This document shows, one piece after another, positions 1-64,000 of a stretch of 64,000 nucleotides of DNA (positions are counted from its first letter, which is position 1; the number at the start of each line of letters is the position of its first letter). The stretch comes from Phycisphaerae bacterium (GTDB lineage Bacteria > Planctomycetota > Phycisphaerae > Phycisphaerales > SM1A02), in assembly GCA_002709295.1 (NCBI GenBank), contig PAQL01000009.1, forward strand, positions 1 through 64,000, read 5' to 3'. Under the pieces are notes generated by a model that saw only the letters and a list, made by a program, of their open reading frames with translations, did not search any database and was not told where the DNA came from. Made by a program: the position numbers and the translations under genes.

Positions 1-1456
1 TGTTGTTGATCGAGAGCATCAGCGTGCACGCCTCGATCTGCGCCTCGAAGGACAGCGGCAGGTGGACCGCCATCTGGTCGCCGTCGAAGTCGGCGTTGTA
101 GCCGGTGCAGACGAGCGGGTGGATCTTGATGGCGTTGCCCTCGACCAGCACCGGCTCGAACGCCTGGATGCCCATGCGGTGGAGGGTGGGGGCGCGGTTG
201 AGGAGCACCGGATGGTTCCGGATGACCTGCTCGAGGATGTCCCAGACCTCGGGGTCGCGACGCTCGAGCATGCGCTTGGCGCTCTTGATCGTGTCGGCGT
301 ATCCGTGCTGCTTGAGCTTGCGGATGATGAACGGCTGGAACAGCTCGAGGGCGATCTTCTTGGGAAGACCGCACTGCCAGAGCTTGAGATCCGGACCGAC
401 GACGATGACCGAACGGGCGGAGTAGTCGACCCGCTTGCCGAGCAGGTTCTCGCGGAACCGGCCCTGCTTGCCCTTGATCATGTCGGTGATCGACTTGAGG
501 GGGCGGTTCGACGAGCCGAGGACCGGGCGACGGCAGCGGCCGTTGTCGAACAGCGCGTCGACGGCCTGCTGGAGCATTCGCTTCTCGTTGCGGATGATGA
601 CCTCGGGGGCGTTGAGGTCCATCAGCTTCTTGAGACGATTGTTCCGGTTGATGATCCGGCGGTAGAGGTCGTTGAGGTCGCTGGTCGCGAAGTTGCCGCT
701 CTCCAGCAGGACCAGGGGACGAAGGTCCGGAGGAATGACCGGAACGACGTCGAGGACCATCCAGGTCGGGTCGTTCTCCGAACCGCGGATCTGCTCCACG
801 ATCTTGAGTCGCTTGGAGAGGTCCTTCTTCTTCTGCTTGCTCCGGGTCTCGTTCAGCTGCTGCCGGAGGTCGAAGGCGAGTTCGGTCAGATCGAGCTGGT
901 CGAGGAGTTCACGAACCGCCTCGGCGCCCATCATGGCGGTGAAGGCGGTGGGGCCGAACTTCTCGCGGGCCTCCCGGTACTCGTCCTCGGTGAGGACCTG
1001 CTGTCGCTGCAGCTCGGTGTCGCCGGCGTCGACGACCACGTAGTCCTGGAAGTAGATGACCTTCTCGAGGTCGCTGGTCTTCATGTCGAGCAGGTTGCCC
1101 AGTCGCGACGGCATCGCCTTGAAGAACCAGATGTGCACGATCGGAGCCGCGAGATTGATGTGGCCCATCCGCTTGCGTCGCACGCGGGAATGGGTCACCT
1201 TCACGCCGCATCGGTCGCAGATGATGCCCTTGTACTTCGTGCCCTTGTACTTCCCGCAGGCGCACTCGTAGTCCCGCTCGGGCCCGAAGATCCGTTCGCA
1301 GAACAGACCGTCCTTCTCGGGACGGTAGGTGCGGTAGTTGATGGTTTCAGGGCGCTTGACCTCGCCGAAGCTCCAGCTTCGGATGTCGTTGGGGCTGGCG
1401 AGGGTGATCTTCACCGAGCCGTAGTCGTTGACGCGATCAAAGACGTTTTCGGACAT
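1..1456 (-). CDS. rpoC: DNA-directed RNA polymerase subunit beta' (N-terminal part, truncated by window edge)
   Basis: Reverse translation from ATG at 1456: [59 protein letters not shown]...[16 protein letters not shown]-type zinc site; lies directly downstream of rpoB. Confidence 0.97.
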
Positions 1457-1550
1457 GATCGGGGGTACTCCCGAGGGCGGACGATTCGTGAACCGGCCGG
1501 AGCCGGCGTGGTCCCGGCCGAGGCCGGGAACGGTGGAGGAGAGGGGTCGG

Positions 1551-4500
1551 TCAGAGGACCGAGCCGGTGTCCTCCTGTTCCTTCTCAAGACTGATGTTCA
1601 TGCCGAGACCCTTGATCTCGTGGCAGAGGACGTCGAACACCACCGGCATGCCGGCCTGAAGCGTGTTCGTGCCCTTGACCATCGAGTCGTAGATCTTGGT
1701 GCGGCCTTCCACATCGTCGCTCTTGACGGTCAGGAGCTCCTGGAGGACGTAGGCGGCGCCGTACGCCTCGAGGCCCCAGACCTCCATCTCGCCGAACCGC
1801 TGGCCGCCGGTGCGGGCCTTGCCGCCGAGAGGCTGCTGCGTGATGAGCGAGTAGGGGCCCGTGGAACGAGCATGGATCTTGTCGTCCACCAGGTGGTGGA
1901 GCTTGAGCATGTACATGTAGCCGACGGTGGTGCGCTGCTGGAACGCCTCGCCGGTCCGGCCGTCGTAGAGCTGGATCTTCCCGTCCACCGGCATGCGGGC
2001 GAGCAGCTCGCGGGGGTGACCGGGCTCCTCGCCGGTGGACTCGAAGTGATCGAGACGGGCCTGGACGTGCTCGTTGGCCTCGCGGACCGCATCGAAGATC
2101 TCGGACTCGTGGGCACCGTCGAAGACGGGCGTCACGGCCTGGAAGCCGAGGACCGCCGCGGCCCAGCCGAGGTGCACCTCGAGGATCTGGCCCACGTTCA
2201 TACGGCTCGGCACGCCGAGCGGGTTGAGCAGGATGTCCACCGGGGTGCCGTCCTCGAGGAAGGGCATGTCCTCCTCGGGAACGAGTCGGGCGATCACACC
2301 CTTGTTGCCGTGACGGCCGGCCATCTTGTCGCCCACCGAGAGGGGACGCTTGGTGGCAAGGTAGACCTTGACCATCTCGAGCACGCCGGACGGAAGCTCG
2401 TCGCCCCGCTTCATGTGGGCGAGACGACGCTGCTTCTCCTTCTCGATGCCCTCGATGCGGGGCCAGAAGCGGTTCTTCTCGGCGATCGCGGTCTCGCGGG
2501 CCTCCTTCGAGCCCTTGATCCACTTGTCGGTGAAGTTCTCCAGCTGTTCGAGGATGACCTCGGGGATGTCGCTCGCACCGACCTTCTGGCGGGTGGAGGG
2601 GTCGACCATCTCCGAGCCGGTGAGGTCGTTGATCCGACCGACCATCTCCTTGAAGAGGGAGATGGCCCGGGCGTCCATCGACTCCTCGAACTCCTGCATG
2701 TCCTTCTTGAGCTGCTTCTTCTGGTCGTCGTTGAGGTGCATCCGGCGGCTGAAGTGCCGGGTGCCGATGACGATGCCGTTGGTGCCCGCGGGCACCTCGA
2801 GCGAGTCGTTCTTCACGTCCTCGCCGGCGCGGCCGAAGATCGCGTGAAGAAGCTTCTCCTCCGGGCTGAGCTCGGACTTCGACTTCGGGCTGACCTTGCC
2901 GACCAGGATGTCGCCGGGGCCGACCTTCGCACCGATGCGGATGATGCCACCGTCGTCGAGATTGCGAAGCATCTTCTCGGAGACGTTCGGGATGTCGTTG
3001 GTGAACTCCTCCCGACCCAGCTTGGTCTCCCGGATCTCCACCTCGAACGAGTCGATGTGGATCGACGTGAACGCGTCGTCCTTCACCAGTCGTTCGTTGA
3101 GGACGATGGCGTCCTCGAAGTTGTATCCGTCGAAGGTGTTGAAGGCCACGAGGGCGTTGCGGCCGATGGCCAGTTCGCCCATCTGGGTCGAGGCGCCGTC
3201 GGCGAGAAGCTGGCCGGTCTCGACCTTGTCGCCGAGCTTGACGACCGGCTTCTGGTTCTGGCAGGTCCGCTCGTTGAGGCCCACGAACTTGCGAAGCTCG
3301 TACTCGTCGGCGTTGTCGATGACGATCCTGGTCGAGTCGACGTAGGTGACCTCGCCTCCTCGCCGGGCGGTGACGATCATGCCGGAGTACGGGCCGATCT
3401 CGCGTTCCATGCCGGTGGCGACCAGCGGTGGATCCACCTTGATCATCGGCACGGCCTGTCGCTGCATGTTCGAACCCATGAGGGCCCGGTTCGCGTCGTC
3501 ATGCTCGAGGAAGGGGATGAGGGAGGCGGAGATGCCGACGATCTGCTTGGGCGAGATGTCGACGAACTGGACGTCCTTGGCGTCGCAGAGCAGCAGGTCG
3601 CCGTCCTTGCGGGCCAGGATGTTGCCTTCGTTGAGCTTGCCGTCGGGGAGGATGGCGTCACTGGTGGCCAGCACCCTCTGAAGCTCCTCGTCGGCCCGGA
3701 GAAGCTCGACGTCCTTGGTCACCTTGCCGGACTTCACCGTGCGATACGGAGTCTGCAGGAAGCCGTAGTCGTCGATCTCGGAATAGATGCCGAGGGAGGC
3801 GATCAGGCCGATGTTGGTGCCTTCCGGCGTCTCGATCGGGCAGATTCGGCCGTAGTGCGAGATGTGGACGTCGCGGACCTCGAAGCCCGCACGCTTCCGG
3901 TTGAGCCCGCCGGGGCCGAGGGCGGAGAGTCGACGCTCGTGGACGAGCATCGAGAGCGGGTTGGTCTGGTCGACGACCTGCGACAGCTCGGAGCGGCCGA
4001 AGAAGAAGTCGATCGCGCTCGAGATGCTCTTGGAGTTGACGAGGTCGCTGATGCGGCTGAGCTCGTCGGGATCCTTCACGCTCATCCGCTCCTGGACGGT
4101 GCGGCGGAGCTTCAGGAAGCCCTTCCGCATCTCCTCGACCGCAAGCTCGTCGAGCGTGCGGAGACGACGGTTGCCCAGGTGGTCGATGTCGTCGACGTGG
4201 GCCCGGGACCGCTTGGCCCGGAGGTCCATCATGTAGCGGACCACGGCGAGGAAGTCCTCGCCCTGGATGTACTGCTCGCTCTCGTCCCGGACCTTGTAGA
4301 TCGGGTCGTCCTCGAACTTCCGGTTGATGCGGAAGCGACCGACCCGGCCGAGGCGGTATCGGTTGTCGTCGAAGAACTTCTCGGTGAACAGGGCCTTGGC
4401 CTTGTCGAGCTGCGGCGGGTTGCCGGGACGAAGGCGTCCGTAGATCTTCAACAGAGCGGCCTCGTGCTCGGTCACCTCGGCGAGGAAGTCGAGGCGTTCC

Positions 4501-5399
4501 TCGGCGAGGGTGTTGAGGATCAGAGGGTCGCTGGCGTCGGTGATGACCCGGATGCTCTTGAGCTCCGAGGCCTGGATGGCCTCGATCGCGTCCCGGATCG
4601 GCTTGCCGACGGTGCAGAGCTCCTCGCCGGTGTCGGTGTCGACGATCAGCTCGGCGGAGTAGTGCTCCGGCTTGAGCTTCTCGACCTTCACGTCCTTCAC
4701 GTCGTAGAAGAGCTCGAGGATCTTGTCGGTGGAGGAGAAGTCCTCGTGGAGGGCTCGGAGGAAGGTGGTGGCGGCCAGCTTGGTCGACTGGTCGATCCGC
4801 ATCGCCAGCACGTCCTTCTTGGTCACCTCCAGCTCGATCCACGAACCGCGCTCCGGGATGATCCGAGCGCTGTGCAGGGGACGGTCCCCGAAGCTCGAGG
4901 CGATCGAGAAGTCGACGCCGGGCGACCGATGCAGCTGACTGACGATGACCCGCTCCGCACCGTTGACGATGAACTCGCCGCCGCCGGAGAAGTTGCTGGC
5001 TCGGGCGATCTCCCAGGGGAGACGGACGCCGGCCATGATCGGGATCTCGCCCAGGTAGATGTCCTCTTCCGGAGTCTCCGCCACGCCCTCGCGATGGAAA
5101 CGGACCCGGACCCGGAACGGCATGCCGTAGGTGAGCCGGAGCTCGCGGCACTCGTCGGGGGTGTAGCGGGGCTCGTCGAGGGAGTAGCTGACGTACTCCA
5201 GTCGCATCGAACCGTCGTAGCTCTCGATCGGGAAGACCTCCCGAAGGAGACCTTCAAGTCCGTATTCCCCTCGTCGATCCTCGGAGGGAGTATCGAGTTG
5301 GAGGAACCTCGCGTAGGCGTCTCGCTGGACACGGACGAGATCGGGAATCCGGAGTCCGTCCTTCCGCTTGCTGAAGTCACGGGGCGTTCGGGTGGTCAT
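1551..5399 (-). CDS. rpoB: DNA-directed RNA polymerase subunit beta
   Basis: ORF 1551..5426; likely start [25 protein letters not shown] at 5399; RpoB motifs [51 protein letters not shown]. Confidence 0.98.
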
Positions 5400-5517
5400 C
5401 CAGGGGCATCCTCGACTGGGTGGCACCGCTGATGGGTGCGGTGGGCAAGGTTGTCTTCACGACGCCCGATGCGGGCGCCGTCCGGAGCCGGGGAGGTGCG
5501 GACCTCCGCGGCCTGGG

Positions 5518-5886
5518 TCAAGCCGCGTTGGCGGCGGCGTGCGCGTTCGCGGTCTCGACGAGCCGGTCGAAGGTCGCCGGGTCCTCGATCGCGATCTGGC
5601 TCAGCATCTTCCGGTTGAGAAGGATGCCGCCCCGCTGGAGTCCGTTGATGAACACGCTGTAGCGGGTGCCTCGCATCCTGCACGCGGCGGTGATGCGGGT
5701 GATCCAGAGTCGTCGATAGTCGCGCTTGCGGGCACGGCGATCGCGGAAAGCGAATCGTCCGGCACGCCAGAGGGCGACCTTGGCCTGCTGCTTGTGTCGG
5801 CTCTTGGTGCCGTAGTAACCGCGGGCATTCCGCAGCAACCGGCGGCGGGCCTTGGTGCGGGCTGCACCCTTGCGAACGCGTGGCAT
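5518..5886 (-). CDS. rplT: 50S ribosomal protein L20
   Basis: MPRVRKGAARTKARRRLLRNARGYYGTKSRHKQQAKVALWRAGRFAFRDRRARKRDYRRLWITRI, canonical L20. Confidence 0.98.
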   Translation of the reverse strand: MPRVRKGAARTKARRRLLRNARGYYGTKSRHKQQAKVALWRAGRFAFRDRRARKRDYRRLWITRITAACRMRGTRYSVFINGLQRGGILLNRKMLSQIAIEDPATFDRLVETANAHAAANAA

Positions 5887-6023
5887 GGGTCTTTCCTTCG
5901 GACCTCTGGGGTCGATGTGCCTCGGCGGGGGCCTCCTCGAGGAGGCGCTTCAGGCCCGACGGGCGAGGGCGGAGTTTGTGGAGGCGGCACCGCTGGAGCA
6001 GATGCCGGCATGGAGGCGAGTGT

Positions 6024-6287
6024 TCAGGAAGCGTTCGAGGTCGATGCCTCGCGTTCCTTCTGGTCCGCGATCGACTGCTCCTGCGACCGCAGGGGTCGGA
6101 AGAGAAGCATGCTGTATCGCTTCATGTCGCCGGCGCGGGCGTAGCGCGGGCGTCGATAGCTTCGGACCTGCTGTCCGGTCTTGTTGCTCTTGATGTGACG
6201 GCTGTGGGGACGTCGGAAGCGGATCTTGCCAGACTTGGTGATCTTGATCCGCTTCAGCAGACCCTTGTGCGACTTGCTCTTTGGCAT
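6024..6287 (-). CDS. rpmI: 50S ribosomal protein L35
   Basis: Internal start MPKSKSHKGLLKRIKITKSGKIRFRRPHSRHIKSNKTGQQVRSYRR at 6287; position upstream of rplT. Confidence 0.93.
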   Translation of the reverse strand: MPKSKSHKGLLKRIKITKSGKIRFRRPHSRHIKSNKTGQQVRSYRRPRYARAGDMKRYSMLLFRPLRSQEQSIADQKEREASTSNAS

Positions 6288-6512
6288 TTCGGCACCGAAA
6301 AGGACGGGGTGAGGGCGAGGTGATCCTTCGCGGATCGAATCGAGAAGTATAGGGGTGGCCGAAGGGATTTGGCAAATCACGGCCATCCAGACAACATTCT
6401 CGGACCCTGGGCTCCGGATCGCTTCCCGCGGTGGGGTCCGATCCGGCTCGGACATGCGGTCCGGGTATCCCCCGGTCAGGCCTGATTCGGGGTCCAGCGA
6501 CGGCGACCGGCC

Positions 6513-7478
6513 TCAGTGGGCCAGAACCGCATCCTTGAGGTTCCGGGGGCGGATGTCCTCGTTGGCGGAGGGAACGTCGGGGTCGTAGTCGTCATGGACC
6601 CAGAGCGAATCCCCGTCAGGCAGCACCGCACTGGGGAGGCTGTCGAAGGAGAGGTCGAACCGGACCACCACCACCAGGGTCTGGTCGTGGATGTGGGAGC
6701 CCTGCCGGTGGGAGAGGGCGGGCTGGTTCCGCCGCTTCGACCAGATCACCGGGTTCTGGTCGGCCAGCAGGGGTTCGTCGGCCCCGTAGGCCGTGAGCTT
6801 GAAGGTCCCGATGTTCATGGGGACCCGATAGGAGATCGGCCCGATCTTCTCGAGCCGGATCCGTTCGGCCTGTTCGAAATCAGGCGACACGTGGAGTGCG
6901 GGGGTGGTCAACGCCTTGTGGAGCTGGGTGCCCCAGTCACCGTCCATCGCATCCGGCAGCCCGCTCATGGAGTGGCCGGAGCCTTCGATGGTGTTGACAT
7001 CGATGGGCATCGAGCCGTCGTTCTCGGAGGCGAAGGAGGCGATCCCGGCGCTGTACTCGTTGAGTCGGACCTTCGAATGCAGGATGTCGTTCTGGCGATC
7101 GATGGCCTGGTAGAGGGGCCAGCCGATCCCGACCGCGAGGAAGAGGGCGGCGGCGACCGCGAAGAAGTCCGGCAGGCGGATCTGTCGGCCGTTGAAGCCG
7201 GGTGCATCGGCGATGGAGAACCGGGAGGACCGTTCGGATTCCGCCCGGCCGATTCTCGCGAGGGTGGCGTCGACGAGTTCGTCGGAGGCCTCCTCGGTCG
7301 GATAGGACTCGAGACAGGAGAGAAGATCCAGCGCGGCCCGCTCCCGGGGATCGTTCGTCTCGGAGGGCTTCAGGCCATGTTCGAAGAGCCGGTCGATCGC
7401 ATCTGCATCGTCTTCAGAGAGCCGTGCGACACGGTCGCGGGCTCCTCGAGTGGCGGGGTCTTCAGCGTGCATCTTCAT
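6513..7478 (-). CDS. Membrane-anchored putative anti-sigma-type protein
   Basis: Single TM segment (LPDFFAVAAALFLAVGIGWPLY) after an acidic N-terminal domain; immediately downstream of an ECF sigma gene. Confidence 0.6.
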   Translation of the reverse strand: MKMHAEDPATRGARDRVARLSEDDADAIDRLFEHGLKPSETNDPRERAALDLLSCLESYPTEEASDELVDATLARIGRAESERSSRFSIADAPGFNGRQIRLPDFFAVAAALFLAVGIGWPLYQAIDRQNDILHSKVRLNEYSAGIASFASENDGSMPIDVNTIEGSGHSMSGLPDAMDGDWGTQLHKALTTPALHVSPDFEQAERIRLEKIGPISYRVPMNIGTFKLTAYGADEPLLADQNPVIWSKRRNQPALSHRQGSHIHDQTLVVVVRFDLSFDSLPSAVLPDGDSLWVHDDYDPDVPSANEDIRPRNLKDAVLAH

Positions 7479-7546
7479 GGGGTCCGATGTTCGGTGCTTC
7501 TTCCGGGGAGAGGCGACCGAACGTGGGCCGCCGCTTCGTGAGCGAG

Positions 7547-8203
7547 TCAGGCTGCGTTCTCGTCGTCTCCCCTCCGACGCTGGTGTCGGGTGGAGGCGTC
7601 CTTCCAGGAGTCGGCGAAATGGGCGACCGCCGAGTGCAGTCTGCTCTTCACCGTTCCCAGGGGGATCTGAAGGCTGTCGGATATCTGGTTGTAGCTGAGC
7701 TTCTGGAAGTAGCTCAGCAGCAGGATCTCGCGGTAGTGCGCGGGCAGGTCGTCCACGACCTGCTTCACCAGCCGCTGCTTCTCCTCGTCGAGAAGGCTGG
7801 TGTCGACGGCCTCGTCGTCGCCGCCGAGGAGATCGACCAGGGTGGTCTCCCGTCCGTCGGCGGAGCCGACGGGAGTGGAGAGACTCACGGCCGCACGGCG
7901 GCGTCGCTTGCGGTGGAAGTCGCGGGCCTTGTTGGCCGCGATCGTGTAGAGCCAGGGCTTGAATCGTCGGCTGGCGTCGAAGCTCTCGGCCGAGAGGTGG
8001 ATCTGCAGGAAGGCGTCCTGAAAGACGTCGTCCGCGGCGGCTCTGGAGCCCAGGAACCTCTGAAGGAACTGGACCAGGTCGTTTCGATACCGCTCGACCA
8101 GCAGGGCGAATGCCGCGGTCTCGCCGGTTCGATAGGCGACCAGGAGCTCCTCATCGGATCTCGGGTCGTCCGGATGATCTGATTCGTGTTGGGAGTCGGT
8201 CAC
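7547..8203 (-). CDS. ECF RNA polymerase sigma factor
   Basis: Sigma-70 region 2 (DVFQDAFLQIHLSAESFDASRRFKPWLYTIAANKARDFHR) and region 4 (LPAHYREILLLSYFQKLSYNQISDSLQIPLGTVKSRLHSAV); GTG start at 8203 chosen (VTDSQHESDHPDDPRSDEELL). Confidence 0.9.
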   Translation of the reverse strand: MTDSQHESDHPDDPRSDEELLVAYRTGETAAFALLVERYRNDLVQFLQRFLGSRAAADDVFQDAFLQIHLSAESFDASRRFKPWLYTIAANKARDFHRKRRRRAAVSLSTPVGSADGRETTLVDLLGGDDEAVDTSLLDEEKQRLVKQVVDDLPAHYREILLLSYFQKLSYNQISDSLQIPLGTVKSRLHSAVAHFADSWKDASTRHQRRRGDDENAA

Positions 8204-8753
8204 GGGCGCCTCGAGGGTGCGGGACCGTTCCCGCTTCTCCTCGGAAAAGGTACCCGAATCAGCCTTCATCTTCCCGTTGGAGCGGTCGGGTTCGAAGGGT
8301 GACATCGCCAGCGAAGCAAGGAACTCCATCAGTGTGGGGGATCTGAAGTTCGAGTGCGGCAGAGCGGTCATGTGGGCCCTACGACCGACCTCCGGGTCAG
8401 GATCGCGGGAAATCAAGGATTTCCTCGAAGCGGCCTCCCGGTGGTCCCGGACGGCGGGGCGAGGTCCGCGAACCGGGGCGTTCCTCCGAGCTTCTGCCTG
8501 ATCGATCGCGGGGTAGGATTGCGGCGACAAGCTCGCAACCACCTCCCCGGGCCGGGAGGATCCTCGTTCGAGCAGTCCCCCGATCACGGAGTGCGTTCAT
8601 GCCGGTTCCGGATTCACGGATGTGGACGGTCGCGAGCGGCGCCGTCGGACAGAGGCTTCCGGGTCGCCGGGGGTGCCCGATGGCCGCGGGGTCGGGTGTG
8701 AGCCCCGACGGCATCCGCGAGGTGGCTCGAGGCGACAGGAAGAGGGTGGCGTC

Positions 8754-9098
8754 GTGAGTCCGATCGAGCGTCTGGCCGTCCGGCAGCTCGAGGCCTACAA
8801 CGCCTCCGATCTGGACGCGTTCTGCGACTGTTATCACGAGGAGGTCGAGATCTGGAACGACCGGACTCCGGCCGGTTCCGGGATCGAGGGCTTCCGTGAC
8901 CGGTACCGGGACATGTTCGAACGCTGGTCGTTCGGGGGCGAGGTCTCGAATCGACTGGTCGCCGGAGATCATGCCGTCGACCTCGAGCACTGGTGGCGGA
9001 TCGATCCCGACACCGGGGAACGGAGCGAGGGCGATCTCCTGGTCCGCTACACCCTTCGAGAGGATCGGATCGGGGTCGTCCAGTTCATCCGGGTCTGA
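8754..9098 (+). CDS. SnoaL/NTF2-like family protein
   Basis: VSPIERLAVRQLEAYNASDLDAFCDCYHEEVEIWND...GIEGFRDRYRDMFE, typical NTF2-like fold start; GTG start at 8754. Confidence 0.75.
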   Translation: MSPIERLAVRQLEAYNASDLDAFCDCYHEEVEIWNDRTPAGSGIEGFRDRYRDMFERWSFGGEVSNRLVAGDHAVDLEHWWRIDPDTGERSEGDLLVRYTLREDRIGVVQFIRV

Positions 9099-9231
9099 AC
9101 GACCGTCCCCGCATCCGTCCCCGGAGCCGTCATCGAGTGCGATCCACGGGATTCCGATCCTCTCGGACCGGGTTGCGTGCACAACCTGCCGGTCCGCCCG
9201 GGAGTCACGGCTGGCAGCCCACAATCCCCGC

Positions 9232-10503
9232 ATGCCGTTCATCAAAGGATCCGTGACCTACGCCCGATTCCGGCTCGGAGGCGACGCCCCGGCCCGAATC
9301 GACGAGACCATGCTGGCCGCCCTCAAGGCGGGAGTCCTCAGCCCCACCCTCGGGGTTCCGGTCGAGGTCGAGACCGGTTGGACCGCCGGGGAGCACATCC
9401 TCGACCACGACTTCGGTTTCGAACGCTGCGTCTTCGATGCGAGCCTGCATGCGGCCATGCGGATGGACTCGGTGAGGGTTCCTCCCGAGATCCGGACCGC
9501 CTATGTCGCCCAGGAACAGACCGCCCTGCGTCGGGCCGCCGGCGACGAGCGCGGGGATGATTCCGGCCTGCCCGCCCGCCCCCTGGGCCGGGCGGCGAGG
9601 CGCGAGGCCAGGGAGTCCGCCGAACGACGGTGGCTCGAAGAGGTGTCCGATGGCCGGTATCGCTCGAGCAAGCTCGTCCCGATCCTCTGGAATCCCGCCC
9701 GCGGGGTGCTGCTCGCGCCCGCGACCACCGACAAGGTGGCGGATGCCCTTCGAGACCTCGTGCAGTCGACGTTCGGAGCAAGACTCCAGGGCGTGAGCTC
9801 GGCGGGGCTGGCCCTTGATCTGCTGGCCAGTCGCGGTGAGACCGGCATCTTCGACGATGCGATGCCCGAAGCCTTCTGTCCGCCACCGGCCCCGCGGACC
9901 GCGGAACTCGCCGCGATGGTGGGGGATCGACCGGACGTGCCCTGGGTCCAGGGAGGCCCCGAACCCAAGGACTTCCTCGGCAACATCTTCCTGCTCTGGT
10001 TGTGGATGCACGCCGAGCGACACGAGGGACTTGTCGATCTCTCCGACGGGCGCGGCATCACCTTCTTGGTGGATCGACTCATCGACATGGAATGCGCCTG
10101 GGGCGTCACGGGGCGTCAGTCGCTGCGTGGCGATGCACCGGGTCGCAGCGCCGAAGCCGCCAAGGCCCTCCAGCAGGGCAAGTGGCCGCGCAAGCTCGGC
10201 CTCATCCTCTCCGACGGCGAGTCGGAGTGGTCGTTCGATCTCCAGGGCGATCTCTTCCGGGTCTCGGGATTGAAGATCCCCCGGCCCGAGGAACGGCCCG
10301 GCAGCGAGCGTGAAGCGGTCGAGCAGAGGATCGAGTCGACCCTCGCGGTGGACGGGATCCTGGTGGCGCTCTACGACGAGTTCCTGAAGGAACGATTCGG
10401 GTCAGCATGGAACGCCCGCAAGTCCGAGATCCGGGAGTGGATCGCGAGCAAGGGAGGCTCCTCGGTTCCCGAGGCGCCGGTGGTCGAGATGACCGTCGGC
10501 TGA
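9232..10503 (+). CDS. RdgC-like protein (tentative)
   Basis: ORF from MPFIKGSVTYARFRLGGDAP; MPFxKGSxTYxRFR start and FLGNIFLLWLWMHAE segment resemble distant RdgC homologues; recognition is weak. Confidence 0.45.
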   Translation: MPFIKGSVTYARFRLGGDAPARIDETMLAALKAGVLSPTLGVPVEVETGWTAGEHILDHDFGFERCVFDASLHAAMRMDSVRVPPEIRTAYVAQEQTALRRAAGDERGDDSGLPARPLGRAARREARESAERRWLEEVSDGRYRSSKLVPILWNPARGVLLAPATTDKVADALRDLVQSTFGARLQGVSSAGLALDLLASRGETGIFDDAMPEAFCPPPAPRTAELAAMVGDRPDVPWVQGGPEPKDFLGNIFLLWLWMHAERHEGLVDLSDGRGITFLVDRLIDMECAWGVTGRQSLRGDAPGRSAEAAKALQQGKWPRKLGLILSDGESEWSFDLQGDLFRVSGLKIPRPEERPGSEREAVEQRIESTLAVDGILVALYDEFLKERFGSAWNARKSEIREWIASKGGSSVPEAPVVEMTVG

Positions 10504-10523
10504 ATCGGGCCGCTCGGCCGTGG

Positions 10524-11162
10524 TCAGTCCCCGCGTCCCCGCGCCGCGGCGACGAACGCCCGGATGCGGTCGTGGTCCTTGACCCCGCGGGTCGATTCCA
10601 CGCCGCTGGAGACATCCACCCCGAACGGTCGGTGATCGCGGACCACGTCCGCGACGGTGTCGGGGTCCAGTCCGCCGGCGATCACCACCGGAGTCTCGAG
10701 CTCGGGGAGCACCTCGGCCAGCCGACCGTGGTCGAACGGTTCGCCGCTGCCGCCTCGCGGGCCGTCGACCAGCAGGATCTCGACGTCGGGATGGTCGTCC
10801 CACATCCGGCACGCGTCGGGGTCGAAGGGGATCGCCTTCACGATCCGGTGACCGGTCTCCGCCGCGATCGAGGTCACCCGTTCGGGCGTCTCCTCGCCGT
10901 GGAGCTGGATCCATTCCCCCGGCCAGACCTCCAGAAGCTCCATCCCGGGATCGACGAAGAGACCGATTGCCTCGAGGCTCGACGGCATCCCTGCGAAGAG
11001 GGCGATGGCTTCGGCCGGCGTGAGCTCGCGAGGAGAGCCGGGGGCGAGGACCAGGCCCACCGCGTCCACGTCGCAGGCGGCGCAGACCGTGAGATCCGTC
11101 TCGCTGCGCACTCCGCAGATCTTCACGAACGGAGTGCGATCGCTGCCGGGAAGATCGCTCAT
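10524..11162 (-). CDS. trpF: Phosphoribosylanthranilate isomerase
   Basis: FVKICGVRSETDL, IQLHGEET, LLVDGPRGGSGEPFDH, VIAGGLDPDTV, GVDVSSGVES. Confidence 0.95.
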   Translation of the reverse strand: MSDLPGSDRTPFVKICGVRSETDLTVCAACDVDAVGLVLAPGSPRELTPAEAIALFAGMPSSLEAIGLFVDPGMELLEVWPGEWIQLHGEETPERVTSIAAETGHRIVKAIPFDPDACRMWDDHPDVEILLVDGPRGGSGEPFDHGRLAEVLPELETPVVIAGGLDPDTVADVVRDHRPFGVDVSSGVESTRGVKDHDRIRAFVAAARGRGD

Positions 11163-12367
11163 GTCGGATCCTCTGCCACGGTGGGCGGCAGTCCGGCCTC
11201 GGCTCGCAGCGCCTCCATCAGTCCGCGGCTCTCCGGCGACAATCGTCGGCGGGCGAGCACCTCGAGCTGGGGGATCGCTTCGGCGGGCTCGTTCAGACGC
11301 CGAATCAGGATCGAGGCGAGCAGGAGGCGGAAGTCGTCGCTGGGTCCTCCGGGACCTGTGGGCCGTTCCCCCCGTTTCCGGAGCAGGGCGGCGTAGGCGC
11401 GGGCCGCCAGCGCGGCGTCGCCGGCGGCGAGGGCCCGGTTGCCCAGATCGGCCTGATCCGCGTCCTTGAGGGTCAGGGTGTCCGGCGCAGCGCGGTAGCG
11501 ATCCAGGGCTCCGACGTCGTCACCGTCCCGCAGATGACGGACGATCTCGGCCCGGGTCTCCGCATCGGGATCCGACACCGGGCCCGTGCCTTCGGCGACT
11601 CGTCTCGGGGTGGCTGCCGCAGGCCCGGCGTGGTCGAAGGGTGAACCGAACTCCCGGGCCACGGCCCTCATCTCCTTCCGGCGTTGTCGCTGCTTGAACA
11701 GATAGAGCATGTCCAGTTCGGTTCTGGGAAGCACGCCGATGGCGAGGAGGAGCATCGCGGTGGAGAAGCCGAAGGCGTATCCACCGAGGTGGGCGGCGTT
11801 GGCGACGTCGTTGGATCGGCCGAGGAACGAACTGGCCTGACTGAGCAGGTCGATCGCCACATAGAAGCAGATGAACCAGATCGCCGGGACGTGATAGACC
11901 CCGATCAGGAGGAAGAACAACAGCACCCGGATCGTGGAGCGGGGGAAGAGGGCGAGGTAGGCGCCGCTCACCGCCGCCACGGCCCCGGAGGCCCCGATCG
12001 CGGGGGCCGGGGTGACCACCATGTGGGCCAGGCAGGCGGCGGCCCCGCCCACCAGGTAGAAGATGGCGAATCCGAGGGAGCCCAGCCTGGCCTCGACCGC
12101 CTGGCCGAACACCCACAGGAAGAGCATGTTGAAGCCCACATGACCGAGGCCGCTCGGGTCGTGGAGGAAGAGCGAGGTCACGAGGGACCAGGGGTGGAAA
12201 TCCATCCTTGTGACCGCTCCCCAGCGGATGACCTCCTCATGTGTGGTGGTCCCGGCCCGGACCGCGACGGCCACTCCGAGGAACACCAGAAGGTTCACGA
12301 TCACCAGGATGAGGGTGATCTTCGGTCGGCCGGGGGGGAGCCGGTCGGTTCCAAGGGGGATCAGCAT
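11159..12367 (-). CDS. Rhomboid family intramembrane serine protease
   Basis: HVGFNMLFLWVFG, GASGAVAAVSGAY catalytic Ser motif, HLGGYAFGF; 4-nt overlap with trpF. Confidence 0.92.
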   Translation of the reverse strand: MLIPLGTDRLPPGRPKITLILVIVNLLVFLGVAVAVRAGTTTHEEVIRWGAVTRMDFHPWSLVTSLFLHDPSGLGHVGFNMLFLWVFGQAVEARLGSLGFAIFYLVGGAAACLAHMVVTPAPAIGASGAVAAVSGAYLALFPRSTIRVLLFFLLIGVYHVPAIWFICFYVAIDLLSQASSFLGRSNDVANAAHLGGYAFGFSTAMLLLAIGVLPRTELDMLYLFKQRQRRKEMRAVAREFGSPFDHAGPAAATPRRVAEGTGPVSDPDAETRAEIVRHLRDGDDVGALDRYRAAPDTLTLKDADQADLGNRALAAGDAALAARAYAALLRKRGERPTGPGGPSDDFRLLLASILIRRLNEPAEAIPQLEVLARRRLSPESRGLMEALRAEAGLPPTVAEDPT

Positions 12368-12584
12368 GGCGGGAGTCTAGGTTCTTCCGGCGTTGAGCCG
12401 AGCGGAGGTTGCCCCTACAATGTCTGACTCGGTGGATCCGGCTTGCAGGTGGGTGGGAGTGTTCGCGGGCCGAATCCGAACCGGATCACGACCGAACAGA
12501 CAGGTCGGATCCCCGAGCTGAGATCGAGATCGACATGAGACCCCCCCGACTCCTCGGAGTCGGAGAAATCGGAGCCCCCGTGCC

Positions 12585-13730
12585 ATGAGCACCGCAGCTG
12601 AGAAGCAGTTCGACCAAGGCCTCGTCAACACCATCGCAGCCGAGACGCAGATGTCCTACATCGACGGCGAGCGGGGAGTCCTCGAGTACGTGGGGATCGA
12701 CATCGACTCCCTCGCCCGGAACTCGACCTTCGAGGAGTCGACCTACCTGCTGTGGAACGGTCGGCTCCCCAACGCCGCCGAACTCGCGGAGTTCGAGGCC
12801 GGACTCCGGGCGGAGTACGAGATCCCGGCCGGCGTGATCGACATGATCAAGGCGATCCCCGCCGACGCCTCTCCCATGCACACCGTCCAGACCCTGGTGT
12901 CCTCGCTCTCGCTCTACGACCCCGAGGCGGACGACGACTCGCCCGAGGCGAACATCCGCAAGGCCATCCGACTGGTGGCCAAGACTCCGACCCTGATCGC
13001 GGCCTTCGACCGTCATCGCAAGGGTCGGGAGATCATCGCTCCGGATTCGAACCGTTCCATCGCCTCGAACTTCCTCTGGATGCTTCGCGGCGAGGAGCCG
13101 ACCGACACCATGGTCCGCGCCCTCGACGTGTGCCTCGTGCTTCACGCCGACCACGGCTTCAACGCCTCGACCTTCACCTCGCTGGTCGTGATCTCGACCC
13201 TGAGCGACCTGTACTCCGCGTGTTCCGCGGCGGTGGGCGCCCTTCGGGGCCCGCTTCACGGCGGAGCCAACGAAGGCGTCATGGTCATGCTCAACGAGAT
13301 CGGAGACATGTCGAAGGTCGACGAGTTCATGAAGGGCAAGCTCGAGCGCAAGGAGAAGATCATGGGCTTCGGGCACCGCGTCTACAAGGCGTACGACCCG
13401 CGGGCCACGTATCTCAAGACATTCGCCGAGGGACTCGCCCGCGACACCGGCAACCTTCCGCTCTACGAGATGAGCAAGCGGATCGAGGAGATCATGAACG
13501 AGGCGGTGGCCGCCAAGGGGATCTTCCCGAACGTCGACTTCTACTCCGCCACGACCTACTGGTCGCTCGGGCTCGATCTCGACCTCTTCACCCCGATGTT
13601 CGCCCTCAGCCGCATGAGCGGCTGGACCGGGCACTGCATCGAGTATCTGAAGAACAACAAGCTGATCCGTCCCGGAGCGGCCTACGTCGGACCCCACGAG
13701 GTTCCCTACGTCGCCATGAGCGATCGCTGA
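12585..13730 (+). CDS. gltA: Citrate synthase
   Basis: GVLEYVGIDIDSLARNSTFEE, LHADHGFNASTF, GPLHGGANEGVM, MGFGHRVYKAYDPRA. Confidence 0.95.
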   Translation: MSTAAEKQFDQGLVNTIAAETQMSYIDGERGVLEYVGIDIDSLARNSTFEESTYLLWNGRLPNAAELAEFEAGLRAEYEIPAGVIDMIKAIPADASPMHTVQTLVSSLSLYDPEADDDSPEANIRKAIRLVAKTPTLIAAFDRHRKGREIIAPDSNRSIASNFLWMLRGEEPTDTMVRALDVCLVLHADHGFNASTFTSLVVISTLSDLYSACSAAVGALRGPLHGGANEGVMVMLNEIGDMSKVDEFMKGKLERKEKIMGFGHRVYKAYDPRATYLKTFAEGLARDTGNLPLYEMSKRIEEIMNEAVAAKGIFPNVDFYSATTYWSLGLDLDLFTPMFALSRMSGWTGHCIEYLKNNKLIRPGAAYVGPHEVPYVAMSDR

Positions 13731-14012
13731 ATGGACCGTCCGGAAGAGACCCCGGAAGCCGATCGACACACTCAGGAACTCCTCCGCACCGAGGAGAGGG
13801 CAGGGTGGCTTCGCTTTCTGACCACCCTGATCCTGCCGTTCGTTCTGCTGGGGATCGGTGGAGTGCTGCTCGCCGCCGGTGTCGTGGTCCTGCTGGCAGG
13901 CGGCCCTTCCTTCATCTGGCTGCCTCTGCTGATGCTCGGGGGGCTCTTCGTGATCGCCGCCCTGATCGGTTTCGCCTGGATCATGATCATGGCCGAGGCC
14001 GGGCCGTTCTGA
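13731..14012 (+). CDS. Small membrane protein, two predicted TM helices
   Basis: Starts directly after the gltA stop; two hydrophobic segments (LILPFVLLGIGGVLLAAGVVVLL and PLLMLGGLFVIAALIGFAWIMI). Confidence 0.6.
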   Translation: MDRPEETPEADRHTQELLRTEERAGWLRFLTTLILPFVLLGIGGVLLAAGVVVLLAGGPSFIWLPLLMLGGLFVIAALIGFAWIMIMAEAGPF

Positions 14013-14030
14013 ACCGGCGGGCCCGGTGTC

Positions 14031-15428
14031 TCAGGCCTTCTTCATCCACGGGCCGCGGATCACCACGGTCAGGCCCTGGTGCTGGATGTTCACGAACATC
14101 GTGTCACCGTCGGGACTGAAACAGATCCCGGCCGTCTCGCTGTCGCTGGCACGAACCATCGCGAACCGTTCGAGGCTGCCGTCGGGACGGACCCTGACGA
14201 TGCCGTCGGTGCCGATCCCGTCCTCGTTGATGAAGAGATCCCCCCAGGGGGCGACGGTGAGGTTGTCGGCGTTCTCGATGATGCCGCCCGCCTCCGACTC
14301 CACGAAGAGTTCGAGGCTTCCGGGAGCGTCCTTCTCGAGTTCGAGTCCCTCATGAGGTGACGGGCGGTAGGTGAAGATCTGGCCGAGCCGGGCCACCCCG
14401 CCCGTGGTGCAGGCGAAATGCACCGCGTCCCGGCCGGTCCAGATGCCCTCGCCTCGGGCGAAACGGGCGGCGCCCGCCTCGAAGCCCCGGAAACGGAGAT
14501 CGTCCCCGGCCGACTCGGGGTCGTCGAGGTCGATCCACCGGACCGACATGCGGTCCCCCTGCTTGAGGGACGGCAGTTCGGTGGCGGGATCGATCCAGTT
14601 CCGGGTGTCCGCCGACGGCTGCTGATCGATGACCAGCGCCTGCAGGCGTCCGCCGGCCGCCAGTCGGCCCGGTTCCCGGGGCACGAACCGGTAGAAGATG
14701 CCGTCGTTGCGATCCTCGGTGAGGTAGACGCACCGGCCGTCCGGGGCCACCGCGACCGCTTCGTGATTGAATCGTCCCAGGGCCCGGAGTGGTCGGGGCG
14801 CGGCCAGGTGCTGACGACCGGAGGCGGGGATCTCGAAGCACCATCCGTGATCGGCGGCGCAGGTCTCGTTGGCCCGCTGCGTCCATTCCTCGCAGGTGAT
14901 CCACGTGTTCCAGGGGGTGGCGCCCCCGGCGCAGTTGCGCCCGGTGCCGGCGAGGGAGAGGAAGTGCCTGACGACCTTGCGGGTCTTCGGGTCGTAGACC
15001 ACGGTCGTGGTGCCACCCAGGCACGGTGCGCCCGCGCGTCCGACGTCGTAGATCATGGCGGGATCGACGCGGGGGAGACGCTCCAGTTTCGGTCCGAAGG
15101 CGCCGAGCGACGGGTCGGAGTCGATGCCGACCTCGTGGTTCCTCACCAGCACCACCCGTCCATGGCCTCCGTCGAAGGCGGCCATGCCGTCGTGGAGCCC
15201 CGGCACCAGCAGGCCGTCGTCCATCTCCTCGCCCCATCTGGAGATCAGCTGGTAGCTGAAACCCTCGGGCAGATCCAGAAGACCGTCGGGATCGGATCGG
15301 AGTCGCCCGTAGGCGTCCGCCGGGGGAGTGCCGAGCAGACCGGCCTCCGCGGCCCGGCCGAGGCCGGCGAAGCCGGCGCCGGTCGCAGCGAGGCGACTCA
15401 CGAAGTCTCTGCGGTTCAGTCCTGTCAT
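14031..15428 (-). CDS. PhoX-type (DUF839) secreted phosphatase-like protein with Tat signal
   Basis: Tat motif NRRDFVSRLAATGAGFAGLG; LVRNHEVG, GGTTTVVYDPKTRKVVRHFLSLAGTGRNCAGGATPWNTWITCEEW. Confidence 0.9.
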   Translation of the reverse strand: MTGLNRRDFVSRLAATGAGFAGLGRAAEAGLLGTPPADAYGRLRSDPDGLLDLPEGFSYQLISRWGEEMDDGLLVPGLHDGMAAFDGGHGRVVLVRNHEVGIDSDPSLGAFGPKLERLPRVDPAMIYDVGRAGAPCLGGTTTVVYDPKTRKVVRHFLSLAGTGRNCAGGATPWNTWITCEEWTQRANETCAADHGWCFEIPASGRQHLAAPRPLRALGRFNHEAVAVAPDGRCVYLTEDRNDGIFYRFVPREPGRLAAGGRLQALVIDQQPSADTRNWIDPATELPSLKQGDRMSVRWIDLDDPESAGDDLRFRGFEAGAARFARGEGIWTGRDAVHFACTTGGVARLGQIFTYRPSPHEGLELEKDAPGSLELFVESEAGGIIENADNLTVAPWGDLFINEDGIGTDGIVRVRPDGSLERFAMVRASDSETAGICFSPDGDTMFVNIQHQGLTVVIRGPWMKKA

Positions 15429-15534
15429 TCCCGAATCAAAGCGGACCCGAGGCCCGGCATCAAGGCCCCGATCATGAAGAAGTCGTGAGGGTTGCGTCGG
15501 CGATCGGGGTCCGCCGCGGCACCGTGGCCCGGCG

Positions 15535-17859
15535 TCACTCCTCGGAGACGGTCATCTGGGGGTAGACCAGGATCCGGTCGTGAGCGACCAGCACCAGATC
15601 ATCCGCACCGTCGCCGGTCACGTCGGTGACCAGGACCTCGCGGGGCTCGTATTCCCGAGGGGCTCCTCCCGAGAAGATCTTGGTCTCGAAGACCGTGAAT
15701 CCGGTCATGGGCAGGAGACGGCCACGGTCGCTGAAGCTGAGGATGTCGACCGCCTGGCGGCCGGCATCAAGCACCACCATGTCGAGGCGTCCGTCGCCGT
15801 TGAGGTCTCCGGTGCCGATCTCGTGCGGGACGGTCCGGTTGTCGTCGGGACGCCAGCTCGCGGCCTCCGAGAGGCCGGGGCGAGCCCCTTCCAGGCCGAC
15901 CACCGCGAAGGCGTCCTTGCCGACCAGGACGAGATCCTCCCGTTCGACCTCGCTCGAGCTGCCGCCGGAGAAGGAACCTCTCATCACGGTGTCGGGGACG
16001 ATGCCCCGGACCGCGATCTTGTCCGCGACCATCCATCCGTCGCCCGCCCGCTCGAACACGAGCAGCTGGCGACCCTCACGGTCGGCGGCGACCAGTCGGT
16101 CGCCGATGGTCTCGACCGCGACGAGTCTGGATCCGCCCTCGGCATTGAGCTGGGAGACGACCCGCCATCCGTTCTCGGGATCGAAGCGGACGGCTCGGAC
16201 GTAGTTGCGATCCGCGATCAGCAGTTCGTCCAGTCCGTCGCCGTCGGCGTCGAATCGTCCGGTGTTTCCAGCGGAGGCGGCGCTGACCAGGCCGAACTGC
16301 GGCATCGCGTCCTTGTCGAGGAGGTCGAAGCCGTCGTCGGTGCCGCGCAGCACCGTCATCGGCCGGTCCTCGGTGAACAGCAGCAGGTCGGTCCGGCCGT
16401 CCTGGTCCGCATCGAGGTCGAGGATCGCATCGGGTCCGCGAGTCGCGCGTCCCAGATCGACCGAAAGGGTGTCGCCTTCCCCGGCGAGGGGGAGGAGATC
16501 GAGATGGAAGCCCCGATCGACCTTCGAGATCACCGCGAGGCCCGGACCGTTCCCGGTCTCGACGAGCTTCATGCTGGTGGGTTCGTGACCGTTGGGAAGC
16601 CGCATCGGTTCCGGGAAGTCGATCCCCTTCGATGACGCCTTCGCCCGGCCCACCACGCCTTCCTCGCTGCTGAGCACGAACACGTCGACGATCCCGTCGC
16701 CGTCCACGTCGCCAGCCTCGACGGCATCGGGCTGGGCGAAGGTCGGATGGGATCGAAGACCGCCGAGGCCCCGTCCGGAGACCTGGCTCCAGGAGGCGAT
16801 CGCGTTGCGTTCCCGATCGGTGGCGAGCATGTCGGGGAGATCGTCGCCATCGAGGTCGACGATGGCGACATCGCGTCGACGCTGTCCGGGATCGGGGAAG
16901 CCGAAGATCTCGAACGAGGGCTCGATGCCGTCACCACCATCGGTGTTCATCTCATGGACCACCACCCGTCGGGTTCCGCGTTCGATGACCGCCAGTCGAG
17001 CCGAATCCTCACCGGGCAGACGAACGGGCGCCGCCTCCACCAGGGCCGGGGTCTCGAAGCGGAGCTGCGGACCGAAGCTCTTCCGTCCGTCCTGGCGGCT
17101 GGCCCGCCAGAGACGCATCGGCGAGTCGTCGTCGTTGACCACGCCCGCGATGTCGAGAAGGCCGTCGTGGTCGTAGTCCTCGACCATGATCGCGATCACT
17201 CGATCCTCGCCCGCGGAGAGTTCCTCGTGGGGCAGCAGGCGTCCGTCGGTCTCCAGCGGCCAGATCCGGATCCGACCCTCGACCAGCGACACCAACTCCA
17301 CCGAACCGTCGGAGCCGGAGATGTCCGCGACCACCAGACCGTCACGGGTGGGTGAGAGACCCCGCACGCGGTTTCGTCGCAGCGATTCGAATTCACCGGG
17401 GGCCGACTGGCGGAAGATCTGGATGGTGTCGGGACGGCCCGCCATCAGAAGGTCGAGCATCCCGTCCCGATCGACGTCGAGAACCTCGACATCCGCGATC
17501 TCGACGGAGACCGGAATCTCGATCCGTTCGAATCGCCAGTGCTCCGGCAGCTCGTTCGGTCGTCGGGAGGGACGGATGTCCTGAGGCGTGGCATCGGGAC
17601 GCTGCCGAAGGACCTCGATCCTGCTCTTGTGGTTGTTGGCGACCACCAGATCGGTGAAGCCGTCTCCGTCCACGTCCCGGGCGAGGATCGGACCGACTCC
17701 GGGACCAACCGGAACCGCCTCCAGGGCGTCGAAACCGAAGTGGGCGGCGGTTTCCGAGTCCTGAGCCATCGCATCGGCCGCCGCGATCCCGATCAGGAGG
17801 GCGGCGAATCGTGGAATTCCGGCAGGCAGGACCCGGGAGGAACGTCGGCTCGAAGGCAT
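15535..17859 (-). CDS. FG-GAP/VCBS repeat exported protein
   Basis: Many copies of DVDGDGFTDLVVANN / DLDGDDLPDMLATD / DADGDGLDELLIAD / DLNGDGRLDMVVLD; N-terminal signal peptide. Confidence 0.9.
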   Translation of the reverse strand: MPSSRRSSRVLPAGIPRFAALLIGIAAADAMAQDSETAAHFGFDALEAVPVGPGVGPILARDVDGDGFTDLVVANNHKSRIEVLRQRPDATPQDIRPSRRPNELPEHWRFERIEIPVSVEIADVEVLDVDRDGMLDLLMAGRPDTIQIFRQSAPGEFESLRRNRVRGLSPTRDGLVVADISGSDGSVELVSLVEGRIRIWPLETDGRLLPHEELSAGEDRVIAIMVEDYDHDGLLDIAGVVNDDDSPMRLWRASRQDGRKSFGPQLRFETPALVEAAPVRLPGEDSARLAVIERGTRRVVVHEMNTDGGDGIEPSFEIFGFPDPGQRRRDVAIVDLDGDDLPDMLATDRERNAIASWSQVSGRGLGGLRSHPTFAQPDAVEAGDVDGDGIVDVFVLSSEEGVVGRAKASSKGIDFPEPMRLPNGHEPTSMKLVETGNGPGLAVISKVDRGFHLDLLPLAGEGDTLSVDLGRATRGPDAILDLDADQDGRTDLLLFTEDRPMTVLRGTDDGFDLLDKDAMPQFGLVSAASAGNTGRFDADGDGLDELLIADRNYVRAVRFDPENGWRVVSQLNAEGGSRLVAVETIGDRLVAADREGRQLLVFERAGDGWMVADKIAVRGIVPDTVMRGSFSGGSSSEVEREDLVLVGKDAFAVVGLEGARPGLSEAASWRPDDNRTVPHEIGTGDLNGDGRLDMVVLDAGRQAVDILSFSDRGRLLPMTGFTVFETKIFSGGAPREYEPREVLVTDVTGDGADDLVLVAHDRILVYPQMTVSEE

Positions 17860-17948
17860 TCTGGATCTCCTCGTGGCCCTTCGGGGCCGCAGGGGGAATG
17901 GGGGAAACCGGCCGGATATAGTACCCGCCCACGAGGAGACACCAGATC

Positions 17949-18929
17949 ATGCCACTCCGACTCGTCACCGCCACCATCACCCTCGCCTGTTCCGCAGCCC
18001 TGGGCGCCTCCTCCGAGGTCGCCGTCGGCGAGCTTGATCAGATCCGTCTCAAGGATGGAGGCGAGGTCCGGGGAGAGATCGTCAAGCGTGACGATCGAGG
18101 CGTCTGGATCGACGTCGGCCCCACCGTGGTCCGGTTCGACCTGGATCAGGTGGAGGAGATCGTCGAGGACGATGGTGATGCATCGATGGCGGTCAGTTCG
18201 GGCACCCTGTACTCGACGGCGGTGAAGCCGGTCGAGCGGAGTCCGAAGGAGCACGCCCGTCTCATCGGCCCCGCGGTGATCAAGGTCTCCACCCCGAGCG
18301 GGCTCGGGTCCGGGGTCGTGATCTCCGCGAAGGGGCACGCGATCACCAACGCCCACGTCGTGCAGAACGAGACGGCGCTTCGCGCCACGGTGTGGCTGCC
18401 GCAGGACGACGGGACGCTTCGACGGACCGACATCGACGACGTCGAACTGATCGCGGTCAACAACCACCTCGATCTCGCGCTGGTCCGCATCGATCACCCT
18501 CAGGACGGCGAGTTCGACTTCGCTCCGGTCCAGGATCTCGAGAAGCTCGAGATCGGTCAGCCGGTCTTCGCGATCGGGAATCCGCTCGGCCTCGAACGCA
18601 CCCTGACCCAGGGCGTGATCTCGACCACGCAGCGGAACTTCAACGGACTGACCTACATTCAGACCGACACCCCGATCAATCCCGGCAACAGCGGGGGACC
18701 TCTGTTCAACACCCGGGGCGAGGTGATCGGCATCACGAACATGGGAATCCTCGGAGGCGAGGCCCTCGGCTTCGCCATTCCCGCCCGTTACGTCAAGGAC
18801 TTCGTCCGCAATCGCGAAGCCTTCGCCTACGACCGCTCCAACCCCAACAGCGGTCACATCTATCACGATCCTCCGACTCGTCGACTGCCCGGTGGGCCGA
18901 GCATCCTCGACGACGCGACCGGCGGCTGA
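17949..18929 (+). CDS. S1C-family trypsin-like serine protease (no PDZ domain seen)
   Basis: Triad contexts ITNAHVV, DLALVRID, NPGNSGGPLFN; signal peptide. Confidence 0.9.
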   Translation: MPLRLVTATITLACSAALGASSEVAVGELDQIRLKDGGEVRGEIVKRDDRGVWIDVGPTVVRFDLDQVEEIVEDDGDASMAVSSGTLYSTAVKPVERSPKEHARLIGPAVIKVSTPSGLGSGVVISAKGHAITNAHVVQNETALRATVWLPQDDGTLRRTDIDDVELIAVNNHLDLALVRIDHPQDGEFDFAPVQDLEKLEIGQPVFAIGNPLGLERTLTQGVISTTQRNFNGLTYIQTDTPINPGNSGGPLFNTRGEVIGITNMGILGGEALGFAIPARYVKDFVRNREAFAYDRSNPNSGHIYHDPPTRRLPGGPSILDDATGG

Positions 18930-18976
18930 ACCCGTCGTTCATTCCGCCCGTTCATCCTGCAAGGAATCCCCCAGAC

Positions 18977-20770
18977 ATGAACCTTCGTCCCACCCTCTGT
19001 GCCGCCGGCCTCGTGCCGTTCCTCACCCTCGGCTCCCTCGCCGAGGATCGTCTGAGCATCACCGATCTGGCCCCCGAGGGCACCTTCATGGTGCTCGGTG
19101 CCGACGACCTCGACGCCACCTGCAAGAACTTCAATGCGACGCCGCTCGCGGGGCTCTGGAACACCGAGGCGGTCCAGGAGATCGTGGGCCGGCCCATGGG
19201 CGACGTGATGGAGATGATGATGCAGTCGCTCGGCGAGGAGGACGGCGAGGGCGAGCTCGCGCTGCCCCGCGCGTTCGGACTCGCCCAGTACGTCGATCTC
19301 GACGAGGAGACCGGCATGAGCCGCGCGTTCGTGCTCGGCTTCGCCGAGTGGGACGAGGGCGGCGAGGGTCTCGACCGGATGATGGAGGTCGTGCTGGAGG
19401 ACCGGATCGATGATGGAAGCGTCCGTCTGGACTCCCGCGAGGTCCGAGGCCGCGAGGTCATGGTCGTCGAGACGATCGAAGAGGAGGGCATGGGGGACGA
19501 GGACGAGTTCGGCGGTGATTTCGACGCCATGATGATGCTCGGCGATCCGAGCGAGATGGCGCCCGATCTCTCGATGATGTTCGTCGTCCGCGACGAGGGT
19601 CGGATGGTGATCGCCAACGATCTGCTCGCCATCGACGACGCCCTCGCCGCCATCGACGGCAAGGGACGGGACGGCATGTCCTCGACCGAGGACTGGAAGA
19701 ACATGGCCAGTCAGCTGGGTGACTGCGACGCCTACCTCGGACTGATGACCGATCCGCTCCAGGATCTGCTGGCTCCGATGTTCATGGGTCCGCTCGGGAT
19801 CGTGCGTCCGATGATCGGCGAGGCCTTCGGCGACATCCGGGGATACGGATTCGCCGCGAGCATCCCCGAGGATGCCACCGACGCCTCGATGGTCGTCACC
19901 GCCTCGATGCTCTGCCCCGGCGACAGCAAGGGGATCATGGCCCTGATCACCGAGGAGTCGGCCACCGGTCAGGCTCCGCCCGCGATCGTCGGTGCCGATG
20001 CGATCGGTTACGGACGCATCAACGTCGATTTCAAGGGCATGGTGCCGCTCTTCGAGAAGCTGGCCGCGGCCCTGCCCATGGGCGGCGAGGAGATGGAGAT
20101 GTACCTCGATCAGTTCGGCCCCATGATGGAGGGTGCGATGGCGACCATGGGTCCCGTCGTCCACACCGTCTCAACCGTGAGTCGCCCGATCGAGATCGAC
20201 AGTGCGGCCACCACGATGATCATTCCGACCAGCGATCCCGAGAAGGTCCAGCCCCTGCTCTCGATGTTCGGTCCCTCGATGGGCCTCGAACCTCGTGACT
20301 TCGCGGGCGAGACGCTCTGGAGCAGCGAGCTCGACGGGATGGCGGCCGCCGTCGCCGGCAACTGGGTCGTGCTGGGATCCCCCCGCGGCGTGGAGCAGGT
20401 GGTGCGCGGCCTCGGTGACAAGGATGCCGAAGGCATCGACGAGATGAAGTCCTTCCGATCCGCGATCGGCAAGCTTCCCGCCGGCGAGTCTGTGGGCTGG
20501 GGATGGGTGGACACCGTCTCCCAGTACGCGGTCCAGCGGGAGACCATGGAGCAGACCATGGACATGCTCGGCGGCGGAGGGTTCGACGAGTTCGCGCCCG
20601 AGACCGGATTCGGCGTCGATGACATGGGCTTCGCCATCGATCTCGTCGAGCAGCTGACCCCCGAGGAGTTCGCGAAGTACGTCGGACCTTCGGTCTGGAA
20701 CTTCACCCGGGACGACCTCGGCTGGACCTACCGGCAGTGGTTCCTCGCTCCGATGATGCCGGATCGCTGA
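18977..20770 (+). CDS. Exported hypothetical protein
   Basis: Start MNLRPTLCAAGLVPFLTLGSLAEDRLSITDLAPEG with signal peptide; no domain recognised. Confidence 0.8.
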   Translation: MNLRPTLCAAGLVPFLTLGSLAEDRLSITDLAPEGTFMVLGADDLDATCKNFNATPLAGLWNTEAVQEIVGRPMGDVMEMMMQSLGEEDGEGELALPRAFGLAQYVDLDEETGMSRAFVLGFAEWDEGGEGLDRMMEVVLEDRIDDGSVRLDSREVRGREVMVVETIEEEGMGDEDEFGGDFDAMMMLGDPSEMAPDLSMMFVVRDEGRMVIANDLLAIDDALAAIDGKGRDGMSSTEDWKNMASQLGDCDAYLGLMTDPLQDLLAPMFMGPLGIVRPMIGEAFGDIRGYGFAASIPEDATDASMVVTASMLCPGDSKGIMALITEESATGQAPPAIVGADAIGYGRINVDFKGMVPLFEKLAAALPMGGEEMEMYLDQFGPMMEGAMATMGPVVHTVSTVSRPIEIDSAATTMIIPTSDPEKVQPLLSMFGPSMGLEPRDFAGETLWSSELDGMAAAVAGNWVVLGSPRGVEQVVRGLGDKDAEGIDEMKSFRSAIGKLPAGESVGWGWVDTVSQYAVQRETMEQTMDMLGGGGFDEFAPETGFGVDDMGFAIDLVEQLTPEEFAKYVGPSVWNFTRDDLGWTYRQWFLAPMMPDR

Positions 20771-20799
20771 TCCGAAGCGGGCCCGTCCGGATTTCGAAT

Positions 20800-20843
20800 C
20801 GAGGGGTGTCCGGTCGCAGGCCGGGCACCCCTCGTTCCGTTAG
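20800..20843 (+). terminator. Rho-independent-type hairpin after 18977..20770
   Basis: CGAGGGGTGTCCGG-TCGCAGG-CCGGGCACCCCTCG (14-bp stem, one G-T pair) followed by TTCCGTT. Confidence 0.65.
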
Positions 20844-20852
20844 GGTCCGGTC

Positions 20853-21752
20853 ATGAGCCTCGTGTTCCTGCTCCTCTTCGCCGTGCTGCTCGTGGTCACC
20901 GCCCTGGTGGCGGCCACGGTGTACGAGTCGATCCGACCGCGACGACGATCGACCGGCTGGGCGCTGGGCGTCGGCTGGCCTTCGGATCCCGAGGCGGTGG
21001 GTGTGGACGCCGAGGAGTGGATCCTCGACCGTCCGAACGGAGTCCGACTGCCGGTCTGGGACGTGAAGGGGGGTCTTCCCGAGGGGCCGGTCCTGATCCT
21101 CGTGCACGGCTTCGGTCGCTCCCGTCTGACGTGGGTTCCGCATCTGGACGGATGGATGCGACGCGGCAGCCGGGTGGTGATGGTCGATCTCCGCGGGCAC
21201 GGCGACGCGACCCCCGATGGTGCCGGTCTGGGTGACGCGGATGTCGACGATCTCATCGCGCTCGTGGAACGTGTCGACCTGCCCGATGCGGAGGCGCAGC
21301 GTCCGCCGATCGTGGTGGTGGGTCGAAGTCTCGGTGCCACGGTCGGAATCCTCGCCGCCGCGGACTGTGATGCGATCGACGGCGTGGTCGCGGTCGCACC
21401 CTACGAGACGCTCCGGGTGCCAATGACGGGTCGGATCGCCCTGAGGGGTCTGCCGGGATGGGCGGCGATCTCGATCGCCCTGTTCGTGCTGCGACTGCTC
21501 GGACGACGACCTCGTTCGACCTGCGAGGCGGCGGGACGGCTCCGGTGTCCGTTGCTGGTGGTCGAGGGTGAACTGGATCAGATCAGCCCCGAGCCCGGGG
21601 CGCGTGCGATCGCGGAGGCGGCATCGGAATCCCGGTACGAACTCGTCGCCGGCGCCGGACACGGTGATCACTGGGATCACGAGCCCGAACGGCTGGACGC
21701 GGCGCTCGACGACCTGCTGGAATCGGTCCGCACTCCGGTCGCGACCGGCTAG
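20853..21752 (+). CDS. Alpha/beta hydrolase
   Basis: LILVHGFGRSRLTW, VDLRGHGDATPDG, VVVGRSLGATVGILAA (GxSxG), GAGHGDHWDHEPE. Confidence 0.88.
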   Translation: MSLVFLLLFAVLLVVTALVAATVYESIRPRRRSTGWALGVGWPSDPEAVGVDAEEWILDRPNGVRLPVWDVKGGLPEGPVLILVHGFGRSRLTWVPHLDGWMRRGSRVVMVDLRGHGDATPDGAGLGDADVDDLIALVERVDLPDAEAQRPPIVVVGRSLGATVGILAAADCDAIDGVVAVAPYETLRVPMTGRIALRGLPGWAAISIALFVLRLLGRRPRSTCEAAGRLRCPLLVVEGELDQISPEPGARAIAEAASESRYELVAGAGHGDHWDHEPERLDAALDDLLESVRTPVATG

Positions 21753-22009
21753 CGGGCCTCGAACATCCTTCGATCCGTGCCGCCGCGGCCGATCCTCACG
21801 GAGACCGGCGAGGCGCAGCGGGGGCACCTGCCGTCGTAGTGGGTTCCGGCCCGGTTCCGGGTCAGTCGCCCGTAGGCGTGGCAGCAGCGGAACCAGATCA
21901 TGATGAACCGGCGGGATTCGTCGGTGCCGTCACCGCCCCGGTTCTCGCGGGAGCCGTCCGATGGGTCGGGAATGCCGTCGATGTCGACTCGGTCGCGGGG
22001 ATCGTTCAT
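21749..22009 (-). CDS. Small protein with putative zinc-ribbon
   Basis: FRCCHAYGRLTRNRAGTHYDGRCPRCASPVSVRIG; paired Cys residues; short. Confidence 0.5.
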   Translation of the reverse strand: MNDPRDRVDIDGIPDPSDGSRENRGGDGTDESRRFIMIWFRCCHAYGRLTRNRAGTHYDGRCPRCASPVSVRIGRGGTDRRMFEAR

Positions 22010-22042
22010 CAGGGCGCCTCGTCTGGAGCCGAGGATGGGGGA

Positions 22043-22714
22043 TCAGGTGTCGATGACCGGGGTGTCCCGATCCTCGAGGCAGGCCCGGTCGATTCGTCCG
22101 GTGATCTCGCGACACTCCTCAAGCAGTCGCGACATGGTCGATTCCATCTCCTCCGCTTCCCGGGCCCGGTCCGGGAGGTCCCGGAAGGCATCGAGGTTCA
22201 TCCTCACGTTCCACGCCGCGGCATCCGCGGCGAGGGAGGCGAAGCTCGTCGCGATGGCGAGGTCGCTTCGCAGCATCCGGCTGGTGCGGCCGACGAGTCG
22301 GAGGAGGACGCCGTTGGTCTCGTGCGCAAGGCTCACCAGTTCACGCGGCGGTTCGATGGCGCCCGTCACGGCCCCGGGCCACTGTTCCACGCGGACGGGG
22401 TCGTTCTCCTCGAGAGGCCACAGCGATGCGAGCACCTCGAATCCCCGGGCGTCCGCATCGGCGAGCTCGAGGGCCCTGGCGCGTGTGCGTTCGAGCCGAT
22501 CCTCCGCCTCGGCCAGGAGTTCCTCGTGGGCCTCGAACTTCCTCTTTCCCCGACTGAACGCCACCACCATCGAACCGAGGGCGGCGGCATGGGCGAGGGC
22601 TGAACCGGCTGCTGCACCACCTCCGGGCACCGAGCGGCGGGAGGCCAGATCGCGGGTGAAGTCCCCGAGAGTCGAGTGCGCGAAACCGGGGGTCTTCGGG
22701 GCCGAAGCACTCAC
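22043..22714 (-). CDS. Cyclodeaminase/cyclohydrolase family protein
   Basis: TLGDFTRDLASRRSVPGGGAAAGSALAHAAALGSMVVAFSRG. Confidence 0.85.
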   Translation of the reverse strand: MSASAPKTPGFAHSTLGDFTRDLASRRSVPGGGAAAGSALAHAAALGSMVVAFSRGKRKFEAHEELLAEAEDRLERTRARALELADADARGFEVLASLWPLEENDPVRVEQWPGAVTGAIEPPRELVSLAHETNGVLLRLVGRTSRMLRSDLAIATSFASLAADAAAWNVRMNLDAFRDLPDRAREAEEMESTMSRLLEECREITGRIDRACLEDRDTPVIDT

Positions 22715-24780
22715 CGCCGGATCTCTCCGCCCCTGGATTCAAGTCCGGCGGTGATCGAGGCGACCTCGGGATCGACCTCCTCGTGCCGGAGGGTGCGGTC
22801 CGGGGCCCGGAATCGGAGTCGGAGCGTGACCGCCTTCCGATCTCCCGGCAGGCGACCGCCCCGGAAGACGGTGACGAAGTCGACCGCATCCAGCAGGGAG
22901 GACGCGGATGCGGTGGAGTCGCGGACCGTGGATTCGAGATCACGCCAGGACATCGTCTCGTCCACCACCACGGTGAGATCGCGTTCGATGCCGGGGAAGG
23001 CGGCGAGCTCGGCGGCGGCGGAATCGGGTGGCCACGAGTCCAGCCGATCCTCGAGTCCGTCGGGACCGAGCACGAGTTCCGCGGCGGCCACTGGATGCTC
23101 GTGACCGGTGCGAGCCGCGACATCCGCGGCGATGGTGCCGATCACCCCGACCGATCGACCGTCGAAGAGGATCTCTCCGGCGGCATCGAATCCGGCGGCC
23201 GGGGTCGGAACGACCTCGACCGAGGAGCAGCCCAGCCGATCGGCGATCCGATCCACGCTGGTGCGCACCACGCCGAAGGCGGACTGGGCGGTCTCGAGCG
23301 CATCCCTTCCATCGGTGCCGGCGGGCGGATCGGCGAGCAGGCCGATGCGTCTGGTCTCCCGGTGGCCGTCCGGGACGCGGTCGAAGGTGGAACCGGTCTC
23401 GAAGAGGCGCACCGAGGCGGCACCCAGGTCGTGGTTGTGGCCGCCGACCCGGAGAAGGCTCGGAATGATCGAGGGCCGGAGGGTCGGTTCCGCCGCGGCC
23501 CGGTCGTCATCGACCTCGAGCGGCATGCGGTCCTCGGCGATGAACGGCGACGCCGCGTCGCGTCCGATCAGGGTGTGGGTCACGGTCTCGTGGTATCCGA
23601 GTCCGACGAGGAGGTCCTTGATCACCCCGAGCGCCTGGTCGGTGGGACGCGGAGGGACGGCCCGGATGTGGATCGTCTCGGCGACCGGAAGCCGGTCGAG
23701 TCCGTGGGTCCGGGCGATCTCCTCGATGAGGTCGGCCTCCCGTTCCAGGTCGAGCCTGCGGGCGGGGATGGTGCAGACGAAGCGGTCGCCGTCTCGTCGT
23801 GGTGCGAGTTCCAGGCCGGTGAGCAGGTGTTCGATGCGGTCGTCGTCGATCTCGATGCCCAGCACGCTGCGGCAGCGATCCGGTCGGATCGACACCTCCC
23901 GATCTCCCGGGATCGGAAGTCCGTCCGCGACCACGCCGGGGGCGAGCCGGCCGCCGGCGATCTCGATGATCATGGATGCGAGGCGATCCGCGGCATGAGC
24001 GATCTCCGCGGGGTGGACGCCGCGTTCGAACCGGTACGAAGAGTCGCTGGAGATCCGATGCCGTCGACTCGCGGCCCGGACCACCACGGGATCGAAGGTC
24101 GCGGCCTCCAGAAGGATGCTGCGGGTCCCCTCGTGCACCGCGGTGTCGGCTCCGCCCTTGACTCCGGCGAGAGCCACGGGTCGTTCCGCGTCGGCGATCA
24201 CCAGATCGTCGGGATGGAGTTCGATCGGTTCGGCGCCCTCCCCGATGGGCAGGAGGGTCTCGCCCTCGCGGGCCCGTCGGATCTCGACCCGCCCGCCGTG
24301 GAGCAGGTCGAGGTCGAAGACATGGGTCGGCTGTCCGAGTTCGAAGAGGACGAAGTTCGTCGCATCGACCAGGTTGTTCCTCGGGACGAGACCGATCGCC
24401 TCGAGTCTGGATCGCAGCCATTCCGGGCTCTCTCGAACCTCGACCTCGCGGATGATCCGGGCGGTGTAGAGGGGACAGGCCTCGGAGTCGCGGTTCTCGA
24501 CGGTCACCGCCTCGGAAGCGGGATCCCCGTCGGTCTGCAGCGAAGTGGTGGGCGGAACGAGTCTGGACCCGCCGATGACCGCGGCTTCGCGGGCCAGTCC
24601 GACGTGGCAGAGGCAGTCGCCTCGATTGCTCGTGGTCTCGATCTCCTGCCAGGGTTCTCCATTCTCGGAGACGCCTTCACCGTCCCAGGGGAAGCCGGCG
24701 GCGGTCAGCACTTCGGACTGTGCGGCCGCGTCGAGAGGAGGATCGAGGTAGTCGTTGAGCCAGGTGACGCTGGTCTTCAT
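22711..24780 (-). CDS. pheT: Phenylalanine-tRNA ligase subunit beta (lacking the N-terminal tRNA-bind/EMAP domain)
   Basis: MKTSVTWLNDYLDPPLD, ETTSNRGDCLCHVGLAREAAVIG, NNLVDATNFVLFELGQPTHVFDLDLLHGG, SSYRFERGVHP, FDX-ACB-like C-terminus; 4-nt overlap with the cyclodeaminase gene. Confidence 0.93.
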   Translation of the reverse strand: MKTSVTWLNDYLDPPLDAAAQSEVLTAAGFPWDGEGVSENGEPWQEIETTSNRGDCLCHVGLAREAAVIGGSRLVPPTTSLQTDGDPASEAVTVENRDSEACPLYTARIIREVEVRESPEWLRSRLEAIGLVPRNNLVDATNFVLFELGQPTHVFDLDLLHGGRVEIRRAREGETLLPIGEGAEPIELHPDDLVIADAERPVALAGVKGGADTAVHEGTRSILLEAATFDPVVVRAASRRHRISSDSSYRFERGVHPAEIAHAADRLASMIIEIAGGRLAPGVVADGLPIPGDREVSIRPDRCRSVLGIEIDDDRIEHLLTGLELAPRRDGDRFVCTIPARRLDLEREADLIEEIARTHGLDRLPVAETIHIRAVPPRPTDQALGVIKDLLVGLGYHETVTHTLIGRDAASPFIAEDRMPLEVDDDRAAAEPTLRPSIIPSLLRVGGHNHDLGAASVRLFETGSTFDRVPDGHRETRRIGLLADPPAGTDGRDALETAQSAFGVVRTSVDRIADRLGCSSVEVVPTPAAGFDAAGEILFDGRSVGVIGTIAADVAARTGHEHPVAAAELVLGPDGLEDRLDSWPPDSAAAELAAFPGIERDLTVVVDETMSWRDLESTVRDSTASASSLLDAVDFVTVFRGGRLPGDRKAVTLRLRFRAPDRTLRHEEVDPEVASITAGLESRGGEIRR

Positions 24781-24911
24781 GGGGTGCCGTCGGAATCAGG
24801 AGTTCGATCGGAAGGATGCGGGTCTGGAAGGGGACGCAGACGGTGTCCCGCCCCGCGATCCCGGAGCGTACCGCAGGGCTCCTTCCGGGGCCCGGCTGGT
24901 AGGCTTCCCGC

Positions 24912-25634
24912 ATGCGAACCACGTCCCGAGATCGACGACCGGCTTCGACCCCGACCATCCCTCGGGGGCTGCTTCTGGGGCTCGTCCTGGGAATGGTTGC
25001 GGGCATGGCGCCGGTCGGGTGTGCGACCAGCACGCGGGATCGCGGCATGCCCCCCGAGGACGGCATCATCGCCGCGGCGGTGGTCGTCGGCCCGGATCTG
25101 GGCCATCGCATCCAGCAGGATCCGGGGGCATGGCCGGTCCAGGTCAGGCCGGCTCGAGCGGTGATCCTCGCGGACGGCTCGCTGCGAGCCGATGTCGGGC
25201 CGTCGCTCGGTGTCGATGATCGACCCGGGGTCGCGAGGCATCTTCGACATCGGCAGCTCACCACACTCTGGAAGCGACTCGACGAGCTCGGGTTCGCGGA
25301 TCCCGGAGCGGGGAACTTCGATCGGAATCCAAACCTTCTGGTTCCGGGTCCGAGCGAGGTGATCCAGATCCTGGAGTTGCGCCGCAACGGTCGTGACTGG
25401 ATCGTGGTGGATCGCTTCTCGGTTCCCAGCGAGGCGGAGGAAGGAAGCGGGGGATCGGGGGGAACCCTGTCCGGTCAGGACGCCAGGATGAAGGCGGCGA
25501 TCCGCTCGATCGCGGCCCTGGCCTGGGCCAGTGATTCGCCACCCGACGACACGGTGCGGTTCCCGGAGCGTTACGACTTCGGTCCCGATCCGTGGGCTCG
25601 CTTCCGCCCCGATGAACCGGATGACGATTCGTGA
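24912..25634 (+). CDS. Putative lipoprotein
   Basis: Hydrophobic N-terminus LLLGLVLGMVAGMAPVGCATS with lipobox-like Cys. Confidence 0.6.
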   Translation: MRTTSRDRRPASTPTIPRGLLLGLVLGMVAGMAPVGCATSTRDRGMPPEDGIIAAAVVVGPDLGHRIQQDPGAWPVQVRPARAVILADGSLRADVGPSLGVDDRPGVARHLRHRQLTTLWKRLDELGFADPGAGNFDRNPNLLVPGPSEVIQILELRRNGRDWIVVDRFSVPSEAEEGSGGSGGTLSGQDARMKAAIRSIAALAWASDSPPDDTVRFPERYDFGPDPWARFRPDEPDDDS

Positions 25635-26134
25635 GGCGGGTGATCGGCTTCGCTCCGCTTGCCGCCGTGTTGATGGTGGTCGCGGGGTGCGCCTCCTCGC
25701 CGGCCGGAAACGCCTCGGGTCTCGGTGACTCGCGGATCAGCATCCTCGAGGGTGACCGGGCCTCGAGGCGTTACGTCCTCCACGTCCGGGACTCGGATGG
25801 CGAGTGGTTCCATGGTGGAGGTCGAAACGCCATGGAGGGCAGGGCGCCCTCTGCCTTGTCGATGACCGAGGGGGATCGGAAGTCGATCTTCGAGGCCATG
25901 AAGACGGCGGGCTGGCTCGATGCCGAGTTCGAGGTCGATGGTGGGGACGGTCCGCGATTCCTCGAGGTCTCCATCGCCGGTGGGGTGATCGCTCGGAGAT
26001 TCACCATGCTCGCCGTCGATGGTCGCTTCGATCAGGGGACCGAGTCGATTCTCGCGATCCTCGACGCCATCGCCGAACGTCGATTCCAGGGAGTGCTCGA
26101 CGCGCTTCCCCGGGCCCGGCCGACGAAGCCTTGA
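25631..26134 (+). CDS. Putative lipoprotein
   Basis: GFAPLAAVLMVVAGCASSP lipobox; 4-nt overlap with preceding gene. Confidence 0.7.
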   Translation: MRRVIGFAPLAAVLMVVAGCASSPAGNASGLGDSRISILEGDRASRRYVLHVRDSDGEWFHGGGRNAMEGRAPSALSMTEGDRKSIFEAMKTAGWLDAEFEVDGGDGPRFLEVSIAGGVIARRFTMLAVDGRFDQGTESILAILDAIAERRFQGVLDALPRARPTKP

Positions 26135-26210
26135 GACGGTGTGGATCGCCGCATCCTCATCGGGAGCCTGACCCCGATCCCGAAGCGCCGCTCGAGCCAC
26201 CACCCGAAGC

Positions 26211-26250
26211 ACCACGACCCCCGGTGATGAACCGGAGGTCGTGGTGAAAA
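26211..26250 (+). terminator. Hairpin terminator-like element
   Basis: ACCACGACCCCCGGT-GATGA-ACCGGAGGTCGTGGT (15-bp stem, one mismatch) followed by GAAAAGG; no T tract on the + strand. Confidence 0.5.
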
Positions 26251-26742
26251 GGGAAGGCCCCCGAGAGGCAGGCGGAGGTCTCCCCGGGAGAGTGAGCTGG
26301 GGAAGAGTCCGATGTCGGACCATGTCGAGAACCTGCGACCGGGGCCGCTCTTTCATCTCCTCCCTCCAACTGGCTGGAAACACTCGAGGAAGGGCGGGGT
26401 GCCGCGTGGCCGAAGGACGATTATCGGCATCGCTCGGCGTTCAACCCCTCCGCGGGGTTCGCCAGGGGGGTCTGGATGAGGGCTGTACCGGTTTCAACGG
26501 ATGTTCCGGCCGAACGGCGATCCATGGTGATGAAAAAAGGCGGTGGTCCGGAGGAGGGGTCTCCTAGGGTCATACAGTCGCCGTCACGAGCCCACGCCAG
26601 GTCCGGGTGCGGTTCGTCAGGTCGATTCCGTATCCGTTGACGGAGACGACCTGCTTCGAGGATCCACCCGCTGTACGCGGTGATTCAGGCTTGATCCCGG
26701 AGAACCGCGACTCAGCTCGGACCAGGAGGGAGTTCCGCACGC

Positions 26743-27444
26743 ATGACCTTCCCATCAGCAGCAGCCTCGAGGACATCGGCCCCGAAGACGGATTCGGAGA
26801 GGGGGCCCCGGCTTCGCCTCGTCGGTCACGCCGGTCGATCGAGCTCGGACCCCGATGCGTCGTCCGATGTCGATGAACCTCGCGCCAGGCGGGTTCAGCA
26901 GCTCCACGACCTCCATCATCAGCGGCTGGTCGTCTTTCTCCGGCGTCTGACCGGGATCGAGCAGGCCGAGGAAGTCGCTCAGGAGGTGTTTTTTCGTCTC
27001 CTTCAGGTCAGGAATCTTGAAAGGCGCGAGATCTCCGTGGGTTATCTCTTCCGTATCGGCGAAAACCTCGTCCGCAAGAGGTACCACCGCGATCAGCGGC
27101 ACCAAAGGGCGAGCGAGGAGCTTCGATATCGGTTCGGTCCGGGTTCCGGCGACCACGCCGGACTGCGGGAAACGGTCGCTGGAGCGGCCGGGTCAAAGGA
27201 GATGGCCTTCCTCGGGAGTGAAACACTCCATCAAGCGATGGGACTCCTGACGAACAATGAACAGGCTGCGATCCGCCTGATCATCTGCCGAGGATTGAGC
27301 TACGAACAGGCGGCTCGCTCTCTCGGGGTCAATGTGAGCACGATCAACAACTGGAAGCATCGTGGTGTCAAGAAACTCCGAAGGATCATCGATGAGGCAC
27401 ATATTGAACAGCAAGCCCGAGGAAGAAACGCCGATCCCGCCTGA
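26743..27444 (+). CDS. RNA polymerase sigma factor, ECF-type
   Basis: RVVVFLRRLTGIEQAEEVAQEVFFRLLQ-like region 2, LTNNEQAAIRLIICRGLSYEQAARSLGVNVSTINNWKHRGVKKLRRII region 4; start uncertain. Confidence 0.85.
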   Translation: MTFPSAAASRTSAPKTDSERGPRLRLVGHAGRSSSDPDASSDVDEPRARRVQQLHDLHHQRLVVFLRRLTGIEQAEEVAQEVFFRLLQVRNLERREISVGYLFRIGENLVRKRYHRDQRHQRASEELRYRFGPGSGDHAGLRETVAGAAGSKEMAFLGSETLHQAMGLLTNNEQAAIRLIICRGLSYEQAARSLGVNVSTINNWKHRGVKKLRRIIDEAHIEQQARGRNADPA

Positions 27445-27622
27445 AATCCGAGTCGAGGTGATGGCGAGCAAGCCACGCGTCAAGGCTCGAATCAACGAGA
27501 TCGTGTCTCGCATCAGGGAACAGGAGGAGTCCAGGCGTACCGCCGAGACTCCCGGGGAGATGGTCGAGGAAACGGCCGGGAGCACCGACGAGGGCACCCA
27601 GACCCTCCCGACTCTGGACTGA
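27392..27622 (+). CDS. Small hypothetical protein overlapping the sigma-factor 3' end
   Basis: MRHILNSKPEEETPIPPEIRVEVMASKPRVKARINEIVSRIREQEESRRT...; overlaps 53 nt in another frame. Confidence 0.4.
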   Translation: MRHILNSKPEEETPIPPEIRVEVMASKPRVKARINEIVSRIREQEESRRTAETPGEMVEETAGSTDEGTQTLPTLD

Positions 27623-27659
27623 TCGATCATTCCGCCCGCGATCAAACGACACCGGGAAC

Positions 27660-27700
27660 CATGAACGCGAGTTCCGCCATCGGCGGAACTCGCGTTCATG
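27660..27700. terminator. 19-bp perfect hairpin (possible bidirectional terminator or structured element)
   Basis: CATGAACGCGAGTTCCGCC-ATC-GGCGGAACTCGCGTTCATG. Confidence 0.6.
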
Positions 27701-27755
27701 CATGCATGGGCATGCATGGGCATGCATGGGCATGCATGGGCATGCATGGGCATGG
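27701..27755. repeat. Tandem repeat, 5 exact copies of CATGCATGGG plus partial copy
   Basis: Direct reading of 27701-27750, then CATGG. Confidence 0.98.
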
Positions 27756-27836
27756 AGGTGCGGTGGCTTCGAGTTGCTCGAGCACCGGACGTTTCCGGCC
27801 TCCTCCGACCGGGCGGGGCGATCATAGACTGCGGTG

Positions 27837-29732
27837 ATGGAACCCACCGCAACAGACCCCGTCATGGGGATCGATCTCGGGACCACTAATTCCCTGATCG
27901 CCATCGCGGATGCCTCGGGCCCCCGGATTCTCGCCCGGGAGTCCGGAACCGACCTCGTTCCATCGGTGGTCAGATACGGACCGGAGGGCGTCGAGGCCGT
28001 GGGCCGGTCCGCCGCCGACGCGCTGCGCGATCATCCGGAGCGGACCGTCTACAGCTTCAAGCGATTCATGGGGCGGACCCTTGCGGATCGGGAGACCGAG
28101 GCCGAGGCCGCCTCCTATCGGGTGGTCGAAGGGCCTCGCGGGCTGGCGGTGGTCGACGTCGCCGGACGCACCCGGACGCCACAGGAGATCTCGGCGGACC
28201 TCCTGCGGCATCTCAAGGAGGAGGCTTCCGCGATTCTCGGGGTGGACGTGCGACGCGCGGTGGTGACCGTCCCGGCGTACTTCGACGACGCCCAGCGACA
28301 GGCGACGCGGGACGCCGGCCGGCTGGCAGGGCTGGAAGTGCTGCGGATTCTGAACGAACCCACCGCCGCCGCCCTTGCCTACGGCATCGGGGGCGGCAGG
28401 AAGGCCGAGACGATCGTGGTCTTCGATCTCGGAGGCGGCACCTTCGACGTGACGGTGCTCGAGGTCATGCCTCCCGAGTCCGAGGACGAGGAGTCGATCT
28501 TCCGCGTGCTCTCCACGGCGGGGGACTCCCGGCTCGGAGGGGACGACTTCGATCGGGTGCTGGTCCGCGATCTCGACGAGGAGCTTCGGGGCTCGGATCT
28601 CGAGGGGATCGATCTGGCGCATCGCCGCGCCCTCCTCAGGGTGGTCGGCGAGCGTGCGAAGATCGCCCTCGGGGAGTCGGATGCGACCCGACTGGTGGTG
28701 GATGGCGCCGGTCTGCTTCCCGATGTGGATCGCATGCTCACCCGTGAGGGGTTCGAGGCGGATGCGAAGCCGCTCGTGGATCGCACCCTCGAGTTGTGTG
28801 CCGCCGCGATCCGGGATGCCGGCATCGAGGCGTCCGCCATCGATCGAGTGGTGCTGGTGGGGGGATCCACCCGGATGCCGATGATCCGACAGGCGGTCGA
28901 GACCTGGTTCGGGAGGCCGGCCTACTCGGCCCTCGACCCCGATCGGGTGGTCGCCATGGGCGCCGCCGTGCAGGGTGCGATCCTCTCGGGAGTGAGGCGT
29001 GATGCGCTGCTCCTGGACGTGGTTCCCCTGAGTCTGGGGCTGGAGACCGCGGGCGGTGCGGTGGCCAAGCTGGTCATGAAGAACACCACCGTCCCGGTCC
29101 GGGCCACCGAGATGTTCTCGACCAGCGTCGACGGTCAGATGAACGTGGCCCTGCACGTGCTCCAGGGGGAACGGGAGATGGCCGAGCACTGCCGGAGCCT
29201 CGCCCGATTCGAGCTTCGGGGACTCCCTCCGATGCCGGCGGGGATTCCCCAGATCGAGGTGGAGTTCCAGGTCGATGCCAACGGAGTCCTGGGGGTCGAG
29301 GCGGTGGAGAGACGGAGTGGGCGTCGAGCACGGGTCCAGGTCGTCCCCTCCCACGGACTGACGCGTGAGGAGGTCGACCGGATCGAGGAGGAGTCCTTCG
29401 AACATGCCAGGGAGGACATGCTCGTGCATCGGGTGGTCGATCTGGCGGTGAACGCGGCGCTCGACGTCAAGTGGATCGGAGAGGCGCTCTCACGGGTTCG
29501 TGAGGAACTGGAGGCCTCCATCGTCGAGCGGGTCGAGTCGTGCATGGTCGAGGTCCGGGGTCTCATCGATGCCTCGAGGGAGGATCCTCGCAAGGTTGAT
29601 GCGGAGGCCTTCCATGCGGCCAAGGAGCGACTCGATCGAGAGAGCGTTCCGGTTCACGAAGCGGCGATCGCACGAAGTCTCCGGGATTCCCCTCCCGAGG
29701 GCGGTCCCGGTGGTTCGACGGCCGGATCCTGA
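27837..29732 (+). CDS. Hsp70 family chaperone, HscA-like
   Basis: [82 protein letters not shown]; HscA-like [36 protein letters not shown]. Confidence 0.93.
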
Positions 29733-29784
29733 AGATCCCTCGGCCAGGGCGTACCATGGAGCCTCGACGATCCCGGAGCGCCTC

Positions 29785-30396
29785 GTGACGTCATTCGATC
29801 CAGAACAGAGTCGGACCACCACCGCGATGCTTGCTGCCCTGCACGATCCGGAGGAGGTCGCGGCGTGGGAGGCGTTCGATGCCAGGTACCGACCGGTCCT
29901 CGTCGGATTCGCGAGGAATCTGGGACTGACCGTGGAGGAGGCCGCCGACGTCGCCCAGGAGACGATCGCTCGTTTCGTGGAGCAGTATCGAGAGGGCCGC
30001 TACGACCGGGACCGGGGGCGTCTGGGGGCGTGGCTCGTCGGGATCGCCCGATACCGGATTCTCGACGTGCGCCGGGCCCAGGGACGACGCGCCCTCAGGG
30101 GTGAGTCCGCGATGGTGGACATGGACGACGAGGCCTCCCTGTCGGCCGCCTGGGAGACCGAGCGTCGGGCCCGCATCATCGGTGTCGCGATGGAACGACT
30201 GCGCAACAGCGGCCGGACCGATCCTCGCACCATCGAGGCCTTCGAGCTCCTGATGGTTCATGGCCTGACCGCCGCGGTGGTGGCCGAACAGCTCGAGATG
30301 CCGGTCCAGTCGGTCTACGTGGCCAAGAGTCGGATCGCCTCGCGGCTTCAGGATCTCGTGAAGGAGGTCGAGGCCGAGTTCGACGAGGAGGGCTGA
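29785..30396 (+). CDS. ECF RNA polymerase sigma factor
   Basis: EEAADVAQETIARFVEQYREGRYDRDRGRLGAWLVGIARYRILDVRR; GTG start at 29785. Confidence 0.88.
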   Translation: MTSFDPEQSRTTTAMLAALHDPEEVAAWEAFDARYRPVLVGFARNLGLTVEEAADVAQETIARFVEQYREGRYDRDRGRLGAWLVGIARYRILDVRRAQGRRALRGESAMVDMDDEASLSAAWETERRARIIGVAMERLRNSGRTDPRTIEAFELLMVHGLTAAVVAEQLEMPVQSVYVAKSRIASRLQDLVKEVEAEFDEEG

Positions 30397-32849
30397 TGGT
30401 GGGCGGTGCAGAAGGGGGTGGATCGGAGCGTTGTCCGGATCGCGAGCTCCTCGAGGCCGTCGCGGCCGGGATGACCGTCGATCCGGAGTTGGCGCGACAT
30501 CTGGCCTCCTGCCCGATCTGCGCCGAGCTCCTGAAGGAACTGCGAAGCGCCAATGATCTTCTCGACGAGGCCACGATGATCGATGGCGGGGGAAACGCCC
30601 GTCCCACCGAGGTCCGGGGATACGAACTCAAGCGGGAGATCCATCGTGGCGGCCAGGGGGTGGTCTGGCTCGCGGAGCAGGAGGGGACGCGTCGAGAGGT
30701 CGCGATCAAGATGCTTCTGGCGGGTCGGTTCGCGACCAGCCGGCAGCGTCGACGTTTCGAACGGGAGATCGAGGTGGTCGCGTCCCTGGACCACCCCGCG
30801 ATCGTCACGGTCTTCGAGAGCGGAGTCACCAGCGACGAGCAGGTCTACTGCGCGATGGAGTACGTCGAGGGGGTGCCTCTCGACCGGTGGCGGTCCGACA
30901 CCGCGGCGACCATCCCGGAATCCGTCTCGATGATGGAGCGGATCGCCGAGGCGGTCGCCACGGCGCATCGCCGCGGGGTCATCCACCGGGATCTCAAGCC
31001 ACCCAACGTCCTCGTCGACACCGCCGGAGCCCCGCACGTGCTCGACTTCGGTCTGGCACGACTGGAGAACGAGCGTGATTCGGAACGAGCGGAACTGCTG
31101 GCGACCGAGGCCGGCGAGTTCCTCGGAACGTTCACCTATGCGGCGCCGGAACAGCTCAGCGCCGACCCCTCCGCGGTCGACACGCGGGCCGATGTCTACG
31201 CGCTCGGGCTTCTGCTCTTCGAGCTGGTCGCTGGAGAGAGGCCCTTCCCACGGCCGGAGTCGGTCGCGGATCTGGTCACCCTCCGGGTCGAGGCCCATGC
31301 ACCCCGGCTCTCCTCCCGCGTTCGGGGAGTGGGACGTGAACTGGATCTGATCGTGGCTCGGGCGCTTGATCCGGACCCCGAGCGTCGATACGAGTCCGCG
31401 GGCGACTTCGCGGACGACCTGCGCAGACTTCAGGATGGTCGTCCGGTCAGGGCCCGGGGGGATTCTCTCGGGTATCTCGTCTGGAAGGCGGTCCAGAGGC
31501 ACCGAATCCCCGCTGCGTTCCTCGCGACGATCGCGGTGCTGGTGGTCGCCTCGACGATCGGCCTCTTCCTGTTGTATCGCCAGAGCGAGGATCGTCGTCG
31601 TCAGGCGGAGCGGGTCGAATCGGCGATCGTCAACGCCTTCCGCTATCTGAATCCCCAGGATCTGGGGACCATGGACATGCGTGCTCCCGACATGATCGCG
31701 AGGCTCGAGCAGGGCGCGGCGGAGACGCTCGAGGACGAACCGGTCGTCAGAGCGAAGGTGCTTCGTCTGTCGGGCGACTCCTTCTGCAACATGGAGCGAT
31801 TCGACGATGCCGAACGCTGCTTCCTGAAGGTCGCGGAGATCGAGTCGGCGCTCGCGGCCGCGCAGGGGCTGGATTTCACTCCCGGAACCGCCTCCGCCGA
31901 TCACGATCTCGGCCGCATCGCCTGGTTCCGGGCCGCGGATGCCCGCCGGCTCGCGGTGGACGCGGGTTCCGCCGGTCGTCCGGAGGAGGCCGAGGCCCAT
32001 GGCCGTGATTTCCAGGCTCGACTCCTGGACGCCGAAGCCATCTACCGACGGGCTCTGCAGGCCAGAAGAGCGTTGCCCGAGGTCCCTCCCGAGGATCTCT
32101 CGATGACTCTTCAGCATCTTGCCGCCGTGGTGCAGGCGCGGTCCCGCGATCAGGGCATCGAGGTCGCCCAGACGCGTCTGGACGAGGCGGAGGTGCTGCT
32201 CGAGGAGGCTCTGGCGATCAGGCTTCGCATCCGACCGGTGCCCAAGGAACTGCTGGCCACGACCTGGAACTCCCTCTCCCGCATCCGTTCGGATCGTGGG
32301 ATGCGCGAGGGGGCGGTCGAGGCGGCACGCAAGGCGGTCGATCTGGCGACGGTCGATGCCGCCCCCCGCGCCTGGCAGGGCAACGCCCAGGTCGCACTCG
32401 GGGGTCTCCTGCTCGACCACGGGCGGGAGGAGGAGGCGATCGCACCCCTGCGACGCGGCCTCGAGATCAGTGAAGTGGTGTTCGGAGCGTCGTCACCCCG
32501 GGTGCGTCGCATTCGTCGCGATCTCGGAGAAGCGGAGCTCCTGGGTGGGGATCCGGAACTGACCCTGACGGTGGTGGAGCCTCCGCTGGCGGATCCTCAG
32601 ATCGATCATGCCGATCCGGTCCGCGTGGCGCTGGCCCTGTTGAGGATCGACGCCCTGGTCCGACTCGGTCGCGACGAGGAGGCGAGGGCCGGGATCGAGA
32701 AACACCTCGCGCTGGTCCCGGATGCGGTGCGGGACGTGCGATGGGTTCGACGTCGCGCTCTCCTCGATGACGGCGGTGGCGCGGCCCCGGGGGATGATCG
32801 ATCGCTCGACGAGACGATCCGCACCCGGTGGGGGGATTCGGCACCCTGA
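30396..32849 (+). CDS. Serine/threonine protein kinase with N-terminal HxxxCxxC (ZAS-like) motif, one TM and TPR-like C-terminal region
   Basis: HLASCPIC near N-terminus; VAIKML, HRDLKPPNVLVD, LDFGLARL, GTFTYAAPEQL; TM IPAAFLATIAVLVVASTIGLFLLY; repeated helical C-terminus; TGATG overlap with the sigma gene. Confidence 0.92.
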   Translation: MVGGAEGGGSERCPDRELLEAVAAGMTVDPELARHLASCPICAELLKELRSANDLLDEATMIDGGGNARPTEVRGYELKREIHRGGQGVVWLAEQEGTRREVAIKMLLAGRFATSRQRRRFEREIEVVASLDHPAIVTVFESGVTSDEQVYCAMEYVEGVPLDRWRSDTAATIPESVSMMERIAEAVATAHRRGVIHRDLKPPNVLVDTAGAPHVLDFGLARLENERDSERAELLATEAGEFLGTFTYAAPEQLSADPSAVDTRADVYALGLLLFELVAGERPFPRPESVADLVTLRVEAHAPRLSSRVRGVGRELDLIVARALDPDPERRYESAGDFADDLRRLQDGRPVRARGDSLGYLVWKAVQRHRIPAAFLATIAVLVVASTIGLFLLYRQSEDRRRQAERVESAIVNAFRYLNPQDLGTMDMRAPDMIARLEQGAAETLEDEPVVRAKVLRLSGDSFCNMERFDDAERCFLKVAEIESALAAAQGLDFTPGTASADHDLGRIAWFRAADARRLAVDAGSAGRPEEAEAHGRDFQARLLDAEAIYRRALQARRALPEVPPEDLSMTLQHLAAVVQARSRDQGIEVAQTRLDEAEVLLEEALAIRLRIRPVPKELLATTWNSLSRIRSDRGMREGAVEAARKAVDLATVDAAPRAWQGNAQVALGGLLLDHGREEEAIAPLRRGLEISEVVFGASSPRVRRIRRDLGEAELLGGDPELTLTVVEPPLADPQIDHADPVRVALALLRIDALVRLGRDEEARAGIEKHLALVPDAVRDVRWVRRRALLDDGGGAAPGDDRSLDETIRTRWGDSAP

Positions 32850-32887
32850 TCCGGCAACGAAGCGATGGGTGGTCGGGACGGAACCGG

Positions 32888-34411
32888 TCAGCCGCTGCAC
32901 TCGGGAAGGTTGGCGGCGAACTCGACGCAGGCCTCGTCCCATCCGTCGGTGCAGCAACGCGGAAGCAGTTCACAGACCGTGGTGCAGCAAGCGGCGTTCG
33001 AGCAGCCGGGGGTCATGTGACTCGAATCGCAGGGACCGGATTCGGGATCACCACAGCCCTGGGTGCAGAGCTGACCGGCGAGGGCGGCACATCCGTCGTC
33101 CCAGCCGATGCTGCAGCATGCGGGGTCGAGTTCACACACCGATGCACAGCAGACCGGGTCCGCGCATCCGGGTTCGGGATGCGACGAGAGGCAGCCGCCG
33201 GTGGAGGGATCTCCACACGCCGGGCACATTCCCCATCCGCCGAGCAGCAGACCGAGGTCGCCGCCGTCGGTGATTCCGTTGCCGTCGATGTCGGTGCATC
33301 CCTCGTCGCCCCAGGCTCCGAGCATCAGCCCGAGGTCGGCACCATCCCGGATGTGATCCTGGTTGAAGTCGCCCGGGCAGTGGGTCGAGCAGGGGGCGGT
33401 GCAGCCGGCCTCTGCGAGATCGACGCATCCGGCGTCCCACTGGATATCGCAGCAGGAGGGGTCGATCGCGCAGACGGTCTTGCAGCAGGTCGCGTCATCG
33501 CACCCCGGTTCCGGATGCTGGCTGAAGCACGAGCCCGAGGCGGGATTGCCGCCCCCGCCGCAGATCCTCGTGGCGATGCTGGTGCACTGATAGTCCCAGG
33601 CCACGTCGCAGCAGAAGGAGTCGACGTCGCAGACCCGTGAGCAGCAGCTCAGATCGTTGCAGCCGGGTTCGTCGCGGATCGAGAAGCAGTCACCGCCCTC
33701 GCCGCAGGGGAAGGGAATGAAGCCGACACCCGTGACCGCGATGCGGTACGTGCCGACCTCTCCTGCCGGTGGATTCCAACCCGCGAGCGGAAACAGCAGG
33801 CCGCCCTTGGTGGGGCCGACGGTGACGCCGGGAGGCGGGGGGGGGAACATCGACAGGTTCTTGCCTGCGGTGGGTCGGGTGGGCGCTCCACCGATGGCAA
33901 GGCCGTACACGCCCGGACCGGGGATTCCGAAATCGCTCTGGTCGGCGAATCCCTTCAGGCTGGTCTGCGGGACTCCGGGAGCGGCGTCATCGGCGGCGAG
34001 CAGGCCGCGCCCGTCCATCCGGAAGAGCCAGAGTCGGGTGTCGAACGCAGCCTCTCCGCCGGGACCGAGGGTCGTGGCGGAGAAGATCTGAGGGTCCCGG
34101 ATGTAGATCAGCAGGATGTCCTGGAAGTCCCCCGCATTGCCGCCGCCCACGAAGCCGCCGCCCCCGGCCAGTCCGCCGTTGAGCGAGTTGGCTCCGGAGC
34201 CGTTCCCCTTGACCTTCGCCGCGGTCTGGAGGGTGTTGCCGGCATCGTCGTCCTCGACCCAGTCCGGGCCGACGAAGCCGTCGTCCGCAGCGGCTGCCAG
34301 CGTCGACAGGACCCCGATCGCCAGGATCGTGGAAAGTGCCTTCGGGATCACGCGTAGCGGGATTCGACGGTGGGCTGACATTTCATCGGGACGTGGGTGC
34401 ATGGTCGGCAT
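32888..34411 (-). CDS. Exported protein with four Cys-rich repeats and dockerin-type EF-hand pair
   Basis: Repeats GxCxSxHPEPGCxDxxCCxxVCxxDPxCCxxxWDxGC; DFNQDHIRDGADLGLMLGAWG and DIDGNGITDGGDLGLLLGGWG; signal peptide. Confidence 0.9.
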   Translation of the reverse strand: MPTMHPRPDEMSAHRRIPLRVIPKALSTILAIGVLSTLAAAADDGFVGPDWVEDDDAGNTLQTAAKVKGNGSGANSLNGGLAGGGGFVGGGNAGDFQDILLIYIRDPQIFSATTLGPGGEAAFDTRLWLFRMDGRGLLAADDAAPGVPQTSLKGFADQSDFGIPGPGVYGLAIGGAPTRPTAGKNLSMFPPPPPGVTVGPTKGGLLFPLAGWNPPAGEVGTYRIAVTGVGFIPFPCGEGGDCFSIRDEPGCNDLSCCSRVCDVDSFCCDVAWDYQCTSIATRICGGGGNPASGSCFSQHPEPGCDDATCCKTVCAIDPSCCDIQWDAGCVDLAEAGCTAPCSTHCPGDFNQDHIRDGADLGLMLGAWGDEGCTDIDGNGITDGGDLGLLLGGWGMCPACGDPSTGGCLSSHPEPGCADPVCCASVCELDPACCSIGWDDGCAALAGQLCTQGCGDPESGPCDSSHMTPGCSNAACCTTVCELLPRCCTDGWDEACVEFAANLPECSG

Positions 34412-34610
34412 GGGGTTCCTCCGGGAAGGCTCCGCGGCCTTGCCCCGAATCTAACAGCGGATCCTCGAAATCCGATTCGATTGTTCTGAAAACGCCCCTC
34501 AGGCGGGTGCGTATCGGTCGCTACACTTCCGCCGATCGGGGTGAGCGACCCCGGGTCGCCAGCCCCCGGTCCCATTGACCCGGCCGAAGACGGTCGAGGA
34601 GAGCCCATCG

Positions 34611-36599
34611 ATGCCCGAGATCCGGCAGGAACCGATCGTCACCCCGTCTCAGGCACCGGGAGGTCGCCCGTCGTCCGAGAAATCGACCGCGATTCCCGTG
34701 GCGGATTCCTACGGCATCGAATCCTGGGGCGACGGCTTCTTCGTGATCAGCGACGAGGGAACCGTGAGGATCCGGCCGGATCGTGATGCCCGGCGGGAGG
34801 TCGATCTCCTCGAGCTCGTGCAGGGCCTCGGAGACCGGGGCTATGCGACTCCGATCCTGCTTCATTTCAGGGACCTGCTTGAAACCACGCTTCGGGACAT
34901 CCGTTCGGCCTTCGACACCGCGATCGAGGAACACGAGTACCGGGGGTCCTACCTCGGCGTCTATCCGATCAAGGTCAACCAGCAGCGCAGCGTGGTGGAG
35001 GACGTGAGTCGCGTCGGTCAGGAGCTCGGCTTCGGTCTCGAAGTGGGCTCCAAGCCCGAACTGCTGGCGGTGCTCGCCCTCACCGCCGATCAGCCCGATC
35101 GACTGATCGTCTGCAACGGGTTCAAGGAGGATCGCTACGTCGAGTTCGCGATGCTCGCCGCGAAGCTCGGTCGATCCGTCGTGCCGGTGGTCGAGAATCT
35201 CGACGAGCTCGATCTGGTGCTCGAGCACGCCGATCGCATCGGGGTCCGACCGGTGATCGGACTTCGGGTGAATCTTGACACCCAGGGGGTGGGCCGCTGG
35301 GCCGGTTCGAGCGGCATCCGGGCGAAGTTCGGTCTCACCTTCTCGGAGACCCTCCGGGCGATCGAGATCCTCGCGGAGAGAGGGGCCCTGGATCGTCTTC
35401 AGCTGCTGCACTGCCACATGGGAAGTCAGATGCACGACATCCGGCAGATCACGAGGGGAGTCGGCGAGCTGGCCCGCATCTACACGGAACTGGTGCGGAT
35501 GGGCGTCGGGATCCGGTATCTCGACGTGGGGGGGGGACTCGGCATCGACTACGACGGAAGCCAGGCGAACTTCCCCTTCAGCCGCAACTACTCCCTGCAG
35601 GAGTATGCCGGCACCGTGGTGCACCGGATCCAGTCGATCTGCGACGAGGCGGGAGTCGCGCACCCCACGATCGTGACCGAGAGCGGAAGGGCGATGGTCG
35701 CCCAGCAGAGCGTTCTGGCCTTCGACGTGATCGGCGCCAACTCGTTCGAGCCGCATCCGATTCCGACCTCGATCGCGGCGATGGTGGGTCCCGACGGCGT
35801 CGAACCCCCGAGGCCTCTGCTCGACCTCTTCGACGCATGGACGAGGCTCGAGAACGACACCCTTCTCGAATGCTGGCACGACGCCGAGAACGCCCGGGCC
35901 GAGGCGATCAACACGTTCTCGCTCGGGTACATGTCGCTGCATCATCGCGCCGAGGTGGAACGCATCTTCTGGACCCTGGCTCTGAGGACGAGGGAGCTGG
36001 CGATGGAGATGAATCCCGTCCCCGAGGAGCTGGGAGCCCTGGACGAGCTCCTGACCGACATCTACTTCTGCAATCTCTCGATCTTCCAGTCGCTTCCCGA
36101 CTGCTGGGCCATCGATCAGGTCTTTCCGATCATGCCGATCCACCGTCTTCTCGAAGCGCCGACCCGCCGGGCGACCCTTGCGGATCTCACCTGTGATTCG
36201 GACGGCAAGGTCGATCGCTTCATCGATCGGGAGAAGGTCCGAGGCTGGCTGCCGATGCATGAACTCCGGGACGGGGAGCGCTACATGCTCGCCGCCTTCC
36301 TGGTCGGGGCCTATCAGGAGACGCTGGGGGATCTGCACAACCTGTTCGGCGACACCCATGTGGCCCATGTCCGGACCGACAAGGACGGCCGGTGGTGGAT
36401 CGAGGAGGTCGTCGAGGGTGACTCGGTCAAGGAGGTGCTGGGCTACATGCAGTACGACCCCGCGTCGTTGTCACGAATGATCCGATCCGAATGCGAGGGG
36501 TCGGTCCGCGACGGCCGGCTGACCGTGGCGGAGAGCCGGTCGCTCATGAACGCCTACGAATCCGGACTCGCCGGCTACACCTACCTCGAGACGGACTGA
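34611..36599 (+). CDS. speA: Biosynthetic arginine decarboxylase
   Basis: GVYPIKVNQQRSVVEDV, EVGSKPELLAVL, LHCHMGSQMHDIRQI, LDVGGGLGIDYDG; about 660 aa. Confidence 0.96.
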   Translation: MPEIRQEPIVTPSQAPGGRPSSEKSTAIPVADSYGIESWGDGFFVISDEGTVRIRPDRDARREVDLLELVQGLGDRGYATPILLHFRDLLETTLRDIRSAFDTAIEEHEYRGSYLGVYPIKVNQQRSVVEDVSRVGQELGFGLEVGSKPELLAVLALTADQPDRLIVCNGFKEDRYVEFAMLAAKLGRSVVPVVENLDELDLVLEHADRIGVRPVIGLRVNLDTQGVGRWAGSSGIRAKFGLTFSETLRAIEILAERGALDRLQLLHCHMGSQMHDIRQITRGVGELARIYTELVRMGVGIRYLDVGGGLGIDYDGSQANFPFSRNYSLQEYAGTVVHRIQSICDEAGVAHPTIVTESGRAMVAQQSVLAFDVIGANSFEPHPIPTSIAAMVGPDGVEPPRPLLDLFDAWTRLENDTLLECWHDAENARAEAINTFSLGYMSLHHRAEVERIFWTLALRTRELAMEMNPVPEELGALDELLTDIYFCNLSIFQSLPDCWAIDQVFPIMPIHRLLEAPTRRATLADLTCDSDGKVDRFIDREKVRGWLPMHELRDGERYMLAAFLVGAYQETLGDLHNLFGDTHVAHVRTDKDGRWWIEEVVEGDSVKEVLGYMQYDPASLSRMIRSECEGSVRDGRLTVAESRSLMNAYESGLAGYTYLETD

Positions 36600-38044
36600 G
36601 CGGGGCCCGGCACCTCCGGATCCTTCAGTCCGAGCCTTGCGAGGAACTGTGATGCGAGGGCGTCGTAGATCGAGGGTTCGCAGAGCCTGCCGGCCACCAG
36701 CGATCCGAGCATCGAGGTGAGCATCAGGGGGAGGATCATCCCGTAGGCCCCGGTCATCTCGAAGAGGATGGCGGCCACGGTGAGCGGGCTTCGAACCACC
36801 CCGGCGAAGTAGGCGGCCATCCAGAGAAGCATGGTCTCCCGGAGTCCGATCCCCGGAGCGATGATGTTCGTGAACCACCCGTGGGTCACCTGGCCGAGTC
36901 CGGCTCCGACCGTGAGACTCGGGTCGAAGAGTCCGCCGGGAATCGCACTCACCAGGGCGACGAAGCTCGCCGCCGCGGTGGCGAGGGGGTTCGTCCATCC
37001 CACGGTGGTCTCGCCGGTCCTTCCCGCGACCTCGAGCATCTCCAGGGTGCGGGCATGGCCTCCGCCGTAGCTGGCTCCGCCGCTGACGATCCCGATGATC
37101 GCGAGGGCTGCGCCCAGGACGATTCCGGTGCGGAGAGGGTGGCTGATCAGCCAGGTGCCGACCCTGCGACTGCCATCGACCACGCTCCGGGCGAAGCCGC
37201 CGCCGAGAAGTCCGCCAAGGACTCCGATCACCGGCACCGCGATCCACGGTCGGAGTGACGCCATCCAGTCACCGAAGCTCATGCCTTCGAGCCAGGCGAG
37301 CGGGAGGACTGCGCTCCGGTTGGTCGGGCCGTAGAACAGGTACTCGCCGAGGCAGACCACCCCCACGATGCAGGCGACCGCCACCGTCCTCAGGATGGCG
37401 GGCATGCTCCGGCGGTCGAAGGTGCGACCGATCTCCTCCATGCAGAAGATGGCACCGGCGACGGGGGTGTTGAACGCCGCGGCGATGCCGGCGGCGCCGC
37501 CGGCGAGGATCAGTCCGCGTTCGAGCAGCCAGGACGGAACCCGGCAGAACTTCGTGCAGAGATGCATGCAGCACGCACCGACGTGGACGGATGGTCCTTC
37601 GCGACCGACGGTGACCCCGGAGACCAGTGCCATGGCGAGGAGCAGGATCTTCCCGACCGCGATCCGGGTCGAGAGCATGAGCCGCCGCGTCGGCGAGGGG
37701 CCGATCCTGATCGCCGCGATCGCCTGGGGGATGCCCGTTCCCTCGGTGCCGGGGAAGAAGCGTCTCTGGATAACGATGATCAGCGGCATCGCGACGAAGA
37801 CGAGGGCGGCGGGCAGGATCGTCGTCCAGATCCCGGTCACCTCGCCGGTCTCTCCGCCGAGGAACGCTCCGACCCGGTCCCCGAGGGATTCGAGCTTCTC
37901 GAAGAGCACCGCCACCAGGCCGATCATGACCGCGGCGATGCTGGTGATCCCGATCACCCGCAACGACCCATGAATCGGGGGTTGCCGCTCGAGCGGCGGT
38001 TCCTCCTTGGTCGGGTCGATGGTCGGCGGCTTGCGTTCGCTCAT
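36581..38044 (-). CDS. ClC family chloride channel/antiporter
   Basis: SGVTVGREGPSVHVGACC, PVAGAIFCMEEIGRTF, GAGLGQVTHG; start MSERKPPTIDP at 38044. Confidence 0.92.
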   Translation of the reverse strand: MSERKPPTIDPTKEEPPLERQPPIHGSLRVIGITSIAAVMIGLVAVLFEKLESLGDRVGAFLGGETGEVTGIWTTILPAALVFVAMPLIIVIQRRFFPGTEGTGIPQAIAAIRIGPSPTRRLMLSTRIAVGKILLLAMALVSGVTVGREGPSVHVGACCMHLCTKFCRVPSWLLERGLILAGGAAGIAAAFNTPVAGAIFCMEEIGRTFDRRSMPAILRTVAVACIVGVVCLGEYLFYGPTNRSAVLPLAWLEGMSFGDWMASLRPWIAVPVIGVLGGLLGGGFARSVVDGSRRVGTWLISHPLRTGIVLGAALAIIGIVSGGASYGGGHARTLEMLEVAGRTGETTVGWTNPLATAAASFVALVSAIPGGLFDPSLTVGAGLGQVTHGWFTNIIAPGIGLRETMLLWMAAYFAGVVRSPLTVAAILFEMTGAYGMILPLMLTSMLGSLVAGRLCEPSIYDALASQFLARLGLKDPEVPGPAQSVSR

Positions 38045-38079
38045 CGGAGCGGAGAGTATCCGCCTCCATCCCATCCGTC

Positions 38080-39006
38080 GTGGAGGCAAGGTTGGAAAAG
38101 TCGGATCTCGACAACCCCTCGTCAGGGCACGGGAGCACGTTTCTCGGGATCGAACCGGTGGTGGATCCGCCCACGATCTCGATTCTGCCCGTGCCCTACG
38201 ACCGCACGAGCACCTGGAGGAAGGGTGCGGATCGAGGGTCGGCGGCGCTGCTGGAGGCCAGCGGACAGGTGGAGCTCTTCGATCTGCCCACGCAGTCCGA
38301 ACCACACGAGGCCGGCATCGAGACCATCGCGCCTCTGGAGCATGACGGCGATCCCGAACGCCTCGCCGAGCTGGTCGAGGCCGGCGTCGGGGGGCTGCTC
38401 GACATCGGACGTCTGCCGGTGGTGATCGGCGGCGAGCACTCGGTCTCCATCGGGGCGATCCGGGCCGCGGCCCGGCACTGCGCGGAGTCGGGGGATCGGC
38501 TGGGGGTGGTGCAGATCGACGCTCATGGCGACACGCGGGAGTCCTACGAGGGATCGGCCTTCAATCATGCCTGCGTCATGGCCCGGGCTCGTGAGGTGGC
38601 GGACATCGTGCAGCTCGGCATCCGGGCGATCGACCGTTCCGAGCACGACACGATGGACCGCTCGCGGATCTTTCCAGCGCACCGCATCCTCGAGGAGCCC
38701 GACGATTCATGGATGGATCGAGCGATCGCGATGGTCCCGGAACGCGTCTATCTGACCATCGACCTCGATGCCTTCGATTCCTCGGTCATGCCCGCCACCG
38801 GAACTCCCGAACCCGGAGGGCTCGACTGGCGCATCGTGAACGAATTCGTCCATCGACTGGCGGGTTCGCGCACCATCGTCGGATTCGACGTGGTCGAGCT
38901 GCTTCCTCATCCGGCCCACTGGGCCTGCGACTTTCTCGCCGCGAAACTCGTACATCGCGTGATCGCGGAGATCCTGGCTTCCCGATCCTCCGGGCCGGGG
39001 GGCTGA
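38080..39006 (+). CDS. speB: Agmatinase/arginase-family ureohydrolase
   Basis: ILPVPYDRTSTWRKGADRGSAALLEAS, VIGGEHSVSIG, VVQIDAHGDTRESYEGSAFNHACVM, LTIDLDAFDSSVMPATGTPEPGGL. Confidence 0.95.
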   Translation: MEARLEKSDLDNPSSGHGSTFLGIEPVVDPPTISILPVPYDRTSTWRKGADRGSAALLEASGQVELFDLPTQSEPHEAGIETIAPLEHDGDPERLAELVEAGVGGLLDIGRLPVVIGGEHSVSIGAIRAAARHCAESGDRLGVVQIDAHGDTRESYEGSAFNHACVMARAREVADIVQLGIRAIDRSEHDTMDRSRIFPAHRILEEPDDSWMDRAIAMVPERVYLTIDLDAFDSSVMPATGTPEPGGLDWRIVNEFVHRLAGSRTIVGFDVVELLPHPAHWACDFLAAKLVHRVIAEILASRSSGPGG

Positions 39007-39021
39007 TCGGGGTCCCGGGGA

Positions 39022-39990
39022 TCAGGAGTCGAGCACGTAGCGGAAGATGAGCGGCGCCACGATGGTGGCGTCGGACTCGATCATGAAGCTGGGCGTCTCC
39101 GGGCCGAGCTTGCCCCAGGTGATCTTCTCGTTGGGCACCGCGCCGGAATAGCTTCCGTAGCTGGTCGTGGAATCTCCGATCTGGCAGAAGTACCCCCACA
39201 ACGGGGTGTCCGGTCTCCGGAGATCCTGTTCCAGCATCGGCACCACGCAGATCGGGAAGTCCCCGGCGATGCCTCCGCCCACCTGGAAGAAACCGACGGA
39301 GCGTTCCCGGCTTTCCCGGGAATACCAGTCCGCGAGCTCGATCATGTAGTCGATCCCGTGTCGGACGACTCCGGGGCTCGAGACCCTTCCCTCGATGCAG
39401 TGTGCGGCGAAGACGTTGCCGGTGGTGGAGTCCTCCCAGCCGGGCACGAAGATCGGAAGGTCCTTCTCCGCGGCCGCGACCATCCAGGAGTCGGCGGGAT
39501 CGATCTGGTAGTGGGGTTCGAGACGGCCCTCCCGGATCATCCGGTAGAGGATCCGGTGCGGGAAGTCGCGCTGGCCGGCGTCATCGAGTCGTCGCCACTC
39601 CCGCGACAGCTCCGACTCGATGCGTCGGAACGCCTCCTCCTCGGGGATGCAGGTGTCCGTGACCCGGTTGAGGTGCCGGTCCAGAAGATCCTGCTCCTGT
39701 TCACGTGTCAGTTCCCGCCAGTCCGGGATGCGGACGTAGTGGTCGTGGGCGACGAGGTTGAAGATGTCCTCTTCGAGGTTGGCGCCGGTGCAGGAGATCG
39801 CATGCACCTTGTCCCTGCGGATGAGCTCCGCCAGCGAGATTCCGATTTCCGCAGTGCTCATCGCCCCGGCGAGGGTGAGGAACATCGAGCCGCCCCGATC
39901 GAGATGGTCGCACCATCCCTGGGCGGCATCGACGGTGGTCGCGGCGTTGAAATGCCGGTACTCCCGTCGCATGAACTCTCGAATCGACAT
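39022..39990 (-). CDS. Deoxyhypusine-synthase-like protein (possible homospermidine synthase)
   Basis: FLTLAGAMSTAEIGISLAELIRRDKVHAISCTGANLEEDIFN, VGFFQVGGGIAGDFPICVVPM, SYSGAVPNEKITWGKL (active-site Lys context). Confidence 0.9.
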   Translation of the reverse strand: MSIREFMRREYRHFNAATTVDAAQGWCDHLDRGGSMFLTLAGAMSTAEIGISLAELIRRDKVHAISCTGANLEEDIFNLVAHDHYVRIPDWRELTREQEQDLLDRHLNRVTDTCIPEEEAFRRIESELSREWRRLDDAGQRDFPHRILYRMIREGRLEPHYQIDPADSWMVAAAEKDLPIFVPGWEDSTTGNVFAAHCIEGRVSSPGVVRHGIDYMIELADWYSRESRERSVGFFQVGGGIAGDFPICVVPMLEQDLRRPDTPLWGYFCQIGDSTTSYGSYSGAVPNEKITWGKLGPETPSFMIESDATIVAPLIFRYVLDS

Positions 39991-40020
39991 GTCTCGACTC
40001 CGAGGCGGTGACCGGGCCGG

Positions 40021-40575
40021 TCAGACCTGACGGGAGATCCGTCGGAACTGCGAGCCGCTCTGGATCATCACGATCCCGGTGATGAAGAGCTGGACTCCCG
40101 CGAAGATCGCGAAGACGAGTAGGGCCACGGCCGGGAGGAGGAAGATCACGCCACCGACGAGGACGGTCAGGATTCCGCAGATCAGCACCGTCATCCAGTG
40201 TTCACGCCCCCGCATCCCGCAGGCGGCCGCGATCTGCATGCCGCCGCTCACCAGCATGAGGGCTCCGACCACGGTGACCATGAAGGTCGCTGCGAGGGTC
40301 GGGTCGATCAGGAGGACCACGCCCGCGAGGGCGGCGAGGATCGGACCGAGGACCCCGGCGCCACCGCCGTGTTCTCCATGTCCGGAACCGGCGTTCCGGA
40401 TGATGCCGATGACCCCGCCGAGAAGGAGCAGCACGCCGGTGACCTGGGTGAACGCGGCCACCGAGGCGAAGGGGGCGACGACCAGCAGGATGCCGCCCAG
40501 GAGCAGCAACACGCCCTCGAACACCGAGAGGTTCCCGGTGGTCCTGAGCACTTCGGCGGAGCGTACGTCGGTCAT
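40021..40575 (-). CDS. HdeD-like (DUF308) membrane protein
   Basis: Six hydrophobic segments, GVLLLLGGILLVVAPF, ALAGVVLLIDPTLA pattern. Confidence 0.8.
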   Translation of the reverse strand: MTDVRSAEVLRTTGNLSVFEGVLLLLGGILLVVAPFASVAAFTQVTGVLLLLGGVIGIIRNAGSGHGEHGGGAGVLGPILAALAGVVLLIDPTLAATFMVTVVGALMLVSGGMQIAAACGMRGREHWMTVLICGILTVLVGGVIFLLPAVALLVFAIFAGVQLFITGIVMIQSGSQFRRISRQV

Positions 40576-40666
40576 GTCTTCTCCCGTGGAAGAGGTGCGG
40601 GGGCGAGGCCAGCGAATGCTACCGCAACCGCGACATCCGGTCCCCTGCGCCCGGTAGCATCCGGAC

Positions 40667-41974
40667 GTGTCCGACGAACCATCGAGTCTCCGGATCCAGG
40701 AACGACTGGCTGCGTGGCGGTATCTCGCCTCCGGCGAGGCGACGTCGCTCGTCGGCGATGCGGACGCGGCCCTGGATGGGGGGCTCGAGGTCGGCGATCT
40801 CGCCCGATTGCGTCGTCGACATCCCGACGAGCCGGTGAACGAGGCGCTGGAACTGGTTCAGGCTCGACGCAAGGCGCAGGGACGACTGGACGGAGTGGAT
40901 CGACTCCTGCTCGATCGACATGGCTCCGAGCAGGCCACCGGCAGCGTGGTCGCGAACTGGAAGGCCCGACGATTCGGCGGGGCTTCGGTGATCGATCTCT
41001 GTTCGGGGATCGGAGGGGATTCGATCGCCCTCGCGGCCCGCGGTCCCTGTCGCGCGGTGGATCGGGATCCGGTCCGGGCGTTCATGACCTCCGTCAATGC
41101 GGGCATCGAGGGCATCGTCGGTGATGTCCGGGAGATCGAGGTCTCGAACGACCTGGTCCACATCGATCCGGCGCGGCGGGACGAGTCGACCGGTCGGCGC
41201 CACTGGCGACTGGAGGATCTCTCGCCCGATCCGGAGGTCATCCGCTCGATCGCGGGACGGGCGTCGGGGGCGGCGATCAAGCTCGGTCCGGGGCTGCCTC
41301 GTCCCTTCCCGGTCCTTCACGAACGACAGTCGGTCTCGATCGTGTCCGAGGGCGGGCGACTCGTGCAGGCCGTGGTGTGGACCGGCAGTCTGGCGGGAGA
41401 CCGTTCGGTCGAGGCCGTTGATCTTCCCTCCGGCGACGAGATCGCCGGTGAACCGGAGGAGATGCCGACCGGAGGCGCCGAACGGCTTTCGCCCGGTGCC
41501 GTCGAGCCGGGGAGGGAGCCGGTGCTCGTGCAGTTCCACCCTGCGGTGGAGCGGGCCTCCCTGGGGCCGACGGCATGGAGGCGCCGGTTCGGGGACGCCG
41601 AGCTGCTCGAGCCGGCGGTGGGCCTCGGCATCGGAGTGACCCGAGGGGAGGAGATCGCCTCGTCGGCGCGAGGCTCCTCCCGATGGATCCGACTCACCGG
41701 GGTCCGGGCCATCGAACGTCCCCGGCTGGACGAGGTGGAGAAGGCGGTGGTCGGACTGATCGGAGACGGTCCTCCTCCGAATCGGGTCGTGGTGCGAACC
41801 CGGGCCTCGGCGGTGGATGCCGATGCCTGGACCCGGCGACTGGCGCGTCTGGCCGATCCCTCGACCCCGGGTGAGGTCGTGGAGATCCACGGGATCCGGA
41901 TCGGACGTCGGATCGCGGTGATGATCGGAAGTCCGCTCGTCGGACCCGGTCAGGAGTCGGCGGGGGCGTCGTAG
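40667..41974 (+). CDS. THUMP-like class I SAM-dependent methyltransferase
   Basis: VIDLCSGIGGDSIALAARG motif I, VDRDPVRAFMTSVNA, VHIDPARRDESTGRRHWRLEDLSPD. Confidence 0.85.
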   Translation: MSDEPSSLRIQERLAAWRYLASGEATSLVGDADAALDGGLEVGDLARLRRRHPDEPVNEALELVQARRKAQGRLDGVDRLLLDRHGSEQATGSVVANWKARRFGGASVIDLCSGIGGDSIALAARGPCRAVDRDPVRAFMTSVNAGIEGIVGDVREIEVSNDLVHIDPARRDESTGRRHWRLEDLSPDPEVIRSIAGRASGAAIKLGPGLPRPFPVLHERQSVSIVSEGGRLVQAVVWTGSLAGDRSVEAVDLPSGDEIAGEPEEMPTGGAERLSPGAVEPGREPVLVQFHPAVERASLGPTAWRRRFGDAELLEPAVGLGIGVTRGEEIASSARGSSRWIRLTGVRAIERPRLDEVEKAVVGLIGDGPPPNRVVVRTRASAVDADAWTRRLARLADPSTPGEVVEIHGIRIGRRIAVMIGSPLVGPGQESAGAS

Positions 41975-42888
41975 ACCAGGCGAAGCGATGCCACGCCCGC
42001 ATCAAGGATGTCGAGCAGGTCGCCGGACTCCGGGGGGGCGCCGCCGGGATCGAACACCACGCCTTGCAGACCCTTCGCTCCGACCAGCTCCTCGTTCGCG
42101 GGAATCGGCGGGCCTTCCCAGATGAACCAGGCGGCCGGTTGCGAGGCGAGGACGGAATCGAGTTCCCTGATCGCGTCATCGTCGGGTTCGCGACGGGGTT
42201 CGAAGTGCACCGACACGCCGTTCATGCGATAGCGGCGCTGCAGATACTGAAAGACGGGGTGACTGAACACCACGGGGGTGGTGGGTCTGGTGTTGACCGC
42301 CTGCTCCATGCCGGCGGACCGGAGGAGCAGTTCCCGACGCAGGGCCCCGAAGTTCGATTGGAACGCGTCCTGCTCGTTCGGAAGAAGCTCGGCGAGCGCT
42401 CCGCGGACCGCGTCGGCCTGCTTGATGGCCAGATCGGGATCGAGCCAGGTGTGGGTCGCGGTTCCGGTGTGGGAGTGGCTGCCGTCGGGACCGTGGGAGT
42501 GGACCCGGCTCCTGACCTCGATCAGCCGATCCTTGAAACCTGCACTGGTGTCCACGATCGCCCCCGGAGAGAGGCTGACGGTCTCGAGCCAGGGTTCGTA
42601 TCCCGCCCCGTTGAGCACCACCAGGTCGGCGGAGTTCATCTCGGCGACCTCGTCCGCGGTCGGTTGCCAGGTTCCCGGATCGACCCCATCGGGGACGATC
42701 CATTCGATGGTGACCCGATCACCGGCGATGCGCTCGATGAAGAACATCATCGGGTAGTTGGTCGGCACCACCGTGGGGATGCGGTTAGGGGCGGCCGCAT
42801 CCGGCCCGGACTCCGAATCGCACGCGACTGGAGCAAGCAGGGTGGGCAGGAGAAGAACGAAGAGGGCGACACGTCGGTCGATTCGCAT
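41950..42888 (-). CDS. Metal (zinc-type) ABC transporter substrate-binding lipoprotein
   Basis: Lipobox LLAPVACDS; NYPMMFFIERIAGDRVTI, His-rich loop HSHGPDGSHSHTGTATHTWLDPDLAI, VFSHPVFQYLQRRY. Confidence 0.9.
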   Translation of the reverse strand: MRIDRRVALFVLLLPTLLAPVACDSESGPDAAAPNRIPTVVPTNYPMMFFIERIAGDRVTIEWIVPDGVDPGTWQPTADEVAEMNSADLVVLNGAGYEPWLETVSLSPGAIVDTSAGFKDRLIEVRSRVHSHGPDGSHSHTGTATHTWLDPDLAIKQADAVRGALAELLPNEQDAFQSNFGALRRELLLRSAGMEQAVNTRPTTPVVFSHPVFQYLQRRYRMNGVSVHFEPRREPDDDAIRELDSVLASQPAAWFIWEGPPIPANEELVGAKGLQGVVFDPGGAPPESGDLLDILDAGVASLRLVYDAPADS

Positions 42889-42951
42889 CGATGGAGCTCC
42901 TGGATCTGATTCTGTACCGTATCACCGACCCCGTGTCTCCGGATCCCAACC

Positions 42952-43644
42952 ATGCTCAGGCTCGAAGGCATCCGATTCGACTATCCCGCTCCTCGCGACG
43001 GTGAAGCCTCCTTCAGGCTCGAACTTCCGTCGCTGGAGCTGTCCGGAGGTCGGTCGATGGCGATCATCGGTCCCAGCGGATGTGGGAAGACGACGTTGCT
43101 GCGGCTGGCCTCGGGGATCCTGGCCCCCGACACCGGCGAGGTCGAACTCGACGGCCATCGCTTCGACCGGCTCGGCGCCGACGCGCGTCGTCGCCTTCGT
43201 CTCGCGAGGATCGGCATCGTGTTTCAGGACTTCAGGCTCCTCGATCATCTGGATGTGATCGGAAACGTGCTGCTGCCGTTCCGTCTGGGGGCGGGTGACC
43301 TGAATCGCGAGGCCCGGGCGTACGCGTCCGGACTGCTGGAGAGGCTGGGCATCGGGCATCTCGCCCACCGACCGGTCACCCGTCTCAGTCAGGGGGAACG
43401 ACAGAGGACCGCGATCTGCCGGGCCCTGGTGACCCGGCCCGGTCTGGTGCTCGCCGACGAGCCCACCGGAAATCTGGATCCCAGAAACAAGCGTGTGATC
43501 CTCGATGAACTTCTCGAGGCGGCTCGCGATCGGGAGGCCGCGGTGCTCGCGGTGACCCATGATCACGATCTGCTCGATGCCTTCGACGAGGTCGTGGATC
43601 TCGGTGCCGTGGTCTCGAACTCCGGGAACGAGGTGGCTTCGTGA
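42952..43644 (+). CDS. ABC transporter ATP-binding protein
   Basis: GPSGCGKTTLL Walker A, LSQGERQRTAICRAL signature, LVLADEPTGNLDPRN Walker B (LolD/FtsE-like class). Confidence 0.95.
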   Translation: MLRLEGIRFDYPAPRDGEASFRLELPSLELSGGRSMAIIGPSGCGKTTLLRLASGILAPDTGEVELDGHRFDRLGADARRRLRLARIGIVFQDFRLLDHLDVIGNVLLPFRLGAGDLNREARAYASGLLERLGIGHLAHRPVTRLSQGERQRTAICRALVTRPGLVLADEPTGNLDPRNKRVILDELLEAARDREAAVLAVTHDHDLLDAFDEVVDLGAVVSNSGNEVAS

Positions 43645-44840
43645 GCGGCATGGCATCCGGAATCGGTCATGCGATCCACCTCGCGGTCCGGCACCTTCGT
43701 CACCACGCGGGACGAAGCGTGCTGATCGTCCTCGCCCTCTCGCTGGTCGGTTTCCTGCCGATCGCGGTCGATGGCGTGGTCGACGCGGGGGGACGGGCGT
43801 TGCGGGCGAGAGCCGCGGACACGCCCCTGGTGGCGGGTGCGGAGGGCGCTCCCATCGACCTGGTGCTGGCCGCCCTGTACTTCCGCAAGCCGCCGGACCG
43901 GACCATGACCCTCGGATCGCTGGAGGCTCTCGCCACCGGTGAACTCGCGACCGCCATACCGATCGTGATGGGGGACCGGGTGAAGAAGTCGCCGCTGGTC
44001 GGAGTCGATCCGGCCTACCGGGACTTCCGCGGGCTTCGTGTGGGAGACGGTCGATGGTTCGCGGTCGCCGGAGAGTGCGTGCTCGGAGCCGAAGTCGCGC
44101 GGCGATGGGGGATCTCCGTCGATGACCGGATCATCACCGAACCCCGGGAGATGTTCGATCTGGCCGGGGCCTATCCGTTGAGGATGAGGGTGGTGGGGGT
44201 CCTCGAACCGAGCGGCAGCGCCGACGACGGCGTGGTCTTCGTGTCACCGGCCACCGCCTGGATCGTGCAGGGTCTCGCCCACGGACACGACAAGGTCGAC
44301 GAGGAGGCCGATCCCGAACTGGTGATGGGTCGGACCGACGACGTCGTGATCGTCAGTCCCAAGGTGCGCGAGTTCGTCGAGATCACCGATGAGAACCGGG
44401 CGAGCTTCCACTTCCACGGCAAGCGGGAGGATCGCCCGGTGACCGCGGCGATCCTCGTGCCCCACGACGAACGTTCGGAGACCATCCTGATGGGGCGGGC
44501 GGATGCCGGACTGCTTCCGGTGCAGCTGGTTCGGGCGTCCGAGGTCGTGGACCGGCTTCTGGTCGAGGTCTTTCGGATTCGAAGGATCCTCATGTCGGTG
44601 CTCGGGGTCGTGGCGGTGGCGACCCTGTTGCTGGTGGTCGTGGTACTCGCGCTCTCCATCCGCATCCGTGCGGTCGAGATCGAGACCATGCACCTCATCG
44701 GAGCCTCCCGTCTCCGGGTCGGACTCATCCTCGGCTCCGAGGTCGTGATCCTGATCGGCATCTCCGTCGCGGTGGCCGCGATCGGAGGAATCGTGCTGAC
44801 CGGCGCGATCCCCATGGTCGAGAACCTGCTGATCGGATGA
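43641..44840 (+). CDS. ABC transporter permease, FtsX/MacB class
   Basis: N-terminal TM, periplasmic domain, C-terminal TM cluster; 4-nt overlap with ATPase gene; NRASFHFHGKRED motif. Confidence 0.85.
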   Translation: MSGMASGIGHAIHLAVRHLRHHAGRSVLIVLALSLVGFLPIAVDGVVDAGGRALRARAADTPLVAGAEGAPIDLVLAALYFRKPPDRTMTLGSLEALATGELATAIPIVMGDRVKKSPLVGVDPAYRDFRGLRVGDGRWFAVAGECVLGAEVARRWGISVDDRIITEPREMFDLAGAYPLRMRVVGVLEPSGSADDGVVFVSPATAWIVQGLAHGHDKVDEEADPELVMGRTDDVVIVSPKVREFVEITDENRASFHFHGKREDRPVTAAILVPHDERSETILMGRADAGLLPVQLVRASEVVDRLLVEVFRIRRILMSVLGVVAVATLLLVVVVLALSIRIRAVEIETMHLIGASRLRVGLILGSEVVILIGISVAVAAIGGIVLTGAIPMVENLLIG

Positions 44841-45842
44841 TGGATGTCGGTCCCGCGGTGCTCGGTCCACGGGTTCGATGATCGACACCCGGACCGATTC
44901 GACCACGCCTCCCGCCTCGGCCATCGCCTCGTCGCCGACGCCCAGAAACAGATCGATCCGCCGCTCCCTGATCGCTCCACCGGTGTCGACCGCCATCGCG
45001 ATCATCACCTCGCCGTCGGCTCGATCGACCCTGACCATGCTGCCCAGAGGGATGATCTTCGGGTCGACCGCTACCGAGTGTCGAGGGATCAGCCTCACAC
45101 CGGTCGAGGCCTCCGGCCAGCGATCGGCGGGGATCTCCCGGAAGTAGACGACGCGGTCGTTGTCGAGCATCAGGGACTCGACGAGCAGGGGGTCCATGCG
45201 ATGGAGTCCTCGAATGGTCCCGAGATCCAGTCCCTCGGCGGCGGCGTGACCCTCCTCGATCAGTCGACGACCCAGACTGGTGTAGGGACGTTCGTTGGTC
45301 CGCACCCAGTCCAGGCACATCAGATCACCTTCAGGGGTTCTCAGGGCGACCGAACCGTTGACCTCGGCGAGGTACGCATCGAGACCGTTCGCGACCCAGC
45401 CGATGACCGGAGGTCGCAGGTCCGGATCGGCGGCATACTCGCTCCGGGTCGGCAGCTCGGATGCCGGGATCGAATCGGGCGGGGAGGCCATGATCGGATG
45501 TCGATGGATCTCGTCGGCGACCGGGACCGCCTCGAGAACCGGCGCCGCGTACGCGGTCGCCTCGAATCGGCCGGGAATCTCTCGGAACCCGACGCCCGGC
45601 GGGTTCGGTTCCAGAAGAGCCCGGAATGGATGCGTCTCATGCCAGCTGCGCCAGCGTTCCGCGGACCGGTCTGCGCTTCGTTCCAGTACGAGGATCGAAT
45701 CCGACATCGCTCGGTCCAGCCGATCGTTCTCCGAGGGTGACGTGCAGCCGAGCAGGAGCATGGAGGCCAGCACGACAGTCAGACGCGAACGGCCGGGCCG
45801 GTTCGAATCGTCGACTGCCATCTCGTGCATCGGGGAGCTCAC
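44244..45842 (-). CDS. Lipoprotein with 3D/MltA-type domain; C-terminal third antisense to the ABC permease
   Basis: LLLGCTSPS lipobox; GLDLGTIRGLHRMDPLLVESLMLDNDRVVYFRE, PLGSMVRVDRADGEVMIAMAVDTGGAIRERRIDLFLGVGDEAMAEAG; domain ends near 44860, ORF continues to 44244. Confidence 0.75.
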   Translation of the reverse strand: MSSPMHEMAVDDSNRPGRSRLTVVLASMLLLGCTSPSENDRLDRAMSDSILVLERSADRSAERWRSWHETHPFRALLEPNPPGVGFREIPGRFEATAYAAPVLEAVPVADEIHRHPIMASPPDSIPASELPTRSEYAADPDLRPPVIGWVANGLDAYLAEVNGSVALRTPEGDLMCLDWVRTNERPYTSLGRRLIEEGHAAAEGLDLGTIRGLHRMDPLLVESLMLDNDRVVYFREIPADRWPEASTGVRLIPRHSVAVDPKIIPLGSMVRVDRADGEVMIAMAVDTGGAIRERRIDLFLGVGDEAMAEAGGVVESVRVSIIEPVDRAPRDRHPSSDQQVLDHGDRAGQHDSSDRGHRDGDADQDHDLGAEDESDPETGGSDEVHGLDLDRTDADGEREYHDHQQQGRHRHDPEHRHEDPSNPKDLDQKPVHDLGRPNQLHRKQSGIRPPHQDGLRTFVVGHEDRRGHRAILPLAVEVEARPVLIGDLDELAHLGTDDHDVVGPTHHQFGIGLLVDLVVSVGETLHDPGGGR

Positions 45843-47140
45843 CGGGAGGGCCGTCGCTTCTCACGGATGCCCGCCGCCCCACGGGCCAGATCTCCCAGAC
45901 TCCGGCCGGGGCCGGGGCCGGGGCTGGGTCCGGGGTCGGGCCCGGCGAGGGCGGAGAGGCGTGCGGCCGCGCTCATGGGAGAGATCAGGGCACCGGCGGC
46001 ATCGGCCAGACGCACGCACTCGAGCAGGTCCGAGGGAGATCGCTGCGTCTCCTCGTGATTGACCAGCATGGGGTTCTCCTGGCGGCCGTCGAGCCAGGAG
46101 AGGAAGGACAGCCCCGTCTTGTAGAAGCGGGTGGGATCCTTGAAGATCGCCTGCCCGAGCCGTTCGCAAGGAGCCATGATCCGGTCGTAGCCCTCCCGGT
46201 CGCCGGCGGCCAGACGGCGAAGCGCCAGGGAGGCGGGGTCGGCGATCGCATCGAACACGCCGAGAAGGGCATGACTGAAATCGCCCAGGGGCACCTCGCG
46301 ACCGTCGAACTCCGTGGTCCGGCGGACCTCGGCGACGCCGTCATCCTCTCCGGCGATCAGTCGGCCGAAGTGGAAGTCGTCGCCGGTCAGCATGATCTGG
46401 TCGCGCTCGAGCAGATCGCGGCGGAGGTCCACCTCGAGCCGGTGGTCGAGCATCGAGAGCTTGGCGGCGCGATAGCGCTGGGGATCGTTCCGCATGATCC
46501 GGAGAAAGGAATCACCGGGGAAGTATCCCTCGAGGCTCGGCAGGAACATCGGGCCGAGCCAGTGGACGATCAACGGACCCTCGCCCGCTTCCCGGGCGAT
46601 GTCCGCATACACCTGCACGTAGCCGTCCTCGTCGATACCGAGTTCGCAGAGTCGTGGAATGGGAAGGATCACCGCCACGCCTCCGGCCCGACGGATGACG
46701 TCGATCTGTTCGACCACTCCGTCGACTATCCGCGAGGTCGTCTCCACGGTCTCCAGATGATCGGTGCCGGCTCCGGCGCAGAAGCCCGCCTCGAGGCCGA
46801 GTCCGCCGGTGAGTTCGATCAGGCGTCTGGCGGCCGTCCAGCCGAGGTTGAAACGCTGGGCGGTGTCCATCGCTTCGGCGATGCCCATGCCGGTTCCGCC
46901 GATGCCGCGTCGGATCGCCATCGTGGCGTCCCAGTCCAGGTGCTCCGCGATCTCCTCCGAAGTTCCCGGGGTCTCGACGGAATGGGGCACCCCGGCGTAC
47001 GACGGCTTCATCACCACGTGAGCGGCGGCGTAGCAGAGGCGGGGAAGCGGGGACCGATGGTCGACGTCCCGCCGAAGATCGCTCCAGCGATCGTCGGTCA
47101 GTTCGATCGGACCGATCCGGGTCTGGACCGTCCTGCTCAT
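45839..47140 (-). CDS. DUF993-type (dihydrodipicolinate-synthase-like) protein
   Basis: Start MSRTVQTRIGPIELTDDRW at 47140; MAIRRGIGGTGMGIAEAMDTAQRF, GLEAGFCAGAGTDHL; recognised as DUF993-like from memory. Confidence 0.7.
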   Translation of the reverse strand: MSRTVQTRIGPIELTDDRWSDLRRDVDHRSPLPRLCYAAAHVVMKPSYAGVPHSVETPGTSEEIAEHLDWDATMAIRRGIGGTGMGIAEAMDTAQRFNLGWTAARRLIELTGGLGLEAGFCAGAGTDHLETVETTSRIVDGVVEQIDVIRRAGGVAVILPIPRLCELGIDEDGYVQVYADIAREAGEGPLIVHWLGPMFLPSLEGYFPGDSFLRIMRNDPQRYRAAKLSMLDHRLEVDLRRDLLERDQIMLTGDDFHFGRLIAGEDDGVAEVRRTTEFDGREVPLGDFSHALLGVFDAIADPASLALRRLAAGDREGYDRIMAPCERLGQAIFKDPTRFYKTGLSFLSWLDGRQENPMLVNHEETQRSPSDLLECVRLADAAGALISPMSAAARLSALAGPDPGPSPGPGPGRSLGDLARGAAGIREKRRPSR

Positions 47141-48522
47141 GATCCGGCATCCGTCGCGGGGAGGATGTCCTCGATGAAGCCGGGGCCGTTCTCGACGACG
47201 AACATGGCGAGGAACACGGTGAGCACCACGGTGGCCAGAAGCATGCCGGAGATCCACCAGGTCGCCAGCGGACCGGTGGGCGTGTCGTCACCGAGGTACG
47301 CACGGTTGCGCTGCAGAAGCGTGAATCCGAGGTAGGAGGCCGGCAGGAAGAGGCCGCAGACGATGTTGGTCGGCACCCCGACCCAGGGGGCGATCTCGGA
47401 CCAGTGGATGGCACCGAGGACGCCGATCGCCGGAAGCAGGATGAACACCTTGTGACCGATCGAGTCCTCGCGGATTCCGAAGAGTTTCACACCGGCGAAA
47501 CCCGAGGCCAGCATCTGCATGGTGATCGAGGACAGCGCCATCGCGAGGATCCCCAGCCCGAAGACCCAGAGGCCGATCACCGGTCCGAGTCGGTCGGGCG
47601 AGGCGAAGATCTCCGCCGCCTTGGCGGGGTGGATCTTCGACCCGGTGAAGCCGGCATCCCCGAAGTGGAACACCGAGGCGCTGGCGATCACCATCAGGCT
47701 GACCGCGATGGTGAACGGGATGAACATGCCGAAGACGAGGTCGTACCTCGCCAGTCGACGTTGGGCGCGTCCCCAGCCGTTCTTGCGGAGGGTGTACGGA
47801 TACACGAAGAGCATGTTCGCACCCACCGCGGCCGCGAGTCCGGAGACGATCAGCGTCGTCGAGGCGATCGAGGTTCCGCCGCCGTCCTCGCCGGGCATGG
47901 TCCAGTCGGCGGGTATCGAGGGAATGAAGCCCTTGAGGATCCCGACCGGATCGTGGATGCCGGACTGGACGACCACGATCGCCATCGCCACCACGATGAA
48001 CCAGACCATGGCGGTCAGGATCACCTCGTAGGTCCGGATGAAGGACCTCGCCCGTCCGTGCAGCAGCCCGACCGAGACGCACCAGATCAGGGCGATCAGC
48101 CCGCCCACCCGGGGATCCACGCCGAAGAGCAGGGCGAGCATCGCGGCCGCGAGGGCGTACTGGGCGAACTGCCAGATGATCGAGCTCAGAAGTCCGCCCC
48201 ACGCGAACGCCCATGCGAAGAACGGACTGGCGTGCCGCTTCAGGGCGTCGTAGGGATCGGAGCCGGTGGACAGGGTCTGCCATGCGATGGCGCTCATCAC
48301 GATGATGCCGAGCAGCATCGCGGTCGGTGCCACCCAGAGCAGCTGGTAGCCGAAGGCCGCGCCGCTGAAGAGGGCGGCGAAGGCGCTGCCCCCGCCCAGC
48401 GTCATCGCGGACTGGAGATACCCGGGGCCCATGTGCCGCAGGTAGCCGGCGATGCGTCCGGGGAGCGGGCGGGCATCGAGTTCCGCGAAGTGCAGGACAT
48501 CATCGGCCTTTGAATCCTTCAT
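47137..48522 (-). CDS. Nramp-like transporter
   Basis: GPGYLQSAMTLGGGSAFAALFSGAAFGYQLLWV, about 11 TM segments, 4-nt overlaps on both sides. Confidence 0.8.
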   Translation of the reverse strand: MKDSKADDVLHFAELDARPLPGRIAGYLRHMGPGYLQSAMTLGGGSAFAALFSGAAFGYQLLWVAPTAMLLGIIVMSAIAWQTLSTGSDPYDALKRHASPFFAWAFAWGGLLSSIIWQFAQYALAAAMLALLFGVDPRVGGLIALIWCVSVGLLHGRARSFIRTYEVILTAMVWFIVVAMAIVVVQSGIHDPVGILKGFIPSIPADWTMPGEDGGGTSIASTTLIVSGLAAAVGANMLFVYPYTLRKNGWGRAQRRLARYDLVFGMFIPFTIAVSLMVIASASVFHFGDAGFTGSKIHPAKAAEIFASPDRLGPVIGLWVFGLGILAMALSSITMQMLASGFAGVKLFGIREDSIGHKVFILLPAIGVLGAIHWSEIAPWVGVPTNIVCGLFLPASYLGFTLLQRNRAYLGDDTPTGPLATWWISGMLLATVVLTVFLAMFVVENGPGFIEDILPATDAGS

Positions 48523-49991
48523 GCTCTGGAGGCCTCCTTGCGCAGGACCTTGAGTTCGACGGCCTGGGGCAACTTCTTGTAGTGCTCGTCGAGGGGATAG
48601 CAGCCCGAGATCATGCCGTTTCGAGGGGCGGTGGTGCAGTCGCTGAAGGTCCGGCAGAGGAACTTGCGCTGCAGTTCACGACCGGCGATCACGTCCGCCG
48701 GCATCGTCGGGTAGGACAGCATCGACCTTCCCAGGCCGACCGAGTCGACCATGCCCGACCGGATCTCGTGCTGGGCGATGAATGGAATCCACTGCTGGAG
48801 GTAGGACCAACCGCTGCCGACCAGGGGCAGCCCGGGCACCAGCGCCTTGATGGTCCGGACGGTCTTGAGGTGACGCTGGACCTCGCAGAGGGGATCGCGT
48901 GGTGGCAGGTAGCCGTCGCTCGGCGGATAGGCGGCGGGTCGCTGAAGGTGCGGGCAGTAGTAGGGGCTGCCGATGGTCAGGTTCGCCATGAAGATGCCGA
49001 GATCGCGGCAGAGCTCGAGAAACGCCTGCGACTCTGTGAAGTCGCTGAGCGTCGGGTCCATGGCATTGACCCCGAAGCCGTGGCGCCACGGCGTGTTCTC
49101 GGCCACGTCCTTCGGATGGCCGATGGCATCGCCTTCCCGGCGGAACATCGGATAGGTGTCGGTGATCGAGACCCGGCACCCGATCATCAGACCGGGTCGT
49201 TCGGAACGAATGGCCTTCACGGTGTCACGGAAGAGCCGGGTCCGGTTTTCGAAGCAACCGCCGTGGTCGCCGGATCGGGTGTGGGCGCCGAGGAGTTCGT
49301 GAAGCAGGTAGCCGTGACAGCATTTGACGTCCACGAAGTCGAATCCGACGTCGGCGGCGAGGCAGGCCGCCTCCACCATGCGGTCGGATATCTCGCGGAG
49401 CTCGCCGTCGGTGAGCACGTGAACCGAGGCGTCGAGTCCGTACTTCATGGAGAGCACGGGGTTGAGTTCCGCGATCCGTGGAATCATGGACGGGCCGTCG
49501 GGACGGCTGAACCTTCCGGAGTGGGTCAGCTGGAGTCCGACCAGCAGATCGTCGGTGGATCCGTGATGTTCCAGGTGGGCGGCACGGAGGGTCGAGAGCA
49601 ACCGGTCGAGGTTCGCGGCATTGTCGACCGAGGGATCGGGATTGAGATGAAGCTGGTTCGGATTCGCCCTTCCGTCCGGTTGCACCGCGTAGGCCTCGCC
49701 GCCCCAGATCAGCTTCGCGCCGCTCTCTCCGAATCTCCGCCATCGGCGGAGGGTGTCGTCGGTCGGGCCGCCCTCGGGGGTGCCGTCCCATCCCTCCATC
49801 GGGTGGACGGTGAATCGGTTGCCGATGGTTCGTTCGCCGCCGTCAGCGCCCGTGACCACGAGCGGATCGGCCATGGGACCACCGGCCCGGATCTCGAGAT
49901 CGCAGTCGAGTTCCCTCTCTTCATCGAGGCCGCACCAGTGGGCGCGGAAGTCCTCGATGGTTCTGAAGCGACCGGGAGGCGGATGATCCAT
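48519..49991 (-). CDS. NADH:flavin oxidoreductase / Old Yellow Enzyme family protein
   Basis: KLIWGGEAYAV, LQLTHSGRFSRPDG, AACLAADVGFDFVDVKCCHGYLLHELLGAHTR, VGLGRSMLSYPTM. Confidence 0.88.
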   Translation of the reverse strand: MDHPPPGRFRTIEDFRAHWCGLDEERELDCDLEIRAGGPMADPLVVTGADGGERTIGNRFTVHPMEGWDGTPEGGPTDDTLRRWRRFGESGAKLIWGGEAYAVQPDGRANPNQLHLNPDPSVDNAANLDRLLSTLRAAHLEHHGSTDDLLVGLQLTHSGRFSRPDGPSMIPRIAELNPVLSMKYGLDASVHVLTDGELREISDRMVEAACLAADVGFDFVDVKCCHGYLLHELLGAHTRSGDHGGCFENRTRLFRDTVKAIRSERPGLMIGCRVSITDTYPMFRREGDAIGHPKDVAENTPWRHGFGVNAMDPTLSDFTESQAFLELCRDLGIFMANLTIGSPYYCPHLQRPAAYPPSDGYLPPRDPLCEVQRHLKTVRTIKALVPGLPLVGSGWSYLQQWIPFIAQHEIRSGMVDSVGLGRSMLSYPTMPADVIAGRELQRKFLCRTFSDCTTAPRNGMISGCYPLDEHYKKLPQAVELKVLRKEASRA

Positions 49992-50302
49992 GTCTTCAGG
50001 TGTCCTGAGGGTTGGGAACTCGTTCCAGATCGAACTCTACCGTCGTCGTCTTCGGACGCCACTCCCGAGCTGCCGGGAAGGACTCCTCTCGGCCGGAGGA
50101 TTGTCGCATGTGCGTGTTCGTGAGGATGATTCGCGGGCTGCGTGGATTCGGCCCGGAATCCTGATCGAGACCCTCGACGATCCTGAAATTCGTCTGGATC
50201 CGACGGCAGGCCAGACTATGATGAGACTTCACCTCGGGTGGAGCCTCCCGGCCCATCCTCTCCGGTACTCCCTCCATCAACAGTCTGAAATCGGAGAAAG
50301 TG

Positions 50303-50977
50303 ATGTCCTGCGACCCATCCCGACTTCGTCGATACCTGGCGCTTTCACTGGTTCCGGGCGCCACGACCGCCGCAGTCGCCGACATCGACTACACCAGCCT
50401 CGATGTCACCGTGGAGCTCGGGTCCACCTTCTCCCTGGAAGTCGCACAGTCCTTCAGCATGGTGTTCAATGCGTTTTCGGCCACCAATTCCACCAAGGAC
50501 ATCGTGGTGCGGCAGCGCGGTTTCAACGCCAAGGGTTCCCCCGGTTCGGCAGTCGACGGCGGCCTCCTGGTCGGCTTCAAGTCCGGTCTTCCCAAGAGCG
50601 TGATCCGCTTCGGGGACGGAGATGAGATCGGTCCGGGAATCGGCGGCATGGAGAGCACCCTCTTCTGGGGCGCCCAGTCCGTGACGGTGTCCAAGACATC
50701 CAAGACCAAGCAGCTGAACGGCGGACCGTTCAACGCAGTGGACGGCCCGCAGGACGGATACCTGGGCTTCGCGTTCGCCGATTTCGGCAGCCAGGACCTG
50801 CACTACGGTTGGTTGTCGCTGTCCTGGGATGGAACTGAACTCACCATCGACGGCTACGCATGGGAGACCGAAGCGGGCGTCTCGATCGACGCGGGCACGA
50901 TTCCCGCGCCCGGGGCGATCGGATTGTTCGGACTCGCCATGGGGGCGGCGGGCATCCGTCGCAAGCGAAGCTTGTGA
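50303..50977 (+). CDS. Short exported protein with PEP-CTERM-like tail (family member A)
   Basis: C-terminus YGWLSLSWDGTELTIDGYAWETEAGVSIDAGTIPAPGAIGLFGLAMGAAGIRRKRSL; RBS GGAG upstream. Confidence 0.85.
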   Translation: MSCDPSRLRRYLALSLVPGATTAAVADIDYTSLDVTVELGSTFSLEVAQSFSMVFNAFSATNSTKDIVVRQRGFNAKGSPGSAVDGGLLVGFKSGLPKSVIRFGDGDEIGPGIGGMESTLFWGAQSVTVSKTSKTKQLNGGPFNAVDGPQDGYLGFAFADFGSQDLHYGWLSLSWDGTELTIDGYAWETEAGVSIDAGTIPAPGAIGLFGLAMGAAGIRRKRSL

Positions 50978-51074
50978 AACCACCTGCCTCGGTCGAGGCA
51001 CCGTGGCATCCTTGTCGACTCGATCCCACGCGGATTCGAACCACCCGCCCGGCGAGGAGCTTCCCGTCGCAGGG

Positions 51075-52481
51075 TCATTGACCGTCGGCCGAACCCAGCG
51101 GTCCGCCGAACCCGGCCGCATCGACCAGTCCGCGAAGGTCGAGGAGCCCTTCGCTGATCCGCAGTTCCCGAAGACCGTCCCGTCGTTGATAGAGATCCGG
51201 CAGTACGGCCACGAGCCGGTCGGCCGTGGACTCGGGCAGATGATCCAGCCCGCGGAAGTAGTGGTGGCCGTTCCGCTCCACATCAGACACTCCGAGCGTG
51301 GCCTGCAGGCAGAGATCCTGCTGGAGGGGGATCGAGGCGAGGTTGGTGAGGTCCTCGCCGCTCTGGAAGGCGACGCCTCCCTCGGCACGAACCGTCTCCA
51401 CCAGACCGCGATTGGCGAGGGCTCTGAACACGCCCTTGCACGCCTTCACGCTCACTCCGGCATATCCGGCCTCGAGCGCCCGTCGAAACGCGCCGGCATC
51501 GGTGTCGGCCTCGTCGATGATGACCGGGGCGATCCTCGAGAGTCGTTCGAGTCCGGCTCGATGTCCGGGATCGAAGGTGTCGCGTCGAGGCAGCGGTTGC
51601 TCGAGCAGTGCGAGGCGGCGGATCAGGGGCCCGGTGGCCGGGTCGCCGCCGAGATCCTCCAGCATGCCTGCGAGTCCCTCGAGATCGACGCACTGTTCGT
51701 TTCCGTCCAGGGTGAACACCGTCTCGCCGTCGACGTGGGCCGCGACGATGGCGGCGATCGATCGGAGTCGACTCTCGTCGACGGAGCGATCTCCGCAGAT
51801 CTTGATCTTGAAACGTCGGATGCCGTGGCGGTGGATGTCCTCGACGAGGGTCTGCGGCAGTCCGTCCTCGACCCGTTCGGCCGCCTCGAGATCTCCGTCG
51901 GTCAGAGGATCGAGCATGCCGATGGTGTGACGTACCGGCAGTCGATCCCGGCGGGAGGGCAGCATCGCCGGTGACCACTCGCCCACCTCGGGAAGGAGGC
52001 GACGGGCGGAGAAGCCGAGAAGGTCGCTGCGGACGGCTTCGTCGAAGGAGACGCCGGCGATCCGGCAGGCGGCATCGATGAGGGCCCGCTCGACCATGGC
52101 GACGCCGAATCCGCGAACAAGGACGTCCGCATCCCGGTGGTCGCGGCGGCCCACGCGTTCGATCCGCAGCACCTCGGTGATGTCGAAGACGGGATGGGGG
52201 CCGGCGGTCGCGGTCAGCTGGTCTCCAAGGACCGCGGCGGCCTCCACGCTGTCGGCGAGGGCCGAGGAATCCTCGGAGGGCGTCGTGTCGGGGTTCTTCT
52301 CGAACCACTTCGGGACCAGGAGGTCTCCGGCCCGGCCGATCTCCTGCCGTCCGTCCGAGGTCTCCACCCGGATCTCCAGCTCGGCGAGAGGCACCTCTTC
52401 GAGGACCTGCACCCCGAACTTGAAGGGAAGCCGGGTTCGAATCGATCGTCGGGTGAATCGATGATGGAGGATTCGAAGCAT
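51075..52481 (-). CDS. Enolase-superfamily (mandelate racemase/muconate lactonizing-like) protein
   Basis: MLRILHHRFTRRSIRTRLPFKFG..., RRFKIKICGD (KxK), FTLDGNEQ, IIDEADTD, VSVKACKG. Confidence 0.78.
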   Translation of the reverse strand: MLRILHHRFTRRSIRTRLPFKFGVQVLEEVPLAELEIRVETSDGRQEIGRAGDLLVPKWFEKNPDTTPSEDSSALADSVEAAAVLGDQLTATAGPHPVFDITEVLRIERVGRRDHRDADVLVRGFGVAMVERALIDAACRIAGVSFDEAVRSDLLGFSARRLLPEVGEWSPAMLPSRRDRLPVRHTIGMLDPLTDGDLEAAERVEDGLPQTLVEDIHRHGIRRFKIKICGDRSVDESRLRSIAAIVAAHVDGETVFTLDGNEQCVDLEGLAGMLEDLGGDPATGPLIRRLALLEQPLPRRDTFDPGHRAGLERLSRIAPVIIDEADTDAGAFRRALEAGYAGVSVKACKGVFRALANRGLVETVRAEGGVAFQSGEDLTNLASIPLQQDLCLQATLGVSDVERNGHHYFRGLDHLPESTADRLVAVLPDLYQRRDGLRELRISEGLLDLRGLVDAAGFGGPLGSADGQ

Positions 52482-52617
52482 CACGATGCCTGCACGGTAT
52501 CCATTCGAGTGCGGGTCTCTGATCCGGGGGGGGATCCTGAACGGTGGTGGTTCGGGGTGGTGGAAGAGGGTGTGATCGGAGTCGGATCCGTCAGGGATCC
52601 CGCGGAGGGCCCGGAAA

Positions 52618-52836
52618 TCAGGACTCCGAGATGACCGCGACCGTGTTGAGGGGTCCCGGGACCATGACGTCTTCGCCGGGGTTCTCACGCAGGCACCAGG
52701 CTCGATGGCCGGGTGCTTCGCTGATGGACCGGCCGCAGACCGCCCGGAGGATGCCGAAGATCACGGACATCGGCATCGTCATTTCTCGGCTCTGCATGCC
52801 TTGAACGGCCATCATGCCATTTGATTCTTGGTCCAT
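52618..52836 (-). CDS. Small hypothetical protein
   Basis: MDQESNGMMAVQGMQSREMTMPMSVIFGILRAVCGRSISEAPGHRAWCLRENPGEDVMVPGPLNTVAVISES; GGAAGAG 7 nt before ATG. Confidence 0.4.
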   Translation of the reverse strand: MDQESNGMMAVQGMQSREMTMPMSVIFGILRAVCGRSISEAPGHRAWCLRENPGEDVMVPGPLNTVAVISES

Positions 52837-52951
52837 GACCACTCTTCCGCTACTGTATGTGCGGACCCATTCCCCACCGTTTCATCCCAGAGACGTTTCG
52901 GTGTCCGACATTCCCAGTCCTGTCTTCCCATTCCGACAAGGAGAGATTGAG

Positions 52952-53629
52952 ATGAGCAGTTCCAAGCAGCGGATCGATCGCTACGTGTCCGCGGCGACTC
53001 TTCCGGCGATCGCCGCCTGTGGCGCCTCTGTCGCCGTCACAGACATGGCGGAAGCCGAGATCGTCTACGAATCCCTCTCGATCACCATCGGGGGCCCCGG
53101 CAGCGCGCCGTCCCTGACTGCCATCGACATGGGATTTGCCAGCATCAAATTCGCCGCAGGAAGCAACAGCCAGGGTCCCGAAAACCTCATGGGTGCGAAG
53201 GGGAACAACCAGGTCGCGGTGATCGCGGGCGGAAGTTCCAAGCTCCTGCGCAACTTCGGTACCGGAGAAGAGATCGGCCTGAGCGCCGGCAAGCCTGCGA
53301 TCCTGGGAATTGGCGCGAAGTTCAGCACCACGGGCGGCAAGTCCAGCAAGGGAGGCGGCAAGACCACGAGCAAGGGTGCCTGGGCCCCCGGCAATGAGGA
53401 TTCCGTCTCCGGATACATGGGTTTCGCCTGGTTTCCGAATGCTGCCGATGTCAACTACGGCTGGTTCTCCCTGACCTGGGACGGCAGCTTCCTGACGATC
53501 GACGGCTACGCGTACGAGACCGAAGCCGGAGTCGGCATCGAAGCGGGTGCGATTCCTGCTCCCGGAGCCATCGGACTGCTGGGCCTTGCCGCGGGTGCGG
53601 CCGGAATGCGCCGCAAGCGACTGGCCTGA
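52952..53629 (+). CDS. Short exported protein with PEP-CTERM-like tail (family member B)
   Basis: MSSSKQRIDRYVSAATLPAIAACGA...YGWFSLTWDGSFLTIDGYAYETEAGVGIEAGAIPAPGAIGLLGLAAGAAGMRRKRLA; RBS AAGGAGAG. Confidence 0.87.
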   Translation: MSSSKQRIDRYVSAATLPAIAACGASVAVTDMAEAEIVYESLSITIGGPGSAPSLTAIDMGFASIKFAAGSNSQGPENLMGAKGNNQVAVIAGGSSKLLRNFGTGEEIGLSAGKPAILGIGAKFSTTGGKSSKGGGKTTSKGAWAPGNEDSVSGYMGFAWFPNAADVNYGWFSLTWDGSFLTIDGYAYETEAGVGIEAGAIPAPGAIGLLGLAAGAAGMRRKRLA

Positions 53630-53671
53630 TCTGCGAGTCGAACGCCAGGCGTACCATCGAACGACCTTCAC

Positions 53672-53707
53672 CGCCCCCGTGCCACCCGGCACGGGGGCGT
53701 TCTCCTT
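53672..53707 (+). terminator. Rho-independent-type terminator after member B
   Basis: CGCCCCCGTGCC-ACCC-GGCACGGGGGCG then TTCTCCTT. Confidence 0.85.
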
Positions 53708-53937
53708 GGTCACTGTGACCGCTTTCAGGAGTCTGGTTCCATGACGTCTTCGCCGGGGTTCTTCGCAGGCACCAGCTTTGATGGTCAGGTGGGCGCCGAT
53801 TCACCCGGTCGGCCGAAAAAACATCCGGTTCCGAGGAAAAACGCTGGTTTAACCATGGGGCGCGAACATGTTTCTCCCTCAACAATGGGTTCGGGCGCCC
53901 GTCGTACGTCCCGGAATCATGCTGGAGGAGGGAAGAC

Positions 53938-54624
53938 ATGAATCGAACTGCATCGAGACTGGACCGTTACGTCACGGCCGCGACGATTCCGACCATGGCC
54001 GCGGTCGGTGGCATAGCCGCGCCGGTCGAGTTCGCCTGTGCGGAGATCGTCCATCAGGGGATCTCCCTGACCGTGGGCGGCTCGGGACCGGTCATCGCCT
54101 CCTTCCAGGTGGGCACCTACGGCACCTTCAACGTGTTCGCCGGAAGCACTGCGAGCGGAGGACGATCCTTCGGGATCAGCAACTCGTCCAAGGACAAGGT
54201 GCGGGTCATGAACGACCGCGTGGTCGGTGAGTCCTCGAAGAAGGGGACCACGAACTACATGCATCGCTGGGCGGCGGGCGAGATGGTCCAGATCGAGAGC
54301 AAGAACCAGGATGTTCCTCTGCTCTTCGGCAAGACGGGGATCGGTTCGCTCTCCAATTCATCAGGCATCTACGGCAACTTCGCGACCGGCGGGGAGGGGC
54401 CCCAGTCGGGCTTCATCGGTTTCGGAATCAACAGCGGCAACGGCATCCAGTTCGGCTGGATCTCCGTGACCTGGGACGGGACGCTGCTGACCATCGACGG
54501 CTACGCATACGAGACCGAGGTCCAGACCGCGATCGAGGCCGGGGCGATCCCCGGTCCGGGGGCGATGGGGCTGTTCGGCCTCGCCGGCGGTGCGGCGGGG
54601 ATTCGCCGGAAGCGGAAGGCCTGA
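53938..54624 (+). CDS. Short exported protein with PEP-CTERM-like tail (family member C)
   Basis: MNRTASRLDRYVTAATIPTMAAVGG...FGWISVTWDGTLLTIDGYAYETEVQTAIEAGAIPGPGAMGLFGLAGGAAGIRRKRKA; RBS GGAGGAGG. Confidence 0.87.
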   Translation: MNRTASRLDRYVTAATIPTMAAVGGIAAPVEFACAEIVHQGISLTVGGSGPVIASFQVGTYGTFNVFAGSTASGGRSFGISNSSKDKVRVMNDRVVGESSKKGTTNYMHRWAAGEMVQIESKNQDVPLLFGKTGIGSLSNSSGIYGNFATGGEGPQSGFIGFGINSGNGIQFGWISVTWDGTLLTIDGYAYETEVQTAIEAGAIPGPGAMGLFGLAGGAAGIRRKRKA

Positions 54625-54664
54625 GCGGTCGGATCGGCTCGGCCGACGGCCACCGAATCATCCA

Positions 54665-54700
54665 CGCCCTCGTTCCTCGCCGGAGCGAGGGCGTTATCCT
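54665..54700 (+). terminator. Rho-independent-type terminator after member C
   Basis: CGCCCTCGTTCC-TCGCC-GGAGCGAGGGCG (12-bp stem, one G-T pair) then TTATCCT. Confidence 0.75.
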
Positions 54701-54712
54701 GGGGATACGACC

Positions 54713-56521
54713 ATGTCCATGGCCCGGACCATCCCCGAACTGCTCTTTGCGGATCCCGCTCCGCCCGGCCTCCATGCCGTCACGAAGCTGGGGCGGGACG
54801 ATCGGCCCGAGGTCGTCCTGCGTCGAGGCGAGCTCGTTCAAGAGATCGAACGCCTCGCCCGAATCCTTCACGACGGGGGATTCGCCTCCCGACCAGTGCT
54901 GATCCCCGAGCGCAACGGCATCGAATACGTGGTGGCCTTCCTGGCCTGTCTTCGGGCCGGATGCATGGCGGTCACCGCGCATCCCCCGCGGGCCGGCGGT
55001 GGAGGTGACCGACTGGCCGCGATCGTGCGCAACAGCCGGCCGGCGGCGGTCCTGGCGACCCCCGGCATCATGGAGACGATCGATCGGGTGGCCCCGGCGC
55101 TCCTGGAGGGCGTGCGCCGCATCTCGTACGAAGCGCCCTCGGTGCCCGTGGAGGAGGCCGATGGTCCTCTCGTGGAGCCGGTTCCCGACGAGACGATCCC
55201 CTGGCCCGATCCCGACGACGTCGGTCTTCTTCAATACACCTCCGGTTCGACCCGGGATCCCGCACCGGTGGCGCTCACCCAGGGCAATCTCCTGGCCAAC
55301 GGTCTGGCGATGCGCGATCTCTTCACCCGGGAGGGGCGTCCCGGCGGCACCGTCTGCTGGATGCCGCTCTACCACGACATGGGACTCATCGGTCTCATGA
55401 TCTCGTCGATGCTGGTGAAGATCCCGTTCCACCTGATGGAACCCGAGGCCTTCGCCATGCGTCCGGTCCGGTGGCTCCGCGCGATGTCCAACACCGGTGC
55501 CGCCTACAGCGGGGGGCCGTGTTTCGCCTGGGACCTCTGCGTGGCGCGGACCAGCGAGGAGGATCGTGCGGAACTCGATCTCTCCTCGTGGCGATTCGGC
55601 TTCAACGGCGCCGAACCGATCCGGCCCGGATCCCTGGCGCGATTCCAGGCCGCCTTCGGCCCGCGGGGTTTTCAGGGGATGATGCCGTGCTACGGTCTGG
55701 CCGAGCACACCCTGCTGGTCTCGGTGCGTCGGGAGGATGAACCGATCCGGTACCGGGTCGCGATCCGCAGGGCGCTCGACGAGGGGCGGCTGGAGGTCCG
55801 AAGGACGATCGAGATCGACGAGACGACCGAGGTTAGGATCGCCGAGGACGAGATCGGGGTGGTCTCGTGCGGCCCCGGCATCCCCGGGCACGAGATCGCG
55901 ATCCGCGATCCCGAGACCGGCCGTCGCGCGTTGGAAGGGGAGATCGGGGAGATCACCCTGCGCGGGCCCAGCGTGGCATCCGGCTACCACGAACGCGCGG
56001 ACCTGACCGAGGCCGTCTTCCCCCTCGAGCACGGGGGGGACCATGGGCCCTGGTTGCGCACCGGCGACCTCGGCACGATGTTCGATGGGGATCTCCACGT
56101 GCTCGGCCGGATCAAGGACCTCCTGATCGTGGACGGTCGCAACGTGCACCCGGCGGACGTCGAGGCCTCTCTGGAGTCGGCTCATCCCTCGCTGGCCGGT
56201 GGCAGGGTCGCGGTCTTCGCGACCGGAGACGTCCTCGCCGGTGAAGCGGAGACGATCGGGGTGGTGGTCGAGGTCGGGCGCGACACGCATCGTGCCTGGC
56301 GACGCGACGTCGAGGCCGCGGCGGGCGGGATCGAGGAGATGGAGCAGGCCTTGCGAGCCCTGGCCTCGTCGATCCACGGCATCCGCCTCGCGAGGATCAC
56401 GGTGGTCGCTCCCGGCGGCATTCCGAGAACGACCAGCGGAAAGATCCGCAGGGCCGCGACCCGCATCGCTCTGGAGGAGGGCCGGATCGAGCCCATCGAC
56501 ACGGGGAGCGACTCGTGCTGA
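54713..56521 (+). CDS. Fatty acyl-AMP ligase (FAAL)
   Basis: VGLLQYTSGSTRDPAPVALTQGNLLAN, CWMPLYHDMGLIGLM, RFGFNGAEPIR, MMPCYGLAEHTLLV, WLRTGDLG. Confidence 0.92.
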   Translation: MSMARTIPELLFADPAPPGLHAVTKLGRDDRPEVVLRRGELVQEIERLARILHDGGFASRPVLIPERNGIEYVVAFLACLRAGCMAVTAHPPRAGGGGDRLAAIVRNSRPAAVLATPGIMETIDRVAPALLEGVRRISYEAPSVPVEEADGPLVEPVPDETIPWPDPDDVGLLQYTSGSTRDPAPVALTQGNLLANGLAMRDLFTREGRPGGTVCWMPLYHDMGLIGLMISSMLVKIPFHLMEPEAFAMRPVRWLRAMSNTGAAYSGGPCFAWDLCVARTSEEDRAELDLSSWRFGFNGAEPIRPGSLARFQAAFGPRGFQGMMPCYGLAEHTLLVSVRREDEPIRYRVAIRRALDEGRLEVRRTIEIDETTEVRIAEDEIGVVSCGPGIPGHEIAIRDPETGRRALEGEIGEITLRGPSVASGYHERADLTEAVFPLEHGGDHGPWLRTGDLGTMFDGDLHVLGRIKDLLIVDGRNVHPADVEASLESAHPSLAGGRVAVFATGDVLAGEAETIGVVVEVGRDTHRAWRRDVEAAAGGIEEMEQALRALASSIHGIRLARITVVAPGGIPRTTSGKIRRAATRIALEEGRIEPIDTGSDSC

Positions 56522-57783
56522 TCTTCCGATCCGAGATCCGAGGGACCAGAGTGGTCGAGATCGACGAGCTCGTCGCTCGTGGGGCCAGGGGTCCGGCGGG
56601 TCGTCCGGTGCTCTTCCTGCGCGATGCCGGGGAGGCGGAAGTCGCGTTGCATTCACCGGTCTTCGATCGGGGGCGTCTGGCACGATCGTTCGGGGGAAAC
56701 GGGATCCTCTTCTCCGATGGCGCCCACTGGAAGGAACGTCGACGCATCATCCAGCCGGCTTTTCCGCCGCGGGAACCCGATTTTCATCTTCAGGACGTGA
56801 CCTGGGCGGTACCGGGACTGGTCTCGAGATTCGCGGCGGCCGCGGAGTCGGACGAGTCGGTGGGTGTGGTGGAGGAGACGGTTCGATTCACCACCCGGGT
56901 CCTCTACAGAGGCGTGTTCGGTCAGGATCTGCCCTCCGATCACGACCGGGTGGGAGTGATCCTCGATTTCTTCGATTCGATCGGTGGCGTCCTGTCCTCC
57001 ACGATCTTTCCCAGGCTGCGTCTGGACGGTCGCACCATGGCCGAGGTCCGCAGGGCGGCCGAGGCGATGGAGGAGGAGGTGAACCGACTCGTGGAGGTGC
57101 GAAGAAACAGTGATTTCACATCGGACCGGGTGGACGCCCTCGGCGAGATCGTCGAGGCCCTCGACGCGAAGGATGATGTCCGGGGCATCCACGACGAGGT
57201 TCGGAGTCTCCTGGTGGCTGGAGCCGAGACGACTTCGAACACTCTGGGATTCCTCCTGTTGATGCTGGCGGGGCATCCGGAGGTCGGCGATCGACTTCAC
57301 GAGGAGATCGTTGCTGCACCCGATGGCGATTCGCCGTTCATGGATGCGGTGATCTTCGAGACCCTGCGACTGTTCCCGCCGGTCTGGTTCCAGACCCGTG
57401 AGGCGCTGGAGTCCATCGAGATCGGGGAGACGCCGCTGGAGAAGGACGACCTGGTGTTCGTCGCGACGGCCCTGATCCACCGCGACCCCGCGATCTGGGA
57501 GGAGCCCGACGCCTTCCGTCCCGAACGGTTCCTGCCCGGTCCCGACGGCCCCTGGCGTCCCCCTCACCGCTACGCCTTCTTCCCCTTCGGGGGCGGCCGG
57601 CACCTCTGCATCGGTCGCCATCTCGCGATGCACGAGTTGCAACGTTCGATCCGGGCCCTGGCCGGCCGCTTCCGTTTCGAGATCGAGTCCGATGTGGAGG
57701 TCGCGGCCGAACTCGGGGTCGTGCTCAAGCCCGCCCGCGACGTCCGGGTCCGGGTGTTCGAACGAGGGGGGGATCGACCATGA
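56515..57783 (+). CDS. Cytochrome P450 (first)
   Basis: I-helix LLVAGAETTSNTL, ExxR FETLRLFPP, heme loop FFPFGGGRHLCIGRHLA; overlaps FAAL by 7 nt. Confidence 0.95.
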   Translation: MLIFRSEIRGTRVVEIDELVARGARGPAGRPVLFLRDAGEAEVALHSPVFDRGRLARSFGGNGILFSDGAHWKERRRIIQPAFPPREPDFHLQDVTWAVPGLVSRFAAAAESDESVGVVEETVRFTTRVLYRGVFGQDLPSDHDRVGVILDFFDSIGGVLSSTIFPRLRLDGRTMAEVRRAAEAMEEEVNRLVEVRRNSDFTSDRVDALGEIVEALDAKDDVRGIHDEVRSLLVAGAETTSNTLGFLLLMLAGHPEVGDRLHEEIVAAPDGDSPFMDAVIFETLRLFPPVWFQTREALESIEIGETPLEKDDLVFVATALIHRDPAIWEEPDAFRPERFLPGPDGPWRPPHRYAFFPFGGGRHLCIGRHLAMHELQRSIRALAGRFRFEIESDVEVAAELGVVLKPARDVRVRVFERGGDRP

Positions 57784-59015
57784 GGTCGACCGTGGTTCCG
57801 CAGCTGCTGGAGGTCCATGGGACCGACCCGCGGCCGGAGGGCCCCGGGCGCCGGATCCTGCTGAGGGATCCCGACGAGGTGGGAGCCATCCTTCATTCGA
57901 ATCGATTCCAGCGCACCGACTTCGTTCGTCAGCTGTCCGGCGACGGTCTCCTGGCGACCGACGGGGATCTCTGGCGGGAGCGGAGGCGCATCGTTCAGAA
58001 GTCGTTCCCGGTGCGTGATGTCGAGGCGCACCTCGACAGCATCCGACTGGCCCTGCCCGGTTTCGTGGAGCGTCTCGGGGAGGCGGCGGACGAGGATCGA
58101 CCGGTCTGTCTGCTCGATGAGATGATGCGGGTGGTGAGCAGGGTCGTCTACCGGGCGGTGTTCGGCGTCGAACTCGGACGCGACGAGGACCGGGTCTCGA
58201 TCTTCCAGCCCATGATGGAGGCGGTCGGCGACGTGCACTGGTCGCTGGTGGCTCCCGGAGGGACCGTCGACGCCGGATCCCTGGTGAGACTGAAGCGGAC
58301 CCGCGACGCGGCGGATGTCGAGATCACCCGGATGGTGGAACGACGTCGCGCCGTGGACATCGGCATCGACGATGCGCTGGGTCGCCTGATCCGAGCAAGG
58401 GACGAGGGCCTGGTCGACGACGTCGCCATCCACGACGAGGTCCGCTCCCTGGTCCTCGCATCGACCGAGACCAGTGTGAACAGCCTCATCTGGGCGTTCC
58501 TCCTGATTGATGATCGTCCGGAGATCCTCGCCCGGATCGAACGTGACCTGGACGCCGGTGGCGGCGACGAGATCATCGACAAGGTGATCTGGGAGACGTT
58601 GCGTCTCTATCCGCCGGTCTGGGCGAACGAAAGACAGGCCATCGAACCGGTGGACGAGGCGGGGCGATCATGGGAGAAGGGCGATCGGGCGGTGATCTCC
58701 GCGTATCGGCTGCATCGGGACCCGCGTCAGTGGGAGGATCCCGACGCGTTCCGCATCGAGCGATTCGAGGGACTGGCCGAGCGCCGCTGGCAGCCGCCGC
58801 ACCGTTTCGCCTACATGCCCTTCGGGGCCGGACCGCATCTCTGCATCGGCCGGAATCTGGCTCTGATCGAGATGCGGTGGATCATGCGCGAGGTTCATTC
58901 ACGATTCAGAATCGATTTCGATGACCCCGATTCGATCGAACCGATACTGGGGATCGTGATGAGGCCTTCTGCTCCGGTCATGGTCCGCATCACGAGACGC
59001 GATCGGAAGCACTGA
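57780..59015 (+). CDS. Cytochrome P450 (second)
   Basis: I-helix LVLASTETSVNSL, ExxR WETLRLYPP, heme loop YMPFGAGPHLCIGRNLA; ATGA overlap with first P450. Confidence 0.95.
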   Translation: MRSTVVPQLLEVHGTDPRPEGPGRRILLRDPDEVGAILHSNRFQRTDFVRQLSGDGLLATDGDLWRERRRIVQKSFPVRDVEAHLDSIRLALPGFVERLGEAADEDRPVCLLDEMMRVVSRVVYRAVFGVELGRDEDRVSIFQPMMEAVGDVHWSLVAPGGTVDAGSLVRLKRTRDAADVEITRMVERRRAVDIGIDDALGRLIRARDEGLVDDVAIHDEVRSLVLASTETSVNSLIWAFLLIDDRPEILARIERDLDAGGGDEIIDKVIWETLRLYPPVWANERQAIEPVDEAGRSWEKGDRAVISAYRLHRDPRQWEDPDAFRIERFEGLAERRWQPPHRFAYMPFGAGPHLCIGRNLALIEMRWIMREVHSRFRIDFDDPDSIEPILGIVMRPSAPVMVRITRRDRKH

Positions 59016-59054
59016 TCTAGTCGCCTGAAGCGAAGCTTTGGAAGGGATCCTCCG

Positions 59055-59297
59055 GTGCCAGACATGACCAGCGACGACATTGCGAAGTGGATTCGAACCC
59101 GGATCGCCGCCGACATCGACAAGGATCCCTCCGAGGTGGACCCCGAGGTCACCTTCGATCGCATCGGGATCGACTCGCTGGCCCTGCTCGGGGTTCTCGG
59201 GGATCTCGCGGGGGAGCTGGACATCGAGATCGAGACCAGCGTGCTCTTCGATCACCCCACGATCGCGTCGCTCTCCAGCCATTTCGGATCGGGTTGA
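59055..59297 (+). CDS. Acyl carrier protein
   Basis: 80 aa; phosphopantetheine site FDRIGIDSLALLGVLGDLAGEL, LFDHPTIASLSSHF. Confidence 0.92.
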   Translation: MPDMTSDDIAKWIRTRIAADIDKDPSEVDPEVTFDRIGIDSLALLGVLGDLAGELDIEIETSVLFDHPTIASLSSHFGSG

Positions 59298-59327
59298 GTC
59301 TCCGGATCGTTCCTCGACGTGCGGTCG

Positions 59328-60236
59328 TCAATCCCCTCGCCCGGAGGATTCCGGAGCGATGGTCCGGCGGAGATGGACTCTCTGATCGACAGAATCGACC
59401 TTGTTCCGCCGAGCCATGGACACGGTGTTCGGCTGACGACTTCCCGCCTCGAAGGTGATCGTGTGGATGCCGGCGGCCTCCGCACGTTCGTACATGGTGG
59501 CGGTGAGCCTCGACTGCAGCGGGTCGAGTCGGAATCGGGGGTGGATGCCCTCGCCGTCGATCTTGAGGACGCCCGGTCTGACGATGAGCGTGCAGCAGAA
59601 TCCGACCACCATGCCCTCGTGGACCGCCACCAGCTGCAGCGTGCGTTCGGGATCGTCCTCCCTCCGGGCGTGGAAGCGACGACGGAACTCGAAGATCCCG
59701 CGGTTGGCCGAGCCCCCGATCCATGCGGAGTTCGCCTCGGCCACCGCATCGATGTGCTGGGCCTCGATCTGGAGGATCTCCACGTCGAAGCGGCTCTTGA
59801 TGCGGCCGCGGGTGCGTTCGAGGATCCGGTCGAGGGCCTGCTGGAGGACCTCCCGGGGTGCGGAGTAGAGGTCGAAGGTCTCATGGATCTCGAACCCGTT
59901 CGATTCGAGAAGGTCCTGATGCCGGGAGGCGGCCACCGTGTCTGTGTAGGCATCGAGACTGGCCGCTCCACTCCGCCGCGCGGTCTCGGCGGCCTTGTTC
60001 AGAAGATCCGGCCCGACGGTGTTCACGGTGGCGTCATCGGTTCCGTTGAGCTCGATGTGGACGATCCCATTCGCCCCGAAATCGAGCATGACCGCCGCGA
60101 TCACCTGGCCGTCCTCGACCGCGCACCACGACAGATCCGCTTCGTGGCGGTTGAACCAGGCCGGTGAGAGGCGGGCGAGGGTCGATCGATCCGTCTCGGT
60201 GGCCTCGACGATGTCGGGAGGTTTGGTCGCCGCCAT
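59328..60236 (-). CDS. GNAT-family N-acetyltransferase-like protein (tandem GNAT)
   Basis: Start MAATKPPDIVEATETDRSTL at 60236; DLSWCAVEDGQVIAAVMLDFG and LQLVAVHEGMVVGFCCTL beta4/5-like segments. Confidence 0.7.
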   Translation of the reverse strand: MAATKPPDIVEATETDRSTLARLSPAWFNRHEADLSWCAVEDGQVIAAVMLDFGANGIVHIELNGTDDATVNTVGPDLLNKAAETARRSGAASLDAYTDTVAASRHQDLLESNGFEIHETFDLYSAPREVLQQALDRILERTRGRIKSRFDVEILQIEAQHIDAVAEANSAWIGGSANRGIFEFRRRFHARREDDPERTLQLVAVHEGMVVGFCCTLIVRPGVLKIDGEGIHPRFRLDPLQSRLTATMYERAEAAGIHTITFEAGSRQPNTVSMARRNKVDSVDQRVHLRRTIAPESSGRGD

Positions 60237-60300
60237 GTCCGTACGGTACATTCCATGCTCGATGAACTCCGCTGCTGGACATCGTCGGGATGGTGGGCCG

Positions 60301-61566
60301 ATGGCCGTCCTTGTCGTGTCCCGTGGGGTCCTGAGCGACGGTGACGGAGGTCCGTCCTCGAACCGGACGGTTCGTCTGGCCGGCACTTCGCATCCCGGCG
60401 TCTCGTCGCTTGCCTCCACGATCTCGACCGGTGACTGGCCCGAGGTCCATGGGGTGATCGGTCAGCATCAGCCCCATGTCGACCGTCTCGGGTACGAGAT
60501 CCCGCGGCCCGAACGAGCCACCGGAGGGTCGATCTGGTCGGCGGCCGCCGCTTCGGGGCGACACGTGGCGATCGGCAACTGGCCGCATGGCTGGCTCCGG
60601 CCGGAGCTCGACGGGAGTGGTCGACATGATCGAATCGAGCCTCGGGCGATCGACGGACTGGCCGGGGAGGCCCCCGCGTCGTGTCCTCCCGGGGCGGTGG
60701 AGCCGAAGACGGTGGAGGACTCGCTGCGCGGACACGGGGGAGCCGACCGGATCGAACTGAACTGCGCCGCGATCGAGGTGCTCGCCGACGAGGGCCCGGA
60801 CCTGATGCTGGGCTGGATCTCCTCGATTTCCGGGGACATCGGGGAGCGACGGGCCCGCATCGAGGGGATCAGGACGCGCCTCGGCGAGGCCGCCGGAAGC
60901 GAGGCGACCATGGTGGTGCTGGAACATCCACCCGTCGAATCAACGATCTTCCGGCAACCCTTGAGGAATCCTCCTCCTCTTCTTCATGTGTTCGGTCCTC
61001 GAGTGATCACGATCAAGGGCCGGCCTCGTGTGGATGTGATCCCCGCGCTGGTCGCCGAGGCGATCGGCGTCGATCCGAAGTCGTCCCGTTTCCGGGTCGA
61101 CCCACCCTCGGGCGGGGTGGAGCGGCTTCAGGCCGCAGGTCTGCCCGGTCCAAATCGCATCTCGGCCTTCGACCTGAAGCAGTACGAGTTCGAACGCAGT
61201 CGGGAGATCGCCGCCTCCCTGATCGCGCGGGGTCGATGGGCGGAGGCGGAGCCCTGGTTGTCGTCGTCGATCCAGACCCAGCACGGAAGGATCGACGTCG
61301 CAAGCCTCGTCCTGCTTCTGATCCGGATCCGCCGGGCCCGTGGGGCGCAGGAGGCGGACCGGCTGCTGGCCAGCGTGAGGGAACGACTTTCGCCGGTTCT
61401 CGGAGACCTGATCGATGCATGGCTCGCCGGTCGAGGTGGGGAGGTGATCGGCGAAGGAGGGACCGAGGTGCTGCGCAACCTCGGGCCGTTCCTCGCGGAA
61501 TCGCTTCTGGTGGACCTGCGGCGTCGAGGGAGGTTGCCGCTGCCCGAGGATGGTCGATCCGGATGA
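60301..61566 (+). CDS. Alkaline-phosphatase-superfamily / type I phosphodiesterase-like protein (divergent)
   Basis: AGTSHPGVSSLASTISTGDWPEVHGVIGQHQP resembles the PF01663 nucleophile region; helical C-terminal repeat. Confidence 0.5.
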   Translation: MAVLVVSRGVLSDGDGGPSSNRTVRLAGTSHPGVSSLASTISTGDWPEVHGVIGQHQPHVDRLGYEIPRPERATGGSIWSAAAASGRHVAIGNWPHGWLRPELDGSGRHDRIEPRAIDGLAGEAPASCPPGAVEPKTVEDSLRGHGGADRIELNCAAIEVLADEGPDLMLGWISSISGDIGERRARIEGIRTRLGEAAGSEATMVVLEHPPVESTIFRQPLRNPPPLLHVFGPRVITIKGRPRVDVIPALVAEAIGVDPKSSRFRVDPPSGGVERLQAAGLPGPNRISAFDLKQYEFERSREIAASLIARGRWAEAEPWLSSSIQTQHGRIDVASLVLLLIRIRRARGAQEADRLLASVRERLSPVLGDLIDAWLAGRGGEVIGEGGTEVLRNLGPFLAESLLVDLRRRGRLPLPEDGRSG

Positions 61567-61870
61567 GTCATCCCCATCCGTCTCCGGCCGGCGATCTCCT
61601 CGACATCGCGTCGCCTGAGCCGGCCTGCAGGCCACGACGAACGATCCTCGCGGTCGGATTCCTCGGAATCCGGCCGCGTTCGCATGGGATCATGGTCCCA
61701 TAAAGACATGCCCTTGGATCCCGATGGGGGGCTGCATGTGTTGTTTTCGTGGTCCCATAGTTCGTTCTACGGAAGGCCGGATGCGGCGAGTAGGATCCTT
61801 GGAGAGAGAACATTCGCTGCTGAGAACGGCGAATCCAGACTGAGCCCCTGAACCAGACCGGAGAGAGATC

Positions 61871-62665
61871 ATGAATCGTACGAACAGGCTGTCCACGTAT
61901 GTCGGTGCCGCCACCGCGGCCGCGATCGGTGCGACCATGGGCACGGAAGTGACCGCGGACACGATCGTCTTCGACGTCGGCGTGACCTACGGAGGTGGAT
62001 GGGTGCCCGGCAGCGGCGGCACCTCGTGGTCCTCGTCGCATCTCGACACCGCCGGCCTGATGCAGATGGATGCCCTCGGCGCCCAGATGCTCTTCATCGG
62101 AAATGGCTTCAGGTCCGCATGGAACTCCTCGAGCGGTGGTCCCTTCACCGGCAACTACAGGGCCATGGGTTGGGCTCTCGGCTCCGGTACGAACTTCAAC
62201 AACAGCAAGAGCGAGTCGGGTGAGCAGGGACGGCTTCAGGTCGCCTTCACCTTCAACGGCATGGGTTTCGGCAAGGGAAGCAAGAGCAAGAATGTTCGTG
62301 GATTCGGTGCCGGTGAGAATGTCGATTCCATGAACAAGTTCATGCCGGGTGGTTTCGCCGGGAGCTCGTACTTCACTTCGTCGAGCGGATCCGTCAGCTC
62401 GGGTGAGAAGGGACTCGCCGCGGGGCGTCACTTCATCGGCTTCCGGGTCGTCGAGGACTGGTCTGCCGAGGAACTGGCCTTCAACTACGGATGGGTCGAT
62501 CTCTCGTTCGACTATGAAGCCGGCACGCTGACCGTTCACCGATGGGCCTACGAGACCGATGTCAATACCGCGGCTTCGACCCCGGTGGTGCCCGGTCCCG
62601 GCGGACTCTTCGCCCTCGCCCTCGGCGCTGCGGGCATCCGTGGTCGCCGGCAGCGGGTCGCCTGA
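61871..62665 (+). CDS. Short exported protein with PEP-CTERM-like tail (family member D)
   Basis: MNRTNRLSTYVGAATAAAIGATMG...YGWVDLSFDYEAGTLTVHRWAYETDVNTAASTPVVPGPGGLFALALGAAGIRGRRQRVA; RBS GGAGAG. Confidence 0.85.
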   Translation: MNRTNRLSTYVGAATAAAIGATMGTEVTADTIVFDVGVTYGGGWVPGSGGTSWSSSHLDTAGLMQMDALGAQMLFIGNGFRSAWNSSSGGPFTGNYRAMGWALGSGTNFNNSKSESGEQGRLQVAFTFNGMGFGKGSKSKNVRGFGAGENVDSMNKFMPGGFAGSSYFTSSSGSVSSGEKGLAAGRHFIGFRVVEDWSAEELAFNYGWVDLSFDYEAGTLTVHRWAYETDVNTAASTPVVPGPGGLFALALGAAGIRGRRQRVA

Positions 62666-62696
62666 CCGGAAACCACGTTTCGAAGATCAATGATGG

Positions 62697-62732
62697 CGCG
62701 ATCGGTCCCCGAGGGGCCGATCGCGTTCTCTT
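62697..62732 (+). terminator. Rho-independent-type terminator after member D
   Basis: CGCGATCGG-T-CCCC-GA-GGGG-CCGATCGCG then TTCTCTT. Confidence 0.75.
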
Positions 62733-62753
62733 GATCCTCCGGACCCGGGACTC

Positions 62754-64000
62754 TCAGGCGGCCCGGGTGTTCGTGGCGGACGAGGATGGTCGTGCATCCT
62801 CCCTCCGCGTGATCCAGGTCGCCCACGACTTCAGGTCCTCGACCGCGAGATAGAGCGCCGGCACGATCAGAAGGATGATGACCGTGGCGAACATCACTCC
62901 GAACGCGATCGAGATCGCCATGGGGATCAGGAACCTCGCCTGGACGCTCGTCTCGAGCACCATCGGCATCAGGCCGAAGAAGGTGGTCACGCTGGTCAGG
63001 AGGATCGGCCGGAATCGCCGGCAGCCGGCATCGCACGCCACGCGGATCAGGGATCGATCGGGATGAGCCCGTCGCATGTCGTTCATGGTGACCAGAAGGA
63101 CCAGTGAATCGTTCACCACCACGCCCGAGAGGGCGACGATGCCGAAGATCGAGATGATGCTGAAGCCGTATCCCATCACCAGGTGACCGATGACGGCTCC
63201 GATGATCCCGAAGGGGATGGCGACCATGATGATCAGAGGTTGCACCCAGCTTCGGAAGGGGATCGCGAGCAGGGCGTAGATCACGAACATGGCTGCGAGA
63301 AAGCCCGTCCCGAGGCTCTCCAGCGAATCGGCCTGGTCGCTCTGCTCTCCCTCGAAGGTCCAGGTGAGTCCGGGGAAGCGGTCCGCCAGCTCGGGGAGCA
63401 CGGTCGAATCGAGCGTCGCATTGACCACGTTGCCGTTGGCCACCTTGGTGTCGATGTCCGCGGTCACGGAGTTCACGCGGCGGCCGTCGGTGCGGCGGAT
63501 GCTGGTGTAGGCGCGGCCTTCGGTCGCCACCGCGGCCTCCCGGAAGGGGATCTCGGCGCCCCCGGGGGTCCGGAGCATCATGGTGTCGATGGTGTGCAGC
63601 GTCTTCCGCTCGTCCTCGGGCAGGCGGACCATCACCCGGACCTCGTTCCGTCCCCGCTGCTGCCTGAGGGCCTCGGTTCCGTAGAAGTAGGACCTGGTCT
63701 GACGAGCGAGATCGGTCGAGGTGAGACCGAGGCTTCGGCCTTCCGGAGTCAGTTCGAGATTGAACTGCGGCTTGCCCAGGGCGACCCCGGAGTCGATGTC
63801 GCCGACCCCTTCGAACACCTTCAGGCGACCGGCGAGCTCGATGCTGGCCGCGTCGAGGATCGAGGTGTCGCGATGGCTCAGTTGAACATCGATCGCCGCC
63901 CCGGTGGTGTTTCCGATGTCGCTGTTGAAGGTGATGGTCTCGATGCCCGCGAGGTCGCCGGTGTTCCTCCGCCAGATTCGTGAGAACTCCGCGGCGCTGA
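62754..64000 (-). CDS. RND-family efflux transporter permease (C-terminal part; frame continues beyond window)
   Basis: AcrB-like C-terminal TM region FGIVALSGVVVNDSLVLLVTMND, RRFRPILLTSVTTFFGLMPMVLE, GVMFATVIILLIVPALY; frame open to 64000. Confidence 0.93.
   Translation of the reverse strand, partial: SAAEFSRIWRRNTGDLAGIETITFNSDIGNTTGAAIDVQLSHRDTSILDAASIELAGRLKVFEGVGDIDSGVALGKPQFNLELTPEGRSLGLTSTDLARQTRSYFYGTEALRQQRGRNEVRVMVRLPEDERKTLHTIDTMMLRTPGGAEIPFREAAVATEGRAYTSIRRTDGRRVNSVTADIDTKVANGNVVNATLDSTVLPELADRFPGLTWTFEGEQSDQADSLESLGTGFLAAMFVIYALLAIPFRSWVQPLIIMVAIPFGIIGAVIGHLVMGYGFSIISIFGIVALSGVVVNDSLVLLVTMNDMRRAHPDRSLIRVACDAGCRRFRPILLTSVTTFFGLMPMVLETSVQARFLIPMAISIAFGVMFATVIILLIVPALYLAVEDLKSWATWITRREDARPSSSATNTRAA

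Follow-up and report, generated by a model that had tools for sequence, protein, structure and literature searches.

A six-gene FAAL-P450-ACP cassette in Phycisphaerae is an accessory island that may oxidise fatty acids on a dedicated carrier protein

Cassettes of the jamABC/polyyne type combine a FAAL, desaturases, an ACP, a thioesterase and a rubredoxin, and the bacterial polyyne clusters include those of protegencin, caryoynencin, cepacin and collimonin (PMC8406139). In some actinobacterial polyyne clusters, a P450 gene replaces the thioesterase and rubredoxin genes, and these clusters still belong to the desaturase-bearing polyyne clade (PMC8406139). The locus described here lies in a window of 64,000 nt (the whole stretch of DNA analyzed). 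As in jamABC and the polyyne clusters, a dedicated FAAL and a free-standing ACP stand in one cluster, and the oxidizing enzymes are predicted to work on the carrier-bound chain with no need for elongation. On the other hand, the known cassettes use membrane desaturases (JamB type) with rubredoxin, whereas the two genes between the FAAL and the ACP of the window are P450s by Pfam. The window cassette also differs by having no thioesterase, by carrying a tandem GNAT and an AlkP-like/TPR-like protein, and by an altered P-loop in the FAAL. None of its six proteins matched a desaturase family. Since no desaturase is present, the cassette is not a member of the jamABC/polyyne group, but by analogy it may work as a P450 version of it. 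A first-pass annotation of this DNA had already drawn the jamABC analogy, with P450s in place of the desaturase and the usual FAAL/ACP loading logic, and these points stand. P450BioI (CYP107H1) is another bacterial P450 acting on an ACP-held acyl chain, although it uses the fatty-acid-synthase ACP and no FAAL.

Table 1. Genes of the cassette and their positions in the window.
Product	Position	Strand	Remarks
FAAL, 602 aa	54713..56521	+	Pfam AMP-binding, 2.6e-50
Cytochrome P450a, 422 aa, GTG start	56515..57783	+	Pfam p450, 5.5e-54
Cytochrome P450b, 411 aa, ATG start	57780..59015	+	Pfam p450, 4.3e-45
Free-standing ACP, 80 aa from GTG	59055..59297	+	Pfam PP-binding, 2.4e-14
Tandem-GNAT protein, 307 aa	59328..60251	-	Convergent with ACP; Pfam Acetyltransf_1 (threshold E 0.001)
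AlkP/type I phosphodiesterase-like domain with helical, TPR-like C-terminus	60301..61566	+	Weak Pfam match

The FAAL and P450a genes overlap by 7 nt and the two P450 genes by 4 nt (ATGA), and both overlaps are also present in the loci of relatives. Coordinates and Pfam matches agree with the four same-strand genes of the first-pass annotation (Table 1), and the arrangement of these four is not due to chance, since the identical order recurs in relatives. The ACP has an intact phosphopantetheine site (GIDSL, with the serine at Ser41), as had been noted. The ATG at 59064, the ACP start common to relatives, is likelier than the GTG at 59055. The catalytic motifs of the FAAL, both P450s and the ACP are complete, except for a degenerate P-loop in the FAAL. 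Purifying selection is evident on all genes of the cassette except the ACP, which has too few sites; dN/dS in these five is from 0.08 to 0.35, lowest in the FAAL (0.08-0.16) and 0.15-0.30 in the P450s.

A close FAAL (67-70% identity to that of the window) was found in 8 of the 181 genomes of the family, namely the genome of the window and seven genomes from a second genus. The AlkP-like/TPR-like protein occurs in exactly those eight and a tandem-GNAT homologue in the same eight plus G132. These are not counts of independent events, since most loci with this layout (type I) have a common ancestry and location. On every contig of sufficient length, FAAL, P450a, P450b and ACP are followed by the GNAT gene (on the opposite strand) and the AlkP-like gene, in this order. 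In G578, all six genes stand between other flanking genes (L069), in a different genomic context, and the site corresponding to that of the window contains an RND permease, three PEP-CTERM-like genes and an enolase-like gene, with no cassette. The same-genus genome G523 also has no cassette at this site, where the RND permease and the enolase-like gene are separated by one small ORF; the two same-genus genomes that lack the cassette are 85% and 91% complete. Because G578 holds the block elsewhere and both G578 and G523 show a cassette-free site, the six genes are an accessory insertion, an island that covers roughly 7 kb (54.7-61.6 kb). No convincing terminal repeats or recombination sites were found at its ends. 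The genes travel together, as the first-pass annotation requires: they co-occur in relatives, and the block is present at two different genomic positions. The unit of four genes previously proposed is ruled out by this shared occurrence and by the cassette-free site, and two more genes, up to 61566, have to be added, among them a candidate release enzyme, the tandem GNAT.

Between the two genera, the cassette proteins are 41 to 71% identical, versus about 90-92% for RpoB. A horizontal transfer of the G578 copy may be suggested by the P450 trees compared with RpoB, but the concatenated tree gives only 74/73.

The PEP-CTERM-like neighbours were also considered as parts of the system and discarded, since G578 has them at its cassette-free site but not beside its cassette. 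These small paralogous secreted proteins (window 50300-50977, 52952-53629, 53938-54624 and 61871-62665) are common to relatives and vary in number. At 45839-49991 of the window, there is a conserved block of three overlapping genes encoding a DUF993 protein, an Nramp-like transporter and an FMN oxidoreductase of the old yellow enzyme type.

Two other layouts were found in relatives. Type II (genera g14 and g10) is represented in G592 (L067) by FAAL-P450-P450-ACP(-)-P450c(-)-thioesterase(+), in G069 (L028) by the same layout minus one P450, and in G132 by a locus divided between two contigs (L029, L036). In type III, from G015 and G338 (L032, L071), the order is P450-FAAL-[ACP-thioesterase]; a P450-FAAL pair is at a contig edge in G318, and the type III layout recurs on a named metagenome-assembled contig (L120), with a P450, a FAAL and an ACP-bearing gene. 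A FAAL profile scan of named genomes gave only distant FAALs (33-40% identity), with a P450 within 10 kb in 3 of 80, one of these having the type III layout. Judging from the predicted gene products, the constant core of the three types is FAAL, P450 and ACP, and it is the release enzyme that varies; the thioesterases of types II and III are shared with the polyyne clusters.

The G132 variant locus (L036 5018-11727) contains an ACP, a GNAT(-), an AlkP-like gene(+), a FAAL(-), a c/d-clade P450(+) and an ORF(-) without Pfam match, with the GNAT adjoining the ACP and three PEP-CTERM-like paralogues nearby. Just upstream of this ACP (L036 1855-4812) is a gene for a 985-aa protein in which a type I phosphodiesterase domain is joined to TPR repeats and to a C-terminus resembling sulfotransferases.

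We suggest that the FAAL would adenylate a free fatty acid and move the acyl group to the phosphopantetheine arm on Ser41 of the ACP, where P450a and P450b would oxidize the bound chain, probably in two different steps. The redox partner would be encoded elsewhere, none being found within the six-gene cassette. The tandem GNAT would then transfer the oxidized acyl group from the ACP to an amine or hydroxyl, filling the role that the thioesterase has in types II and III. For the loading-plus-oxidation core of this scheme, we estimate a probability of roughly 0.55. The loading of the ACP would follow from the family membership of the FAAL, and the action of the P450s on the ACP-bound chain appears somewhat more likely than not because all three architectures keep P450s with a FAAL and an ACP. 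Release by the GNAT is a more tentative proposal, less likely than not, and derives from its position and co-occurrence and not from its family, since its place in type I is taken by a thioesterase in types II and III.

The AlphaFold2 model of the GNAT protein (mean pLDDT 81, pTM 0.68) has two predicted GNAT domains in one chain, as in tandem GNAT proteins. Foldseek retrieved the tandem GNATs 7q3a (TM 0.68), 2wpw, 5kgh and 2c27, and the nearest folds are VipF, MAB_4324, the tandem GNAT of the clavulanate pathway, glucosamine N-acetyltransferase and mycothiol synthase. These closest folds belong to CoA-dependent tandem GNATs, a point against the proposed release from the ACP. In the C-terminal domain, the CoA pyrophosphate loop RxxGxG/A is not conserved and reads RLDPLQ. 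The AlkP-like protein is probably devoid of the usual metal ligands, and its AlphaFold2 model (pLDDT 52) was excluded as fold evidence. Both genes could be mere neighbours with another job.

As in the cassette, a GNAT-fold protein lies beside an ACP and near PEP-CTERM-like genes in FeeM-type synthases and the stieleriacine cluster (PMC7293339). It is conceivable that the GNAT receives its acyl group straight from the FAAL and ACP to give an N-acyl product, and that the P450s act later, on the acyl amide after its release or on free fatty acid. Such an order would be in line with the stieleriacines, planctomycete N-acyl tyrosines attributed to N-acyl amino acid synthases which cluster with a PEP-CTERM gene (PMC7293339), the window's cassette being likewise among PEP-CTERM-like genes. 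However, the protein of the cassette, a tandem GNAT, has no matches to FeeM or N-acyl amino acid synthase models (Pfam at E 0.001, where only Acetyltransf_1 was hit, and NCBIfam at E 0.1) or to the acyltransferase/autoinducer synthase models of NCBIfam (E 0.1). Moreover, types II and III have P450s beside the FAAL and ACP without the type I GNAT, which indicates that the P450s track the FAAL/ACP pair and not the GNAT. We consider N-acylation before oxidation unlikely, and favour oxidation on the carrier.

The cassette could also resemble jamABC, which supplies the starter of jamaicamide, in preparing an oxidized acyl-ACP as the starter unit of a PKS or NRPS encoded at another locus. FAAL-ACP pairs are the classical loaders of PKS/NRPS lines, and in both g14 genomes (L029 2-6449; L078 5489-12423) a cluster with a KS, a FabA-like protein, an ACP, an ABC-2 transporter and an acyltransferase is found on the contig of the type II cassette. 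This cluster was not found in the window, and neither the window nor the next 16 kb contains a relative of the g14 KS or anything resembling the nearest KS of the family, in agreement with the lack of a ketosynthase initially reported. The dedicated thioesterases of types II and III are a further argument against a starter-unit role, which we regard as rather improbable, and oxidation for release from the ACP itself is preferred.

The first protein of the cassette belongs to the FAALs, as had been claimed: FAAL models rank at the top among stand-alone ligases (NCBIfam), and its best PDB matches are FAALs, spanning residues 32-592. The catalytic Lys577 is retained, within TSGKIRR, in a full-length C-terminal domain. 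In EcFAAL, the CoA pocket is blocked by W224, M231 and F279, besides a FAAL-specific helix (PMC8460268). The counterparts in the window FAAL are W216, M223 and F271, matched by their equal spacing (7 and 48 residues) and not by structural superposition, and the segment EAFAMRP sits at the place matching the helix. The three residues are invariant in A1. What the first-pass annotation missed is the abnormal P-loop. The usual ANL motif TSGSTxxP(K/R)GV, a feature of the superfamily and not specific to FAALs, reads here TSGSTRDPAPV, with the K/R-G pair lost, and the six type I FAALs that were examined all share this sequence. In other FAALs, K/R is present in 114/114 and the next G in 113/114, while type II has TSGSTSxPRAV. 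The altered type I P-loop could lower or change adenylation. Taken further, the type I protein might be a degenerate ligase or a user of another nucleotide or donor, with the ACP loaded from general fatty acid synthesis. This is improbable, since the other motifs are conserved, including the catalytic lysine, the FAAL has the lowest dN/dS of the cassette and type II keeps the R. Loading by the FAAL remains our preferred step.

In P450a, the I-helix has AGAETT, followed by ETLR (E282/R285, P450a numbering) and the heme-Cys loop FGGGRHLCIG; the corresponding motifs of P450b are ASTET, where the Gly of AGxxT is replaced, ETLR and FGAGPHLCIG. Both proteins have the ExxR, the FGxGxxxCxG and the acid-alcohol pair (ET) of the I-helix that characterize functional P450s, and no other P450 was found in the 3.68-Mb genome. 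Their best PDB sequence matches are chains of a putative P450 (7wzl), P450 BM3, CYP3A, CYP46, CYP120 and CYP175, and no BioI or CYP107 label is among the top-listed ones. A BioI-like route to biotin, with a P450 cutting acyl-ACP to pimeloyl-ACP, has in BioI a precedent for a P450 working on acyl-ACP, but it is very improbable, as the cassette FAAL subfamily occurs in only 11 of the 181 family genomes, two or three P450s plus a GNAT or thioesterase would be superfluous for biotin, and no bio genes were seen nearby.

In the tree, the type II pair groups with P450a and P450b in a single clade (92/94), from which P450c stands apart. From their sequences, P450a and P450b are anciently diverged paralogues, whose split predates the separation of the two genera. 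A tandem duplication of P450a was observed in two genomes (L027 1169-4013; L068 5397-7896), resulting in three P450s per cassette; the duplication junction holds the 3' end of the FAAL and the 5' end of P450b.

Among open-access titles and abstracts, we found no equivalent of a FAAL with P450s and an ACP, so the cassette does not appear to be already characterized. At somewhat less than even odds, we propose that these loci form a FAAL-P450-ACP family that follows the jamABC/polyyne logic with P450s in the place of desaturases. Its release modules would be exchangeable (tandem GNAT, stand-alone thioesterase or ACP-thioesterase fusion), and its members would be carried on accessory islands and make undescribed oxidized acyl products with no chain elongation. 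If this is true, it would be a very small system, with a FAAL, an ACP, two P450s and one release enzyme, oxidizing unactivated fatty acids on a dedicated carrier outside the modular PKS/NRPS lines. The variants found in nature, which have two or three P450s and differ in their release enzymes, would offer a built-in comparison of the step taken by each P450 and of how P450s recognize acyl-ACP, a question known mostly from BioI.
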